This document shows, in pieces, positions 1 through 64,000 of a DNA stretch of 64,000 nt. The notes under the pieces are model-generated. The model saw only the letters and a program-made list of their open reading frames with translations, was not told the DNA's origin and did no database searches. The DNA is from Rubripirellula sp. (GTDB lineage Bacteria > Planctomycetota > Planctomycetia > Pirellulales > Pirellulaceae), in assembly GCA_012270065.1 (NCBI GenBank), contig JAAXJB010000078.1, forward strand, positions 1 to 64,000, in the 5' to 3' direction. Positions within the stretch are counted from its first letter, which is position 1; every line of letters begins with the position of its first letter. A program made the translations under genes and the position numbers.

Positions 1-78
1 CATGCTGATCACAGACATGGGCAGGCGGGCCGGAAGTTCTGGAACCGACAAAAGGTTTCCCCAAGGAATCAATCCGGC

Positions 79-1710
79 CTATTGCCCAAACAGAACCTCC
101 GGGCCCTGACGGAAGATCACATCGACGGGAATTCCCTTTTCAGTCAATTTATCAAGTTCAGACTGCAATTGTGGTCCAATCACCCCTTTGGTCTTCACCA
201 GTGAAGCTGCTCCCGGGGATTCCCCATCCCCCTGCAACTGCAACAACACGGACGACAGATCCCGCGTTGCCTCGCGGAATCGCTCGACGTTGACGCGGTA
301 TTTTCCATTGGGCAAACGCTCAAATGCACCAGCGTCACGGAAGAAATTGAAACGGATCATATTCGCTTTGCCGTGCGCACTGGAGGCACCGAAACGCACA
401 CTCCGAAAGATCCCTGCCATGAAGGTCACGTAATAGTCCTGCAAGTCCGTTTTCAATTCACCTCGCTCGTGCAGTTGATTGATCATATGCAATCCGAGAA
501 TGTCGGCTTTGCCTTCCTCGATTGCTCCCGCATGTTCTTTCAAAGTCGTGCGAACTGATCCGCGTCCATCAATGGTATTCTTGATTCCCAAACCATGCGC
601 AACTTCATGGAACATGGTGTTACTGAAAAAAGCATCAAACGTGACATGATTCCGTTGATCATCAGCAATCAGTTCATCTGCAATTGGAATCAGTATTTTT
701 TCAAACTTGGCACGCATTGCATTTTTCAATTGCAATCTGCGAGTTCCTTTTTTCAACTGGACTTGCTCATCATTTGGCAGATTGATCGCAATGGTCTTTG
801 AACCTGCGTTGCAGTCACCAGCATAGTAAATGACGTCATAGGCATTGAGTTCTGTATCTGTTCCTGGTTCTTCCAGTTTATACTTGTCAGGAACAGGCAG
901 GGTTTTCTGAAGATCTGGCAAAAACTTCGAATACTTCGCCAACCGGGCACTCCACGCTTTGTCCTTGATCAAGACGAAGCATTCATGCGCTGTCTTGTAG
1001 CCGTAGAGTTTGTCTTCATAGTTTTCAATTGGCCCGATGACCACATCGATGGTGTTATCGTGCATTTCCAACCAGGCCATATCACTTGGTTGATAATCAT
1101 CCGTCAATAAAGCCTCGGCTCGAAGTACAAGGTAGCGTTTCAGACCAGCATCCTCGGCCAACTCCGCTGCCTGCCGCAACAACTTCGCAGCACTCTGCAT
1201 CTGTTTTTTGAATTGCTCACGATACGGCACCACTTTGAGTTTCCCGGACTCATCACGCCTGATGAATGTGTACAGGCTATCCTTCCCACTCAAATCTGCA
1301 GCTTCAAATTCGGCTTTGGTCATGTCAGCCGGGTAGAAATTTGCTCCGAGGGGTTTTGCATCCATGCCATCCACAAAGGGTGCGTTACCGTCTAGTCGAT
1401 CCCACGGGCCGTAATTGATCTTCACGAACCTGCGAGTGCTGGCTTTTTTCAGCGACTCCAGAAACTTTTTTCGGGGGCCGTACGCTTCATACCAGAAACA
1501 GTTGTCCATGATCTTGCCGGCTTCCATCAACAAGAGAAGCATCTGTCGCTGTTTTTCTGTCAACTGACTGAGGTCGGTCGTCAAATCGACCACGGCGTAT
1601 TGATCAATCGCTTTGGTGACATCCACGGGTTTCTGACCCATGACAATCGACTGACCAGAAACAGCCAGAAAGCAGATGGCCGCCACAAACTTCACAATTC
1701 TGATGTGCAT
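79..1710 (-). CDS. secreted M49-type (dipeptidyl-peptidase III-like) zinc metallopeptidase
   Basis: The 543-residue protein starts with a signal peptide (hydrophobic core about residues 6-20). A HEVAH motif at residues 368-372 is followed about 30 residues later by EEGKAD (398-403). A HExxH helix with a downstream E-E-x-K/R-A-D/E helix is the zinc-site layout of the M49 family. Classical DPP III has a six-residue HExxxH motif, whereas this protein has the shorter HExxH form seen in some bacterial relatives. Such enzymes cut short peptides and would act outside the cytoplasm here. I chose the ATG at 1710 because it opens the signal peptide and has a purine-rich stretch (AGAAAG) just upstream; the frame stays open to a GTG at 1797. 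The gene is divergent from the next gene. Confidence 0.75.
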   Translation of the reverse strand: MHIRIVKFVAAICFLAVSGQSIVMGQKPVDVTKAIDQYAVVDLTTDLSQLTEKQRQMLLLLMEAGKIMDNCFWYEAYGPRKKFLESLKKASTRRFVKINYGPWDRLDGNAPFVDGMDAKPLGANFYPADMTKAEFEAADLSGKDSLYTFIRRDESGKLKVVPYREQFKKQMQSAAKLLRQAAELAEDAGLKRYLVLRAEALLTDDYQPSDMAWLEMHDNTIDVVIGPIENYEDKLYGYKTAHECFVLIKDKAWSARLAKYSKFLPDLQKTLPVPDKYKLEEPGTDTELNAYDVIYYAGDCNAGSKTIAINLPNDEQVQLKKGTRRLQLKNAMRAKFEKILIPIADELIADDQRNHVTFDAFFSNTMFHEVAHGLGIKNTIDGRGSVRTTLKEHAGAIEEGKADILGLHMINQLHERGELKTDLQDYYVTFMAGIFRSVRFGASSAHGKANMIRFNFFRDAGAFERLPNGKYRVNVERFREATRDLSSVLLQLQGDGESPGAASLVKTKGVIGPQLQSELDKLTEKGIPVDVIFRQGPEVLFGQ

Positions 1711-2073
1711 TTCTTTCTCAATGGTATCACTGGTTTTCAAGGCTGATTCGCCCCTGCCAAATCCACGACCCGCCACGGATACCCAGCATGCGAACACCCC
1801 AGCATGAGCCGATCTTTCATCTTACCGGATTACCCAGGCTTTTTTGGGCGTGCAGGGAATCGGAACAGATAGAAAACTCCCGGCCAGAAGGCCAAGGTGT
1901 AGCAAAACAGAACACCTGTATGATCGTGAATCAGACAATCAGGTGATGGTGGCCTCCACAACAGCTGTTTCCGGCACAAATGCCGTAATCCTGATGAAAT
2001 ATCATGTTTGGCATGATGTCTGCTACCTGTTCGAGGTCTTCTCGTCTTTTCCATTTTTCACAGGAGACAGCTC
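1711..2073. other. divergent intergenic region
   Basis: This 363-bp spacer lies between the divergent peptidase gene and the exported hypothetical protein. It must hold both promoters, but I cannot assign -35/-10 boxes with confidence. A clear CAGGAG ribosome-binding site precedes the ATG at 2074. The short ORFs inside it have no recognisable features. Confidence 0.4.
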
Positions 2074-2913
2074 ATGAAATGCCTGACAAATATTTACCTG
2101 CTCGTGTTTTTGGTTGGTTTCACTTGCCAACATCGTGCAGCAGCCGAAGAAGGAAAAACAACAGCGACGGGTCTCTTCGATGCGATTGACGGGGGCAGGG
2201 TAGACGTTCAGATCATTGCCCTTAGCGCCAAACAGGCGAATGTGTTGATCACCAACCAAAGCGACAAGCCGTTGCATCTTGAACTACCCAAGACAATCGC
2301 CGCTGTTCCAGTACTTGGGCAGTTCGGACAAAATCAGAATTTCAATCAGAATCAGGGTGGTGCAGGAGGCGGAAATCAGGGCATTGGTGGCGCCTTTGAC
2401 ATGCGCAACGGTCAGGGGCAGGGGAATCAGCAGGGATTCCAGAATGGTCAGGGTTTTGGAAGGGGCTTCATGCGCATCGCGCCCGGCAAAGTTTGCAAGC
2501 TGAAAGCGAAAATGGTTTGCCTTGAACATGGCAAGCCGGATCCGAAACCCAAGATTGCTTATCGGATGATCCCTTTGCAAACATTCATTGATGACCCAAT
2601 CGTCACGAAAGTATGCGAGCAACTGGGAACCGGCCAAATCACACAGAAGGTCGCGCAGGCAGTCGTTTGGCACCAAGCCAACGAGCTTTCATGGGCACAG
2701 CTTGCTGAGCTGGATCAGTTGAAATCAATGTATCGCGGCAACATAAAATTTTTCAGCGAAGACGAGCTCAATGGTGCGAAGGACTACCATGCTTCAGCGA
2801 TCGCAAAAAAACATGCCGGATCATTGATCTCTGTGACGAGCGCTTCGCAACGTGCAAACGTTTCTGCTGCGTCTGCCAGATTATCATCAGGGAGTCAGTC
2901 GGAACGTGAGTGA
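2074..2913 (+). CDS. exported hypothetical protein with Asn/Gln/Gly-rich segment
   Basis: This 279-residue protein has a clear signal peptide (residues 1-25, ending AAAEE) and a good CAGGAG ribosome-binding site. A small folded N-terminal part, probably beta-rich, is interrupted at about residues 85-135 by a low-complexity stretch made of N, Q, G and F. The part after the insert contains a CLEHGK motif and an alpha-helical C-terminus. I recall similar proteins only from planctomycetes, where the CLEHGKP-x-P motif recurs, but no function is known to me. The disordered insert looks like a surface-exposed or aggregation-prone linker. Confidence 0.7.
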   Translation: MKCLTNIYLLVFLVGFTCQHRAAAEEGKTTATGLFDAIDGGRVDVQIIALSAKQANVLITNQSDKPLHLELPKTIAAVPVLGQFGQNQNFNQNQGGAGGGNQGIGGAFDMRNGQGQGNQQGFQNGQGFGRGFMRIAPGKVCKLKAKMVCLEHGKPDPKPKIAYRMIPLQTFIDDPIVTKVCEQLGTGQITQKVAQAVVWHQANELSWAQLAELDQLKSMYRGNIKFFSEDELNGAKDYHASAIAKKHAGSLISVTSASQRANVSAASARLSSGSQSERE

Positions 2914-3398
2914 ACCACCCTTCTTGCAGATGATTCACAAACAGAGCTTTCGACAGATCCCTGCAACTCTCGCCTTGTTGTTCAATGGCGATCGGATGGA
3001 AAGTGCAGGCTGATCAAGGTGATAGAGCAAACAGGAGATGCAACTCACATCTGTCTGAAGAGAAGTGGCCGGCTCGAATTCACTGTCAAGTGATTCCAGC
3101 CGGGAACTGCAAGACCGTCTGAATATTTTTGACAGGACGCCAATCCGGCGCGTAACATCGCCGGATCTCATACCGCTGTCGGTCCAATGCCGCCGAGACA
3201 CACTCGAAGGTGGTCAATTTTCTCCCCGGCACGCATGCAGAACTTCTGGCAAGTTCAACCGCGATCAAACCGCGCGCAGCTGCGTACCGTAAACACGATT
3301 AAGTCTGTGAGCAAAGCTGTATTCCAGCCAACAGGAAGTCACAGAAACGTTATGTTAGGGGTTTCCATTGTTTTCCAACGTCCTATTTTTTCGACATC
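2914..3398. other. intergenic region, no gene recognised
   Basis: These 485 bp separate the exported hypothetical protein from the sulfatase. Short ORFs on both strands, the longest about 60 to 88 codons, show no start signals or recognisable protein features. The last 100 bases before the sulfatase are AT-richer and probably contain its promoter. Confidence 0.35.
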
Positions 3399-5339
3399 AT
3401 GCAACAACCAACCCCGACCCGCAAATCAGCCTGCTTCATCTTTTCCATTGGCATCTTTGCACTTTGTTTCGACACCAGCCTGCTTGCCCAGGAAAGTGCA
3501 AGCGTATCGCCGAAAAAGAAAAACCGTCCCAACATTCTGTGGCTCTTCGCCGAAGACACATCGCCATGGATGGGTTGCTATGGGGATCCAATCAATCAGG
3601 GTAAGACGCCCAACATTGATTCTCTGGCTGAACGTGGCGTTCGCTTTTCGCGTGCCTATGTTCCAGCCCCAGTGTGCTCCGCGTGCCGTTCAGCGTTGAT
3701 GGGCGGAAAAAACCAGATCCGCTTCAATGCACACGAGCATCGTTCATCGAGAGGTCCAGCAAAACTTCAATTACCTGAATCCATGAAACTGCTTCCACAA
3801 CTCATCAAGGAGAGTGGATACTTCACGTTCAATCTTGGTAAGAGTGACTACAATTTTGTCTGGGATGCACCAGCAACGTACTCACTCGAGAACAAATCCA
3901 GAAACGCGATTCCATGGAATACCTTGCAGGACAACCAGCCGTTTTTTGGACAAATCCAAACAGCGGGGGGGAAAAACAACACGACCAAATTCCCCCAGTC
4001 CCGAAAGGTTGATCCAGACTCCGTGACAGTGCCTCCAGATTATCCTCAAAATGATCTGTACCGGTCCGTTGTTGCACAACACTATGATGCCATTCGCAAA
4101 GATGATGATTTCATTGGAGAAGTGCTCGCTGGCCTCGCCAAATCGAACCTCATCGAAAACACCATTATTGTCTACTTCGGTGACCACGGAGCGAACAACC
4201 TTGTGCGTCATAAACAGATGCCAACCGAAGGTGGCTTGCATGTTCCGTTCATCATGGCTGGTCCTGACCCTTATGTGCCTGCAAGTTCTGTTCGTGATGA
4301 TCTTGTGAATCTTCTGGATCTTTCGGCAACTACGCTGGCATGGGCAGGAGTCCCACTTCCTGATTGGTATGAAGGTCAAAACCTGTTCGATTCAAAACTG
4401 GTTCCACGAAGTGCGGTATTTGCAGCCAAGGATCGACTTGACCACACCATTGATCGAGTGCGCAGTGTCCGGACACACCAATACCGTTACACAAAAAACT
4501 TCAAAACTGACCGTGTTTTTCTCCAACCGCAGTACCGTGATTCCAGAGATTATGTGCGTAACCTCCGGGACATGTACGCAGCCGGCGAATTGTCTGCGAA
4601 GCTGACTGAAATCTATTTTGGTGAGCGACCTGCTGAAGAACTTTATGATGTCATTGAAGATCCGAGCCAATTGAACAATCTGGCACTTGATCCTGAATAC
4701 GCTGCGGTGCTGAAGCAACACCGCGAACTGCTTGAACAGTGGATCGCACAAGGCGATGCTGGTATCGAAGAAGAATCCGACGAAGAGTTGGCCTATCAAG
4801 GCCGGGAACACAAATGGGGAACTGGAGTGAATCCCGAATACGAAAGAGTTCGGGCCGATACCGATGGAGACGGACTCTCGGACATTTGGGAAAAAGTCAA
4901 TGGTCGTGATCCGATGGACGGCAAACTGCTCTTCACATTTGACTGTGGTGGCTGGCAGACAGAAGGCTGGATCGGTTCCTCGGAATTGAACAACATTGCC
5001 GGTGCTCAAGGTTACCTTGATTTCAATCTTGGAAAAACGGAGTCGACTTTAAGTCGGAGCGAGCTTCGTCTTGATGCCAAAAAGAATCTGGGTGATCTGG
5101 TTATCAAAGCTCGATCCGATCACGATGTGATCTTGCAATTGGTTGCTGGCTCAGAGAATGAAGCAACCATCAGGAAGACAGTTGGCCAAGTCACTCTCAA
5201 GGCGGGCAACCAATGGTCATCCGTTGCCATTCCTCTTTCGAAGAACAAGGCTTGGCAAGGTGTAATCACGCAACTTGACTTGAAGCTGAATGGGCCGGAA
5301 GGAACAAAGGTCGAATTCGATTCCATCGAGGTTCGCTGA
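3399..5339 (+). CDS. secreted sulfatase with Ca-binding repeat and C-terminal beta domain
   Basis: The 646-residue protein has an N-terminal signal peptide (about residues 1-31, cleavage near LLAQ). The sulfatase domain opens with PNILWLF and carries C93-S-A-C-R97, the C-x-P/A-x-R signature whose Cys is converted to formylglycine. It has Ala at the third position, as in a subset of planctomycete sulfatases. The metal motif GDHG follows further on. After about residue 480 comes an EF-hand-like thrombospondin-type-3 segment (DTDGDGLSDIWE) and then a roughly 120-residue beta-rich domain that may bind carbohydrate. It would hydrolyse sulfate esters of extracellular polysaccharide. It stands alone here, unlike the sulfatase pair at 38-41 kb. 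Confidence 0.9.
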   Translation: MQQPTPTRKSACFIFSIGIFALCFDTSLLAQESASVSPKKKNRPNILWLFAEDTSPWMGCYGDPINQGKTPNIDSLAERGVRFSRAYVPAPVCSACRSALMGGKNQIRFNAHEHRSSRGPAKLQLPESMKLLPQLIKESGYFTFNLGKSDYNFVWDAPATYSLENKSRNAIPWNTLQDNQPFFGQIQTAGGKNNTTKFPQSRKVDPDSVTVPPDYPQNDLYRSVVAQHYDAIRKDDDFIGEVLAGLAKSNLIENTIIVYFGDHGANNLVRHKQMPTEGGLHVPFIMAGPDPYVPASSVRDDLVNLLDLSATTLAWAGVPLPDWYEGQNLFDSKLVPRSAVFAAKDRLDHTIDRVRSVRTHQYRYTKNFKTDRVFLQPQYRDSRDYVRNLRDMYAAGELSAKLTEIYFGERPAEELYDVIEDPSQLNNLALDPEYAAVLKQHRELLEQWIAQGDAGIEEESDEELAYQGREHKWGTGVNPEYERVRADTDGDGLSDIWEKVNGRDPMDGKLLFTFDCGGWQTEGWIGSSELNNIAGAQGYLDFNLGKTESTLSRSELRLDAKKNLGDLVIKARSDHDVILQLVAGSENEATIRKTVGQVTLKAGNQWSSVAIPLSKNKAWQGVITQLDLKLNGPEGTKVEFDSIEVR

Positions 5340-5807
5340 TCTCTGCCCCGGACTGAACCGGCTTCTGGACTGAACCGGCCTCGCATTGAACTTTTGTGGT
5401 CAGTTAGGCAGGAATGTGACTGGAAACCTATCGCCACCCCGCTGCAGAAGTACCGCGAGGCCCGGCCATTTTGTCACACCCTGTGTTCGGGTTGGTAATT
5501 AGCTCCCGAGGAACGGCATGGCCTTTATACGCTTCCCAACGGCGTAAATTCGCTATTTGGGGGGTGAAATCGCATCCTACATGATCTTCGTGGAGCGACC
5601 CCGCCATGTGACTGCAAAGATGTTTCCGGGCAATCTTGAATCAAGGGGTTTTCAGATCCCAAATCAGGTGCATAATTCCGACCCACCATCGGCATGGCGG
5701 GAAGCTTGATTGCACGCGTTCCCAAATCAGACATCGGATACTTCCATTCCTGTTTTGTTTTGCACGCAACCTGAGTTTCACCATTGAACCCCTCGGACAC
5801 GAATCAG
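5340..5807. other. intergenic region, no gene recognised
   Basis: This 468-bp spacer begins with a short direct repeat (ggactgaaccggc at about 5350 and 5367). No ORF in it shows coding character. The frame of the next gene extends a few codons upstream to a TTG at 5784, but the ATG at 5808 is the better start. Confidence 0.35.
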
Positions 5808-6416
5808 ATGCTCTCACTGTCCTCAGGACGTATCATCACTGCCTTCTGCGTGGCTCTGGCTCTCCTCACGCTCCAGGGAACGTCTGCATTAGGTCAGACA
5901 CGCGAGGCAAACGCCCCTGCCGACAAACCATCATCGCTGCGGCAAGGTGATTCGGTTGGAGTTTTTTATGTGACGAAAGTAGCGGGTGCCGAGGATGACG
6001 GTGTTCGTCCGGGTGAGCAGTTGTGCTATCGATGCCGTTATGGTTCCAGCCCGATGGTGATGGTGTTTGCACGCCGAACAGGCGGTCGTGTCACGGAGTT
6101 GGTCAAACGCATCGATAAAGCCGTTTTCTCAAATCGGAAACGTCGCCTGAAGGGGCTTGTGACCATGATGGGTGAAAACTCGTCCGCTGTGAAAGCTGCC
6201 GCGGGTCAGGTCGCAGCAGAAGCAGAAGTTGAGCATGTCCCCGTGGTGGTTGCCAAGGAGGTCAAGACCGGCCCGTTGAACTACAAACTACCTGCCGATG
6301 CGGATGTCACGATCGTGGTTGCCAAGGACAGTCAGGTAGTGAAAACACATACGTTCACATCTGAGAAAGTCGACATTGCTGCAGTCATGGACGAGGTGGA
6401 ACGAATCCTCGAATAG
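5808..6416 (+). CDS. exported thioredoxin-fold-like hypothetical protein
   Basis: The 202-residue protein begins with a signal peptide (residues 1-30, ending ALGQ). The mature part contains GEQLCYRCRYG followed by a hydrophobic strand (PMVMVFAR), then helices and a repeated VVVAKxxxV strand pattern. A CxxC followed by a beta strand and helix, with a secreted location, suggests a redox-inactive or specialised thioredoxin-like fold. The CYRCRYG context is one I associate with planctomycete-specific proteins of unknown function. I chose the ATG at 5808 over an upstream TTG at 5784 because it leads straight into the signal sequence. A strong terminator follows. Confidence 0.6.
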   Translation: MLSLSSGRIITAFCVALALLTLQGTSALGQTREANAPADKPSSLRQGDSVGVFYVTKVAGAEDDGVRPGEQLCYRCRYGSSPMVMVFARRTGGRVTELVKRIDKAVFSNRKRRLKGLVTMMGENSSAVKAAAGQVAAEAEVEHVPVVVAKEVKTGPLNYKLPADADVTIVVAKDSQVVKTHTFTSEKVDIAAVMDEVERILE

Positions 6417-6468
6417 ACCTTTGGCGTCAACATCCGAATTGCTGCTCAAGCGGTTTACCAGTCAACTG

Positions 6469-6497
6469 GCCGGCTTCCATGGGAAGCCGGCTTTTTT
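6469..6497 (+). terminator. Rho-independent terminator
   Basis: A perfect 10-bp GC-rich stem (GCCGGCTTCC paired with GGAAGCCGGC, 3-base loop) is followed by six T residues. It lies about 50 bases after the stop of the thioredoxin-like gene and before the cytochrome gene. Confidence 0.9.
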
Positions 6498-6652
6498 CTT
6501 GCACGATTTGCTGAGTTTCCCCGATCCACAGGTGCTCGTGCCAAATCGTGACCTAAACTTCCTCTGAAGAAGAGGCCCATCGCGACGTCGCATCCTGATC
6601 CGAATTTTCGGATTTTTCCGGACTTAAACGCCCCAAAGACAAACCGCTCAGC

Positions 6653-7690
6653 ATGAAAACTGCATCTCGCTGGTTAACCGCATTTTCAGTCCTTCCAGCG
6701 GCAATCTTTGGCATCCTCAGCGCAAATGCAATTCCGGTGGAAAACAGCGGGCAGATTTTAGAACCAGCTAAACCGCCCGAACCCAGTCTGGTACTTGGCA
6801 ATGAAGCGTGCGTGAAGTGCCATACTGCCGAAGTCCAGGTGTGGAAGAAAACACCGCATGCATCAACATTCGAACAACTGCACCGAAAGCCGGAAGCAAA
6901 AACCATTGCCTCGAAACTTGGCCTGAATTCAATCAAGAATTCTGGACGTTGCGTTGCCTGTCACTACACCCAGCAACAAACAGCTGATGCCACCACACGT
7001 GTGATTTCTGGTGTTTCCTGTGAATCATGCCATGGTGCTGCAAAGAACTGGATGGCCATTCACCACGATTTTGGTGGAGAAGATTTCACGCGACTCGATG
7101 AAAGTCCAACGCACCGTGTCCAACGCATCGCCGCAAGTGTCAAAGCCGGCATGCGAAACCCAAAGAATCTATACTCGATGGCGCAAAGCTGTCTCCGTTG
7201 TCATACCACGGCGGACGAGGAATTGGTCAATGTCGGCGGACATCCGGCAGGTAGCCTCGACTTTGAATTTGTGTCCTGGAGTCAGGGTCTTGTTCGACAC
7301 AATTTTCTCAATAGCGATGGGAAAATCAACGAACTCAGCTCTCCCGAGCGACTTCGCACGATGTTCGTTGCTGGAATGATCGCGGAGTTGGAAGCAAGCC
7401 TCAGAGCGACCGCTCTTGCGACAGAAAAAGCGACCTACGGTATCACCTCCGCACAGCGTGCAGCTCGCGCTGGAGCACGACTGGCAAGCATTCAGCAGAA
7501 GGTGGATTCCCCGGAGGTCGCAAAAATCGTTGAGATCTTCAAGTCGATCCAATTGAAGTTGAATAACGAATCCCAGCTTACGAATGCAGCCGACCAGATT
7601 GCTGAACTGGGGTACAAGTTTGCAGAAACCACTGAGACCGACCTGAGCCCTCTGGATCGCTTCATTCCGGGACGCGATCTTTACAAGTAG
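6653..7690 (+). CDS. secreted tetraheme cytochrome c
   Basis: The 345-residue protein has a signal peptide (residues 1-26) and four CxxCH heme c sites: CVKCH at 53-57, CVACH at 100-104, CESCH at 123-127 and CLRCH at 180-184. The spacing and the HxxxFxxLH-like ligand region between the first two sites resemble the cytochrome c554/multiheme cytochrome group. The C-terminal 150 residues are helical and lack heme motifs. It probably transfers electrons in the periplasm or an equivalent compartment. No partner oxidoreductase is adjacent, so its redox chain cannot be named. Confidence 0.85.
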   Translation: MKTASRWLTAFSVLPAAIFGILSANAIPVENSGQILEPAKPPEPSLVLGNEACVKCHTAEVQVWKKTPHASTFEQLHRKPEAKTIASKLGLNSIKNSGRCVACHYTQQQTADATTRVISGVSCESCHGAAKNWMAIHHDFGGEDFTRLDESPTHRVQRIAASVKAGMRNPKNLYSMAQSCLRCHTTADEELVNVGGHPAGSLDFEFVSWSQGLVRHNFLNSDGKINELSSPERLRTMFVAGMIAELEASLRATALATEKATYGITSAQRAARAGARLASIQQKVDSPEVAKIVEIFKSIQLKLNNESQLTNAADQIAELGYKFAETTETDLSPLDRFIPGRDLYK

Positions 7691-8125
7691 CCTGTTGCAA
7701 TCCCCAGACCACAATTCAATGCTGCAACTCGCGGTCAAACGTGCCTCGATAAAGACTCATTTGCTATCCTCTTGATCTTCATGGGCAGGAACTTAGTACC
7801 AGGCCTTTCCATGGTTCCATTGTTGGCTTTTTCCCGATTCCAGACAGACCTTCTGACGGTCTGCATCTGGCAGTCTTTCAGGCCTCAGGCTGACAACCTG
7901 GCAGATTTTGAAACCCCGGAGAGTCATTTCAGCCGCGTTGGCTGGCCATCCGACAAAGATTCTCGATGGAGTAAATACTAGCTTCAAACGGGATTTTTTA
8001 TTTATTTTGAGTTCTATCTATGGTGTGGGATTGCAAACAACAGACCGACAGAACAGGGTGATGTTGCTACATTAACGCGGATGGACCCCTGACCATTTCA
8101 CCTCAAAACCCAACCAACGCAGCGA
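7691..8125. other. intergenic region before MMPL transporter
   Basis: These 435 bp lack a supported gene. ORFs of about 65-70 codons on both strands have no recognisable features. An AT-rich stretch at about 7985-8030 is the likeliest promoter region for the transporter gene. Confidence 0.35.
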
Positions 8126-10894
8126 ATGCACGAATCCATTTCGTATCGCTGGGCAAAGCTAGTCACCCGTTACTGGTGGATCATTCTCACCGTCTGGTTA
8201 CTTGGCGCCATCCTGATTCGCAGCGTCGCTCCCGCATGGAACGACGTTGCTTACGATGGTGACTTTGAATATTTGCCAACCAAAATGAGCAGCGTTGCTG
8301 GTGGGCGGTTGCTTGATGAGGCCTTTCCCGATGTTCGAAGCCGTAGCCAGATCGTTCTGGTTCTCGGTCGCAAGGAAGATGACCTTACCAAGCGTGATGA
8401 AATTGTCGGGCTTGATCTGCTGAGACGCCTTTACCATCGACTGGGGGAAGTCAGTTGGCAGCGGGCGATTGACTACGGTTACTCGGGAGGCCCAATTCAG
8501 GAGGGGAGCAAGTCTGCCCGCTGGATCAAGTTGGCACTTGAAGCGTTTGATCATTCCATTGCGGTGGATGAGTCGTTTTACGAACGCATTTCCGATCAAG
8601 TTCCGTCGGATGCACCGGGCCTGCGCGAACCCAGAATGGCCATTGCCTACTGGGACCGTGGCAAACTGCTGGAATCTCTGGAAGCTCCAGCAGAAGATCT
8701 GGGCCGTGACTTTGAGGCAGCGCTCGTATTCGTGCCGGACCTGCCAAAGATCGCTGTCCCCATCACGGATCGTGATCTTTCAGGCTGGACATCTTTGTTG
8801 GACATTTTGGGATGGGATGATCAACTTATTGGTGCCAGCCTGAAACAGGAGGGCGCCCAACTGGCGGTGCTGCAGCTTTCATCTGAACTTGCAGCAACAA
8901 GTAACATCGAGACTGTTGAGGCAATGCACCAACTGCTGGATGAGGTCCGCAGTTACAGCATGCAATACACCGATCCGGGGCTGCAACTGTTGATGACAGG
9001 TTCAGCAGCAATTGGTGGAGAAACCTTGCTGGCCGCGCGTGATGCCATTCAATACACGGAATGGATAACGGTGGTGATGATTCTGCTCATTCTGGCAATC
9101 GTGTATCGTGCACCATTGCTCGTTGCTGTCCCCATGCTATCCATTGGCGTAGCAGTAGTTGTCTCAACATCTCTGGTTACGCTTCTGACTCAAAGTTCCA
9201 TGAATGGCACTCTGGCGGGGATTGATCTGCGCGTCTTCACAACGAGCCGTATTTTTGTCGTGGTGATTCTTTTTGGAGCGGGGACTGATTATTGCCTTTT
9301 CCTGATTGCACGATTGAGGGAAGAAGCAGGCAAAGTTTCATGGGATCAGGCATGTACCAATGCGCTTTCGGGCGTGATGGGTGCTTTGATCGGCAGTGCC
9401 ATGACAACCATCGTAGGCCTGGGCATGCTCTGGATCGCAAGCTTCGGAAAATTCCACTACACGGGTCCTGTCATCGCCATCTGTCTTCTGGCAGGTCTGC
9501 TTGTATGCACGACATTGACGCCTGCATTACTGCGAGCGATCGGTCCACGGGTGTTCTGGCCCGGGAAAATCAAAGTCAGTGAAACAAACCGGCTGACTGT
9601 GTATGGCAAGACGCAGGCCGAGGGTCGTTCCTCGACAGAAAATCTCTGGAACTGGATTGCACTGACTCTGACCCGTCACCCTGTAACAACACTCATTTTC
9701 GGACTCGGCTTGCTATTGATCCCGAGCATGTACGGTCTCAAAAACGAGAATGAAGTCACTTACAACTTCAGTGGCCAATTGAACCATTCCGCTCCCAGTC
9801 GCGAAGGTTTGCGACTTTTGGCAGAACACTTCGACATTGGACATATCAACCCGGTCACTGTGCTTCTGGTGCAACCGGAAAACGTTGACAGGAAGGTTCT
9901 TGAAAAAGATATCAAGTCACTCGCAGAAAAACTGTACAAGCTCAGCGGAGTCTCCACAGTCAGAACTGCTGACGATCCTCTCGGGGACTTTCCCCCGGAC
10001 CGGGAGATGGGACTTTTGAATCGGGATGCGTGGCGTCGCAGAGCACTCCGCAATCATCGTCTGGCTCAACAGTATTTTTTCTCATCACTCCCCTCCATGG
10101 AAAATCGTCTGGCCAGACTCGACATCACCATTGATGGTGATCCATTTGCGATGGAAACCGCAAAGATCGTCACTGACATTGACAAGTTCCTTCACCAGTA
10201 CGTGAATGAACCCGGTTCGGATTGGGCAGGGTCAAGAGTGGTTCTGACGGGTACAACACCTTCCATCATCGACCTGCGAACTGTCACCCTGCGTGATAAT
10301 CGGAAAATCAAGATCGCCGTCGTCGTTGCAGTGTTTCTGGTGCTTCTTCTCGTCATTCGGAAAATAGGCCTCTGCATTTATCTGATCACGACTGTGTTGA
10401 TCAGTTATTACGCAACGCTCGGCATCACGGTGCTCTTCTTCAAAAATGTCTATGGATCGGATTTTGTAGGCCTGGACTGGAAACTTCCGCTCTTCCTGTT
10501 CGTGATTCTGGTGGCCGTCGGACAGGATTACAACGTCTATCTGGTTACCCGAATTGTTGAAGAACAGAAGAAACTTGGTTGGATCTCGGCTCTCAGACGG
10601 GCGATCACAAAAACCGGTGGGATCATCACTGCATGTGGACTCGTCATGGCGGCGACCTTTTTCAGCATGACTTCTTCATCGTGGCTCCCGATCATCGCCG
10701 GTTGGTTTGGATACAGCAATGTCGCAAGTAGCACATCGCTGCGCGGCATTACGGAACTGGGTTTCGCACTGGGCCTCGGAGTGCTGATCGACACCTTCTA
10801 CGTACGTGCGATTCTTGTGCCCAGTTTCGTTGCCACTCTGGGAAGATTCTCGAAGCGTGAAACGGTGCCGCCAAGTTCTCCATCCCAGGACTGA
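8126..10894 (+). CDS. MMPL/RND-superfamily transporter
   Basis: This 922-residue membrane protein has the duplicated RND architecture. TM1 is near residues 17-36, followed by a long extracytoplasmic domain (about 40-305), then a block of five TM segments (about 310-480). The pattern repeats: a TM near 520, a second extracytoplasmic domain (540-725), and a five-TM block to residue 900. The sequence GAGTDYCLFLIARLREE in the first block and VGQDYNVYLVTRIVEE in the second are the conserved MMPL TM4 motifs, with Asp/Tyr residues for proton coupling. The family exports lipids, hopanoids or other hydrophobic molecules using the proton gradient. The substrate is unknown and the gene stands alone. Confidence 0.88.
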   Translation: MHESISYRWAKLVTRYWWIILTVWLLGAILIRSVAPAWNDVAYDGDFEYLPTKMSSVAGGRLLDEAFPDVRSRSQIVLVLGRKEDDLTKRDEIVGLDLLRRLYHRLGEVSWQRAIDYGYSGGPIQEGSKSARWIKLALEAFDHSIAVDESFYERISDQVPSDAPGLREPRMAIAYWDRGKLLESLEAPAEDLGRDFEAALVFVPDLPKIAVPITDRDLSGWTSLLDILGWDDQLIGASLKQEGAQLAVLQLSSELAATSNIETVEAMHQLLDEVRSYSMQYTDPGLQLLMTGSAAIGGETLLAARDAIQYTEWITVVMILLILAIVYRAPLLVAVPMLSIGVAVVVSTSLVTLLTQSSMNGTLAGIDLRVFTTSRIFVVVILFGAGTDYCLFLIARLREEAGKVSWDQACTNALSGVMGALIGSAMTTIVGLGMLWIASFGKFHYTGPVIAICLLAGLLVCTTLTPALLRAIGPRVFWPGKIKVSETNRLTVYGKTQAEGRSSTENLWNWIALTLTRHPVTTLIFGLGLLLIPSMYGLKNENEVTYNFSGQLNHSAPSREGLRLLAEHFDIGHINPVTVLLVQPENVDRKVLEKDIKSLAEKLYKLSGVSTVRTADDPLGDFPPDREMGLLNRDAWRRRALRNHRLAQQYFFSSLPSMENRLARLDITIDGDPFAMETAKIVTDIDKFLHQYVNEPGSDWAGSRVVLTGTTPSIIDLRTVTLRDNRKIKIAVVVAVFLVLLLVIRKIGLCIYLITTVLISYYATLGITVLFFKNVYGSDFVGLDWKLPLFLFVILVAVGQDYNVYLVTRIVEEQKKLGWISALRRAITKTGGIITACGLVMAATFFSMTSSSWLPIIAGWFGYSNVASSTSLRGITELGFALGLGVLIDTFYVRAILVPSFVATLGRFSKRETVPPSSPSQD

Positions 10895-10906
10895 CCCATG
10901 AATCTG

Positions 10907-10935
10907 TTGCACCGATTGTGTTGCATCGGGTGCAA
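10907..10935. terminator. hairpin between convergent genes
   Basis: An 11-bp imperfect inverted repeat (TTGCACCGAT and ATCGGGTGCAA, one bulge, 8-base loop) sits between the MMPL gene and the convergent hemerythrin-like gene. There is no T-run, so it is at best a weak or factor-dependent terminator. Confidence 0.35.
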
Positions 10936-10972
10936 AAGTCGGTTGCTGGCACGCATTTCGTTCATGTGATGC

Positions 10973-11488
10973 TCAATCACAGACACCCAGATCATCATCG
11001 AGAGAATCGAGAATCAACTTCAACTCGCTCTCCTCGTGAATTTCGAATGCACGGCGAAACCCTTCAAAACGGTGAAGGAAGTCATTTACCAGCTCTGGTC
11101 TGTCAGAACAGATTTCAGTAACCAGATCCGCCAGATCCCGAGCCTCAGCAAAGAGACCTGCGTGTTCTCCACGCAACACCTCGGCGGTGATACTCAATTG
11201 AGGTGCAGAAACAATCGCATCATCAAAATAGCCATAGGCTTCTTCCAATGAAAAGTGCAACGCAAGCTGGTCTCTCAAATCACCAAGAAGCGTGATGAGT
11301 TCTGGCCAATGGTTGGTTGCCGTCTGCGGGTGACGGGTGATCGGCAGGATCTGGTCGAGCAGTGCTTTCAGATCCTGATTATCGTCCTTGATATCTTTCA
11401 GAAATGCGGCATTTACCGCCAGTCGACGAGTCCCTGTGTTGATCCGTGTTGCAGTGCTACCTTGTGAAGCTGTCTCAAGCTGTCTCAT
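10973..11488 (-). CDS. hemerythrin-like (HHE cation-binding) domain protein
   Basis: The 171-residue cytoplasmic protein is predicted to be all-helical. It carries the hemerythrin-type ligand pattern: an early helix with H, HFSLEE, then GEHAGL, and a C-terminal FEIHEESEL. This arrangement of His and Glu in four helices forms a di-iron site in the HHE family, whose members sense or bind O2 or NO or repair iron centres. A textbook Shine-Dalgarno (GAGGAGGT) precedes the ATG. It lies 66 bp downstream of epmA on the same strand and may be co-transcribed with it, though no functional link is evident. Confidence 0.8.
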   Translation of the reverse strand: MRQLETASQGSTATRINTGTRRLAVNAAFLKDIKDDNQDLKALLDQILPITRHPQTATNHWPELITLLGDLRDQLALHFSLEEAYGYFDDAIVSAPQLSITAEVLRGEHAGLFAEARDLADLVTEICSDRPELVNDFLHRFEGFRRAFEIHEESELKLILDSLDDDLGVCD

Positions 11489-11554
11489 TTCAACCTCCTC
11501 AAGTGAACATGCTCCATCTTAGTCACGAAGTGGGTTGAATGCGAAGTTTTTTCA

Positions 11555-12529
11555 TCACACGGTAGCAATAGTAAATGGCATGACGCTTGAGATTGTTTTT
11601 TCTCCCAACTGGACAGTCAGTAAACGATCAACGCCCAATGCTACTCCGGCACATTGAGGTAAACCCCGTCTCATGGCATCAACGAGGGCGGATTCTATCG
11701 GTAATGGACGGCGTCCTGCTTCTTTACGTTTTTCGTTACAACTCTGGAAACGTTCGATGAGGACGTCAGGATCCCGCAGCTCGTCGTACCCATTTGCCAG
11801 TTCAACACCAGCGACAAACAGCTCAAAGCGAGCCGCGCACTTATCATCTCTTGTCGACGGTTTCGCCAGTGCAGCCTGACTCAGCGGATAATCACGGAGG
11901 ATGACCGGTTTTCCATGTCCAAGCGTGGGCTGAATCACATGACTCAGAATATGATCCAACAGATCATCACGATCAGCAGGAATAGAACTTGCCAGGGACG
12001 GATCAATTGCATGAGTGTATCGACGCAGGTCTGCAAGGGGCACATCGACTGGATCCAACCCGCATTGATCGCGAAACACCTGCCGGTAGGATTGAACATC
12101 AACGTGTTCGAAGTTCAGAATTTCACACGCCAATGCCCCAAGCGTTGCGATTCCCTGTTCCACGTCTGCATCCACCTCATACCACTCAAGCATGGTGAAC
12201 TCCAGATTATGCTGTTCACCTTGTTCGCCAGCACGAAAGACTGGGCCCAGACTGTAGATCGAAGGCGATCCCGCAGCCAACATGCGTTTCATGGCAGCCT
12301 CGGGTGAAGTTTGCAGATAATAGGAACCATCCCCATGATGGGAGCCCAATTGGAACTCACGTATATCAACGCGCAGCGGATCGATGTAGGCATCAATCAC
12401 GCAATCGGAAGTCAGGCAGGGGGGTTGTACCTCGAGAAATCCCCTCTGGTCAAAGAACAGCCGGAGTTTTTTCAGCAATTCAGCTCGCTCACGGAGCCGA
12501 CGTAAATTTGGAGTTGAACGGTCTTTCAT
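11555..12529 (-). CDS. epmA: EF-P--(R)-beta-lysine ligase
   Basis: The 324-residue protein is the truncated class II lysyl-tRNA-synthetase-like enzyme EpmA (also GenX, PoxA, YjeA). It lacks an anticodon-binding domain and starts directly with the catalytic core (LLKKLRLFFDQRGFLEVQPP). Motif 2 is seen as GPVFRAGEQGEQHNLEFTMLEWYE and motif 3 as GVALGVDRL. EpmA attaches beta-lysine to a conserved Lys of elongation factor P, which helps ribosomes through polyproline stretches. The partners EpmB and EF-P are not in this window. I chose the ATG at 12529; the frame extends upstream to a GTG at 12604, but the family has no such extension. Confidence 0.92.
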   Translation of the reverse strand: MKDRSTPNLRRLRERAELLKKLRLFFDQRGFLEVQPPCLTSDCVIDAYIDPLRVDIREFQLGSHHGDGSYYLQTSPEAAMKRMLAAGSPSIYSLGPVFRAGEQGEQHNLEFTMLEWYEVDADVEQGIATLGALACEILNFEHVDVQSYRQVFRDQCGLDPVDVPLADLRRYTHAIDPSLASSIPADRDDLLDHILSHVIQPTLGHGKPVILRDYPLSQAALAKPSTRDDKCAARFELFVAGVELANGYDELRDPDVLIERFQSCNEKRKEAGRRPLPIESALVDAMRRGLPQCAGVALGVDRLLTVQLGEKTISSVMPFTIATV

Positions 12530-12642
12530 CGCGTAACGTGGCAACTTGGGGAGTTGGTGGCTTGCATCAAGCCCCGTAAACAGGCAAGATCGCGTGGACG
12601 TCACTAACTTACTCGCCCGGCATTCAATCCACCATCGTCACC

Positions 12643-13692
12643 ATGAGCAGTGATTCGCAGGCCAATCGATACGCACGACAGATTCAGTTCGCTCCTGTCG
12701 GCTCCGAAGGGCACATGAAAATTGCCACTTCACGTGTGGCGATTCTGGGTGCCGGCGCTCTGGGGACCGTGGCAGCCGAGATTCTTGCCCGCGCGGGCGT
12801 TGGCAAACTGGTTGTCATCGACAGGGACGTGGTGGAATGGACCAATCTGCAGCGTCAGGCCCTTTACATCGAACAGGATGCCATCGATGGACGTTCAAAA
12901 GCGGATGCCACCTGTGAACGACTTGGAACCATCAACAGCAGCATCGAGCTGCAACCGGTCGTCGCAGATGTTTCATCAGGTAATATCAGTGAACTTCTCA
13001 CAGAGGTTGATCTGGTGATCGATGCTGCTGACAATTTTCTCCTGCGTTTCCTTCTCAATGACTGGTCTCTGAAAAATGCTACCCCTTGGGTCCATGGTGG
13101 TTGTGTAGGAGCGGTTGGGCAGGTTCGACTTTTCACGGGAAAGGGCAAGCCGTGTTTTCGCTGCCTCGTTCCGGAACCTCCACCTGCCTCGGCAGTCGAT
13201 ACCTGCGACACAGCAGGGGTGATCGGATCGGCCACCCACACCGTGGCAAGCCTTCAAAGTACCGAAGCGATCAAGTGGTTATCCGGTAACCGTCAGGACG
13301 TACGAACCACCTTGTTATCGATCGACCTGTGGAGCAACCGTTTTCGCGAATTGAATATTCCGTCCTCTCTGGGTGATGGATGTCCTGCTTGCGAAAAGAA
13401 TGATTATGAGTTTCTGGAAGGCAACCGGGCCGTTCAGGCGGAAGCAGCAGCAACGCTATGTGGACGGGATGCTGTCCAAATCACGCGAACGAGCGAAGTC
13501 AAAGTTGATCTTGCCTTGATAGCCGATCGCTGGAAAAAAGCCGGTCGTGTGCAAGCCAATCCATTTTTCGTTCGCTTGTTTCCAGATGAAAGACACAGTT
13601 TGACCCTGTTTCGTGATGGACGTGTTGTCGTCACAGGTACTTCGGAAATCAGCACCGCACGAACACTTTGCGATCGTTACGTGGGTGGATAA
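12643..13692 (+). CDS. E1-like adenylyltransferase (ThiF/MoeB/HesA family)
   Basis: This 349-residue protein has a Rossmann nucleotide-binding loop GAGALG (36-41), the family sequence NLQRQALY, and an ATP-binding D-A-A-D-N (127-131). It has two Cys pairs for a structural zinc (C171/C174 and C247/C250), and C188 in the loop before TAGVIG is in the position of the E1 catalytic cysteine. Such enzymes adenylate the C-terminus of a ubiquitin-like sulfur carrier (MoaD or ThiS) for molybdopterin or thiamine synthesis. The roughly 95 residues after the zinc site take the place of the rhodanese domain found in some relatives but show no rhodanese active site. No carrier gene is adjacent, so MoeB and ThiF roles cannot be separated. 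Confidence 0.85.
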   Translation: MSSDSQANRYARQIQFAPVGSEGHMKIATSRVAILGAGALGTVAAEILARAGVGKLVVIDRDVVEWTNLQRQALYIEQDAIDGRSKADATCERLGTINSSIELQPVVADVSSGNISELLTEVDLVIDAADNFLLRFLLNDWSLKNATPWVHGGCVGAVGQVRLFTGKGKPCFRCLVPEPPPASAVDTCDTAGVIGSATHTVASLQSTEAIKWLSGNRQDVRTTLLSIDLWSNRFRELNIPSSLGDGCPACEKNDYEFLEGNRAVQAEAAATLCGRDAVQITRTSEVKVDLALIADRWKKAGRVQANPFFVRLFPDERHSLTLFRDGRVVVTGTSEISTARTLCDRYVGG

Positions 13693-13868
13693 TACGCTGC
13701 CGTGACGGGAAATCAGAAATCGTCTCACCCGCTAAACAGATGCACACAGGATATTCACCAGGAATATGTGCAAGAGCCGAATCAATCTCTGCAGTTCGCA
13801 GGTCGCACCGGATTCTGTAACAATCTGATCCAGCACAGTAAGCCCGATTCCCCGCCGCGGATAGTTTC

Positions 13869-14870
13869 ATGACACACCCGAACACCTCCCTCGGAAGAAG
13901 ACAACTGCTCACCTACGCCGCCTTTGGTAGCGCCGCTATCGCGGCTGCCGGAACAGGATCTTGCGAACAAACCGAGGCTGCCGTCCACAGACTAGCTGAT
14001 CGAAAATACAAAATGAGAAAGTCAATCAATCTGTGGGCTTTCCCGTATCCCGACAAAATGAGCCTGCGGCAATGCCTTGAACTTGCAAAGGATGCCGGCT
14101 TTGACGGGATCGAGTTGAATTATGATCTCGACAGCGAACTGTCTCCCAAGTCAGGAACAAGAGAGTTTGTTCAGATCCGAAAAATGGCAGAAGAAATCGG
14201 TATTGAAATCAGCGGACTCTGCTCCTTTCTGTTCTGGCCCTATCCACTCACCAGCAATGATCCCGCGGAACGCAACAAGGGAATGGAACTGGCTACAAAA
14301 ATGACGCAAGCTGCTCACGATCTGGGAACCGAGAATCTGCTCGTTGTTCCCGGAGCAGTCCACATGCCATGGCGCGAAGATCATGATCCGACCCCCAACG
14401 ATGTCTGTGACAAACGTGCTCGTGAAGCAATTGGCAAACTGCTGCCCACTGCTGAAAAACTCAAAGTGCATCTCAACATGGAAAACATCTTCTTCAACGG
14501 TTTTCTGATGTCACCCATGGAAATGGTGGATTTTGTTGACAGCTTCTCCAGTCAGTATGTTCAAGTGCATTTTGATACCGGGAATATCATGGAGTACCAG
14601 TTTCCCGAGCATTGGATTCCCATTCTCGGCAAGCGGATCAAAAATGTTCACCTCAAGGAGTACACCAAAAAAGGCTCGGACCACTCTTTGGAAGCATTCC
14701 GCCCTCTGCTAGATGGAACGACCAACTGGCCTGCAGTCCTGCAAGCGTTTGACGACGTCGGCTACAGCGGGTACCTGACATTCGAGTACTTTCATCCCTA
14801 CCAGCATTTTCCCGAAGCACTGATCTATCAAACAGGTGATTCACTCGATCGAATGCTTGGAAACAAGTAG
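13869..14870 (+). CDS. Tat-exported sugar phosphate isomerase/epimerase-like TIM-barrel protein
   Basis: The 333-residue protein carries a twin-arginine signal (GRRQLLTYAAFGSAAIAAAG) and then a xylose-isomerase-like TIM barrel. Recognisable strands are GFDGIELNYD, NLLVVPGAV, HLNMENIF, VQVHFDTGN and GYLTFEYF. Conserved Glu, Asp and His at strand ends match the divalent metal site of the family. Typical relatives are hydroxypyruvate isomerase, tagatose epimerase and many planctomycete exported proteins of unknown substrate. Export in a folded state fits a metal-loaded enzyme acting on extracellular sugars. Confidence 0.82.
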   Translation: MTHPNTSLGRRQLLTYAAFGSAAIAAAGTGSCEQTEAAVHRLADRKYKMRKSINLWAFPYPDKMSLRQCLELAKDAGFDGIELNYDLDSELSPKSGTREFVQIRKMAEEIGIEISGLCSFLFWPYPLTSNDPAERNKGMELATKMTQAAHDLGTENLLVVPGAVHMPWREDHDPTPNDVCDKRAREAIGKLLPTAEKLKVHLNMENIFFNGFLMSPMEMVDFVDSFSSQYVQVHFDTGNIMEYQFPEHWIPILGKRIKNVHLKEYTKKGSDHSLEAFRPLLDGTTNWPAVLQAFDDVGYSGYLTFEYFHPYQHFPEALIYQTGDSLDRMLGNK

Positions 14871-14976
14871 CGGGTCCATGAAGCGAGTCAGGCAATACAA
14901 ACCTTGACGACACTTCTGTCCCTTGTACACTTCGCTGGCCTGTCATCTCATCAGGAAAGGGACGGGTACAACCAAA

Positions 14977-16953
14977 ATGGAGTTTCGGGACGTGTCAGTT
15001 GACAATCATCAGCAAACGGAAATGGACGAATCCATTGACGATCTGAGACAGATTCTGCAACACAGATTTGGTCTGTCGAGCTTTCGTTCAGGGCAGGCTT
15101 CTGTCATCGAACGCGTGATCCGAGGAAAAAATGTCGCGGCAGTTTTTCCTACCGGTGGTGGCAAGAGTCTTTGCTATCAGTTGCCAAGTCAGCTGTTTTC
15201 CGGCACAACCATCGTCGTTTCACCATTGATCGCTCTGATGAAAGACCAGTGTGACGCTTTGGCTTCCCGGGGCATCAATGCTGTGCGACTCGATTCGTCA
15301 ATGTCAACGACAGACTTTGCGGCTGCTGCTGCTGACATTCGTGAAGGCCGCACAAAACTTTTGTACGTGGCACCCGAACGTTTCTTCAACGAACGGTTCC
15401 TTGCCATGATGGGATCACTGGAAGTATCGCTCTTTGCCGTCGATGAAGCTCATTGCATCAGTCAATGGGGCCACAATTTTCGACCGGATTATTTGAAACT
15501 TGCTGAAATCGCTGGCAGTTTATCCGCCGAACGCATTCTGGCACTGACGGCAACAGCCACTCCAAGTGTTCTGGATGATATTCGCAACGCATTTTGTATC
15601 GCTGAAGAAGACGCGATTCGCACACAGTTTTTTCGGCCAAATCTCCATTTGAAAAGCACGCTGGTCGATGCTGACAACCAATATCCAACATTGCTATCAC
15701 GCTTGCAGCAACGACCTCGGGGGTCAACACTCGTCTACGTGACTTTGCAGCGCACCGCCGAGGAAATTGCTTCCCGGTTAACAGAAGATGGTTTCGATGC
15801 TACCGCCTACCATGCTGGCATGACGGCTGAACAACGTGAACAAATCCAACACGATTTCATCGCATCATCGGATGGAATTGTGGTTGCGACGATTGCATTC
15901 GGCATGGGAATCGACAAGCCGGACATACGCTACGTTTACCACTACAATCCGGCCAAGTCACTGGAAGCCTATGCTCAGGAGATAGGCCGTGCCGGACGCG
16001 ACAACGAGCAGGCTACCTGCGAGATTCTGTTGTCGGTTGATGACCGGACAGTCCTTGAGAACTTTGCCTATGGCAACACCCCGTCACGGCATGGTGTTGG
16101 TCGCTTGATCGATTTAATCAAGGATCAACATGAACAGTTCCACATTTCCCATCACAAACTATCGTATGAAACTGACATTCGAATTCTGGTCGTACGAACG
16201 CTCCTGACCTATCTGGAACTTGATGGATATCTGAAAGCGACATCACCGAGGTATGACACCTACAAAATCAAACCGCTGGTAACGTCACGAGTCATCCTTG
16301 ACCATTATCGCGGAGAAGAAAGGGATTTTTGCGCGGGTGTGCTGTCAAATCTCACCAAGGGCAGATCGTGGTTCATGCTCAACACAGTATTAGCTGCAAA
16401 AAGGCTTGGGGTCGATCGTCAACGAGTGGTACGTACGATCGATCAGATGAATGAACAGTGCTGGCTGGAGGTCAAGGTGTCAGACCTGGTTCATGGATAT
16501 CGCAAACTCAGACCAATCGACAATGCCAAGACCCTCGCCGATGAACTTCATGAACGTCTGACCACACGCGAATCCAGCGAGGTCCATCGGCTGGACGAAT
16601 TTTTCAATCTTGCCATGGCAGATTCATGCCAACCGCAACAACTCTCACAACACTTTGGCGAATTGACAGAGACATGTGGCCAATGCACATCATGCCGGGG
16701 TGATGGCCCATGGAAGATTCCCGAAGCTGGCCCCCGATCCATTGGCTCGTCGGCGTTGACAGCAGTCGAGAATGTCTCGGCTGAATACCCTGATCGCCTG
16801 GTACAACCGAGAGATCAGGCAAGGTTCCTTTGCGGACTCACATCGCCAGCATTCACACGGGCTCGCCTCTCACGACATCCAAGCTTTGGAATCTGTGACC
16901 GAATCCCGTTTTCTGACGTACTTGAGCAGGTCGTTCGCCACTTCAACCGATAA
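14977..16953 (+). CDS. recQ: ATP-dependent DNA helicase RecQ
   Basis: The 658-residue protein has the SF2 helicase motifs: FRSGQ (motif 0), TGGGKSLCYQLP (Walker A), DEAHCISQWGHNFRPDY (motif II with the RecQ aromatic loop), ALTATAT (III), and IAFGMGIDKPDIRYVYHYN to QEIGRAGRD (V and VI). The RQC zinc site appears as C-x(n)-CGQC-x2-C (about 565-590). There is no HRDC domain; the C-terminal 90 residues are not conserved. RecQ unwinds 3'-to-5' in recombination and replication-fork repair. The ATG at 14977 is preferred over a TTG at 14923. Confidence 0.92.
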   Translation: MEFRDVSVDNHQQTEMDESIDDLRQILQHRFGLSSFRSGQASVIERVIRGKNVAAVFPTGGGKSLCYQLPSQLFSGTTIVVSPLIALMKDQCDALASRGINAVRLDSSMSTTDFAAAAADIREGRTKLLYVAPERFFNERFLAMMGSLEVSLFAVDEAHCISQWGHNFRPDYLKLAEIAGSLSAERILALTATATPSVLDDIRNAFCIAEEDAIRTQFFRPNLHLKSTLVDADNQYPTLLSRLQQRPRGSTLVYVTLQRTAEEIASRLTEDGFDATAYHAGMTAEQREQIQHDFIASSDGIVVATIAFGMGIDKPDIRYVYHYNPAKSLEAYAQEIGRAGRDNEQATCEILLSVDDRTVLENFAYGNTPSRHGVGRLIDLIKDQHEQFHISHHKLSYETDIRILVVRTLLTYLELDGYLKATSPRYDTYKIKPLVTSRVILDHYRGEERDFCAGVLSNLTKGRSWFMLNTVLAAKRLGVDRQRVVRTIDQMNEQCWLEVKVSDLVHGYRKLRPIDNAKTLADELHERLTTRESSEVHRLDEFFNLAMADSCQPQQLSQHFGELTETCGQCTSCRGDGPWKIPEAGPRSIGSSALTAVENVSAEYPDRLVQPRDQARFLCGLTSPAFTRARLSRHPSFGICDRIPFSDVLEQVVRHFNR

Positions 16954-17090
16954 ATTCCGTTTTCGCGTATGAGCCAGTCCAATCGGCGTCACTTGCAGCC
17001 TCAGGTGGCAACCTGCCTGGTTTTTAAAAAATCAGGCTGACAATCCTTTCACAAAATCGATCCGTCGACTAAAACATGGGTCTACCTTCC

Positions 17091-17163
17091 GGGGGATTAG
17101 CTCAGTTGGGAGAGCGACGCGCTGGCAGCGCGTAGGTCATCGGTTCAAGTCCGTTATCCTCCA
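17091..17163 (+). tRNA. tRNA-Ala (GGC anticodon)
   Basis: These 73 bases fold as a cloverleaf: a 7-bp acceptor stem, a GCUC/GAGC D stem, and an anticodon stem ACGCG/CGCGU with loop CUGGCAG giving anticodon GGC. The T loop is UUCAAGU. Acceptor position 3:70 is a G-U pair, the alanine identity element. The second T-stem pair (50:64) is a U-U mismatch. CCA is not fully encoded (the gene ends CCA as pair plus discriminator, followed by CTC). Confidence 0.96.
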
Positions 17164-17170
17164 CTCGGAA

Positions 17171-17201
17171 AGCCGCCTGGGATTTCACAGGCGGCTTTTT
17201 T
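17171..17201 (+). terminator. Rho-independent terminator after tRNA-Ala
   Basis: A 9-bp perfect stem (AGCCGCCTG and CAGGCGGCT, 8-base loop) followed by six T residues begins 7 bases after the tRNA. Confidence 0.92.
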
Positions 17202-17672
17202 CGTGCGCCGACCTCCAGCTAAACGAACGAGTTACGGCATTTACCGACATTCCGCGATTTGTGAATTCACCGGTGATGGCGGATTTCGTGTCGCTAACAG
17301 ACATCAGGCACACAGTCTGTTTCAAACTCAAAACTCTCTCCCGGAAGGCTGCACAGATGACAAAGCGAACCAACCCACGACGCCTTCACAAACCTGACCG
17401 CCGAGCCTACCTCCGACCTGAAGTCGGCCTTAAAAAATTTATCGCCTATAAAATCGAGCACGTGAGTACGTCTGCGATGGAACGATGACGGGCCGACCTA
17501 CGCAATCCATTTGAACGGCAATATCATCCACGAGATAAAAGCAGCAGGCCAGCAGCCACAGTCCCCAAAGATCATCCAAACAAGCGCCCTGCACCCCGTA
17601 AAATGACGCCTAACGTGGTGGAATCTTAACGTTGATACTCTGGCGGCCTACCCAGTTATATTTTGGGAGCAA
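17202..17672. other. gene-poor region between tRNA and coiled-coil gene
   Basis: I see no supported gene in these 471 bp. They contain a small hairpin (CCGAC-CTGAA-GTCGG, about 17413-17427). I looked for a second copy of the tRNA 3' end, which would mark an integrated element, and did not notice one. Confidence 0.35.
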
Positions 17673-18623
17673 ATGGAAACCTGTATGTTAAATGACTTCA
17701 ATGAGCAGCTCGCTATCGCGAAAGTGAACATTCGTCAAAAGAACAAGCTCGATTCGATGCTGCGTTCAGCCCTAAACTCCCTTGCGGTAGCAAGAAGACA
17801 GCAAACCAGGCTCAAGGCTATCCTTACGAAAGAACAGGCCGATGTCGATGCATTGGAAGGTCTGAGCTTCACTGGTTTGTTTCATGCAATGCTTGGCAGT
17901 AAGCAGCAAAGAATAGAGAACGAACGTCAACAGCTTGTCGCAGCGAAACTGAAGTGCGATCAAGCCGCCAACACGGTTGAAGACCTAAACGATGATGTTA
18001 AACGTTTGAAAGATGCCCTATCGCAATTGAAGAATGCAGACTCCCAATATGAACAGGTGCTTGCTGAGAAGGCGGAACATCTTGCTGCGAACGAGAGCGA
18101 CACGGCAAGTAGCCTCATCGAACTTACTCAGCAACTTGCTGATTTGACAGCAGATCAACAAGAACTTGAGGAAGCCTCTGGTGCAGGTCAGTCTGCACTC
18201 AGATCTATCGAAGAAATCCAAAGTACAATTGCTTCCGCCGCCAACTGGGGCACGCTGGACATGCTCGGTGGCGGTATGCTCACAACGATGGCAAAGCACT
18301 CGAAAATGGACGCTGCCAAGAATCAAGCCAGAATCGCGCAACGAAAGTTGCTTCAATTTCAAGAAGAACTAGCGGATGCTGATGAGCGTTTTCAGATGTC
18401 ACTGCGGATCGATGGATTCTCGAGATTTGCAGACTACTTCTTTGATGGCCTGATCTCTGATTGGATCGTACAGTCAAAAATCCAGAAGGCAAACATCGAA
18501 TGTTCCGAAACAATCTCCCATGTCAAAGCTGCTATTCGTCAGTGCGAAATTCGTCTCGAGTCGGTTGAAGCTGAGATTGAGTTACTTTCCAAACGCAAGA
18601 GAGAGATGATCGAAGCGGCATGA
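17673..18623 (+). CDS. coiled-coil protein of unknown function
   Basis: This 316-residue soluble protein is almost entirely alpha-helical, with long heptad-rich segments at about residues 15-65, 80-175 and 210-310. Two helical breaks contain conserved-looking hydrophobic sequences: GLSFTGLFHAMLGSKQQRIENE (about 62-83) and NWGTLDMLGGGMLTTMAKHSK (about 190-210). I have the impression of similar hypothetical proteins scattered through unrelated bacteria, always with these two hydrophobic breaks, but I know no function. A GGGAG ribosome-binding site lies 4 bases before the ATG. It sits alone in gene-poor DNA just after a tRNA, so recent acquisition is possible. Confidence 0.7.
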   Translation: METCMLNDFNEQLAIAKVNIRQKNKLDSMLRSALNSLAVARRQQTRLKAILTKEQADVDALEGLSFTGLFHAMLGSKQQRIENERQQLVAAKLKCDQAANTVEDLNDDVKRLKDALSQLKNADSQYEQVLAEKAEHLAANESDTASSLIELTQQLADLTADQQELEEASGAGQSALRSIEEIQSTIASAANWGTLDMLGGGMLTTMAKHSKMDAAKNQARIAQRKLLQFQEELADADERFQMSLRIDGFSRFADYFFDGLISDWIVQSKIQKANIECSETISHVKAAIRQCEIRLESVEAEIELLSKRKREMIEAA

Positions 18624-19442
18624 ATGTCACAGAAACTGCGAAGGACCATTGATCAAACTTGAACCAACCCGAATTCCCTGACCTTCTGGCAGTAGAACTG
18701 CATTACTATCGATCGAGTGCGAAAGATCGCTTACGCTCTGGTACATCCAAATGCGAACCGCGATGGCTGAACAGAGTGAAGATCAGATCGACCTGATCAT
18801 CAGTTATCTGGAGGACAAGGAGCACGCACGGGCGATATCTTTCAATTTCTCAGTTCAAACGTCCAGCATCGCACGGCAAATAATGATTGGACTTCCTCGC
18901 CAGTGACGACGCATCGAGCGAAGGGCTGCGCCTCCCCAACGATGCGGCGATGTCCGCTTCGATTCCCTGGATCTTCTCTGTATAAGTTTGCTTGACACGA
19001 TCGATGCGAAGGTAATAACCGATTTCAATGGGTGGCCCGAGGCCGATCTTGGTCTCCAGAGGTAGCCGCCACTGGAACTGATGTGATCCTATGCACAGCA
19101 CTTCAGTTTTTGCCAGTGATGCAATCAAGCGGTTCATCACCGTTGATCTCACCGTCTGCCACATGAGTGCCGGCACCCGTAGGCTCGGGACAAAAAGGTC
19201 GGCAGCATATCGCCGCCAGATGTTACGTCCTGCGACTTCACCTACAAGCTTAAAACATCAGTCCACTGCACCCAAGGCAACAAACTTCAGCGAATTTCCG
19301 GTCAATCCCAACCGCAATCCGCTTGCAGATGCATATACGTTGCAGATAAAGTGCGTATTCTAGGTCGTTCACCCACATGCGTACCGTTTGCCTATGGGAT
19401 CATTTTTTCAAGCGACTGATGTTTTGCCGAAGGAGAATGAGG
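18624..19442. other. 819-bp stretch without supported genes
   Basis: A plus-strand ORF of 51 codons (18751-18906, MRTAMAEQ...) and a minus-strand ORF of 108 codons (18850-19176) overlap here, but neither has a ribosome-binding site or recognisable similarity. They may be decayed genes. The region closes with a GGAG ribosome-binding site for the ThuA gene. Confidence 0.35.
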
Positions 19443-20303
19443 ATGAGACAATTTTGTGCGATTTTCGTTGCGATGATGCTGCTGACTACCGCAAGAGCGA
19501 GCGAAACCGATCTGAAAGCACTGATCGTGGATGGCCAAAACAATCACAATTGGAAAGGCACAACGCCTGTCTTGAAGCAATACCTGGAGCAAACCGGACT
19601 CTTTGATGTCGATGTTGCCAGTACCGGTAAAGACACAAGCGAATTCGCTCCCAAGTTCGCTGATTACTCCGTGGTTGTTTTGAATTACAACGGCAGTGAC
19701 TGGCCCAAGGAAACCCAGCAGAAGTTCGTTGAATATGTTCGTGGTGGCGGTGGAGTTGTGGTATTTCACGCTGCCAACAATTCGTTCCCAAAATGGAAAG
19801 AGTACAACACGATTACCGGCCTTGGCGGCTGGGGTGGCCGGAACGAAAAGGATGGACCCTACATCCGTTACCGGGACGGCAAAATTGTACGCGATCTGTC
19901 TCCTGGTCGCGGCGGAAGTCATGGCAGGCAACACGAATACATCGTCGAGACAATTGATCCAAAGCACCCAATCACAAAAGGATTGCCAGCGAAATGGCGA
20001 CACGTATCGGACGAACTTTATGATCGACTGCGCGGTCCCGCCGAAAACCTACACGTACTGGCCGCTGCCTACTCGGATAAATCGACCAATGGAACGGGAG
20101 AGAATGAACCGGTGCTTTTCACGATCAATTACGGCAAAGGACGCGTATTCCACACGGTGATGGGCGACAATGTGCAACAGATGAATTGCGTTGGTTTCGC
20201 CGTTACGCTGCAACGTGGCGCAGAATGGGCCGCAACTGGCCACGTCACACAGGAAATTCCCGAAAAAATGCCCACCTCTGAGACTGTCTTACGAGTGAAC
20301 TGA
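19443..20303 (+). CDS. secreted ThuA-domain (trehalose utilisation-like) protein
   Basis: The 286-residue protein has a signal peptide ([19 protein letters not shown]) and a single ThuA domain with a glutamine-amidotransferase-like fold. Visible blocks are [58 protein letters not shown] and [21 protein letters not shown]. ThuA proteins are linked to disaccharide catabolism and are abundant in planctomycetes; the reaction is not established. I chose the ATG at 19443 because AAGGAG lies 7 bases upstream; an upstream in-frame extension to 19377 adds a non-signal sequence. It is followed after 44 bp by the S9 peptidase and probably shares its transcript. Confidence 0.88.
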
Positions 20304-20347
20304 CACACTTTATCCACTACAGATTCTTCTTTTACGTACGATAGAGA

Positions 20348-22399
20348 ATGACCATTCAAACATCCTCCAAACTGGCGTTGGCATTATTTGCCGGCGGAGC
20401 ATTCACTTGCCTTGCAATGCTTCAAACCAAAGTAACCAAAGCTGAAACCCCGCTTCTGGATCGGGAGCTGTTTTTCGGAAACCCTCAGATAGCTGGTGGT
20501 CAACTTAGCCCCGACGGCAAGTTCATCTCATTCATGAAGCCCTACAATGGGATCATGAATGTGTGGGTCAAGGAATTTGCCGAACCGTTTGAGAAAGCTC
20601 GACCACTGACCGACTCGAAGCGGCCGTTGTATGGCTACACTTGGACAGAAGACGGTAATTTCATTCTTTTCGTCAAGGACTCTGATGGCGACGAGAACAT
20701 GAATCTGTTCGCTGTCGATCCCAATGCGAAACCCGCCGCCGATAAAGAGACGCCCGAATCTCGCAACCTGACACCACTCAAAGGTGTCAGGGCGCAGATG
20801 ATACACGCTAGTCAGAACAATCCCGATTTGTTGTGGGTCGGACTGAATGATCGCGACAAAGCGTGGCACGACCTGTACCGACTGGAAATCTCCACCGGAA
20901 AATTGACTCTGGTCTACGAGAATAAAGATCGCATTACCGGCTACGAGTTTGATTGGGATGACAATCTTCGTCTGCTCAGTCGAACGGATCCTGCTGGAAA
21001 TCAGACGCTTTTACGGATAGACGGCGACAATTTGGAGCCAATTTATGAAACCAACGTGAACGAAAATGCTAGCGTCAGCGGGTGGGACCGCAAGAATGAG
21101 TCGATGTATTTGATCACCAATCAAGGTGATCTGGATTTGACGACTCTATACAAGATGAATCCCAAAACGAAAGAAATGGAACTCGTCGAAAGTGATCCCG
21201 AGAAGCAAGTTGATTTCGGGGGATTGCGACTCGATCGAAACACCCGGGCGGTGATTTCGACTTCGTACACCGATGATAAGACTCGGTACTACTGGCGTGA
21301 TAAGACCTGGGAAGGCAACTACAAATTTCTACAAGATAGTTTCCCGGGTCGCGAAATCTCATTCCAAAGCTCGACAAACGACTACAACAAGTTTTTGATA
21401 GCAGTACACGGAGATAAATACGCTGCGGAGGCATGGTACTTTGATGCAAAGAAACGTGAGTTGATTCATCAGTACACTCCCCGCCCCGAACTGAAAGAAG
21501 TTGAAGAGTATTTGGCTCCGATGATACCCATTCGTTACGCAAGTAGTGATGGGTTGGAGATTCCCGGCTACCTTACCGTACCTGCGGGTGTTGAAGCAAA
21601 AAACCTACCCGTTGTCGTACTGGTTCACGGTGGTCCCAAGGGGCCACGCGACAACTGGGGCTACAATTCTCTGGTTCAATTCCTGGCAAATCGAGGTTAT
21701 GCGGTTCTGCAGCCGAACTTTCGGGCAAGCGGTGGATACGGAAAGAATTTCCTTAACGCTGGTGACCTGCAATGGGGCAAGCTCATGCAGGACGACATCA
21801 CTTGGGGCGTCAAACACTTGATTCAAAAGGGTATCGCCGATAAAGATCGCATCGCCATCATGGGCGGAAGCTACGGCGGCTATGCGACGCTTGCCGGACT
21901 GGCGTTCACACCAGATCTTTACGCCTGTGGAGTCGATATCGTCGGGCCCAGCAATATTTTCACGCTGCTCGATTCAATCCCCGCTTACTGGGAGGCAGGA
22001 AAAGCTTTCCTGTATGGCATGGTCGGCGACCCAAAAACCGAGGAAGGCAAAGAACGCATCAGGAACGCGAGCCCACTGTTTAGCGCAAGCAAGATTTCCA
22101 AACCGCTGTTGATTATTCAAGGCGCCAACGACCCAAGAGTCAAACAAGCCGAGGCAGATCAAATCGTGATCGCCCTACGGAATAGGGGACAGAAAGTAAG
22201 TTACCTGCTAGCCGATGATGAAGGTCACGGATTTGCCAAACCGATCAATCGAATGGCCATGTATGCCGAAATAGAAGCATTTCTTGCTGACCAGATCGGT
22301 GGCCGCGCCCAAAAAGAAATGTCCCACGAAGTCGCCAAACGACTCGAACAACTTCGCGTCGACGTCAGCAAAGTTACTCACGAACCAAGCAAGAACTGA
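20348..22399 (+). CDS. secreted S9-family prolyl oligopeptidase-like serine peptidase
   Basis: This 683-residue protein starts with a membrane-targeting segment (residues 9-32), continues with a beta-propeller (about 40-370) and ends in an alpha/beta-hydrolase domain. The catalytic serine is in GGSYGG (Ser508), the Asp in [13 protein letters not shown] and the His in DDEGHGF. The oxyanion region [11 protein letters not shown] is also present. The family hydrolyses short peptides after Pro or Ala. It lies in the middle of a plus-strand run, 46 bp upstream of a TIM-barrel gene. Confidence 0.9.
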
Positions 22400-22445
22400 G
22401 CCACGACCGGGCAATGAGATCAACCTGAACAACAAGGAGCATATT

Positions 22446-23396
22446 ATGAAACGCCGTGATTTTGTTACCGCTACCGCTGCAATCGGTGCTGCGAGCCTCG
22501 CCGCAAGTTCCTCAAATGCACTGGCCAGTCCCGATAGCACACCGGACCGGCGGGAGTTCAAACTGAAGTACGCACCACACTTCAATATGTTCAAAAACTC
22601 AGCCGGTGATGATCCAATCGATCAACTGAAGTTTGCGGCTGACCAAGGCTTCACTGCCTGGGAAGACAACGGAATGAAAAAACGCGACGTTGATCTGCAA
22701 TCGAAAATTGCCAAGACGATGGAACAACTTGGCATGCAGATGGGAGTCTTCGTGGCCCATGGATCGATCGGCAACCTGACCTTCGCCCGCAAGGACAAGG
22801 ACGTCTGGGCCTCGGTGCTGAAGGACATTCGCGATTCCATCGAAGTTGCCAAGCGAGTCAATGCAAAGTGGGTGACCGTTGTCCCAGGCAATGTCGATGA
22901 AACCGGACGAGACCGACTTGCGATGGGCTACCAAACTGCCAACGTCATCGAATTACTCAGGCGTTGTGCGGAGATTCTTGAGCCACACAACATTGTGATG
23001 GTACTTGAACCACTCAACTGGTTCGCCAACCATGGTGGAACTTTTCTGAAAGGTTCACCGCAGGCCTATTCAATCTGCAAGGCGGTAGACAGTCCGTCCT
23101 GTAAGATCCTGTTCGATATTTACCACCAGCAGATCACTGAAGGTAACTTGATTCCAAACATCGGAAAATGCTGGGACGAAATCGGCTATTTCCAATGCGG
23201 AGACAATCCGGGACGCAAAGAACCCGGAACAGGCGAAATCAACTATCAAAACGTCTTCAAGTACATACACTCACGTGGATACGATGGCGTGCTCGGCATG
23301 GAGCACGGCAACTCCAAAAAAGGCGGCGAAGGTGAGCAGGCCGTGATTGAAGCCTATGTCGAAGCTGACAATTTCCAGGTGAGCAGCAAAACCTAG
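22446..23396 (+). CDS. Tat-exported hydroxypyruvate isomerase-like TIM-barrel protein
   Basis: The 316-residue protein opens with a twin-arginine-type signal (KRRDFVTATAAIGAASLAA) after an AAGGAG ribosome-binding site. The TIM barrel belongs to the xylose-isomerase-like superfamily. Blocks such as AKWVTVVPGNVDETGR, VMVLEPLNWFANHGGTFL, KILFDIYHQQITEGNLI and GVLGMEHGNSKKGGEG match the hydroxypyruvate isomerase (Hyi) subgroup, with the metal-binding Glu, Asp, His and Glu. The frame is open upstream to 22284 inside the peptidase gene, but that is a shadow. Confidence 0.88.
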   Translation: MKRRDFVTATAAIGAASLAASSSNALASPDSTPDRREFKLKYAPHFNMFKNSAGDDPIDQLKFAADQGFTAWEDNGMKKRDVDLQSKIAKTMEQLGMQMGVFVAHGSIGNLTFARKDKDVWASVLKDIRDSIEVAKRVNAKWVTVVPGNVDETGRDRLAMGYQTANVIELLRRCAEILEPHNIVMVLEPLNWFANHGGTFLKGSPQAYSICKAVDSPSCKILFDIYHQQITEGNLIPNIGKCWDEIGYFQCGDNPGRKEPGTGEINYQNVFKYIHSRGYDGVLGMEHGNSKKGGEGEQAVIEAYVEADNFQVSSKT

Positions 23397-23623
23397 ATTG
23401 TAGTCATACCGCGTGGCGCTACTGGAGCAACTCCACGGGGACAGGGACAGCCCATCTTCTTCGCGCTCGCCGACCACCACAGCGGCGAGATGCTGAACGC
23501 TCACCTCTTACCCAAAGATTCCCAGGAGACCACCAGCCCAGAAACCGGATTTTTCGGCCGCTGACCATGCCATACCGATCGCCGAAAATCGCCCGCAGCG
23601 CGGCGATGGGAGCACCTGATCCA

Positions 23624-23686
23624 GCAGGTACAGAGCGGTGGCAGGTACAGAGCGGTGGCAGGTACAGAGCGGTGGCAGGTACAGAA
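23624..23686. repeat. 17-bp tandem repeat, 3.7 copies
   Basis: The unit GCAGGTACAGAGCGGTG occurs three times without change from 23624 to 23674. A partial fourth copy is followed by ACCTGCC, which pairs with the GCAGGT at its start to give a short palindrome. It lies between two convergent genes, 6 bp from the stop of the minus-strand gene. Confidence 0.95.
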
Positions 23687-23692
23687 CCTGCC

Positions 23693-25138
23693 CTAATCAA
23701 CTCGCGAAAAGAACACCTTCACATCCGGGTGCATGGTGTACAGTCGCAACTGCCTGCCATCATGTATCAACTGACCGCTCGAGTCGTTCGTTCGGATGAT
23801 TGGATTGCCTGGATACTTCTTCCATCGAATGAGATCATCTGAAACAGCGACGCAGGTGGTCCAAGGTCCCTGTCGTTTCTCATCTGCGTTGGCATGGTAG
23901 ATCGCGTAATAACGCCCCCGAAGCCGGATCACCTGGTTGAGCGCTATGGCATGGCGATCATAGGCAGACGGTCCTCTGGTCAAGACTGGTTCATCCTGAA
24001 TGTTCGTCCAGGTCCTACGATCTGTCGATGTTGCTAACCAGACAGCTTGGTCACGACGCTCGTAGAACAAATACCATGTTCCATCTTCAATCCACAGCGT
24101 CGGTGTCCCGTATGGTCCAGGTGAGATTGGAGATCCATCCTGGTTCCGGACATCGAGGCGTCCCTGGTCGGTCCAGTTAATCCCATCGATCGAATTCAGC
24201 ATGTGTGGGATGTCGTCAAGACCTTCGGCGACCATGTAATACCTGTCGCCATGGCGCACCACATGCACATCCTCAGTCCACGACTCGCCAAAGACCGGAT
24301 TGGCTGGATGACGTTTCCAAGTCAGACCATCGGAGGACGTCGCATAACCCAGCATCTTCTTGGCGGATCTTTCACCACGGTAGCCGGTGTACCACAAGTG
24401 CCACCGTTCGCCATCCTTCAAAATGTAGCCGCGCTCCCGAATTTTCCGGTCCCAGGTTTCAGTGCCGGTTCCAGTGAAGATTGGGTTGTCAGGATGAGGC
24501 GTGAAGTTCACCAATTCGTCTGGAAATAAACCTTCATCTTCCGAATCAGGCGTGACCTTGACGGAAATTTCACCCACCGCACGTGTCGCTGCTTCCCTCT
24601 CAACCTTAGCCATCTTGCACAACTGGACCGATCTGGCTTTGGAAGTGAGCAGTGGGACATTTGAGTTTTCAAGAGACACCCCTGAACGCGCCTTCATCGC
24701 AATCCGGTAGTTACCCAGAGCGTCGGGAAAGTTTGTGTCCAAAACCGAAATTGTCTTCGACTGCTCGGCGAGAGTTACATTGGCTCGCACCAGGGCATTC
24801 AAATGCCGATGACTCCAGCCTGCATAATCTGCCGAAACTGGTTTTAACTGCAGCGGTTTACCATCCAGTTCAAGATACAATTGCTTGGCAAGCAGCGGCA
24901 GAATCAAGTCTCTGTACTGATTCCACTTTTGAGAAAAATCCTTGACAGGGTTCACACCATTCTTACGAAGTTCTTTCGCCAAGGTTATCTCATTCATCGC
25001 GAGTGAGTACTCGACCAGCACGCAATCAGCCTTCACAACGATTTGAACACGACGTTCAATTTCTCCATCGCGAAGCTCATGGGCATGAGCGGACGTAATG
25101 CCCAGCAACAGAATCAAGCCGAGCGACAATCGAGACAT
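23693..25138 (-). CDS. secreted two-domain protein: exporter-type N-terminal domain plus five-bladed glycosidase-like propeller
   Basis: The 481-residue protein has a signal peptide (MSRLSLGLILLLGITSAHAHE). Residues about 20-190 look like the periplasmic N-terminal domain seen before NicO/HupE-type metal transporters (VEYSLAMNEIT, YLELDGKPLQL, TNFPDALGNYRIAM). Residues about 205-480 form a five-bladed beta-propeller of the GH32/43/130 type, with repeated W-x-LWYTG, LTWKRHPANPVF and WYLFYERR-like blades. The catalytic acids cannot be assigned by eye. I chose the ATG at 25138 because it opens the signal sequence. The two-domain combination is unusual. The gene heads toward the tandem repeat and is preceded by three PQQ-propeller genes on the same strand. 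Confidence 0.7.
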   Translation of the reverse strand: MSRLSLGLILLLGITSAHAHELRDGEIERRVQIVVKADCVLVEYSLAMNEITLAKELRKNGVNPVKDFSQKWNQYRDLILPLLAKQLYLELDGKPLQLKPVSADYAGWSHRHLNALVRANVTLAEQSKTISVLDTNFPDALGNYRIAMKARSGVSLENSNVPLLTSKARSVQLCKMAKVEREAATRAVGEISVKVTPDSEDEGLFPDELVNFTPHPDNPIFTGTGTETWDRKIRERGYILKDGERWHLWYTGYRGERSAKKMLGYATSSDGLTWKRHPANPVFGESWTEDVHVVRHGDRYYMVAEGLDDIPHMLNSIDGINWTDQGRLDVRNQDGSPISPGPYGTPTLWIEDGTWYLFYERRDQAVWLATSTDRRTWTNIQDEPVLTRGPSAYDRHAIALNQVIRLRGRYYAIYHANADEKRQGPWTTCVAVSDDLIRWKKYPGNPIIRTNDSSGQLIHDGRQLRLYTMHPDVKVFFSRVD

Positions 25139-25281
25139 TGCCAACCTTTTTTGTTAAAACAGGTTTTGCAGAAGCGCTGTCGCAAACATCATGGAGGTTG
25201 CGTTGCAATCCTCATCCGACAGCCTCATGGGAGTCGCATCACCCTCACCGCAGGAGGATGATGCGGAGGATTCAATCAGTG

Positions 25282-26835
25282 CTACTTGGCACTTGCGTCT
25301 TCTTCGATCACCCACAGCTTGGTTGGGCTCTCGCTCATGTAGTAAAGGCGGCCATTTGCTGCAACGGGCGTTGTACGGAGCTTTGTGCCATCATCGTGCT
25401 CAATCTCCGCAAGTAACTCCATCTCTTTACCATGTTTGAAAACGTACATGATCCCATCGTCGTTGCCGACAAAGACCTTACCATCGGCGACACATGGCGA
25501 CGACCAAGTATTGGCGAACATGTTTTCTGTCCAATACAACTCGCCTGTGTTAGCATCCAGACAATGAACGTGCCCGCCGAGTTCAGTGATGTAAAGAATG
25601 TCATCCATGATCGCACAGGTCGACATCGACCGGCCAAAGTAGTACGTCTCGTCAGTCGGACTTGGTTTACCCTCGAGCACTGGACCACCGTAGTGCCATA
25701 TTTGTGCTGAATCAGGATTTGGTTTTTCTTTTAGCTCGGGTTCGCGAGCCACAACCAAGGTCGGTGAAACGTCTTTATCCTGCCTTGTTGGTGTCTTTGT
25801 GATGTCGATGCAATAAAGGTGGCCAACACCGGTGTCGTGCTCGGGGTCCTGCCCGACGGCGATATAAAGCTTGTCCTTATAGACGACTGGAGTACCAACA
25901 AAATCATTTGCGGTACCACGCCCGCCGAGTCTGTAGACGGCGTCTTTTGGATTGCAGTCGAATTTCCACAACAGTTCACCTGTCGGCGTAAAGCTGTAGA
26001 TCCAACCGTCTCCACCGGGAAAGATCAACTGTGGCTTACCATTTGGCTGGGCATAGGTTGGATTTGACCACTGACCATGCATGATGTTTCGTCGCGATTG
26101 ACCCGGCAAGTTACTGGACCAAAGGACTTTACCGCTGTTCTTGTCAAGTGCCAGAAAGCTTGGCGAATCTTCCGAGGGAACACGCAAGTGTGCCGCGTCG
26201 ACCCCGTTACTGGTAACGAGAAACAACGTATCACCAACGATCATCGGTGAGCATGTCGCAATGTTGTGTGGGAACACATTCAACTCGCCGATCATGTCGA
26301 CCTTCCAAAGGATCTTGCCTGTCTTGATTTCAGCGCAAATCGCTTCGCAACGATTCCCGATGTACCAGAATCGATCGCCTTCAATGCAAGGTGTTGAACA
26401 AATCCCCTGTTGCGGCCAGTCCCAAACGCGACCAGCTTTGAGTTTATCATGGACGATTTGCCAGAGGAAATCACCTTTCTTTTCATCGAAGCACATCATG
26501 ACCCCCTTGTCGCCTTTGATGGCGGGATCACGAGGGAACTCATTATTCGTACCAATCAGGATCCGCCCGTCGCTCATTACCGGACCGCCGTAGGCACGTG
26601 AACCCAACTGAATGGAGTAAGCCACGTTTGTGCCATCTTCGATGTCCCAGGATTCAGGAATCCCCTTGACCAGAGGATTCGCAAAGTTGCGCTGCAAATG
26701 GCCGCCATACATACGCCAGTCTTTTGGCGAAAGCTTCAGCAATTCAGGGGAATCCTGTGCTCCGACGGGGGCCAAGCACAGCAGGGTCTGCGAAGCCAGT
26801 GCCAGCAACAAGGTTCTTGTGAGTATGTTTCGCAT
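25282..26835 (-). CDS. secreted PQQ-type beta-propeller protein (first of three)
   Basis: The 517-residue protein has a signal peptide (MRNILTRTLLLALASQTLLCLAP) and an eight-bladed quinoprotein-like propeller. Blades show the recurrent pattern LDxNTGxxxW (for example CLDANTGELYW, ALDKNSGKVLW, AEIKTGKILW) and VADGKVFVG. The family includes BamB and PQQ dehydrogenases, but the full set of dehydrogenase active-site residues is not apparent. In planctomycetes such proteins are very common secreted scaffolds or putative dehydrogenases. The ATG at 26835 opens the signal peptide. It is 58 bp downstream of the next PQQ gene. Confidence 0.82.
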   Translation of the reverse strand: MRNILTRTLLLALASQTLLCLAPVGAQDSPELLKLSPKDWRMYGGHLQRNFANPLVKGIPESWDIEDGTNVAYSIQLGSRAYGGPVMSDGRILIGTNNEFPRDPAIKGDKGVMMCFDEKKGDFLWQIVHDKLKAGRVWDWPQQGICSTPCIEGDRFWYIGNRCEAICAEIKTGKILWKVDMIGELNVFPHNIATCSPMIVGDTLFLVTSNGVDAAHLRVPSEDSPSFLALDKNSGKVLWSSNLPGQSRRNIMHGQWSNPTYAQPNGKPQLIFPGGDGWIYSFTPTGELLWKFDCNPKDAVYRLGGRGTANDFVGTPVVYKDKLYIAVGQDPEHDTGVGHLYCIDITKTPTRQDKDVSPTLVVAREPELKEKPNPDSAQIWHYGGPVLEGKPSPTDETYYFGRSMSTCAIMDDILYITELGGHVHCLDANTGELYWTENMFANTWSSPCVADGKVFVGNDDGIMYVFKHGKEMELLAEIEHDDGTKLRTTPVAANGRLYYMSESPTKLWVIEEDASAK

Positions 26836-26893
26836 TGATTGATGAACTCCGATGTGTATCAAGCGGAATCGCCCGCCCAAGGTAAAGCTTGTT

Positions 26894-29122
26894 TTATTGA
26901 ACGAGGATGTTGTCATAGTAAATCGTTGTACCAGGCTTTGGCGGTTGAATACCGAGAGCCGAACCGTAAATACCGGGTGATCCCGAAGGATTCGGATTCT
27001 CATCAGTCAGGTCCAACATCCACTCGGATGGCTCTGCTTCACCTTTCTTCCAAGCCTTGCCCAAAACATGAGAGTGTTCATCCTCAGCTACAACTTTTAT
27101 CTTTAGCCTGTACCAGGTATCTGGCTCCCAAGCGAAATCGATTTCTTTTGCGACCCGCGGAATTGCATCCCAAGCGGATACGCGAAGCTTCTGCTCGTTA
27201 CCAACCATTTGCAAAATGTAACGATGCGCTGTCACTCCCATATTGGGCATATTGTCACGAACTTTCTCACCCATCACATCTGCAGAAACCGTGTAGCCTT
27301 TCATGTCTGGTGTACCAATGAACGCATACCACTGACGATAGAAAGGAACCGCAATCGTCGCGGTCTTCATCAGCACTGTGTTGCCGTCCTCGAGTTCCTT
27401 TGTGACATATCGCAACTGCGTGTTCGTCCACCCACCAGGAACCAAACCGGCTCCAGTGCTTTCAAAATCCTCTCGATACGGCAAGGTTGGAACCTGCCGA
27501 ACACGAACGCTTGCCTCCAAATCACCTGCAGTTGCAACGAGGCTACCACTTTGTCCGCCAGAGATCTTTGGTGCGGTGAAACTGCCACCATCAATTTCAC
27601 CCTTCAGGACTGGTCGTATGGCATCTTTGCCAAGACCGGGCCCAGGCTTCATTGCAGCCAGCTTCAATTCGATCGGTGTTGTCCTAATGAACTGTCCCTT
27701 CGCATCAAACAAATTTGCTTTAAAGTCAACTCGTTCACCTGCTACAACAGTTACTTCCGCTGGCACAACTTGCAATTGAGCAGGCTCGCCCGACGGATTG
27801 GCGAGAGGAACGCCAGGCTGCTCTGGAATTTCAGCCGGCGACTTTTTGTATTTTCCAAGACAGTAAAATTCTTCCGTCGTTCCAAAGTAAACGCAACCAT
27901 TTGCGATCGCGGCTGAACCCTGCACTTCCACGTCGAACTCCGGATCAGCAGGCTGGAAACGTTTTCGGGAGATTCTCTTACCATCGTTGTTCGCATCCAG
28001 AATATGAAAGTAGCCATGAACCGAACTAAGGTAGATTTTGCCATCCCCATAAGCAGGTGAACCGGTGCAGTTACGGCCAAACTTCGCACGCCACAAACGC
28101 TCGCCAGTCTTTGCATCGAAACAATACAAACGGCCTTGGCGGTCAGGCAGAAACAGCTTGCCCCCCTGCAACAACGGTGAAGGGTATTTGAATTCGATGC
28201 CGTCTTTCTCCCAAACAATCTCGGGCTCTGCACCACCAATGTCGAGACAGGCGACTCTACCAACGGTTGCACGCCCGGGAATCTCTTCGCCGTGTGCCGC
28301 GTAAAGCAAGTTGCCATCCACGACGGGAGCGGGATTCATGGCCCCGTTTCCAAACTCAAAGCTCCAGACTTTTTTGCCTGTGTTGACCTGAAATGCATGC
28401 AGATTTCCATCGCCACCACCGCTGATCAAAATTCGCTGTCCGTTGATCGTCGTAACCACGGGAATGCAACGATAGGTATTGGATGGACGGATGCCAGTGG
28501 TACTCCACCAAACCATCTCACCGGTGGTCTTATCGAACGCGACAAACCGGACACCTCCACCACCATGGGCACCCCAGTTGGAACTGATCATGCTGATGAT
28601 CACAAGGTTACCTTCGACGATCGGACTGGTAACGCGACCACCATAGCCAGTGATGCGCCCGAACTCTTCGGTCATCGACTTTTGCCATTTGACCTCGCCA
28701 GTTTCACCATCAAAACAAAACAACAATCCCTGCGTTCCATGGGCGTAGACATTTCCGGTCTCTGGGTCGCCAACCGGCACGGTCCAACCAAGCCGAATAC
28801 TCACAATCGGCGTAAAGAAGATGCCAAAGCGATGCTCCCAGATCACATCCCCAGTTCTTGCATCCATGCAAATGACGCGTTCCTGTTCGTCGGCGTCTTC
28901 GCCGATTCGGCTAACGGCATAAACCCTGTCGTTCATCACGATGGGAGTGGAACGGCAACTTACATCCTTTTTCATCCACAACACGTCGTCGATGTCTGAA
29001 GGCAACTCAGTCTCGCGCGAAACACCGTTCTTTTCAGGGCCACGCCAATTCGTCCAGTCGCCGGCGAAAACCGAACCAGCGCATAATACGAGAGTTGCGA
29101 ATAGTACGACACTAAGTTTCAT
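26894..29122 (-). CDS. secreted PQQ-type beta-propeller protein with C-terminal beta domains (second of three)
   Basis: This 742-residue protein has a signal peptide (residues 1-20). The N-terminal propeller (about 22-430) shows CMDARTGDVIWEHR, CFDGETGEVKWQ and FDAKTGERLWRAKFG blades. An Ig-like segment (LQVVPAEVTVVAGERVDFKA, about 450-540) follows, and then a roughly 185-residue concanavalin/laminin-G-like domain starting at LPYREDFESTGAG. The C-terminal domain may bind carbohydrate or cell wall. It is the largest of the three tandem propeller genes and probably co-transcribed with the others (spacings 79 and 58 bp). Confidence 0.82.
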   Translation of the reverse strand: MKLSVVLFATLVLCAGSVFAGDWTNWRGPEKNGVSRETELPSDIDDVLWMKKDVSCRSTPIVMNDRVYAVSRIGEDADEQERVICMDARTGDVIWEHRFGIFFTPIVSIRLGWTVPVGDPETGNVYAHGTQGLLFCFDGETGEVKWQKSMTEEFGRITGYGGRVTSPIVEGNLVIISMISSNWGAHGGGGVRFVAFDKTTGEMVWWSTTGIRPSNTYRCIPVVTTINGQRILISGGGDGNLHAFQVNTGKKVWSFEFGNGAMNPAPVVDGNLLYAAHGEEIPGRATVGRVACLDIGGAEPEIVWEKDGIEFKYPSPLLQGGKLFLPDRQGRLYCFDAKTGERLWRAKFGRNCTGSPAYGDGKIYLSSVHGYFHILDANNDGKRISRKRFQPADPEFDVEVQGSAAIANGCVYFGTTEEFYCLGKYKKSPAEIPEQPGVPLANPSGEPAQLQVVPAEVTVVAGERVDFKANLFDAKGQFIRTTPIELKLAAMKPGPGLGKDAIRPVLKGEIDGGSFTAPKISGGQSGSLVATAGDLEASVRVRQVPTLPYREDFESTGAGLVPGGWTNTQLRYVTKELEDGNTVLMKTATIAVPFYRQWYAFIGTPDMKGYTVSADVMGEKVRDNMPNMGVTAHRYILQMVGNEQKLRVSAWDAIPRVAKEIDFAWEPDTWYRLKIKVVAEDEHSHVLGKAWKKGEAEPSEWMLDLTDENPNPSGSPGIYGSALGIQPPKPGTTIYYDNILVQ

Positions 29123-29201
29123 TACGTGGTGCTCCGGGTTGGTCTGGTTCGTTGCTAGGGAAATTCACGGCAAATGAAAGGGGAAATTGAAATGGCTCGC
29201 T

Positions 29202-30566
29202 CTACTTGATGCGATAGCAGAAAAGCAGATCCTGGTCGCGAAGATACAGCATTCCGTTTGCAATCACGGGACGCGACCAACGCTTTGCGTTGGATGCGAT
29301 CAACTTCGAGGTATCGGGAAGCGCGAAGCGGCCTTTCTCGACCCACTCTTCGGCAGACGCCTCGATCAAACTGACCTCTCCTGTCTTTTCGCCGAAAAGA
29401 TACAGATGACCGTCCGCGAAAATCAATGAGCCATCGCCAACACTTTTGTTGGCGCGTTGGTACCAAGCGATGTCTCCCGTTGCAAACTCCTGGCAAACCC
29501 AGCCGCGACGAAAAGATGTCCCGAACACGTGGCCTCCATACAAAACGAATCCACCGATCGAGTTTTTCATGTTTCGACTGCTGTAAACCTTTTCTAAGTC
29601 AAAGTTTCCTGACCCGCTTTTTGACACACGAATCATTTCGCAGCCGTCACCCGTGCTTGCATAAACGTAATTCTCGAAGCAAACAGGAGTCGGGATGACG
29701 ACATCCGAGTACGGTCGATCCCGTTCGTAATACCAAAGCTTTTGGCCATCGATTGCGCTCACCGCCGCAACACCAAACTGAGTCATGACGATGTACTGCT
29801 TCACACCATCTATCGTGGCGACAATCGGCGATGCGTACGTTGACTCTTCATCCAGATCCTGGCTTCGCCACACAACTTTGCCGGTGGTTTTGTCAAGTGC
29901 GACGACGAGTCCCTCGCCACCCGTGCTGCCCGGCGTGCAGATCAGATGCTCGCCATCAACCAGTGGCCCCCAACAGAATCCCCAACCCACAGTTTCAGGC
30001 TCTCCCGCGCTCACGTTCTTGATCGAACCACCAAGATCACTGACCATGTTCAGTTGCCACTTCAGCGTGCCATCGGTCGAGGCGCACACGAGTTGCCCAT
30101 CGCCAGCCAATGCAAAAATCAAATCGCCGTCAACCGTGGGAGCAGCACGCGGCCCCGCACCCCACGAATTGCCTTCAAAATCAAAGCTCTTTTGATTGAT
30201 GGGCAACGACCAAATCTCTTTACCGCTCGCAGCATCAAGACAGAAAAGCTCAGCCTTTCCCTGTCGCCCGCCAGTCAGATAGACGCGCCCATCAACGACT
30301 GCAGGCGAAGAGTAGCCAACACCCGCGTTCCTGAAGGACCAGGCGAGAGTTGGACCTGCTTCTGGCCAAGAAGACAGCAGGCCAAGCTCAGGCGATTGGT
30401 TGTTCCGATCGGCACCTTGGATCTGTGGCCAGTCGTCGGCACAAACCCATGTGCCATTACATACCCCCAAAAAAAGGAGAGCAATCGCGAGGAATCCTTT
30501 GGACCGAAAATGGTTTACTCGATGCCAATGTGTAGAAGATTGGTGCAATAGTTGGCCCAAGATCAT
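29202..30566 (-). CDS. secreted PQQ-type beta-propeller protein (third of three, operon-proximal)
   Basis: The 454-residue protein has an N-terminal signal with a long n-region (hydrophobic core about residues 25-40, ending VCADDW). Blades follow with CLDAASGKEIWSL, ALDKTTGKVVWRSQ and SAIDGQKLWYYE patterns. It is the upstream gene of the minus-strand run. I chose the ATG at 30566; a TTG seven codons upstream is also possible. Function is unknown beyond the quinoprotein-like propeller fold. Confidence 0.8.
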   Translation of the reverse strand: MILGQLLHQSSTHWHRVNHFRSKGFLAIALLFLGVCNGTWVCADDWPQIQGADRNNQSPELGLLSSWPEAGPTLAWSFRNAGVGYSSPAVVDGRVYLTGGRQGKAELFCLDAASGKEIWSLPINQKSFDFEGNSWGAGPRAAPTVDGDLIFALAGDGQLVCASTDGTLKWQLNMVSDLGGSIKNVSAGEPETVGWGFCWGPLVDGEHLICTPGSTGGEGLVVALDKTTGKVVWRSQDLDEESTYASPIVATIDGVKQYIVMTQFGVAAVSAIDGQKLWYYERDRPYSDVVIPTPVCFENYVYASTGDGCEMIRVSKSGSGNFDLEKVYSSRNMKNSIGGFVLYGGHVFGTSFRRGWVCQEFATGDIAWYQRANKSVGDGSLIFADGHLYLFGEKTGEVSLIEASAEEWVEKGRFALPDTSKLIASNAKRWSRPVIANGMLYLRDQDLLFCYRIK

Positions 30567-31863
30567 GTTATCGTTCCGACAAATCAAAGAAGTTCTTGAA
30601 ACCAGCGTTCATGTCGGCTCGGGACATGCAATTTGCCTGAAGAATCTGAGCAACATTTAACATCTGGCAAGAGAGGTAAATTAGAGCAGAAGCACTAAAG
30701 GACAACAACTGCGTATTTAATATAACTGCACGCGAGTCAGTCGGCCAGCTTGTAATGGATCTCGACGATGACGATTCTGCGATCTTGCTGCCCGACCGCC
30801 AGCGGGCGCCCGCTTGATTAACGCAAGCAAGTTGGGGTGATGAAATGAAGACCCCACCAAGCACGTTGTCATGGTTGTTGGGATTCCGCAGAAAGATTAA
30901 TCCACGGACATCCGCAGAACGAGCAATCCACGGGGATCCGCAGAAGCCAGCGAATTTCCACCGGGCTGGTAACGCTGACTGAGTCAGTTTTTGCTGATAC
31001 GACTGGTACACAAACGGCTCACTGCTGACCCTTCTCTGCGGCAGTCCGCTATTGCGATTGATGCACTCCCAGCCACTGGCCGTTGGAATCCCAACTCAAC
31101 TCGAGAACCTTTGCATCAACCCTGGCATCTGCGCATGCCTTGCCGATTCCACCCGCAACATTCACATCCTTGTTTGCCGATTGCGACCTACCTCCCCAAG
31201 AGCTCCCACTCCAATCGAAAACTCGAACCTGTCCGATTCATTTACCGCGGCTGATTGATTGCACCAAACCGGTGGAATTCAACCCCGTGTTGTCAGCTAA
31301 AACAACACCAAGTCCTCGGGTATCTCATCCAACATCGGTGACAGTACTGAAATGACCTCAAGGCGTTTACAAACATTGTGTTGTTCACCTGATCATTTGA
31401 AACAGGTTCCTACGGCGGTGGACGCCATATCCTGCCAGGGATTATTCACTGTGTTGCACCAGTTGCTTCAGGCACGCAGCCCACATCGAAGTCAGCAATC
31501 GGTCGATTTTAATTCAACGCTTCCTCAAGTTGCTCGGAATGCAAATCAGATCTCCGGCTACGTTGCAATCGATGCAACCGTTGTCCGTCTCAAAGATTTC
31601 ACCCTGGTTTGCAATCGCACGGCCACTAGCAACCCCGATCTCACAGAATCCACTCTGAATCACAGCAACCCGTCGTCCACGAATTTTCGTACAAGTTCAG
31701 CTCTGCAAAGCTGTATTACGGTACCCAATTGAAACAGCAAGCTCGGGGCAGTGGCATTCGTAATCGTCAGCCCAAACCAAACCACAGACGGTAATTGCGA
31801 ATTGGTACGTCTGCTTCCAGCCGGTTGAATAATGCCGCTACTCAATCAACCACCACGCATAGT
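30567..31863. other. 1.3-kb gene-free region upstream of the putative zinc operon
   Basis: I see no coding sequence here despite several ORFs of 60-147 codons on both strands. At about 30900-30950 it contains a degenerate direct repeat (AATCCACGG followed by ATCCGCAGAA) present two to three times. The region separates the PQQ genes from the co-directional array that starts at 31963 and could contain a decayed gene or dispersed repeat sequence. Confidence 0.4.
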
Positions 31864-31895
31864 TGCAATTATAATGCAATTGCATATAATTTGCA
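31864..31895. promoter_or_regulatory. Fur/Zur-like palindromic operator
   Basis: A 32-bp inverted repeat has left arm TGCAATTATAATGCAA and right arm TTGCATATAATTTGCA. Twelve of 16 positions pair, and the central 12 bases (ATGCAATTGCAT) form a perfect palindrome. AT-rich palindromes with TGCAA/TTGCA arms are typical binding sites of Fur-superfamily repressors. It ends about 67 bases before the ATG of the COG0523 gene and overlaps the likely promoter. The zinc assignment rests on the genes downstream. Confidence 0.65.
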
Positions 31896-31962
31896 TCTGG
31901 TGCGAATCGCTTCGGCGCTCAAGTTTTCACATTGCTTCGCCCTACTTTCACCCTTTGCTCTT

Positions 31963-32688
31963 ATGGGTTCAACAAACCAGAACGGCCCGCTACCAGTCAC
32001 GATCCTGTCCGGGTTTCTTGGTGCCGGGAAGACCACTTTACTCAATCATGTTCTTGCGAATCGTCAAGGAATGCGAGTTGCCGTGATCGTCAACGACATG
32101 AGTGAGGTCAACATCGTCGCGGCTCTCGTTCGTGACGGAGGAGCAAATCTTTCGAGAACGGAGGAACAATTGGTGGAGATGAGTAACGGATGCATCTGCT
32201 GCACACTCCGCGAGGACTTGTTAATCGAAGTTGCGAAGTTAGCACGCGAAGGGAGATTCGATTATTTATTGATCGAGTCAACAGGCATTAGCGAGCCGAT
32301 GGACGGTGTTCTGCGAAGTAAAGGTCTGATGTGGATCGCATCGCGACATCATTGGGCCTATGACTGGTCCCAGGCTGACTGCTCGATACGCATGAATCCC
32401 GGTGGCTTATGGTGGGCGGCCGCCCCGAAGGACGAATGGCCTGACGACAAGAAGGCGATTGCAGCGATCAACGCAAAAATCACAGGAGCCTACGGTGACC
32501 GCCATCAGGAGTTGGTGTTCATGGGACATGGGATGAATGAGGCACGCATTAGCGAAAGCCTTGATCAGTGCCTGCTGACCGATTCCGAGTACGCTCAAGG
32601 CCCAAAAACATGGGTAGGCTTTGATGATCCGTTTCCGAAAGTCGAGCTCGATCTGGATGAAGATGAATCGTTGGAACTGTGGCAGTGA
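31963..32688 (+). CDS. COG0523 (CobW/ZigA-type) GTPase with internal in-frame deletion
   Basis: This 241-residue protein has the N-terminal half of a COG0523 metallochaperone: Walker [10 protein letters not shown] (17-25), the metal motif GCICC (76-80) and [10 protein letters not shown] (105-113). It then jumps directly to the family's C-terminal sequence [17 protein letters not shown]. Relatives are about 400 residues long, so roughly 150-170 residues are missing, including the stretch that should carry the guanine-specificity motif NKxD. The C-terminal CobW_C part is otherwise intact and in frame ([16 protein letters not shown]). Full-length members deliver zinc to client enzymes under zinc starvation. 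The ATG at 31963 is the first in-frame start after the palindrome. Confidence 0.85.
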
Positions 32689-32839
32689 ATTCCAGATGAT
32701 AAGCGGTCAGTCCTTTTTTGTAATGCGTGGTCAATCAGTCGACGCCGACTAAGCGTCAGCGTTTAAGTTCTTGCCTGACAAGTGCGACCCGCCCAAGTCT
32801 CTGCCAATAGTCCCGAAACACACGACAAGGAACGAAACA

Positions 32840-33310
32840 ATGGGTGCATCATCCTTCTCGGAAAGAAAAACCATCGAACAGGTTGAGGAGGGAACCGAAT
32901 TAGCCCCCAAGTTTGATGAGCAGGGCCTGATTCCTGTCGTCACGACGGACTTCACCTCCGGTGAAGTACTCATGCATGGATACATGAACGCCGAGGCGTT
33001 GACGCAAACGATCAAATTGAGTGAAGCTGTCTACTGGAGCCGCAGTCGCAAGTGTCTTTGGCATAAGGGCGGTACAAGCGGGCTAGTGCAGCGGGTTCGC
33101 GAGATGCGAATTGACGACGATCAGGATTGCATCTGGTTACGTGTGGATGTCGAGGGTGGTGCCAGCTGCCATGTCGGATATCGATCTTGTTTCTACCGAT
33201 CCGTGCCTGTCGGCGACCACGCCAGCCAGACTTTGCAATTCACGGAGCGACAGAAAGTTTTTGATCCGAAAACCGTGTACGGCGATGCTCCTAATCCAAC
33301 TCAACTTTGA
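32840..33310 (+). CDS. hisI: phosphoribosyl-AMP cyclohydrolase-like protein (HisI paralogue)
   Basis: The 156-residue protein matches HisI over [37 protein letters not shown] and [11 protein letters not shown]. HisI hydrolyses phosphoribosyl-AMP in histidine synthesis and uses zinc plus magnesium. The usual DCDxD motif reads DDDQDC here: the Cys inside the motif is replaced by Asp and a Cys appears four residues later. The other two Cys (CHVGYRSC) are kept. The ATG at 32840 follows an AAGGA ribosome-binding site; an upstream TTG at 32771 is less likely. Its position behind a COG0523 gene suggests a zinc-starvation paralogue rather than the main histidine gene. Confidence 0.85.
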
Positions 33311-33429
33311 ATCCCTCATCGGCAATGAACAACATCCTCGACTTCACGACTCAATAGCAGCATGGCGGGCTCGCATCTGTTAACCATCTTGTGTCAGCGA
33401 TGTGAATTCCACTGGACTGAAGAAAACAA

Positions 33430-34611
33430 ATGGAACACCTGTCGCTCTTTCTCAATTCCCTCATCATGGCGATGGCGATGTCGGCGCCGTACCTGATACT
33501 TGGGTACGTTGCGGCGGCGTTGATCAAAGAGTACATCTCGCGCGAATCACTGGCCAAGCATTTGGGTGACGCGGGCATTCGACCGATCATGAATGCGGTT
33601 GGCATTGGGGCGCTACTACCGATCTGCTCTTGCGGAGTCATCCCATTGGGAGTGGGAGTTCAGCGTGCAGGTGCCGCTCGCGGAACATCGCTTGCATTCA
33701 TGACCAGTTCACCGGCAATCTCGCCCGTCTCCATCATCATGGTGGGCATGATGCTTGGGCCAGTGTATCTGGGAACTTATGCCTGTGTCGCACTGCTCGG
33801 ATCGTTCTTGATTGGGCTGGTTGGGAACCGACTGTTACGCGACGAAACCCGACCAGTCACCGACTTTGATTCCATCGTCGATCGTGTCGAAGAAGGAGAC
33901 AGACACCCTGCTCCAGCGCCGGAAGCGGGCTCCCGATTCAAACGGGCGATGCGCTGGGCGTTCTGGGATCTTGGTCCCGAAATCAGCGTCGACCTGCTAA
34001 TCGGCTTATCCGTGGCCGCGTTGGTGCTTGCGTTTCTGCCGATTGAATTGACCGCAGCTTATCTGGGAACTCGCAGCATCTGGACGCTACTGCTCGTGAT
34101 TCTGATTGGTATCCCTGTATACACATGCTCGGTACCGACGATTCCGATCGTTTGGGCGATGTTCATGCGCGGCGCAATGCCTGGCGCGATGCTGGCCTAC
34201 ATGATCGCCGGGCCCGCAACGAACCTAGGGGAACTGAACGCGATCCGCCGAAACATGGGTCTCAGCACGGCAACGTTCTACGCTGGAAGTTTGCTGACGG
34301 TTGCACTGGCAGGGGGACTATTTGCAAACCATGTTGTCTATCGATCGTACGAGTTCAAGGCAAAAATGATCGGCGAAAACGAATTGCAAGTTCAGGATTG
34401 TTGCGTCCCGATGATCTTCGGAAACCGAGTCGATCAGAATAATCTGGGGCAGATCGCGGCCAGCGTACCGACATGGCACTACCCGTTCATTGCCATCCTG
34501 CTGCTGACAATCAGTGTGGGATTGTATCAGCGTTTCATGCAACGCAAACGAAGTGAGGACGACGGTAATGTTGTTGTCACAAACTCTGCACGCGGAGAGA
34601 CCCAAGAATGA
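33430..34611 (+). CDS. COG0701 (DUF318) permease, SO_0444-type metal transporter family
   Basis: The 393-residue membrane protein has about ten predicted TM segments in two blocks, linked by a charged cytoplasmic loop (about residues 140-175). The first block contains PICSCGVIPLGVGVQRAGAARGTSLAFMTSSPAISP, the family's hallmark CSCG motif in a membrane helix. The second block has the related YTCSVPTIPIVWAM. Members include ArsP-like organoarsenical exporters, YraQ/YcgR proteins and proteins annotated as Cu/Zn efflux transporters. In this context it probably moves zinc or a zinc complex, but the direction is unknown. Its stop overlaps the next gene's ATG by 4 bases (ATGA at 34608). Confidence 0.85.
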   Translation: MEHLSLFLNSLIMAMAMSAPYLILGYVAAALIKEYISRESLAKHLGDAGIRPIMNAVGIGALLPICSCGVIPLGVGVQRAGAARGTSLAFMTSSPAISPVSIIMVGMMLGPVYLGTYACVALLGSFLIGLVGNRLLRDETRPVTDFDSIVDRVEEGDRHPAPAPEAGSRFKRAMRWAFWDLGPEISVDLLIGLSVAALVLAFLPIELTAAYLGTRSIWTLLLVILIGIPVYTCSVPTIPIVWAMFMRGAMPGAMLAYMIAGPATNLGELNAIRRNMGLSTATFYAGSLLTVALAGGLFANHVVYRSYEFKAKMIGENELQVQDCCVPMIFGNRVDQNNLGQIAASVPTWHYPFIAILLLTISVGLYQRFMQRKRSEDDGNVVVTNSARGETQE

Positions 34612-35321
34612 AAAAAAGCCAGATAATTCTGACAGGATTTTTAGCGGTCACGATAAGCGTTATCTGGAATGGCGCATTGTTCGTTGATTGGCAGAAGACC
34701 ACCGCTCCATGGAACGTTGCCTGGCGGAGTAGTGCGAACAACAGGGTCAAAACGACTGACTCTCAAGAGCCGGTACTGTGGCAGGCCATCAAAAAAACCG
34801 TTGTGAACGAAAGTCCAGATAGCGGATTCGATCCCCAGTTCGATGATGCCGTCATCGCTCTCAACGGCAAAGTAGTGGAATTGCCAGGTGTAGGATTTCT
34901 GCTGTCGTCGGGACTAGGTGAGACCGAGAAAGGCGAGGAAGAAGTAACTGAGTTTCTGCTGCTGCCCAGTCATGGAGGCGTGGCTTGGTGCTGCGGACTT
35001 TCGCCTATCGCAAATCATGAGTTCAGCGTTCTGGTTGATTGCCACAATGCCCCATTCTCTCCTTCGAGAATCGACCCGAAAAATCCTGCCTTTTTCGTCA
35101 ATGTCAGGGGAACGCTTCGGCTTCAACAGAGTAATACCCTTAACGCGCTCTACACATTGGACGATGCCACGGTTGAGTTCATTGATGTCCAAGACATACT
35201 GCCCCCGAACGTCAAAAACCTTTGCCTCAATCAGCCCTTGAATTCGAACGCTTTTACACGACAAACCAATCCCAACCAACCTCAGCAACCAAATCAGACA
35301 GCACAGCAGGACTCCCCATGA
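34608..35321 (+). CDS. membrane-anchored or exported DUF3299-like protein
   Basis: The 237-residue protein has one N-terminal hydrophobic segment (residues 5-28). It then has an OB-like beta domain: ALNGKVVELPGVGFLL, VTEFLLLPSHGGVAWCC and VNVRGTLRL. This order resembles DUF3299 proteins (N/L-G-K/R-x-V-R-I-P-G-F plus EFLLVP), except that the usual His/Pro-rich stretch after EFLLVP is replaced by GGVAWCCG. A Cys pair at this point could bind metal. The C-terminus is Asn/Gln/Pro-rich. It is translationally coupled to the permease and is probably its periplasmic partner, like TIGR03943-type partners of YcgR permeases. The family assignment is tentative. Confidence 0.6.
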   Translation: MKKSQIILTGFLAVTISVIWNGALFVDWQKTTAPWNVAWRSSANNRVKTTDSQEPVLWQAIKKTVVNESPDSGFDPQFDDAVIALNGKVVELPGVGFLLSSGLGETEKGEEEVTEFLLLPSHGGVAWCCGLSPIANHEFSVLVDCHNAPFSPSRIDPKNPAFFVNVRGTLRLQQSNTLNALYTLDDATVEFIDVQDILPPNVKNLCLNQPLNSNAFTRQTNPNQPQQPNQTAQQDSP

Positions 35322-35563
35322 TCGCTCTTCCAAAACAGCTCATCGAATCAGACGACCAATCGCCGCACCAGACCCTGTTTTTCGGATCCCAAACGATATC
35401 GCACGATTCGCCTGGCAAGGCAGACACCATCCATGAGAACGCTTACATCTCCGAATGGGTTGCTGCGAAGACTGCGCAAGAGCAGCAGGAATTCGCCATG
35501 TTGCAGCGTGCCATGATTCACTGCGGCCTGATCGACAACAACCACAACGACAACCGGAAATAA
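35318..35563 (+). CDS. 81-residue protein of unknown function in zinc-type operon
   Basis: This small protein starts at an ATG that overlaps the previous stop (ATGA, 35318-35321) and ends 9 bp before cysS, so it looks like a genuine translationally coupled gene. It is hydrophilic, with no membrane segment. A C-terminal helix (about residues 47-72, NAYISEWVAAKTAQEQQEFA and on) precedes a His/Asn-rich tail (HNDN) that could bind metal. I do not recognise a family. Confidence 0.6.
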   Translation: MIALPKQLIESDDQSPHQTLFFGSQTISHDSPGKADTIHENAYISEWVAAKTAQEQQEFAMLQRAMIHCGLIDNNHNDNRK

Positions 35564-35572
35564 AGACCTGAA

Positions 35573-37105
35573 ATGGACATTCGATTTTACAACACACTCA
35601 CAAACGAAGTTGAACAATTTGAACCGCTCGAACCTGGGCGGGTCAAAATGTACAGTTGCGGCCCAACTGTATATGACTTCGCACACGTTGGTAACTTCCG
35701 CTCGTTTCTTTTCGCCGACCTGTTACGGCGATTTCTCGAGGCAAGCGGTTTGGAAGTCTCGCATGTGATGAACATCACTGATGTTGGCCACATGACTGAT
35801 GATGTCGCTGCTGATGGTCGCGGCGAAGACAAAATGCAGGTTGCCGCACGGCGACTCAAGGAAGACAAGAAGAGCGGTAAGGTCGAGGACGGTGCTGTAG
35901 CCAATCCAGATGATCCGTACGAAGTGGCGGAATACTTCATGCAAGCCTTTCTGGACGACGGCCGCGACTTGGGACTGAAAGTTGTCAGCGAGTATCCCGA
36001 ACGAGTGCCAAAAGCGACACATTTCATCAGTGAAATGCAGCAAATGATCTCAAAGCTCATAGAACGCGGACATGCGTATGTGGGTAGCGACGGAGTCGTG
36101 TACTACAGCGTTGACTCCTTCCCAAAATATGGCCAACTGAGCGGCAATACGCTCGATGGCTTGCAAGTAGGCGCGGGTGGCCGCATCGACATCAGTAATC
36201 AGAGTGTCAAACGACATCCAGCTGACTTCATGCTTTGGAAGCCTGACCAAAAACATATCATGAAGTGGGATTCACCGTGGGGAGCCGGCTATCCAGGCTG
36301 GCACATCGAATGTTCAACCATGTCGATGCAAGTGCTGGACACGGATGTTCTGGATATTCACACGGGAGGCGAAGACTTAATTTTTCCTCATCATGAATGT
36401 GAAATCGCGCAGTCATGCGGGGCCACCGGTAACGAGCTCTTTTCGCGATTTTGGATGCATGCTCGCTTTCTGCTAGTAGAAGGTGAGAAGATGTCCAAAC
36501 GCAAAGGGAATTTCTTTACTGTCCGTGATGTTCTGTCCGGTAAAGCCACTGGTACACCAGTGCATCCAGCAGTACTCCGGCTTGAACTGATCAAATCGCA
36601 TTACCGGGCACACAGCAATTTCACCACCAAGGGTCTGACCGAATCTGCGAATACCGTTCGTCGATTGACCGAGCTTGGTGAACGCCTACGCGATGCATGT
36701 GGTGATGTTCCGAAAGAGATTGACCACACGGATCATCCCGTCGTAAAGAAGTTTCTCCACGCACTGGCGAACGACTTGAATGTCAGTGAAGCAATCTCAG
36801 TTGTTCACGCCTGGATTTCTTCACCCGGCAAGGATGCTGCAGAAGCCTACGGAGTCTTGTTGGCCTTGGATCAGGTTCTTGCTGTGTGGGAGCTAACAGC
36901 ACGCGATAGCATGACGGATGATCCTGAAAGCGAAATCGCCATCAAGTTGTGTGCACTCATCGATGAAGCAAGACGCACGCGCGACTTTTCGACAGCAGAC
37001 ACTCTTCGACAGGAATTGATTGACCTCGGCTACGAAGTTCGCTCTTCGGCCGATGGAACCCTTGCAAAAAAGACCCTCGCGAGACCACCAAAGGCCATAC
37101 CTTGA
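35573..37105 (+). CDS. cysS: cysteinyl-tRNA synthetase
   Basis: The 510-residue class I synthetase shows [18 protein letters not shown] (zinc Cys29 plus the HIGH-equivalent HVGN), [28 protein letters not shown] and [12 protein letters not shown] (KMSKS). The zinc ligands Cys, Cys, His and Glu that recognise the cysteine thiol are all present. It charges tRNA-Cys. In zinc-starvation operons a second CysRS has been described beside COG0523 genes, and this copy could be that paralogue or the only one. It contains a roughly 30-residue insert ([24 protein letters not shown] region) after the NITDVGH motif, as in several bacterial and eukaryotic-like CysRS. Confidence 0.93.
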
Positions 37106-37153
37106 TCCCATCTCTAGCCAAATACAAATAAAAGAAGAAGGAATACATCTCGT

Positions 37154-37705
37154 ATGCAACCAGCAACACAACCAGCTATCACCGGTTGGGACAATCGAAC
37201 CGTATCGGATTTTTCCAAGGGCGACCTTGACATCCTGATCTTGGAGCGTCCGCTACTTGACGACCTCAGTGCTGCCGTTGAGGCAGGCCGCGTCCATGAG
37301 TTTTTGGCGCCTGTCTGCCGCGACAAAGTCGGCTTTGAGGTTCGCGGTGGGCTAGCCGAGTTGAGGATCAAGTCTCGGTATCTGGCGTCCGACTTGATCG
37401 ATCTGGTGACCGCTTTCCTGGACCAGTTCGACCTTCAACAGGCAAGACTGCGGATCGAGATCACTCGGACGCAATCATGCCCGAAATTCCACAGCGATAA
37501 TGTTCATATGCGACTGGTCACAACGTATCTCGGCCCCACCACAGAGTATCAGTACGCGGGCACGAATGAGATCCACACCGCTCCACTCGGCGGGCTCGTG
37601 TTCCTAAAGGGACACGGTCACCCAAACCACCGGGACACCGTGCATCATCGGTCACCGGAAGTACCCGTCGGTGAAAAACGTCTATGCGTTGCGATAGACT
37701 GCTGA
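37154..37705 (+). CDS. DUF1826 domain protein
   Basis: The 183-residue soluble protein has the DUF1826 hallmarks: CPKFHSDNVHMRLVTTYLGP (about 114-133), GTEYQYAG-type sequence, and GGLVFLKGHGHPN with HHRSP near the end. Conserved Cys and His in the CPKFHSDNV block and C-terminal His residues look suited to metal binding. DUF1826 genes repeatedly neighbour COG0523 genes and Zur sites in proteobacteria; the molecular function is not known to me. An AAGAAGG ribosome-binding site precedes the ATG. It is the last clear gene of the run. Confidence 0.82.
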   Translation: MQPATQPAITGWDNRTVSDFSKGDLDILILERPLLDDLSAAVEAGRVHEFLAPVCRDKVGFEVRGGLAELRIKSRYLASDLIDLVTAFLDQFDLQQARLRIEITRTQSCPKFHSDNVHMRLVTTYLGPTTEYQYAGTNEIHTAPLGGLVFLKGHGHPNHRDTVHHRSPEVPVGEKRLCVAIDC

Positions 37706-37869
37706 GTAAGGATGACGAATTACGTCACCAGCACAATCCTTGCCCGGATAATCGTAAACGGAACCTGATCTTTGCCCCGTTGCTGGCGGACGAAAAGAAG
37801 AGTCAAGTGTTCGAGCCAATCATTGCCGATTTCGTCGCCAATCATCCAAGCCAAGGCTCTCACAAATGA
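37684..37869 (+). CDS. possible small ORF after DUF1826 gene
   Basis: A 61-codon frame overlaps the DUF1826 3' end and ends in an ATGA overlap with another short frame (37866 onward) that runs into the opposite sulfatase gene. The predicted peptide contains RKRNLIFAPLLADEKKSQVFEPIIADFVANHP, which reads like real protein, but it has no ribosome-binding site I can see and no known relative. It may be a remnant. Confidence 0.25.
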   Translation: MRCDRLLSKDDELRHQHNPCPDNRKRNLIFAPLLADEKKSQVFEPIIADFVANHPSQGSHK

Positions 37870-37938
37870 ATCCGTCCAAGATCGCGATTTCGCTGAACCT
37901 CGACGAAAAACAAGCGTTCCCATCCCGGCCAAAAACAG

Positions 37939-39960
37939 CTATTCCTCAATCAGCTCAAGCTGGTGCCAGTAAGCGGCTTCAAAAGACCAACCACTGGCTC
38001 GGTTTTCCAATTCGAGGTCGACCGTCGTTCCTGCGTGCTTGCTCAAATCAAAGCGGAAGTCCTGCCAGCCGGAATCGTCGATGGATTCTTCCAGCACTTG
38101 CTCCCCATCAATTCGAACGATGAGCGTCCAGTTGCCTTGGGCGTGATGATTGACTGCAAACCGAAGGGCACTTTTTTTTCCTGCCGGCACTTTGATGGTA
38201 CGCGATAAGACGCAGGGAACATCCCTGCTTTTCGGGTGTGTCAGCAGCACATTGCGGCGGCCCAGCAGGTTTTTACGCAAACCCGGTTTCATCCCGGGCC
38301 CACCCCAGTTTTTTACCTTCCATCCCGAAGCGAACTTCTCGACATCCGCTGGCAGGTTTGTCCCGGCAGCATTGGCAACCTTGTCGGGCTTGGCAACACG
38401 AGCGCCTGGCGCAGGTTTTGATGTTGCTGTTTTGGGATAGGGCATCTTGGCATCGACTTCTTCGCGCCAGTCATGAAGCATTTTTTTCAGTCGCCGGGCA
38501 AGATCAGGTCGGGATTGCACCAAATCATTACGTTCACCCATATCGTTTTCGAGATCAAATAACTGCAACGTTCCGTTTTCATAGTATTCGAGCAATTTGT
38601 ATCGACCGAACCGGATGGCACCGCCGGGACTTTGGAAACCATGGTTGCTGTAGTGTGGAAAGTGCCAATAGATCGGACCTCGATCGTACTCTTGAGCTTT
38701 CAGCGCCGGGACAAAACTTCGACCATCCACATGCTGGTCTGGCAGTGCCGGCAAATCCAACATTTCAAGCAGTGTTGGATAGAAGTCTGTTCCTGTAACA
38801 ATCGCCTTGGAGGTGGAATTGGCTTTGATCTTCCCGGGCCAATGCACGATCAGGGGCACGCGAATCCCACCTTCATAATTCCAACCTTTGGCACCACGGA
38901 GTGGCAGATTGGAGCTTGCGAAACGTGTATTCAATATTTCCCGTGAATGATTGATTCCACGATACTGGTTAGAAGCTGCCATGCCTCCATTGTCAGCAGT
39001 GAAGATAATGATTGTGTTCTCTTCCAGTCCGAGTTCCTTGAGTTTTTGCCGAATGCGGCCAAGGCTCTCATCAGTCGCTTCCACCATGCCTGCGAATTCG
39101 ACGTTGTCCTGTTTCTGCTTGACCCACCAGACACGCTCCTGCTGGTGAACATCACCAGCATCATTTTCTTCAAGGGCTTCTAGTTCTTCCTTTGACAGAG
39201 CAGGGCCGTCAGGATTGGTTTCCAGTATGTAATCAGTACCGCTTTGTGGCGGCATTGCCGCCAGTTTTTTCTGATACTTGTCAACAAGATCCTTTCTTCC
39301 CTGGATGGGGTCGTGAACCGAGAAATGCTCCAGGTGCACAAAGAACGGTTTGTCCTGGTTGCGTTCAATGAAATCGATCGCTGCGTCAGTCAATTTGTCG
39401 GTGTAATAATCTCCCGGCCTGGAGGCGAGCGTTTTCTCGTAAACAGGCGAGAACGGATGGTAATAGGAACGTACCCATCCCGTGATCGCCTCGTCAAATC
39501 CATAGGTAGTGGGATCACGATTCAGGTGTGCCTTGCCGTAATTGGCAGTGGCATAACCTTGCTCTCGAAGTGTTTCAGCCAGAGTCTGCTCTTCATCTGG
39601 CAGAGCAGTGAGTTTTTCGGCGTGATGCAATGGCTCATAGGCCCGTTCCGGACGGCCACCCAGCCACTCCGTCAAATTTGTACGGGCTGGATATTTCCCG
39701 GTCAGAATACTTGCCCGGCTCGGTGAACAGACATGACAGGTGGAGTACGCGTTTTCAAATAGGACTCCCTCTTTCGCCAAAGCATCAATGCACGGCGTTT
39801 CGTAGAAGGTGCTGCCATAACAGGCGACATCCCGCTGACCCAAATCATCAACAAGAAAGAAAATGACATTCGGCCGTTGCTTGGCATGCACGTCGCTTGC
39901 ACCCTGCGCAAACAGCACGGAAACCAGAACAAGAATGATCATTCGGTTATTGTTATTCAT
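37939..39960 (-). CDS. secreted arylsulfatase-family sulfatase
   Basis: The 673-residue protein has a signal peptide (MIILVLVSVLFAQG core, cleavage near VHAK) and an N-terminal sulfatase domain: RPNVIFFLVDDLGQRDVACYG, C78-S-P-S-R82 (formylglycine site) and TADNGGM. The signature is the classical C-x-P-x-R. The last 130 residues form a separate beta domain. It starts in an ATGA overlap with the upstream sulfatase, so the two are translationally coupled. It is a probable exo- or endo-sulfatase for sulfated polysaccharide. Confidence 0.9.
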   Translation of the reverse strand: MNNNNRMIILVLVSVLFAQGASDVHAKQRPNVIFFLVDDLGQRDVACYGSTFYETPCIDALAKEGVLFENAYSTCHVCSPSRASILTGKYPARTNLTEWLGGRPERAYEPLHHAEKLTALPDEEQTLAETLREQGYATANYGKAHLNRDPTTYGFDEAITGWVRSYYHPFSPVYEKTLASRPGDYYTDKLTDAAIDFIERNQDKPFFVHLEHFSVHDPIQGRKDLVDKYQKKLAAMPPQSGTDYILETNPDGPALSKEELEALEENDAGDVHQQERVWWVKQKQDNVEFAGMVEATDESLGRIRQKLKELGLEENTIIIFTADNGGMAASNQYRGINHSREILNTRFASSNLPLRGAKGWNYEGGIRVPLIVHWPGKIKANSTSKAIVTGTDFYPTLLEMLDLPALPDQHVDGRSFVPALKAQEYDRGPIYWHFPHYSNHGFQSPGGAIRFGRYKLLEYYENGTLQLFDLENDMGERNDLVQSRPDLARRLKKMLHDWREEVDAKMPYPKTATSKPAPGARVAKPDKVANAAGTNLPADVEKFASGWKVKNWGGPGMKPGLRKNLLGRRNVLLTHPKSRDVPCVLSRTIKVPAGKKSALRFAVNHHAQGNWTLIVRIDGEQVLEESIDDSGWQDFRFDLSKHAGTTVDLELENRASGWSFEAAYWHQLELIEE

Positions 39961-41372
39961 CGCCTGTTTCTCTTGGGAAGATGGGACTTCATTTCCATGA
40001 TTCTTGCACTGTGTTGGGACCCGATCGCCAGATTCTTCCATTCATTGGGATCGCGAAAATGGTCATACAACTCCTCACCACCATCAGCGTAGCGTATGTA
40101 CCGCCAGCGAAGCGTCTGAACAGCATGGTTATTGAACCCAAAAGTCGTCACGACGGGGCGGTTCCGTATTTGGGATGGATTCTTCAACAGATCCACGAGG
40201 CTGCATCCATCCAATCCACTTCGTTTGGGCAGACCACAGAGATCGATCAGGGTTGGATAAATGTCGAGTAGGCTAACCGGACTCCTGCAAACCTCGTTCT
40301 CGGCTATATCGATCGTTGAGTGTGATCCTCGCGGTCCTGCGATGATCAGTGGTGTTCGAGTAGCAACGCTCCACAACGCATGCTTTCGCCAATGCTCTTT
40401 TTCACCGAGATGCCAACCATGGTCTCCCCACAGCACAATGACCGTATTCTGGGCGTATTCGCTGCTCTCCAAAGCCTCCAAAATCCGCCCAACCTGTGCA
40501 TCGACAAAACTGATCGTCGCCAGATAAGCCTGAACAGCAGTTTGCCATTGTCCGCTGGCGTGGACATTGGCGTGGTCACCACCGGGTGTCGCAAAATTCT
40601 TTTCTCCAGAAGGATCATAAACTTCCCGGGCAAGCTTCCTCCCAAAAGCTGGAATGTCCGACAAATCGCCGGACTTGAACGGTGGAAGCGCGACACTTTC
40701 AAGTGGATACGGTTGGAAATACTTTTCCGGGACAACCCATGGTAAATGCGGTTTTGTGAATCCGCAGGCGAGAAAGAAAGGTTCACGGTGTGGCTTTGCC
40801 AGTTCGGACACCGCCCACCGGGCGACCTGTCCGTCAAACATATCTTCGTCATCCATGTCACTCTTTCCCCACGGCGCCCAGACACTTTTTGGCAAGCGCG
40901 GATCACGTCGGGAACGACCGCTGGCCCGAGTCAGCACTGGTACAAAATATTCGTCCCACGATTTGGAATCGTACGCCGCTGTTCCATGAAAAATCTTGCC
41001 GCATCCACGAACGTCATAACCCGATTCACGACAGTGCTGCATCAGAGTGATCGCGTTGGGCAGTTGATCCCGGAGTTTTTCTCCATTTCCATAGACTCCT
41101 GATCGAAACGGTGCGATTCCCGTCAGGAGGCTGATTCGCGAAGGATTGCAAAGTGGTGCTGCACAATGTGCCTGGCTGAAGGAGACCCCGCGTTTCGCCA
41201 ACCGATCGATGTTCGGTGTTTTCACCTGCGAATTGAAACCAAGATGGCCAACCCAGTCCCTTAAATCATCAATGGCGATGAACAGAATATTGGGAGATTC
41301 GTCAGCACACGCCGGGTGAAAGAACACACCCATCGCCAGAAAGAAGAGCAAGCTCTGAGTGATGCTTTTCAT
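39957..41372 (-). CDS. secreted sulfatase (iduronate-2-sulfatase-like)
   Basis: The 471-residue protein has a signal peptide (residues 1-23, ACADESPNILFIAIDDL). The sulfatase signature is C75-N-P-S-R79 within APLCNPSRISLLTG. The sequences DDLRDWVGHLG, GCGKIFHG, KPHLPWVVPEKYF and WGDHGWHLGEKEHW are characteristic of the iduronate-2-sulfatase-like subgroup. It lies 18 bp downstream of the glycosidase gene and overlaps the next sulfatase by 4 bases. Confidence 0.9.
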   Translation of the reverse strand: MKSITQSLLFFLAMGVFFHPACADESPNILFIAIDDLRDWVGHLGFNSQVKTPNIDRLAKRGVSFSQAHCAAPLCNPSRISLLTGIAPFRSGVYGNGEKLRDQLPNAITLMQHCRESGYDVRGCGKIFHGTAAYDSKSWDEYFVPVLTRASGRSRRDPRLPKSVWAPWGKSDMDDEDMFDGQVARWAVSELAKPHREPFFLACGFTKPHLPWVVPEKYFQPYPLESVALPPFKSGDLSDIPAFGRKLAREVYDPSGEKNFATPGGDHANVHASGQWQTAVQAYLATISFVDAQVGRILEALESSEYAQNTVIVLWGDHGWHLGEKEHWRKHALWSVATRTPLIIAGPRGSHSTIDIAENEVCRSPVSLLDIYPTLIDLCGLPKRSGLDGCSLVDLLKNPSQIRNRPVVTTFGFNNHAVQTLRWRYIRYADGGEELYDHFRDPNEWKNLAIGSQHSARIMEMKSHLPKRNRR

Positions 41373-41390
41373 TTCACATCCAATTGCAGA

Positions 41391-43745
41391 TCACGGTGAA
41401 ATCAGACGTAGTTCAACCTGTGCTTCACTGCCATCCTTGAAGTGAAAGCCACGGTAACCGGGAAGAGCAGACTGCACTGGTTCAGATTTCCCGGTTGGCA
41501 GGCAGGTCGCAGAGCTTATCTGTCTGCCTTCGGACCAGGGCTCGATCGTGATGGCAAGTGGGCATTCGGTCACTCGAATCGTTTTGGTCATCTCACGATC
41601 ACCGGTGGATCGATCAAACCGGATCACCGGCCAATACCTCTTACCCGAATGGGAGTCCTTGCCCGCTGGCACGTCCATCGGTAGACGGAACTCCATCCAT
41701 GACCAGTCGGTTGGCATGGTATCTCGCACCGTCAACCGCTTTTCAGGGAGAGAATATTCCAGACCAGCCAGGCCCTCGAGAAAAAGTAGAATCTTACCTG
41801 CATTGAAATTGGAATACTGATCGCCGAACAGATCCAATGATCGAGTGTAAGCTTCTGGAGCAACTGGAACGTTCCATTCCGCATGGTAGTTGTACTTTTC
41901 AAGATGCTGCACAGTGAGGCGCCACGCAGGATCGCCCAAGCCCTGGCGAAACATTCCATCCAGAGTGAAATAGGCAGTATCCGGTGTGTAGCCGAATGAA
42001 TGATCGACTGCAGTGTCGAACTTCTTCATCGCCTGCGCCGACATCGCTCTGGGAAAAATCTCTCCCTGAAAACCCTCGTTTGAATTCAAAGCCCATGAGT
42101 TCACCATGCGGGTGGCATACTCACGTGGAAAATACTTCGAACGCAGATACCAGAAACCTGTCGTCATCAGCATTCCGTTTTCAGGTCCGGCAAAGAAATG
42201 CCTGTGCCCATTCGATTCCCACCGCTGCTGGAAGTAGACGTTCCGATCACTGACCGTATTCCGAACCATCTCTTGCCAATGTTTGACGTCCTTTGCTGGA
42301 CCCACAAGACGTGCCATTTCAGCCAGTATTTCACTGACAGCGAAGTGGTTTCCAAAGAAGGAAGGAATGCCATCCCAGAATACTTCACGGAAATAGCCCT
42401 GATAGCAGTCACGGATGAACTCAACATCGCCAGTATGCTGATAGATCTGCCAAGCCCCCCGAACGTGTTCCGAATGCTCGACACCATAAACCCCAGAGTG
42501 CCAGGCAGTGCCCTTGTTATCAGCAAAGGCGATGATCCCATTGGGTGACTTGCGGTAGTTCCCACTCTCAAAGAGATTTTTCCACGTCAGTACATTGCCA
42601 TAAGCATACCGACTCTTGTTACCGGTCCATGCACCAACTTTGATCTGAAATGTCGCGTCATACCGGTGCATCCCCAGAAAATTGTTCACAGCAGTCTGTG
42701 TATGGGGTTCCATCTCCCAGCCACTTTGCACGTCGATGTAATACATCAGATAGAGCGACCAGAGATAGTAATAGATATCTTCAAATTTTCGATCCGAGCA
42801 ACGAAACCATGGGATCTCTTCATTCAATTGGCGATTCACATTTCGAGTCTTTCCAGACTTCCATGGTTCTGGATTCTTCACCACTTGCAGGGCGTTTCTG
42901 ACAGCCACCTGATACTCGTCGTGCATTGCCCAGACCAGAGCGACACTCTTCTGATCACACCTGATCTCAAAAGAATACCTTTGTTCCCCGTTCGGTCCTT
43001 CCGAGAATTGATGCGCATCGCCGATTGCCTGGGAAGCAGTCAAGACCGTGCTCATTCCCTGATACATGATGGGTGCGATTTTTACAGAGCGATCCGTTTC
43101 TGGCATGCACTTGGTTGTGCCACCTTCGCTGATGTGAATCGCGTTTGCGCCGGCGTCAAATTCAATCGAAGCAGTGCTGGTCACACTATGCCGACCAAAA
43201 AAGCTTTGCCCCTCGAATCGAAGCAGAACCGGCTTGGACGAGGTAATCACGGTGCAAGCAACATCATTGCCTGCGATGAACTTCTCTTCATGTAGAAGAA
43301 TATCACCAAGCTGGTATTCACAGATCATTCGATCCGGTCGCCAATACATCCGGTCCGGAGTCGGATGCCGAAAGACTCTGTCACCAACGATTACAGTCCC
43401 ATACATCACACGGGTGTCTTTATAGAACTCCCATCCTGAAAAATCATTTCCAAGCCCCGTGTTGTCGTGCTTCAGCCCATCACTGCTGGCAAGACCGACG
43501 CCGCGACTTCGCAAATCATGATGGAACGGATGAGTCAATCCGATCGTTTCGTGCTCTTGCAAATTCCAACTGGCATGGAAACCACCGATGTAATAGGCAA
43601 GATTGCCAGCGAGGAAACCATGCTTTTTACCCTGGATCTCCTGCTGCAGCCGCTCACAGTAGTCGACCTTCGCCGGCTGCGCGGAATCAGCATGGACGCC
43701 GACGATCAAAAACATCAAGGCAGCTACGGTCATGCGTGAGAACAT
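41391..43745 (-). CDS. secreted six-hairpin (alpha/alpha)6 glycosidase-like protein
   Basis: This 784-residue protein has a signal peptide (MTVAALMFLIVGVHA core). An N-terminal beta domain (about 30-290) is followed by a helical domain rich in W and Y (WFRCSDRKFEDIYYYLWSLY, HTQTAVNNFLGMHRYDATFQI, FADNKGTAWHSGVYGVEHSEH, YTPDTAYFTLDGMFRQGLGDP). A C-terminal beta segment closes it. That order is typical of six-hairpin glycosidases (GH63/78/95-like), but I cannot fix the family. It probably cleaves the glycan desulfated by the adjacent sulfatases. The frame is open far upstream to 44141 inside the next gene; the ATG at 43745 opens the signal sequence. Confidence 0.72.
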   Translation of the reverse strand: MFSRMTVAALMFLIVGVHADSAQPAKVDYCERLQQEIQGKKHGFLAGNLAYYIGGFHASWNLQEHETIGLTHPFHHDLRSRGVGLASSDGLKHDNTGLGNDFSGWEFYKDTRVMYGTVIVGDRVFRHPTPDRMYWRPDRMICEYQLGDILLHEEKFIAGNDVACTVITSSKPVLLRFEGQSFFGRHSVTSTASIEFDAGANAIHISEGGTTKCMPETDRSVKIAPIMYQGMSTVLTASQAIGDAHQFSEGPNGEQRYSFEIRCDQKSVALVWAMHDEYQVAVRNALQVVKNPEPWKSGKTRNVNRQLNEEIPWFRCSDRKFEDIYYYLWSLYLMYYIDVQSGWEMEPHTQTAVNNFLGMHRYDATFQIKVGAWTGNKSRYAYGNVLTWKNLFESGNYRKSPNGIIAFADNKGTAWHSGVYGVEHSEHVRGAWQIYQHTGDVEFIRDCYQGYFREVFWDGIPSFFGNHFAVSEILAEMARLVGPAKDVKHWQEMVRNTVSDRNVYFQQRWESNGHRHFFAGPENGMLMTTGFWYLRSKYFPREYATRMVNSWALNSNEGFQGEIFPRAMSAQAMKKFDTAVDHSFGYTPDTAYFTLDGMFRQGLGDPAWRLTVQHLEKYNYHAEWNVPVAPEAYTRSLDLFGDQYSNFNAGKILLFLEGLAGLEYSLPEKRLTVRDTMPTDWSWMEFRLPMDVPAGKDSHSGKRYWPVIRFDRSTGDREMTKTIRVTECPLAITIEPWSEGRQISSATCLPTGKSEPVQSALPGYRGFHFKDGSEAQVELRLISP

Positions 43746-43818
43746 CACGTTATGAGCTGCTCTTGAGCCGAGAAAACGAAAAACATCAACCACCGTCAAC
43801 CGGATTCCGGACGGGTGA

Positions 43819-45288
43819 TCAGGCAATGATGTCGTGGATTGGCTCAACTTCTTCAACCCCAACCAGTTTCTGGTCCAGCCCACTGTAAAAGAACGACAGA
43901 CGGTTGGGGTCCAGTCCCATTTGGTGAAGCACCGTGGCATGCAGATTCTTGACGTGCAGAGGATTCTCCACTGCGCGTGAACCAAGTTCATCGGTGGTAC
44001 CGTAACTGATTCCTCCTTTGATGCCGCCTCCAGCCATCCACATGGTGAAACCATAGGAATTGTGGTCTCGACCTGTCCCTTTGGCGTATTCTGCTGTCGG
44101 TTGTCGACCGAACTCACCACCCCAGACCACGAGGGTTTCATCCAGCATTCCTCGCTGCTTCAGATCCGCCAGCAGTGCGGCAATGGGAAGATCTGTATTG
44201 CCGGCGTGTTTATTGTGATTGACTTCAAGATCACCATGCGCGTCCCAATTGGCATCGTTGTGTGAACCACCGCTGTATAGCTGGATGAAACGGACACCTC
44301 GTTGAACAAGCCTGCGGGCCATCAGACAACGGGTGCCGAAATCGCGCGTGCGATCATTGTTGATTCCGTACATGTCCAGCGTCGCGGCATCCTCCGTGCT
44401 CAAATCCACAGCTTCGGGTGCGGTGCTTTGCATCTTGTAGGCCAATTCATAGCTTGCGATCCGCGAAGCCAAATCACTATTTCCCGGACGATTCGCGAGG
44501 TGTTGCTGATTTGCATCCTGAATCGAGTCGAGAAGACGTCTCTGCACTTCCACACTCATGTCATCGGGTCTTGCCAGATCAAGAATTGGCGCTCCTTTGC
44601 TGCGGAATACGGTTCCCTGATAGGTGGCCGGCATGTAACCACTGCTCCAGTTCTTGGCACCACTGATGGGCCCACCAGACGGATCCAGCATCACAACGAA
44701 TCCGGGCAGGTTCTCATTCACACTTCCCAGTCCGTAGTTGACCCATGAACCGAGAGCCGGGCTTCCTGAAAGTACCCTTCCGCTGTTCATCATCAGCATG
44801 GCAGAACCATGAATCGGCGAATCGGCGGTCATCGAGTGCAGAAAAGCGATATCATCCACATGCTTCGCAACATTTGGAAACAGTGTGCTCACCGACTTGC
44901 CACACTCACCATACTTCTCAAATTCCCATCGCGGTTCAACGATCCGTCCGCCAGTCCGATGCCCACCACGTCCGAACGTTTTCACATCGACTGTTTTTCC
45001 ATCCATTCCTTTCATGGCAGGTTTTTCATCGAACGTGTCGATATGGCTTGGGCCACCATACATGAATAGAAAGATCACCGACTTTGCTTTGGGAGCGAAA
45101 TGGGGAGGTTTGGCAGCCAGGGGATTGGCATAAGCCTTCTCAGCCGCCATGGCAGACCCATCAAAAAAACCATCTGCGGACAACATCGATGTCATGGCGG
45201 CAGCCCCAAATCCACCGCCGGTCTGCCAAAGGAATTCGCGGCGTGTTCGTCCGCAAAAATTTCCGATGCGTTTCTTTTGATTTGACAT
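43819..45288 (-). CDS. DUF1501 protein with Tat signal
   Basis: The 489-residue protein begins with a Tat signal (GRTRREFLWQTGGGFGAAAMTSML). It has the sulfatase-fold-like DUF1501 core: KSVIFLFMYGGPSHIDTFDEKP, MNSGRVLSGSPALGSWVNYGLG, RCLMARRLVQRGVRFIQLYSGG and ETLVVWGGEFGRQPTAE. In planctomycetes DUF1501 genes nearly always follow DUF1549/DUF1553 genes, as here (gap 84 bp). The function is unproven; an exported alkaline-phosphatase-superfamily hydrolase is likely. Confidence 0.92.
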   Translation of the reverse strand: MSNQKKRIGNFCGRTRREFLWQTGGGFGAAAMTSMLSADGFFDGSAMAAEKAYANPLAAKPPHFAPKAKSVIFLFMYGGPSHIDTFDEKPAMKGMDGKTVDVKTFGRGGHRTGGRIVEPRWEFEKYGECGKSVSTLFPNVAKHVDDIAFLHSMTADSPIHGSAMLMMNSGRVLSGSPALGSWVNYGLGSVNENLPGFVVMLDPSGGPISGAKNWSSGYMPATYQGTVFRSKGAPILDLARPDDMSVEVQRRLLDSIQDANQQHLANRPGNSDLASRIASYELAYKMQSTAPEAVDLSTEDAATLDMYGINNDRTRDFGTRCLMARRLVQRGVRFIQLYSGGSHNDANWDAHGDLEVNHNKHAGNTDLPIAALLADLKQRGMLDETLVVWGGEFGRQPTAEYAKGTGRDHNSYGFTMWMAGGGIKGGISYGTTDELGSRAVENPLHVKNLHATVLHQMGLDPNRLSFFYSGLDQKLVGVEEVEPIHDIIA

Positions 45289-45372
45289 GAACTTTCTCGC
45301 GTTGTGTTTCAGCTATCTGTAGGATCGATGATGAAGGTCAGTTTGTGGCAGAAGATTGCCCCACATGTTGTA

Positions 45373-47832
45373 CTAATCGACAAACAGGAATTCATTCCAG
45401 TTCATCACAGTGAGACAATACAATTCGACAGCACGCTGCCTTGTCAGTTTGTCCGTCGTTTCCAAGGTTGTGATCAATTCACTCCCGCGATCGACTTCCT
45501 CGTCTGTCGCGTCGCGCGACAATGCCCGGGCAATCACCCGTCGGACAAGTTCCCGGTTTTCAAGTTCGGCCCCGCCAACCGACTCGGTTAACCGCTTCGC
45601 CTGCTGATGGACAAATTTGCCGTTCAGTAGCGCCAATGCCTGACCGGGCTGCAACGTAACGAACCTGTCTTCGCAGGTAAGATCGGGATCAGGAAAGTCA
45701 AAGGCCGTCATCATGGGGGTCAGCAGGGACCGTTTCACATGGATGTAAACCGACCTGCGGTTTCTGTCCTGTTCGGAGGAGTTCCCCCAACCTGAACCGG
45801 GGCGAGACTGTCCCGCGAGAACCTCACGAGACAAAGCCGGATAGAAGCTTGGTCCGTAGGTCTGCCGGTTCAGCGAACCATTGATGGCAAGAATCGTATC
45901 ACGCACCTCTTCAGCACTCAGCCTTCGTGGGTCGAAACGCCAAAGAAGATCATTCGCAGGGTCTGTGGCCAGGCCATCAGGTTGGCCAGCGGATGACATC
46001 TGATACGCACGACTGGACATGATCAATCGATGAAAATCCTTGAGCTTCCAGTCGCCAGCGATTAACTGCTGGGCAAGCCAATCGAGGAGTTCAGGATGTG
46101 TTGGTGGCACACCCAGTTTTCCGAAGTTATTGCTGCTGCGAACGATGCCGCGACCAAAGTGAAATTGCCAGACGCGGTTAGCCATCACTCTGGCCGTCAA
46201 ACGATTCTCGTCACTCGTAATCCACTTGGCGAGCACGCGACGACGCCCCGCTGTCTTGTCGTCGCCTTTGAACACGGATGCATCGGGAGTGGGAGTCTCA
46301 AAAATTGCTGGAAAGTCCGGCTCCACCGGATCCGAGGGTGAATGAGGGTTGCCACGAAAAAGCACAAAGGTCTGATCAGGCTTGGGTTTACACTTGGCCA
46401 ACCCCATCACCATTTCGCGTGGAGGCAAAGCCTTGCCTTCCTCAAGCGTGGCCGTGAGTTGCTTCTGCAGATCCTTGTACTTTTTCCAATCGTCTTCACT
46501 GAGGTTATCCTGCAGTTTCTCTTTCAGCACACGGTTTCGATCGCGTTTGGGTCCCTCCGTTGCCCGCTGGTCCGGAGCCGACATTTTGACAATGCCGGAC
46601 TGTTCGAGGTCCCGTATTTCCTTTTCCAGACGCCGTTTGGTTTCGTCGTTCTCGCGGTATTTTCGATTCAGTTCATCAGATGAGACGTCAATCTGGTTAT
46701 TGGAGCGTTGATCACCCCGGTGACCCCAACGTGTTACATCTCCCATCATGGCAAGAAAACTGTAGTAGTCTTTTTGCGAGATCGGATCAATCTTGTGGTC
46801 ATGGCATCTGGCACAGTTCAACGTCAGACCGAGCATTGCCTGCCCGGTGGTCATGATGATGTCGTCCATGTCGTCGAACCTTGCCAACAATGGATCAGCC
46901 GGCTCATCGTCCCAGATCCCCAGACGATAGTACCCTGTGGCTGTCAGTGACTCCCTCGTTACTTCTTCCAGCTCATCTCCTGCCAGCTGTTCGGTGAGAA
47001 ACCGATCGTAAGGCTTGTCATCATTGAATGACTTGATGACATAATCGCGGTACTTCCAGGCGTTGGGCTTGGCACCATCGCGTTCATAGGAATTCGTTTC
47101 TGCAAAGCGGACGAGATCCAGCCAGTGCCGACCCCAGCGTTCTCCGTAGTGGGGTGATTCAAGTAATCTGTCAACGACTTTCTCAAACGCTTTTGGATCA
47201 CGATCATTCTCGAATTGCTGTACCTCCTGAGCCGAAGGCGGCAATCCCGTCAAATCGAAGTAGGCGCGACGAATCAAGTCGGCACGATCAGCCTGCGGAT
47301 TGGGCTTCAAGCCAGCCTGCGAAACTGCCGAGTAGATGAAACGGTCAATCGGGTTCTTGCTCCAGTCTGCATCATCCACCATTGGCGGTTCAGGATTCTG
47401 CATCGGCTTGAAGGCCCAGTGCTTTTGCCATTGAGCTCCCTCGGCAATCCAACGCTTCAACAGGTTGACCTCTTCGGGTGACAATCGCTCACCCTCGGGT
47501 GGCATCTGTTCGTCTTCGATCTCCGAGGTCACGCGTGCGAGAATAACGCTGGCCTCGACATCGCCAGGAACGATCGCATGCTCACCTGAGTCAGCCTCAG
47601 CGAAGGCTTCTTTCTGACTCGTGAAGCGAATGCCACCTTCCGCCTCATCCGGACCATGGCAGGCGAAGCAGCGTTTTGCCAGAATCGGCTGGATCTGCTT
47701 CGAAAAATCGACAGGATCATTCTTCGGTGGCGTTTGCGCGAAACACGGCGAACAAGAGCCAGAAATCAACCCGAAAGCCGAAAAGCACAGGACAAATCGA
47801 CAAGTCGTTAGCATCTTTGAAGGCGAAAGCAT
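45373..47832 (-). CDS. PSCyt1-DUF1549-DUF1553 protein with cytochrome-like motif
   Basis: The 819-residue protein is exported and begins with a planctomycete cytochrome-c-like domain (ILAKRCFACHGPDEAEGGIRF, with a single CxxCH). The DUF1549 domain follows (WSKNPIDRFIYSAVSQAGLKP, GRHWLDLVRFAETNSYERDG). After a coiled-coil linker (EKEIRDLEQSGIVK region) comes DUF1553 (RVMANRVWQFHFGRGIVRSSNNFGKLG, PSFYPALSREVLAGQS). The family is almost confined to Planctomycetota and Verrucomicrobiota and is linked to polysaccharide degradation. Two nearby ATGs (47832, 47814) are both plausible starts. Confidence 0.92.
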   Translation of the reverse strand: MLSPSKMLTTCRFVLCFSAFGLISGSCSPCFAQTPPKNDPVDFSKQIQPILAKRCFACHGPDEAEGGIRFTSQKEAFAEADSGEHAIVPGDVEASVILARVTSEIEDEQMPPEGERLSPEEVNLLKRWIAEGAQWQKHWAFKPMQNPEPPMVDDADWSKNPIDRFIYSAVSQAGLKPNPQADRADLIRRAYFDLTGLPPSAQEVQQFENDRDPKAFEKVVDRLLESPHYGERWGRHWLDLVRFAETNSYERDGAKPNAWKYRDYVIKSFNDDKPYDRFLTEQLAGDELEEVTRESLTATGYYRLGIWDDEPADPLLARFDDMDDIIMTTGQAMLGLTLNCARCHDHKIDPISQKDYYSFLAMMGDVTRWGHRGDQRSNNQIDVSSDELNRKYRENDETKRRLEKEIRDLEQSGIVKMSAPDQRATEGPKRDRNRVLKEKLQDNLSEDDWKKYKDLQKQLTATLEEGKALPPREMVMGLAKCKPKPDQTFVLFRGNPHSPSDPVEPDFPAIFETPTPDASVFKGDDKTAGRRRVLAKWITSDENRLTARVMANRVWQFHFGRGIVRSSNNFGKLGVPPTHPELLDWLAQQLIAGDWKLKDFHRLIMSSRAYQMSSAGQPDGLATDPANDLLWRFDPRRLSAEEVRDTILAINGSLNRQTYGPSFYPALSREVLAGQSRPGSGWGNSSEQDRNRRSVYIHVKRSLLTPMMTAFDFPDPDLTCEDRFVTLQPGQALALLNGKFVHQQAKRLTESVGGAELENRELVRRVIARALSRDATDEEVDRGSELITTLETTDKLTRQRAVELYCLTVMNWNEFLFVD

Positions 47833-48211
47833 CTTGAGAATCTTGCAACGGAGGGATACTGGCTGTCGTGGGCGGGAAACCAACGAAATGGTCGGCCGGC
47901 CGAGCATTTCGCATGGAAGCCTCATTGTGACCGGTTCGGGACGTGATGCCAATGAGATTCAGCGTACTTCCAATTGAGAATGGTTCCCATCCATCTGCGA
48001 CGGCTCCAAAACCCGATTATAGAGGAATAAAAGCGGAAATTCCGGGTGACCGGACCAGACGGGAGTTGCGGATTTCCCCACAGCAGAAAAAACCGCTTTT
48101 GAGAATGATCGTCTAGGATGACCGGGGCGAGCGTATCATGGCACCTGCATCGATATCGGTTCGGACACCCATCCTGCCACCTTTCCCCGCTGAAAACCAT
48201 CCGATCATCAG
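47833..48211. other. divergent regulatory region of sulfated-glycan cluster
   Basis: This 379-bp region separates the minus-strand degradation cluster from the plus-strand AraC-type regulator, so it should carry both promoters and the regulator's binding site. I could not single out an operator by eye. Confidence 0.45.
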
Positions 48212-49405
48212 ATGAACCGCAAGCACGTCAAAAAATTTCACATCACACCGAGGGGTAGCGGCCACCGACCCCACGTGCTGCTGATTGTCGAAACCGCCAT
48301 GTCTTTCGGGCGCGGGGTACTCGAAGGGATCAGCCAATACCTCTTCGAAAACCCACCATGGTCGGTTCAACTGGATCTCCGAGAATTGATGGTGACGCCT
48401 CCTGCCTGGCTCCAACAATGGGATGGTGATGGCATCATTACGCGATCGACCACACCCGAAATGGCTGATTTCATCTCGCAGTCAGGCATTCCCACCGTCA
48501 ATCTGACGGATATCTACGGCGACCAGGGTCTGCCTTCGATCTGGAACGACCATGAAGCTATCGGGCGAATGGCCGCTGAACACCTGCTTCAAAGGGGTTT
48601 AAAACGCTTCGCTTTTTGTGGATTCACAAACCATCAATGGTCAGAAACGCGATATCGCGGATTCATGGATCATCTTGGGCCAGCGAGTGAGGTCCTGTTT
48701 CACAGTTCCGACTGGGCACAGGCCAGACGAACTGGATGGGAGACCCAGCAAGCGAGAATGGTGCAGTGGTTACTGGACCTTCCCAAGCCAATCGGAGTGA
48801 TGGCGTGCAACGACTTTCGCGGGCAGCATGTGTTAGAAGCTTGCCGTGTGGCACAAATAACAGTTCCCGACCAGGTTGCTGTCATCGGTGTCGACAATGA
48901 CCGGGTCATCTGTGATTTCTGCCAGCCCTCACTTTCCAGCGTTATCCCGGCCGCTGAACGCATTGGCTTCGAAGCCGCGCGGATGCTGGATCAGTTGATG
49001 CGAAAAGAAGAACCACCCGAACGGCACATGAAAATTGCTCCGATCGGAATCGCAGCACGACAATCAACCGACGTGATGGAAATTGATGACACAGCAGTCG
49101 TCACGGCGCTGAAAATCATCCGCGAACGAGCATGCAATGGTCTTTGTGTCGCAGACATTCTGGCAGAAGTCCCCATCGCGCGTAGTTCCCTCGAAAGACG
49201 ATTTCGACAACACCTCGGACGCTCACCCCAGGCTGAAATCCGAAACATTCAAATGAGGCGGGCTCAACAGCTGTTGAGTGAAACCAATCTGCCTCTGTCA
49301 CAAATCGCCAACCTCACCGGCTTCAAACATGCCGAATACTTCAGCGTTGTCTTCAAACGCGAGATGGGTGAAACGCCTGGCCAGTATCGGGAAAATCTTT
49401 CTTGA
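48212..49405 (+). CDS. XylR-type transcriptional regulator (LacI-like sensor, AraC DNA-binding domain)
   Basis: The 397-residue protein has a periplasmic-binding-protein-like sensor domain: HVLLIVETAMSFGRGVLEGISQYL, GLPSIWNDHEAIGRMAAEHLLQRG, KPIGVMACNDFRGQHVLEAC and VPDQVAVIGVDND. The C-terminal AraC domain has two helix-turn-helices (VADILAEVPIARSSLERRFRQHLG and IANLTGFKHAEYFSVVFKREMGETPGQYR). This is the XylR architecture, a sugar-sensing activator. It is divergent from the sulfatase/glycosidase/DUF1549 cluster and is its probable regulator. Confidence 0.9.
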   Translation: MNRKHVKKFHITPRGSGHRPHVLLIVETAMSFGRGVLEGISQYLFENPPWSVQLDLRELMVTPPAWLQQWDGDGIITRSTTPEMADFISQSGIPTVNLTDIYGDQGLPSIWNDHEAIGRMAAEHLLQRGLKRFAFCGFTNHQWSETRYRGFMDHLGPASEVLFHSSDWAQARRTGWETQQARMVQWLLDLPKPIGVMACNDFRGQHVLEACRVAQITVPDQVAVIGVDNDRVICDFCQPSLSSVIPAAERIGFEAARMLDQLMRKEEPPERHMKIAPIGIAARQSTDVMEIDDTAVVTALKIIRERACNGLCVADILAEVPIARSSLERRFRQHLGRSPQAEIRNIQMRRAQQLLSETNLPLSQIANLTGFKHAEYFSVVFKREMGETPGQYRENLS

Positions 49406-49456
49406 ATCAGCCAGCAATTCGACCTCAGGATTCCGCGAATTCGCACGGCAGTCATT

Positions 49457-49488
49457 TTCATGCACGCCGTTCATTCATGCACGCCGTT
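49457..49488. repeat. 15-bp direct repeat
   Basis: TTCATGCACGCCGTT occurs twice, separated by 2 bases, between the regulator and the acyltransferase gene. Confidence 0.8.
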
Positions 49489-49618
49489 GACTGAAGTCGA
49501 CACCATGCGCCGTGTTGTTCCATGGTGGCAGAAACCGCTGCTGGAACGGAAGTGAAGCCTGGCAATGCTAGCAAACAGGTGATTTTGATGTTCACGACAG
49601 GGAACGATATCTCTATAC

Positions 49619-50359
49619 ATGGTTCGACATGAGTTATGGGCTGTCCCTCGGCATTTGGATATTGCTGGAATGAAAAAACTGATCCCCTGGCTGGCAGGGT
49701 TATTTGTCTTGACGCTCAGACTCACATGCCGATTTCGTTACAACAATGATCCAAGACAATTGTTGAATCACGACGGTGTGAATCATCTGGTTGCTGGCTA
49801 TCACGCGGTTCAGATTGCGGGAGTTCTGGGAGCTGAACCGGGTGCCGGAACGATGGTCTCTCGTTCCAAAGATGGTGAACTGGTTGTGCCCGGACTGAAG
49901 TTGATTGGGCATGTTCCACTGCGGGGCAGCAGCGGGTCATCAGAGAAAGGCGGCTTGGCTGCCTTGCAGGTTTTGATGGACTATGTCGAGGAAGGAAATC
50001 CTGTGATGCTGACTGTCGATGGTCCACGCGGCCCACGCGGCAAAGCTCACAAAGGAATCAGCTTGCTGGCTCGCAAAACGAAAACGCCGATTGTTGGTGT
50101 ACTGGCGATCCCGACGCGGCGGTGGATTCTCAGCAAGACGTGGGACAGATTGCAGATTCCGAAACCGTTTTGCACGATCGATTATTATTTCAGCGATTTG
50201 ATTTATCCCACACGCGGTGAATCCTTGGGGGACCTGACTCGACGCATCGAAATTGCGTTGGATGAGCTGGAAAAGAAGCACGATCCTGCAGAAGGATATC
50301 GTGAACCAGCAAAGCGACGCCCCCATCAGCAGAACTTGTCCCAACAACAAGCCGCCTAG
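49619..50359 (+). CDS. lysophospholipid acyltransferase family protein (DUF374-like)
   Basis: The 246-residue protein has an N-terminal membrane helix (WLAGLFVLTLRLTCRF). The acyltransferase-like blocks are GAGTMVSRSKDGELVVPGLKLIGHVPLRGSS, GNPVMLTVDGPRGPRGKAHKGISLLARKT and PIVGVLAIPTRRWIL. This D-G-P-R-G-P motif marks the DUF374 family, related to LpxL/PlsC acyltransferases of lipid synthesis at the cytoplasmic membrane. The start is undecided between the ATG at 49619 and the ATG at 49670; the latter leads directly into the membrane helix. Confidence 0.82.
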   Translation: MVRHELWAVPRHLDIAGMKKLIPWLAGLFVLTLRLTCRFRYNNDPRQLLNHDGVNHLVAGYHAVQIAGVLGAEPGAGTMVSRSKDGELVVPGLKLIGHVPLRGSSGSSEKGGLAALQVLMDYVEEGNPVMLTVDGPRGPRGKAHKGISLLARKTKTPIVGVLAIPTRRWILSKTWDRLQIPKPFCTIDYYFSDLIYPTRGESLGDLTRRIEIALDELEKKHDPAEGYREPAKRRPHQQNLSQQQAA

Positions 50360-50619
50360 ATCAGGCCGGGCTGGGAACAAACACACGGGCAAATACCGAA
50401 TTTCTCTGATCACCTGTTTTTCAGGCAGCTGATTCTCACGAGTGTCGAAACAGGCTTACCAATCGCACCTGCCTCGACGGAAACCAGTTGTTCATTTCGG
50501 GCGACAGACCCGGCTTGCGGCATTTCCGGCGCACATCCTCTGGAAACGGGTGGTGACCAGACTAATTTTGGTCGTCTGCCGGGCATCCTCAACCGGCAAT
50601 CTCTGATATTATCCGCATC

Positions 50620-51165
50620 ATGAATGCCTCGGATCCAACAACCGCTGCCCAAACCGATTCAGCCATCAAAATGCTGGAAGCCGCCATTGGGCAAATCAAG
50701 TTCGCCAGAGAATATTGTCTGGAGTTACTCAATGACACGCCCGATGAGTTGTGGTTTGAAATCCCGGCTGGACTTCCGAGCCACATTGCGTGGCAGGTTG
50801 GCCACTTGACCGTCAGCCAGTATGGGCTGCTGATGTTTCGAATTCGTGGACGCAGCCCGGATGATCTCGATTTGATCCCCAGTCGTTTTCGCAAAGCATA
50901 CAGCCGGGGCTCCAAACCTTCGCCGGATACATCCCGTCAACCGACCGCAAGTGAACTTCGTGATCGGATGAGCCTGGTTCATGAACGTTCCCTGAAGGAA
51001 CTGGAAACGGTTCAACCTGAAACACTGCTGGAACCGGTGGACATGCCTTATGCGGCCTATCCCAATAAATTGGGAGCGATCTTGTTTTGTCCGATTCACG
51101 AACACACGCACATTGGGCAAATTGGCCTGCTGAGGCGCGCCCTCGGACTGGATCCCGTTCGCTAG
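50620..51165 (+). CDS. DinB-family four-helix metal-binding protein
   Basis: This 181-residue cytoplasmic protein is all-helical, with the DinB superfamily His triad: His in the second helix (PSHIAWQVGHLTVS) and His-x3-His in the last (PIHEHTHIGQIGLLRR). The family includes mycothiol-, bacillithiol- and glutathione-dependent transferases and damage-induced proteins. The substrate is unknown. Confidence 0.82.
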   Translation: MNASDPTTAAQTDSAIKMLEAAIGQIKFAREYCLELLNDTPDELWFEIPAGLPSHIAWQVGHLTVSQYGLLMFRIRGRSPDDLDLIPSRFRKAYSRGSKPSPDTSRQPTASELRDRMSLVHERSLKELETVQPETLLEPVDMPYAAYPNKLGAILFCPIHEHTHIGQIGLLRRALGLDPVR

Positions 51166-51298
51166 CCCATTCTTTCGACCGTATCCAATCGTTTGACTGA
51201 CAAGCCAGTGGCTGCCTCGGCATTGTCCATCCGTGCGGTTTCTCACCACGTGGAACTCCACATCCGCTGCCAACTCACGCCAGAAAGAGACTTTTGAA

Positions 51299-52111
51299 TT
51301 GAATTCAAAATCAGAGGACTACCAAATCGAAACGATCAACGAATCCATTTATGATCATCCCAAATACTACGATCTGGTATTCGGTGCTGATTGCGCTGCC
51401 GAAATCAAGTTCATTCTTGGTTGCGGTAACCAGTACATGAAGCGTCCGCCGCAGAAATTTTTCGAACCCGCCTGTGGCACCGGTCGTTTGCTGTACTCAC
51501 TGGCCAAACGCGGTCATACGGTGGCAGGCTTGGATCTGAATCCCAAGGCCGTGGATTTTTGCAATGCACGCTTCAAGCGGCATGGGATCGAGGCACGTGC
51601 CTTTGTCGCAGACATGGCAGATTTTCGAGTCAAGCAACGCCATGACATCGCTTTCAATACGATCAACAGTTTCCGACACCTTCAAACCGAGACAGCTGCC
51701 AGAGAACACTTGAAATGCATGGGTCGGGCAATCCGTGTGGGAGGACTCTACCTGCTTGGTGTCCATCTCACACCGACCGATGTTTCTCCGAGCGAAACCG
51801 AGTCCTGGTCGGCTCGCAGGGGACACCTGTCCATCAATACCCACATGTGGACCAAAGAACGGAAAAAAGGCAGTCGCATCGAAAGATTCGGGATCCAGTT
51901 CGATGTGCACAACCCAACGCGTAGTTTTCGGATTCTCGATGAGCTGGTACTTCGGCGATATCATTCCAAGGAGATGAATCGGCTGATCCAGTCTGCGGGT
52001 TGCTGGCAAACCATTGCCACTTACAACTTTTCCTACGATTTGGATGACCCGATTGAAGTCGACTCAGCGACCGAAGACGTGGTTTACGTGCTCAAACGAA
52101 CAGGTCGCTGA
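51299..52111 (+). CDS. class I SAM-dependent methyltransferase
   Basis: The roughly 270-residue protein has the SAM-binding motif I FFEPACGTGRLLYSLAKRGHTVAGLDLN, motif II DMADFRVKQRHDIAFNTINSFRHL, and a following IRVGGLYLLGVHL strand. The N-terminal INESIYDHPKYYDLVFG is typical of a planctomycete and proteobacterial methyltransferase group with unknown substrate. There is no ATG start: I prefer a TTG at 51299 after AAAGAGA, but a GTG at 51233 is possible. Confidence 0.82.
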   Translation: MNSKSEDYQIETINESIYDHPKYYDLVFGADCAAEIKFILGCGNQYMKRPPQKFFEPACGTGRLLYSLAKRGHTVAGLDLNPKAVDFCNARFKRHGIEARAFVADMADFRVKQRHDIAFNTINSFRHLQTETAAREHLKCMGRAIRVGGLYLLGVHLTPTDVSPSETESWSARRGHLSINTHMWTKERKKGSRIERFGIQFDVHNPTRSFRILDELVLRRYHSKEMNRLIQSAGCWQTIATYNFSYDLDDPIEVDSATEDVVYVLKRTGR

Positions 52112-52168
52112 TTGGCTCCCCTTGCCAACCAATCTCTTGGCGCATCCCTCGTCACCAAGTGTCCTGAA

Positions 52169-52711
52169 TCAGGCAGTCGAACGCCCACGACCAACTGCCG
52201 CCAATCCGAACGCGGCAAGTGCGGAGCCGAGACCAATGGCGGCGGAAATGGTGGAAATCAATCCCCAACGCTGCTTTTCATCAGAGAGTCGTTTGTAGGT
52301 AAACGGCTTTCCGAGCTCGATTCCATCTCCCACCATCTGTTCATACTCACGGATCAGTTCCGCTGTGGGCTTGACGGCGTAATCAGCTCTGATGTCTGCG
52401 ACATGCTGGTCTGTGGTCTTCAGATAAGGAATCAAAGTCCAGCGAATACCGGCAAAAGCGGCCACCATGAACCCCAAAACGGCCACTGCACCCAGAATGC
52501 CTACCGGGATCATGTAACCGCCTGACTCTCGCTGCGCGGGTTCCTCTGAGGGCAGTTTCGACGACTCCTCTGCCAGCGGAAGTTGCCGCAGGATGCCTAA
52601 TTTTGGAATCGAAACTTCTGTTTGACATTCGCCACATATCACTTTGTCGCCCGCCTGTGAGGGGGTAACAGATAGGACATTTTGACAGGTTGGACAGGGC
52701 AAAAGATGCAT
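52169..52711 (-). CDS. zinc-ribbon membrane protein of unknown function
   Basis: The 180-residue protein starts with a rubredoxin-like zinc ribbon (CPTC and CGEC, residues 6-30). It continues with a short charged linker, a TM helix (about 67-90), a helical stretch (YAVKPTAELIREYEQMVGDG) and a second TM helix at the C-terminus. The N-terminal ribbon should be cytoplasmic. I do not recognise a named family. It converges on the methyltransferase gene. The frame is open upstream to 52906, but the ATG at 52711 starts the ribbon. Confidence 0.65.
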   Translation of the reverse strand: MHLLPCPTCQNVLSVTPSQAGDKVICGECQTEVSIPKLGILRQLPLAEESSKLPSEEPAQRESGGYMIPVGILGAVAVLGFMVAAFAGIRWTLIPYLKTTDQHVADIRADYAVKPTAELIREYEQMVGDGIELGKPFTYKRLSDEKQRWGLISTISAAIGLGSALAAFGLAAVGRGRSTA

Positions 52712-53770
52712 AATTGATGAAGATTTGAAGGAGTCCCGACTAGACCCGGCGTTCCCGGTGACTAGAATTCGTAACAGCAAAAGGCACCACCCGCCACAGT
52801 AGCCCGGACGCATGACGGCGATACGAGGCAATATAACAACGAACTGTTTTGTTCGTCCCCGTGACCGAAAGAGTCGAGTCGCAAACCAAGTGGTCAACTT
52901 TGCCAATTGCCGCCAGGAAGGCAGAGTGGAAAGGTTTGAAACGAACGTTCCGGGGGGAATCTCTTGATACGTCTTCGCGCCGGCGGTAGTTCGCGGGAAT
53001 ACGCAAAGACGATCAGAAACACGGATGAAAGCAACTGCGGGGAATCCGTAGAAGGTTCATCTCGTTCTCACGATCGGTTCGATTTGATCCTTCTTTGGGA
53101 CAGGAATGGTGTTCACGAACTTGGTTTCAACTTTGTCGGCGAGATCTGTCATTCAGAACGCCAATGGCAAATTCGATCCGAAATGACAGCATAGCCTAAT
53201 CCTAAAATTTTTCCATTTACGAAGGGTGCGGGAACTCCATGGACATCGAGTGCTAGAGTTGTTTGGTTCTCACTTCACCGGCCGTGCGAGCTAGTGAATT
53301 GAGGAGGATCCAAGATCAATTGGATTGCAGTCCAACGCTCAGGTCACTCGCTTTGGAATTCCGAAAAGCATGCTCAAAATTGGATGAATGAACGGTGCAA
53401 TACGAGTAAGCGTAAGTATTCTGGAGAGAGACATATTCAACGTAATCAATTTGACCCCCCGTTTCTTCTGACCTGTTACTTCCATGCAACGTTCGTGAAA
53501 GACACGTTTGTCTGAGTGCCAGCTGTTACAGGATGAGAGGCCCTGCGGATTTTACAGGGCTGAAGGACCAACAAGACTAACCCCGCTATTGACCAACACG
53601 CGTATCACCCCTCCAACCCACTTCGCTGCTCATTGATTTCACTTCCATGCCGATTTTGATTTCCTGGGACAGGAAATACACCAAGCGGCCATGACCAACA
53701 GCAAACACGATCAAAGTCAGCAATTCGCGTCACCAAATAGCTTCACACCCGACAACCACCGCTTCTGCGC
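52712..53770. other. 1-kb leader/intergenic region upstream of sigma factor
   Basis: No gene is supported here. The final 300 bases contain a small hairpin (GCCCTG with CAGGGC at about 53541-53561). At about 52970-53060 there is sequence rich in ACGGAT/AATCCGTAGAA-like words, similar to the repeat near 30.9 kb. The length and position suggest several promoters or an untranslated leader for the sigma factor. Confidence 0.4.
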
Positions 53771-53784
53771 GAGGAGTTCCTCCC
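53771..53784 (+). promoter_or_regulatory. ribosome-binding site within a small hairpin
   Basis: GAGGAG lies 8 bases before the TTG start of the sigma factor. Its GGAG can pair with CTCC directly downstream (3-base loop), which could partly hide the site. This site is the reason for accepting the TTG at 53785. Confidence 0.5.
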
Positions 53785-55347
53785 TTGTTCGATACCTTAC
53801 TGGATGAATTTGAAGCCGTCGCAGCACAGAGCACGGAGGCCATGACCAATGGCTTTCGTAAACTGCCCATCGACGATAACGAAGACAACAACGTTGCCGT
53901 AGCCCTCGCAGAGCGGGCTGACGGTCAAGTGCAGTTGGACAGCCCTGATGAATTGCTGGCTGTCGACGAAGGTGATTCATGGTCCGACGATCCGGTTCGC
54001 ATGTACCTGACCCAGATGGGTGAGATCCCGCTGCTGACAAGGCGACAGGAGATCGAGCTGGCCAAACGCATTGAAGAGACGCGTCGACGATTCCGCACCA
54101 AGTTGCTGGAAAACCACTTCGTCCTGGTCGAAGCCTACAAGACTCTCAAGAAAGTCTACCGCAGCCAACTGCCATTTGATCGTACGGTTCAAGTGTCCGT
54201 GACTGACCGGCTTGAGAAAGAGCAGATCATCGGTCGATTGCCTCACAATCTCCGAACTCTGCAGACTCTGCTTCGACGCAACCGGCATGATTGGAAAGTC
54301 TCACTCAGCAAGAGTGCTTCCCAGCGTCGCCGTGCTGAGGCATGGCGTTCTCTGGCTCGTCGTCGTCGTCGTGCTGTTCGTCTCATCGAGGAGCTTGGAC
54401 TCCGAACACAGCGAATCGAAACACGCATCGATCTGCTGGAAAAGTTTTCGATCCGTCTGAGCGAGATCGACCGTGAAATTGCTGCTCAGAAACGGACCAA
54501 GCATGGTCGCGAAGTTCGCGATGAATTACTGCACGAGCGTCGCCAGATTCTGACTGCCTGTCAGGAAACACCGACATCGCTACGCAATCGCGTGAAAATG
54601 CTCAACAAAGTCTACGCGGAGTACCAGCAGGCCAAACGCGAACTCAGCGAAGGAAACCTGCGATTGGTCGTCTCAATCGCGAAGAAATACCGAAATCGAG
54701 GTCTTTCATTTCTTGATCTGATTCAGGAAGGAAATGCTGGACTGATGCGGGCCGTGGACAAATTTGAATACCGTCGAGGCTTCAAGTTCTGTACCTACGC
54801 GACCTGGTGGATTCGACAGGCAATCACTCGCGCGGTTGCTGATCAGAGTCGAACCATCCGTATCCCTGTGCACATGGTGGAAACCATGAGCCGGGTACGC
54901 AACGTCGCACGACAGCTCTTTCAGGAACTGGGACGTGAACCCACGATTGAAGAAACTGCACGCCGTGCTGATGTGACAGTAGAAGAAGCACGACGCGTGC
55001 TCACCATGAGCCGATTCCCGATTTCGCTTGACCGGCCGGTCGGCAACAGTGAGGACAGCCAGTTTGGAGACCTGTTGCCCGACGGCACCGCAGAAAGTCC
55101 GCAAATTGGTGCAACTCAGGAAATGCTGCGTGACCGTATCAGCAACGTGCTGAAGTCACTCTCCTACCGTGAACGGGAAATCATCAAACTTCGATACGGA
55201 CTCGGCGATGGTTACAGCTACACGCTGGAAGAAGTCGGACACATCTTCAAAGTGACCCGGGAAAGAATCCGGCAGATTGAGGCAAAAGCCGTTCGTAAAC
55301 TGCAGCAGCCAAGTCGCAGCCAGGATCTGGTTGGCTTCCTTGACTAA
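53785..55347 (+). CDS. RNA polymerase sigma-70 factor (RpoD-like)
   Basis: The 520-residue sigma factor contains region 1.2 ([30 protein letters not shown], about 68-98). A basic, Arg-rich non-conserved segment (about 110-285) separates it from region 2 ([43 protein letters not shown]), region 3 and region 4 ([41 protein letters not shown]). Region 1.1 is absent or replaced by 65 acidic residues. It recruits RNA polymerase to promoters; planctomycetes have several RpoD-like sigmas and I cannot say whether this is the primary one. The start is a TTG after GAGGAG. A perfect terminator follows the gene. Confidence 0.93.
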
Positions 55348-55396
55348 CAGCAGCCTGTGCCGTACCTCACGGCACCTGGTCAACTACTTTGCAAAG

Positions 55397-55427
55397 GCGA
55401 CACGTTCCAGAACGTGTCGCTTTTTTT
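55397..55427 (+). terminator. Rho-independent terminator
   Basis: A perfect 10-bp stem (GCGACACGTT and AACGTGTCGC, CCAG loop) followed by seven T residues lies 50 bases after the sigma factor stop. Confidence 0.95.
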
Positions 55428-55449
55428 AATCCAGCGAACAGGGTCGCCC

Positions 55450-56880
55450 ATGTCCAAACATCAAGTCCGGCTGCAACAGGCATGGCAACAGCACCAGACA
55501 GGCAATCTGGACGAGGCAGAAGAAACTTACCGGCAAGTCATCGAGGCTGATCCAAAAGATGCTGATGCCTGGGTATATCTGGGGATCCTGCAGTTCGATC
55601 GGCGACAATTCGAAAGCTCAACGGAATCCTATCGACGCGCTTTGGAAATCAGAGATCATTATCCGATCGCCTGGAACAATCTTGGAAATTCGTTTCGAAT
55701 GCTGGGACAGGTTGAGAACGCCGAACAGTGTTTCACGAAAGCTCTCTCCCAACATCCCAATTATCTGTCGGCCTTCAAGAATCGTGGGACGCTCTGGATT
55801 TGGTCAGGCGAAATCCAGAAGGGTCTGAAGTGGTATCAGGAGGGCCTGAAGCATCATCCGGGGGAAGTTGAACTTCATCGAAATCTGGGTGTCATTCACC
55901 TGCTGTTGGGAAACTATGAAATCGGTTGGCGTGAATATCGCTGGCGATGGAAATTCCCTGGCATGTATCGTCCTTCGACAAACGCACCTACCTGGAAGGG
56001 TGAACCACTCCAAGGCAAAACCATCCTGATCTATCCGGAACAGGGTCTGGGGGACGCTATTCAGTTCATTCGCGTTGCGAAAGAACTGAAAAACCAGGGG
56101 GCCACCGTCTACGTTGAGGTAGGGAAGCGCATGGAGGCACTTTTCTGTTCCGCGCCAGGGATTGATCGGTTATTGATTCGTGATCAACCTCTACCGGCAT
56201 GTGATTATCACGCATCATTTATCGAAGTGATCGACTACCTTTATCAATCAACCGGAGAGATTGCGTGGGGAACTGGCCTGTTCTCCAGCCGTTCCGGCTA
56301 CCTTCGAGTTTCTGATGCATTGATTGAATACTGGCGAAACTGGTTTACAAGACATGCCGAATCTGGCGGGGATCCTACCAACACAAACACAAAGACCCCT
56401 GAACAATGTTTGAAAGTGGGGATCAACTGGCAAGGCAACCCGGATCACCATGCCGATGTGTACCGCAGTATTTCGCTGGACAGGCTCGCGCCACTGGCAA
56501 CCATCCCGGGCGTTGAACTCTTCAGTCTGCAGTTCGGCTTTGGCAGTGAACAGTTGGCCCAAAGCCAACTCAACGCAGCGATCACGAAGTTCCCCAGCCA
56601 CGTTGATACCGATGGTGGAGCATTCACAGACACAGCAGCAATACTCAGCAATCTCGACTATGTTGTGACCACAGATACGTCCGTCGCTCACCTCGCAGGT
56701 GCAGTGGGCACACCCACGTGTCTGCTGCTGGGGAAGGTCCCAGACTGGCGTTGGCTGCAAAACGGTTCCAGCACAGCGTGGTATCCAGCCATGCAGTTGT
56801 TCCGGCAAAGTCGACTGGGGATTTGGGACGAGCCAGTCGCAGCCATTGAATCGCTGCTGCGAAAAGCTTCACCAGCTTGA
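55450..56880 (+). CDS. TPR protein with GT-B glycosyltransferase-like domain
   Basis: The 476-residue soluble protein has about four to five TPR units in the first 150 residues (for example GNLDEAEETYRQVIEADPKDADAWVYLG). A linker (YEIGWREYRWRWKF) follows, and then a domain like glycosyltransferase family 9/41 (GKTILIYPEQGLGDAIQFIRVA, KVGINWQGNPDHHADVYRSI, NLDYVVTTDTSVAHLAGAVGTPTCLLL). The latter is the typical nucleotide-sugar site. Such proteins glycosylate proteins or surface polymers. The ATG at 55450 was chosen over a GTG at 55357, which would place the sigma terminator inside the gene. Confidence 0.85.
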   Translation: MSKHQVRLQQAWQQHQTGNLDEAEETYRQVIEADPKDADAWVYLGILQFDRRQFESSTESYRRALEIRDHYPIAWNNLGNSFRMLGQVENAEQCFTKALSQHPNYLSAFKNRGTLWIWSGEIQKGLKWYQEGLKHHPGEVELHRNLGVIHLLLGNYEIGWREYRWRWKFPGMYRPSTNAPTWKGEPLQGKTILIYPEQGLGDAIQFIRVAKELKNQGATVYVEVGKRMEALFCSAPGIDRLLIRDQPLPACDYHASFIEVIDYLYQSTGEIAWGTGLFSSRSGYLRVSDALIEYWRNWFTRHAESGGDPTNTNTKTPEQCLKVGINWQGNPDHHADVYRSISLDRLAPLATIPGVELFSLQFGFGSEQLAQSQLNAAITKFPSHVDTDGGAFTDTAAILSNLDYVVTTDTSVAHLAGAVGTPTCLLLGKVPDWRWLQNGSSTAWYPAMQLFRQSRLGIWDEPVAAIESLLRKASPA

Positions 56881-56996
56881 TCAAAAGCAAGAAGTGTTTC
56901 CCAAACGACACGTGCTTTTCGGGTCATGTGGATGTCCGCCCGAGCCGCGAAACCCGGCGTGGCTGAATCGATCAGGTTCAACCCGGGCAATCGGGA

Positions 56997-57914
56997 TCAT
57001 TCCGTTTCAGCCATATCGCGAGCGTGGTAACTACTGCGGACGAAGGGTCCACTGGCGACTTTTCGAAATCCCATCTGGCTGGCAATCTCACCCAACTCCT
57101 CGAACTCCTCGGGTGGCACAAAGCGAACCACGGGCAGGTATTTTTCACCAGGTTGCAGATATTGCCCCAGCGTCAGGAAGTCGACATCGTTTCTTCGGAG
57201 GTCAGCCAGTGCGTCCAGCAGCTCCCCTCGCTCTTCACCCAAGCCCAGCATCAATCCACTCTTGGTTTTCACCTCAGGATTGTATTCTTTCACCTGCTTC
57301 ATCATTGCAAGAGTCCAGGCATAATCACTTTTGGGTCCCCGAACTCGACGGTACAGCCTTGGTACGGTTTCCATGTTGTGATTGAAGACATCGGGTCGGG
57401 CTTCAATCACACGCTCCAGCGAAGGCTTGCAGTGGACAAAATCGGGGGTCAAAACCTCCGTCGTTGCTCCCGTCTTCTCCCGAACCGCGACAACACATTG
57501 ATAAAAATGCTCAGCTCCACCATCGGGCAGATCATCGCGAGTCACGCTGGTGATGACAACGTGCTTCAGTCCGAGTCGATGGGCTGCTTCTGCGACGCGT
57601 TCAGGTTCATCGGACTCTGGCAATTCGGGTGGACGGCCACGATGGACGGCACAAAAACCACAGGGCCTCGTGCAAACATTGCCAAGGATCATGAAAGTGG
57701 CAGTCTGTTGGCTGTAACATTCCATCCGATTGGGACATTTTGCATTGTCGCACACCGTTTCCAATCGCAACTCATCGAGCAAACCCTGAGTCATGTGGTT
57801 GGCATTGCCGGCGGGAATGGGCCGTTTCAGCCAGCGTGGAAGCCTGCCTGAGGCCGAAACCTCCGCACCGTCTGGAATTTCAGGATCCGCAACTACAGGA
57901 AGTCGAAAGGCCAT
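56997..57914 (-). CDS. lipA: lipoyl synthase
   Basis: The 305-residue radical SAM enzyme inserts sulfur at C6 and C8 of octanoyl groups on lipoyl domains. The auxiliary cluster ligands are C-x4-C-x5-C (CDNAKCPNRMEC), and the SAM cluster is CTRPCGFC (C-x3-C-x2-C). Further signatures are VITSVTRDDLPDGGAEHF, TPDFVHCKPSLERVIEARPDVFNHN, LMLGLGE and LGQYLQPGEKYLPV, with a C-terminal GPFVRSSYHA. The ATG at 57914 is preferred to a GTG at 57929. It is convergent with the glycosyltransferase gene. Confidence 0.96.
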   Translation of the reverse strand: MAFRLPVVADPEIPDGAEVSASGRLPRWLKRPIPAGNANHMTQGLLDELRLETVCDNAKCPNRMECYSQQTATFMILGNVCTRPCGFCAVHRGRPPELPESDEPERVAEAAHRLGLKHVVITSVTRDDLPDGGAEHFYQCVVAVREKTGATTEVLTPDFVHCKPSLERVIEARPDVFNHNMETVPRLYRRVRGPKSDYAWTLAMMKQVKEYNPEVKTKSGLMLGLGEERGELLDALADLRRNDVDFLTLGQYLQPGEKYLPVVRFVPPEEFEELGEIASQMGFRKVASGPFVRSSYHARDMAETE

Positions 57915-58017
57915 GCAACAAGAAACCACAGTGAAAGGGACGAACCAAAGCCTGCCATGTGACCTATTGTAGTGAGAAGTTCAATCCCGACCATGGCTCA
58001 GTGACATCGCTTCGTGG

Positions 58018-58100
58018 AATGCCCAGCTGGAAAACCCGGCCAGGTCCCTGACCGAAGCAGCCCGACAGGAACACGGCTGGGATAGGTTAAAACGGGCATT
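58018..58100 (+). ncRNA. ffs: signal recognition particle RNA (small bacterial type)
   Basis: The segment carries the SRP domain IV signature, with 5' strand GGCCAGGTCC and 3' strand GAAGCAGCC (symmetric loop CAGG opposite AGCA). The outer helix CCCAGCTG (58022-58029) pairs with CGGCTGGG (58074-58081), and AATGCCC can pair with GGGCATT at the base. The apical part (CCTGACC) is not the usual GGAA tetraloop. SRP RNA binds Ffh to target membrane proteins. The exact ends are estimated. Confidence 0.72.
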
Positions 58101-58186
58101 TGGTTGCCCAGAAAGTCAAAAATCAATGATTCAAATCAGCGCCCGACTACGTTGAATGGCCATTGAGGCTTACAATCCGCTGCGTT

Positions 58187-58708
58187 ATGGGTAAGAAGAA
58201 GAAAAAATCGAACGCTTCCAGCGGAAAAAAAAAGGGTGGTTCAAAGAAAACTGACCCAACGCTGACGATGGTCGCCGAGAACCGGAAGGCCCGACATCGG
58301 TATGAAATACTCGATTCCGTCGAGTGTGGCATGATGCTGATGGGGAGCGAAGTCAAATCGATGCGTGAAAACAAGTTATCACTCGATGAAGCCTACATTC
58401 GGGTCAAAGGCAAGGAGCTGTGGCTGATTGGTGCCGATATCGCCCACTACAAGAATGCAGGCATGTGGAATCACGACCCGAGGCGCCCCCGTAAACTGCT
58501 GGTTCATGCGCGGGAGTTTCAGAAATTCGCTGGCCGAGCTCATGAGAGGAGCCTGACGCTGGTTCCCCTACGCGTGTACTTCAATGAACGCGGAATCGCG
58601 AAATGCGTCATGGGACTAGTCAAAGGAAAGAAATTGCACGACAAACGTGAATCACTCAAAAAACGGGATACCGACCGCGGGCTACAACGAGCCATGAGGC
58701 GAAGATGA
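58187..58708 (+). CDS. smpB: SsrA-binding protein SmpB
   Basis: The 173-residue protein has the SmpB OB-fold: NRKARHRYEILDSVECGMMLMGSEVKSMRENKLSLDEAYIRVKGKELWLIGADI, then HDPRRPRKLLVHAREF, and a basic C-terminal tail. It delivers tmRNA to stalled ribosomes. The N-terminus carries an extra roughly 25-residue Lys/Gly/Ser-rich extension. The start is the ATG at 58187. It overlaps the next ATG by 4 bases (ATGA at 58705), so the ABC transporter gene is translationally coupled. Confidence 0.96.
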   Translation: MGKKKKKSNASSGKKKGGSKKTDPTLTMVAENRKARHRYEILDSVECGMMLMGSEVKSMRENKLSLDEAYIRVKGKELWLIGADIAHYKNAGMWNHDPRRPRKLLVHAREFQKFAGRAHERSLTLVPLRVYFNERGIAKCVMGLVKGKKLHDKRESLKKRDTDRGLQRAMRRR

Positions 58709-59397
58709 CACAGCTTCTCGATATCAAACGACTGAAAAAGAGCTTCACGCAGCCCGAAGGTGGAAATCTGCTCATTCTGGACATTCCGGAATTTCAGATT
58801 GCCAAGGGCGAACAAGTTGCGTTGATTGGGCAGAGCGGCGGTGGAAAAACAACGTTGCTGCATCTGATCGCAGGTCTTCTGTCACTGGACGAGGGATCCA
58901 TTCGAATCGACGGGATCGAAACAAACGTGCTCAGTGAACAGGGTCGCGACCGCTTTCGGGCCGAAACCATCGGTTATGTTTTTCAAACCTTCAATCTGCT
59001 TCCCGCTTTTTCTGCGATCGAGAATGTTCGCCTTGGCATGGCCTTTGGCTCTGGCAAGCACCAGTATTCGCGTGCTGCTGATTTGCTGACTCGTGTCGGA
59101 TTGAAAGATCGATTCAATTATCGCCCGAGCCAACTCTCCGTGGGACAACAACAACGCGTGGCAATCGCACGCTCTCTGGCAGGAAGACCAAAATTACTGC
59201 TGGCAGACGAACCGACGGCCAATGTCGATCCCAGCAGTGCTGATAGCGTGCTTGAATTGATACGCGAAACCTGCCGCGAAGAAGAAGTCTCCCTGCTCAC
59301 GGTAACGCATGACATGCAAATTGCCTCGCGTTTCGATCGCATTGAAAAACTTGATGAAATCAATCAGGTGGATCACTCTTCAGCATCGTCCGGGTGA
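58705..59397 (+). CDS. ABC transporter ATP-binding protein (LolD/MacB type)
   Basis: The 230-residue ATPase has Walker A GQSGGGKTT, the Q-loop FQTFNLLPAFSAIEN, signature LSVGQQQRVAIARSL, Walker B LLLADEPT and the switch His in LLTVTHD. The subfamily works with FtsX-like permeases in lipoprotein release or efflux. It is coupled to smpB by a 4-base overlap and followed after 62 bp by its permease. Confidence 0.92.
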   Translation: MTQLLDIKRLKKSFTQPEGGNLLILDIPEFQIAKGEQVALIGQSGGGKTTLLHLIAGLLSLDEGSIRIDGIETNVLSEQGRDRFRAETIGYVFQTFNLLPAFSAIENVRLGMAFGSGKHQYSRAADLLTRVGLKDRFNYRPSQLSVGQQQRVAIARSLAGRPKLLLADEPTANVDPSSADSVLELIRETCREEEVSLLTVTHDMQIASRFDRIEKLDEINQVDHSSASSG

Positions 59398-59459
59398 TCC
59401 CCCAAGCTATCAAGATGAAAAACTGTTCCACCCATCGGCATTGAATCAAGCATCCAATC

Positions 59460-60941
59460 ATGTCTCTCATTCACATCGCCTGGCGAAACTTCTGCCATCG
59501 AGCTCTCTCAAGCTTTCTGACGACATTTTCACTTGCCCTCGGGGTTGGTCTTGTTGTTCTTGTCCTTTCCATTTACGGCGTGATCAGTGAGGCGTTCACT
59601 CGAAATGCCTCGGTGGGCTACAACCTGGTGGTAGGTCCCAAAGGAAGCCCTCTACAACTCACATTGAACAGTGTTTTCTATCTCAGCCAACCAATCGAAA
59701 ACCTGCCGTACACCGAATACATGGAGTTTCTGTCCCAGGATGAAAGAGCATCCATGGTGAAGAAATTTGGCGGTGACCCGAAGCTGGCCGAACGAAACGG
59801 GCGTTACGCGCCTTTCGTCTCAGGAGGGTTTGCCATTCCTCTGGCTCTGGGTGATTACTTCGGTCAATACAGAGTCGTTGGAACAACACCGGACTTTTTC
59901 ACCAAATTGAAACATGGGCCGAATGTCGATGAAGATTTCACCTTCAGCAACGGCCGAGCATTTCAGACCTACTCACCGGAACACCAGTACTTTGAGGCTG
60001 TGCTGGGAGCACGGGTGGCAAAAGACATGAAGGTTGGTGTTGGTGACACTTTCAATCCCACTCATGGAGACCCCGAGGGACAGGGACACGCCCAAGGTTT
60101 TCATGTCGTTGGCGTCCTCGACCCCACCGGTACACCCAACGACCGTGCGGCGTTCGTGAATCTGGAAGGTTTTTACTTGATGGAAGGGCACGCCAAGCCC
60201 GTTGAAAACGTGGACCAATTCAAGCCACAAAACGACGATGTGCTCGATCAGACCATTGACGCGGTAGAATCTGACGAAGATGGTTCAGAGCAAGATACTT
60301 CCACTGCAGATCTCCAAACCACAGTTGACGCGGGTTCCAGTGAGACCTCGGATGAATCTGGGAGCTCTGAAAAAATCCGACTGCTGACGATTCCCGAAAG
60401 GGAAGTCACATCCATTCTTGTCCGCAATGGAAATATGTTGTTCGCTCCTGGGATGCAGAATGCCATCAACGAAGGCATCCGTGCTCAGGCAGCGGCTCCA
60501 ATCGGCGAGATCAATAAACTGATGAGCATGATCGTTGGCCCTCTGTTGACGGCCTTGTTGGCGATCACAGGAATCACGTGTGCAGTTGCTGCGGTAGGTA
60601 TTCTGGTTTCGATCTATAACTCAATGAATGACCGCCGTCGGGACATTGCAATCATGCGTGCCTTGGGAGCAAGACGTTCCACCGTGACGAACATCATTGT
60701 CTTTGAGAGTTTTCAGGTCGCCTTGATAGGAACGATCGCCGGCTGGTTGCTCGCACACGCGGCCATGGTGGTGTTTTCTGGTCAAATCGAAGATCAAACA
60801 GGGGTTCAGGTCGGATTTTTCACGACCAGCAACTACGAAATCTTCGTCCTACCTCTGGTCCTGTGTCTGGCACTGATCGCGGCTCTACTTCCGGCTTGGG
60901 CGGCTTACCGGACTGATGTCGGTTCCAACCTGTCAGCTTGA
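59460..60941 (+). CDS. FtsX-like ABC transporter permease
   Basis: The 493-residue membrane protein has one N-terminal TM (about 20-42), a large extracytoplasmic domain, and three C-terminal TMs. The FtsX cytoplasmic loop [23 protein letters not shown] lies between the first two of these. The extracytoplasmic domain contains a Ser/Asp/Glu-rich low-complexity insert of about 45 residues (about 260-305, [14 protein letters not shown] and on). It pairs with the adjacent ATPase for lipoprotein or peptide movement, without cargo evidence. It ends 9 bases into the convergent DUF255 gene. Confidence 0.9.
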
Positions 60942-63032
60942 TGCGCTGCAGCCCAGCCAGTTTTCCAAGTCCCTTCCTTGCAGCGGCTGCTCACACCGAA
61001 AACTCTCGCAACAATACAACGTTGCTTCTCCATCCATCGGTTCTTTGCCACGATTGAGAGCTGACATCGGTCCAGATTGCGGCGCTGTGCCAATGACCCA
61101 TGAGCGAACTGCACGAGGGCGATAGGTCGCGAAAAAAGCTGGACGCAATCGATTCATTTCCTCCTGGTCAGGAACAGCGAGGGCGAGTTGCTGGTTGCCA
61201 AGATGAAACTGATCCAGAACCGCCAGCAGTGCCGCACAGGCAGCAGACTGGTTATTCATCACGGCAGCTCCAGCCACCAGTGTCCGCTCCGCTGCCTGAC
61301 GAAAATCCTGACGATTGCAGAGCATCGAAAGTTTCAACAAGCCACTGGCAGCTGATGCATTCCCGCTCACCAAACTACCATCGTGCCAATCCTTGTTGCG
61401 AGTGATCAGCGTTTCTGCGTCATCAGCGGTGTAAAAAAATCCGCCTGATACCTGATCCTCAAAGTGTTGGATCATGTCCTCGGCCAACCTCACAGCGCGG
61501 CCAACCCACCGCGCTTTCCCTGTTGCTTCAAACAGTGAAATGAATGCCTCAATCGTAAAAGCGTAGTCATCTACATAGGCATCAAGATGTGCTTGCCCAT
61601 CTCTGAAGGCATGCAGCAGCCTTCCATCTTCACTCAGCATATCCCGCTGAATGAACTCTGCAGCAGTCTCTGCTGACTGTAGATAAGAGGGCTGGTTCAA
61701 AACCGCACCGGCGACGGAAAGTGCTTTTATCATCAACGCATTCCATGCGACGATGATCTTGTCATCCCGTGCTGGATGAACACGATTCTCTCTGGCGATC
61801 CGTAACTGTTCCCGATAATCCGCCAGTAGATTCGAAAGTTCGGCTTCATTCACCGACATCTCTTCGGCCCAGGCCGAAATGCTCTGTGGCAGATTCGGGA
61901 TGCTATTGCCCTCAAAATTTCCACGCTCGCTGATGTCATAAACAAAACAGAAATCCCGCGCCGCTTCCTTACCGAGAACCTGCTCAACCTGTTCCGGTTT
62001 CCAAACGTAGTATTTACCTTCGATGCCTTCACTGTCTGCATCTTCACTGCAGTGAAATCCGCCAGCAGAATCCACCAGCTCTCGACAAACATAATCGAGC
62101 GTCTCTTGTGCAACCTGCGCATGTCTCTGATGTCCAGTGACCTGGAATGCACGAACATACATCTCGGCCAGAAGCGCGTTGTCATACAACATTTTTTCAA
62201 AATGCGGAACCAACCACTGGCCGTCCACACTGTACCTGGAAAATCCACCACCGATATGATCACGAATCCCCCCTGCAGCCATGCGATCGAGAGTCAACTC
62301 GGCTGCTGCGACCATCGCTTCATCATCTGACACTTGGCCCATCCGAAGCAGCAATCCCAAGTCGGTCGCATGTGGAAACTTCGGTGCTCCGCCGAAACCA
62401 CCCCATTTCTGATCCAGCACATCAAGCAGATTTCGACATGCGTCTGTGACAAGTGAACTCGGGGGAATCGTGTTCGCAGACGAATTCGGCAACGACACGG
62501 CATCGGGTTGTTCACCGCCTCCTGCCGCCAACTGTTGCAGCGCGGCAGTGATATTGCCTGAATGGCCTAGCACTTCTTCACGGCGTTTGGCCCACGCATC
62601 GGACAGTGATTGAAGGACGTCAACAAACCCCGGCATGCCCGACTTTTGCCTGGGTGGCCAATAAGTGCCGGCAAAAAAAGGCTGCCTTTGATGGTCCAGA
62701 AACACGCTCATGGGCCATCCACCGCGACCCGTCATGACCTGAACTGCGTTCATGTACACCTGATCAATGTCAGGTCGTTCTTCACGATCAACTTTGATCG
62801 AAACAAAGTTCTGGTTCAGCAGATTGGCAATGAAAGGATCCTCGAAACTCTCATGCTCCATCACATGACACCAATGGCAGGCGGCATAGCCTACCGAAAG
62901 AAAGACTGGCTTATCCTCTTCAATCGCAAGCTCAAAAGCTTCGTCTCCCCAGGGGAACCAATCCACCGGGTTGTTCTGGTGCTGCAACAGATAAGGACTG
63001 AGAGAGTTCGCGAGTCGATTCAATGATGTCAT
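60933..63032 (-). CDS. DUF255 thioredoxin-domain protein (YyaL / SPATA20 family)
   Basis: The 699-residue protein begins with a thioredoxin-like domain ([37 protein letters not shown] with a CxxC). It continues with an (alpha/alpha)6 barrel like N-acylglucosamine epimerase ([41 protein letters not shown]). The family is conserved from bacteria to humans with unclear catalytic function. There is no signal peptide, so it is cytoplasmic. It lies 12 bp downstream of gyrB on the same strand. Confidence 0.93.
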
Positions 63033-63044
63033 TCCAGCAAAGAA

Positions 63045-64000
63045 TCAGATATCCAGGTTGCGTACGTCCAACGCATGCTTTTCGATGAACTCGCGACGAG
63101 GCTCGACCTTGTCTCCCATGAGCAATCGGAACATCTCATCGGCAGCACCAGCATCGGTCAGATTGACCTGCAACAACGTACGGTTGGCGGGATCGAGAGT
63201 TGTTTCTCGCAGTTCCTCCGCGTTCATTTCGCCCAGCCCTTTGAAGCGTGTGACTTGCAGACCTTTCTCACCGGCCGCCCTGACCTCCGGCAACAGATCC
63301 CGCAAATCATTCAGCGAACGCCGCACATCCTCCCCACGTACCAGTTCAAATCTGGCATTGGTTGCACCGGTGCGTTCAGCGGGAATCAGATCATCAACCC
63401 CAAATCCCAGCGGCATCAATTCTTTCAAGCCACTGTTGATGGTACGGACTTCATGCAATTCCGTCAGGTGTGCCATGGCAACTTGCGATTCACCTGCTTC
63501 CGGTGCTGTGCCAGTTTCAGCTCCAGCACCAGCCGCCTCTGACGTCGCTTCTGCATCACTTTCTTCGCCATCGGCTACGTCGTCCTGCTCAGTATCCAGA
63601 CTCAACTGGTTATCATTGAGATAGCTTTCTACCTGATCCTGAGTATGGAACCAGTGTTCTTCATTCCCATGCGTGACAAGTAAAGAAGGCAACTTGTTGG
63701 TCGCTGGATCGAGACGCATTGCGTGGGCTCGCAAGCTGTAGCCGTGCTGCTCAAGAGCCAAGATCGATTCTTCCATGGAAGCCAGAGTTGTACAAAGAGT
63801 ACGCATCGAGTCTCCCTCGACTCGGCGACCGTCCTCCGATTCAAAAACCGTATCAGCGAGCCCTCGCTCCAGCAGTTGAGCTTTCATTTCTCCATCGGAC
63901 TGGATGTAGTACCTTTTCTTTCCCTGCTGCACACGGAAAAGCGGTGGCTGAGCGACGTACACATGTCCGCGGGCTACCAGCTCATACATCTGTCGATAAA
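63045..64000 (-). CDS. gyrB: DNA gyrase subunit B, C-terminal part (continues beyond window)
   Basis: At least 318 codons of the 3' part of gyrB are present; the 5' part lies past position 64000. Visible blocks are RQMYELVARGHVYVAQPPLFRV of the Toprim region, and the C-terminal QVTRFKGLGEMNAEELRETTLDPANRTLLQV and LMGDKVEPRREFIEKHA. Between them lies a roughly 165-residue insertion with an acidic Ala/Glu/Gly-rich linker (DVADGEESDAEATSEAAGAG region), at the place where gamma-proteobacterial GyrB also has an insert. Gyrase introduces negative supercoils; GyrB is the ATPase subunit. Confidence 0.95.
   Translation of the reverse strand, partial: YRQMYELVARGHVYVAQPPLFRVQQGKKRYYIQSDGEMKAQLLERGLADTVFESEDGRRVEGDSMRTLCTTLASMEESILALEQHGYSLRAHAMRLDPATNKLPSLLVTHGNEEHWFHTQDQVESYLNDNQLSLDTEQDDVADGEESDAEATSEAAGAGAETGTAPEAGESQVAMAHLTELHEVRTINSGLKELMPLGFGVDDLIPAERTGATNARFELVRGEDVRRSLNDLRDLLPEVRAAGEKGLQVTRFKGLGEMNAEELRETTLDPANRTLLQVNLTDAGAADEMFRLLMGDKVEPRREFIEKHALDVRNLDI

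Follow-up and report, generated by a model that had tools for sequence, protein, structure and literature searches.

A candidate zinc-starvation operon with tandem operator boxes and an internally deleted zigA gene in Rubripirellula

Does a run of seven genes in a planctomycete genome constitute an operon that answers zinc starvation? The question is raised by a locus of Rubripirellula sp., which was analysed here within a window of 64,000 nt from contig JAAXJB010000078.1; the other contigs of the same genome (G000) are referred to by C-numbers. A preliminary description had read the locus as seven co-directional genes behind an operator of the Fur type. When ORF coordinates and gaps were recomputed, all seven genes were recovered in the reported order, together with the two 4-base overlaps; the intergenic gaps are 151, 119, -4, -4, 9, and 48 bp (Table 1), and the genes would be read as a single transcript. 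The last of them encodes a member of the DUF1826 family (PF08856), a protein that has no known task.

Table 1. Positions in the window of the operon's genes, promoter, and candidate operator boxes.
Feature	Position	Strand	Basis
Sigma-70-like promoter TTGCAA-16-TATAAT, overlapped by both boxes	31863..31890	+	10/12 consensus positions
Candidate Zur box 1, TGCAATTATAATGCA	31864..31878	.	2 mismatches to consensus
Candidate Zur box 2, TGCATATAATTTGCA	31881..31895	.	3 mismatches; starts 17 bp after box 1
zigA-like COG0523 gene, 241 aa, in-frame internal deletion	31963..32688	+	CobW family match; ZigA NF038288 327.8 bits
Deletion junction, one copy of 9-bp direct repeat	32293..32301	+	undeleted sister gene: two copies, 537 bp apart
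hisI, variant type	32840..33310	+	PRA-CH family; IDDDQDC replaces canonical DCDxD
COG0701 / ArsP_1 permease gene	33430..34611	+	profile match
237-aa protein gene, permease partner, weakly DUF3299-like	34608..35321	+	one N-terminal hydrophobic segment
81-aa ORF, fast evolving	35318..35563	+	L083 comparison; no family score above cut-off
Second cysteinyl-tRNA synthetase gene (cysS)	35573..37105	+	CysRS profile; aligned metal ligands kept
DUF1826 protein gene	37154..37705	+	83.9 bits vs cut-off 22

The palindrome reported previously was confirmed, but it is not single: two boxes lie in tandem over the promoter, itself the sole plus-strand match within 31700-38100, a region whose 2 matches fall below the shuffle mean of 4.1. 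The box consensus, TGCAATTNAATTGCA, was derived from the operon promoters of two relatives, L083 and L084, and is unlike any Zur operator known to us. Within the 263 bp that precede gene 1, three overlapping sites with 3 or fewer mismatches were found, compared with 0.013 expected from base shuffles. Across the whole 64 kb, 6 sites at this stringency represented no excess over shuffles (mean 4.8), so that what argues for an operator is the position of the boxes, their tandem spacing, and their conservation rather than the match alone. Conservation was examined upstream of zigA genes at 29 loci, of which 26 were used (L146, L148, and L154 were removed because their Walker motif was not matched by the pattern used), yielding 27 upstream regions with the window. 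The box was present at 2 or fewer mismatches in 10 of the 27, the window counted (shuffle mean, 0.03), and tandem boxes 17 bp apart occurred in 7 of the 27, with 0 at a spacing of 16 or 18 and a shuffle mean of 0.0. The operon of one relative, L085, lacks the box. No planctomycete Zur box was seen in titles among the matches listed in literature searches.

A related box also stands before other zinc-type genes of this genome, as the preliminary reading would predict. On contig C114, a full-length zigA follows a 156-aa ORF, and an exact box stands 92 bp ahead of that ORF; on C88, TGCAACTGAGTTGCA directly precedes a ZIP transporter ORF. The ORF adjoining this ZIP gene was considered as a Fur and rejected; it is ArsR/SmtB-like. 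For the ABC-3 transporter loci the sharing is weaker, as those on C33 and C4 lack a box at 3 or fewer mismatches and none lies near the one on C73. Among 396 genomes of the order, the exact box was found at 40 sites in 34 genomes and the reversed pattern at 1, although the latter, being unequal in CpG content, is not a matched control. A gene for ZigA, Fur, ZIP, ZnuB, or the flavoprotein of contig C71 was found at 6 of 30 fetched exact-box loci, compared with 0 of 60 control loci; at the remaining 24, none of seven zinc query genes was present. In genome G628 the box lies between Fur and ZIP genes, and in G579 it precedes a Fur-family gene, twice. The order box - DksA-like - hisI - DUF1826 occurs in both G526 and G579; at L224 and L227 the box is followed by a DksA-like gene and then by hisI of the same type and DUF1826, with a Fur gene nearby.

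A further expectation was that hisI and cysS would be duplicates of zinc-dependent housekeeping genes. Two copies of each are indeed present in the genome, the second hisI on C53 and the second cysS on C42. The window HisI scored 101.1 against PF01502 (cut-off, 27) and 152.4 against NF000768 (cut-off, 126). When it was aligned with PDB 1zps, two of the three Cys, which we take to be zinc ligands, were kept and one was replaced by Asp. This Asp was found at 20 of 20 fetched loci with the same HisI type; the protein belongs to a clade having Asp where canonical HisI has a ligand Cys. Given this lineage, the zinc-free status of spare enzymes can now be asked of one defined protein. The window CysRS scored 375.1 against TIGR00435 (cut-off, 340), and Cys29, Cys247, His273, and Glu277, presumably its metal ligands, were invariant (6/6). 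When the window was compared with L083, dN/dS for hisI, cysS, and the permease gene was 0.06 to 0.09; between the window and L086, hisI differences were mostly silent (dN/dS, 0.06). One dN/dS value omits the single codon pair containing the stop.

The first gene of the operon has lost its middle. With the undeleted sister gene as reference, 537 bp are missing in frame from its interior, and the COG0523 protein is 241 aa long because of this missing stretch. The first ~104 residues and the C-terminal part of its product match NF038288, and the NKxD motif of the sister gene went with the middle. The score falls well below the equivalog cut-off of 600, so that we class the gene as a truncated relative of zigA; the intact paralog on C71 scores 607. 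Judged from these sequences, the product is probably not a working GTPase, and three full-length zigA paralogs elsewhere in the genome could stand in for it. Two sister genomes carry other deletions within the same operon, and most of the cluster is gone: in G005 (L086), zigA is interrupted by an in-frame stop, the greater part of the operon is missing, and box 2 is damaged, and in G006, an in-frame fusion joins zigA to the end of DUF1826. Moreover, a COG0523 remnant lies upstream of the window operon on the opposite strand. Three sister genomes, the present one included, thus carry three different deletions and illustrate the way in which an operon of this kind disappears.

These losses raise two alternatives. 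The operon of this genome might be a decaying relic that retains little function, its box and reading frames simply undecayed so far, as the truncated zigA, the stop and fusion in G005 and G006, and the upstream remnant would suggest. Yet the deletion is in frame, the six remaining genes have open frames, hisI has diverged from L086 mostly silently, and the tandem spacing is intact; such features would be expected from recent deletions and from continued use alike. We regard a relic as rather unlikely, without placing it among the least probable readings. Alternatively, the deletions could be assembly errors and the real gene whole, given that these are draft genomes, analysed as assemblies, and that L086 is recorded as a MAG. 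Against this stand three different junctions in three genomes; the repeats, of 9 and 7 bp at the two clearest ones, are shorter than would normally mislead a k-mer assembler. We consider such an artefact very improbable.

The operon could also answer a Fur-family regulator of iron or manganese, its zinc character stemming from gene names. All five PDB matches of the Fur-family protein encoded on C71 are named Fur and none Zur, the motif by itself names no metal, and the box is absent near the ABC-3 loci. The neighbours that share the box, in contrast, are ZIP, ZigA, DksA-like, and zinc-enzyme paralog genes. In L083, the end of znuA is followed by znuC-znuB - zinc-ribbon-like - hisI - SaoD/DsrE - permease - DUF3299-like partner - 81 aa - cysS, with HisI, permease, partner, 81-aa, and CysRS genes of the window's kind, and in G540 a cysS of the same type is divergent from znuA-znuC-znuB. 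Control by another metal thus appears improbable. Taken together, the second hisI and cysS, the shared box, and the znuCB link in L083 make it very likely that the genes form a zinc-starvation operon controlled by a Fur-family repressor, most likely Zur and probably the one encoded beside the full-length zigA on C71. The preliminary reading of the operon is thus supported, but the deleted first gene, the double operator, and the variant HisI had escaped it. With ample zinc, the repressor would occupy the two promoter-overlapping boxes; as zinc runs short, it would dissociate and allow the genes to be read. The variant HisI and the spare CysRS, the latter with its aligned metal ligands kept, may then keep their zinc-dependent steps running. 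A deletion between the short direct repeats removed the middle of the leading zigA.

The permease and the two small genes behind it are harder to place. The permease belongs to COG0701 / ArsP_1 (PF03773; 131.2 against 32.3). Its best-scoring named families are SO_0444 Cu/Zn efflux (NF033936; 199.7 bits) and SaoE (186.2 bits), both below their cut-offs of 300 (equivalog) and 325. The gene for the 237-aa partner is present as described, but its DUF3299 label is weak: one of four relatives matched at E 0.015, and the window protein matched no family, DUF3299 (PF11736) included, so that a firm DUF3299 identity was not adopted. A structural model of this protein (mean pLDDT, 36.7) was unusable, and no fold is claimed. 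The 81-residue ORF reported earlier does exist, but as a gene it is less certain than any other in the operon. Of the four close-relative loci L083-L086, L083 alone was found to contain it, although L084 shows a faint match (E 0.006). Relative to L083, its dN/dS was about 0.7 (0.41/0.59). Literature searches on SaoE and SaoD yielded unrelated papers, and those on COG0701 with DUF1980, COG3689, and DUF318 returned nothing useful among the matches listed. The permease and the membrane-anchored DUF3299-like protein may act at the membrane on zinc or a related metal, which makes the pair a candidate zinc-starvation transporter. We tentatively propose, as a possibility we hold with considerable doubt, that together (perhaps with the 81-aa protein) they form a new module for zinc acquisition or periplasmic zinc handling under Zur, opposite to the export by named COG0701 members and travelling with the HisI lineage that lacks one ligand Cys, apparently the sole HisI in some families of the order.

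Similar gene sets have been described elsewhere. In clusters drawn by Haas et al. 2009 (PMC2770081) for gamma- and beta-proteobacteria, COG0523 genes accompany HisI, CysRS, and DksA paralogs and DUF1826 under predicted Zur control; COG0523, HisI, CysRS, and DUF1826 are common to those clusters and the window operon. The window HisI differs in having Asp at one ligand position, and its lineage runs against the published statement that Zur-linked HisI keeps its ligands. The window operon also contains the COG0701 permease and its DUF3299-like partner, whereas 'COG0701' has 0 occurrences in the text of Haas et al. In Vibrio, according to PMC9817125, the DUF3299 protein ZrgE is encoded beside a transporter in ZrgABCDE, a part of the Zur regulon strongly induced without zinc. 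The likeness would be a DUF3299-type protein, weakly matched here, adjoining a transporter; the difference is that the transporter is an ABC transporter in Vibrio and a COG0701 permease here. Compared with ZigA (NF038288), the window copy lacks the middle, NKxD included, and the C71 paralog is intact. SO_0444 and SaoE resemble the window permease most among named families, and L083 has a SaoD/DsrE gene too, but a place in a zinc-starvation operon is unexpected for an exporter. Under the Zur reading, the idea of a zinc-sparing regulon would extend to Planctomycetota, with a concrete candidate operator of tandem TGCAATTNAATTGCA boxes 17 bp apart.

Seven co-directional genes occupy positions 31963-37705 of the window, as the preliminary description had held, with short gaps and two 4-bp overlaps (intergenic distances of 151, 119, -4, -4, 9, and 48 bp). 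They encode, in order, a ZigA-like COG0523 protein, HisI, a COG0701 permease, an unnamed 237-aa protein (here, the partner), an 81-aa ORF, CysRS, and DUF1826. All named relatives of this locus were planctomycete MAGs; the nearest was L086 (G005:C13; 'Planctomycetaceae bacterium isolate Plancto7'), whose HisI is 97% identical to that of the window. A Fur-type palindrome was indeed present before the first gene, but as two boxes rather than the one described earlier. Both overlie the sole plus-strand sigma-70-like promoter detected in 31700-38100, a region in which such promoter matches were not in excess as such.

Candidate operator boxes upstream of the operon
Feature	Position	Location	Source
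Candidate box 1	31864-31878	before first gene	consensus scan
Candidate box 2	31881-31895	before first gene	consensus scan

The consensus, TGCAATTNAATTGCA, was derived from the operon promoters of two relatives' loci, L083 and L084, and matches both exactly. Among the matches listed for their genomes (6.3 and 7.2 Mb), ranked by mismatches, the operon sites were the only exact ones. The consensus was tested on the upstream regions of zigA genes in relatives (29 loci, 26 with a usable start, which with the window gave 27). A site with ≤2 mismatches was found in 10 of the 27, window included, whereas base shuffles averaged 0.03; the site was exact in five relatives. Moreover, two sites (≤4 mismatches each) lay exactly 17 bp apart in 7 of the 27 upstreams and in none of the shuffles; spacings of 16 or 18 bp occurred in 0 of 27.

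The preliminary description had also called for related palindromes at other zinc genes and for second copies of hisI and cysS in the same genome. The genome's sole exact box (C114:10857) lies 92 bp ahead of a 156-aa ORF followed by zigA, and TGCAACTGAGTTGCA was found 33 bp ahead of a ZIP ORF on C88; a second hisI is present on C53 and a second cysS on C42. The zigA beside the Fur gene on C71 has at best a 3-mismatch site. No box with ≤3 mismatches was found at the ABC-3 loci of C33 and C4, which counts against a textbook znu regulon in this genome. Taken together, the boxes at zinc-type genes and the second hisI and cysS indicate that this is probably a Zur-type zinc-starvation operon, as first proposed. 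The 156-aa protein (L041:8296-8766, minus strand; G000:C114), located between the exact box and a full-length zigA, had no match in Pfam or NCBIfam; a gene in a similar position ahead of zigA was also seen in G004:C472.

Parts of the operon recur in relatives. L083 contains the end of znuA, znuC, znuB, a 97-aa zinc-ribbon (FmdB) relative, an exact box, hisI, SaoD/DsrE, permease, partner, 81-aa ORF, and cysS. Its FmdB relative (L083:1999-2289) has no Cys and falls under the Pfam family cut-off; another FmdB-type paralog in a zinc cluster (L224:6473-6670) is likewise under the cut-off, with no Cys in the 45 residues examined. L084 has box, permease, partner, and cysS; no box at ≤3 mismatches was found in L085, which holds hisI, permease, and partner. 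In G526 and G579, a box is followed by a DksA-like gene (two of four finger Cys kept), hisI, and DUF1826 (identities of 66 and 68%), with a Fur gene close by. In G540, an operon-type cysS is divergent from znuA, znuC, and znuB, and in G326 the neighbour of the permease is related to the 237-aa protein (34% across 111 residues). The permease is rare, being found in just 4 of the order's 396 genomes, own included (E ≤1e-45).

Across the order, the exact box was found at 40 sites in 34 of 396 genomes, and the reversed pattern at 1. ZigA, Fur, ZIP, ZnuB, or C71-flavoprotein homologues were present at 6 of 30 fetched exact-box loci versus none of 60 loci retrieved for other purposes. The other 24 had none of these homologues; therefore, many exact sites may be chance occurrences or unrecognised targets. 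Three further exact boxes, near position 1501 of L183, L184, and L185 (from the related genomes G497, G160, and G378), precede His-rich proteins, possibly zinc-binding exported regulon members; that of L184 weakly matched DUF2946. Related-looking 339-aa proteins ('...AQH.DIF.AS..DG') were also seen near an exact box at 1501 in G526 (L176:1558-2574; no match in Pfam or NCBIfam) and a two-mismatch box at 6407 in G579 (L228:6503-7522).

When compared with PDB 1zps, the window HisI has Asp in place of the Cys of the canonical DCDGD, which we take to be a zinc ligand. DDDQD was found in 20/20 fetched loci of this variant type and DCDxD in 5/5 canonical ones. In a 23-row tree, whose canonical rows carry long branches, the operon HisIs (window, G005, L083, L085, G526, and G579) formed one clade (support 95/94) nested inside the DDDQD clade (100/100). 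The variant occurs in 82/396 genomes (two matches partial) and is the sole PRA-CH match in G029, G031, and G035; therefore, it probably works alone. Among 12 genomes searched for CysRS, both types were present in this genome (G000), G790, and G791, and only the operon type in G029, G540, and G605; in the remaining 6, the single strong match was taken as canonical from a split profile pattern, not an alignment.

The operon appears to be decaying in this lineage. Relative to its sister in L086, the window zigA is missing a 537-bp stretch flanked by a pair of 9-bp repeats; this in-frame deletion removes the NKxD motif, and the product scores 327.8 (ZigA cut-off, 600). L086 has a stop inside zigA and a damaged second box, and its deletion, associated with a shared 7-bp repeat, starts at permease residue 65 and runs into DUF1826. 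In G006:C92 (L159:9434-10498, minus strand), deletion of the intervening genes has joined the zigA GTPase part in frame to the last ~53 residues of DUF1826. These deletions could be draft-assembly errors. If they are genuine losses, they look recent, given dN/dS values (NG86, window versus L086) of 0.06 in hisI and from 0.11 to 0.18 in the zigA segments. Upstream of and divergent from the operon, a degenerate COG0523 gene fragment containing two stops (window 31493-31714, minus strand) was also detectable in both sister loci, L086 and L159.

The role of the permease module is one that we infer. ZrgE, a DUF3299 protein, belongs to the Zur-controlled Zrg transporter of Vibrio (PMC9817125), which offers a parallel to the module rather than proof. 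In Haas et al. (PMC2770081), Zur-linked HisI and CysRS paralogs are said to retain their zinc residues; the operon CysRS likewise keeps them, whereas the operon HisI does not keep them all. This kind of operon is already known; what appears to be new, as far as the literature was searched in partial texts, is its operator together with the variant HisI, the permease module, and the decay seen here.
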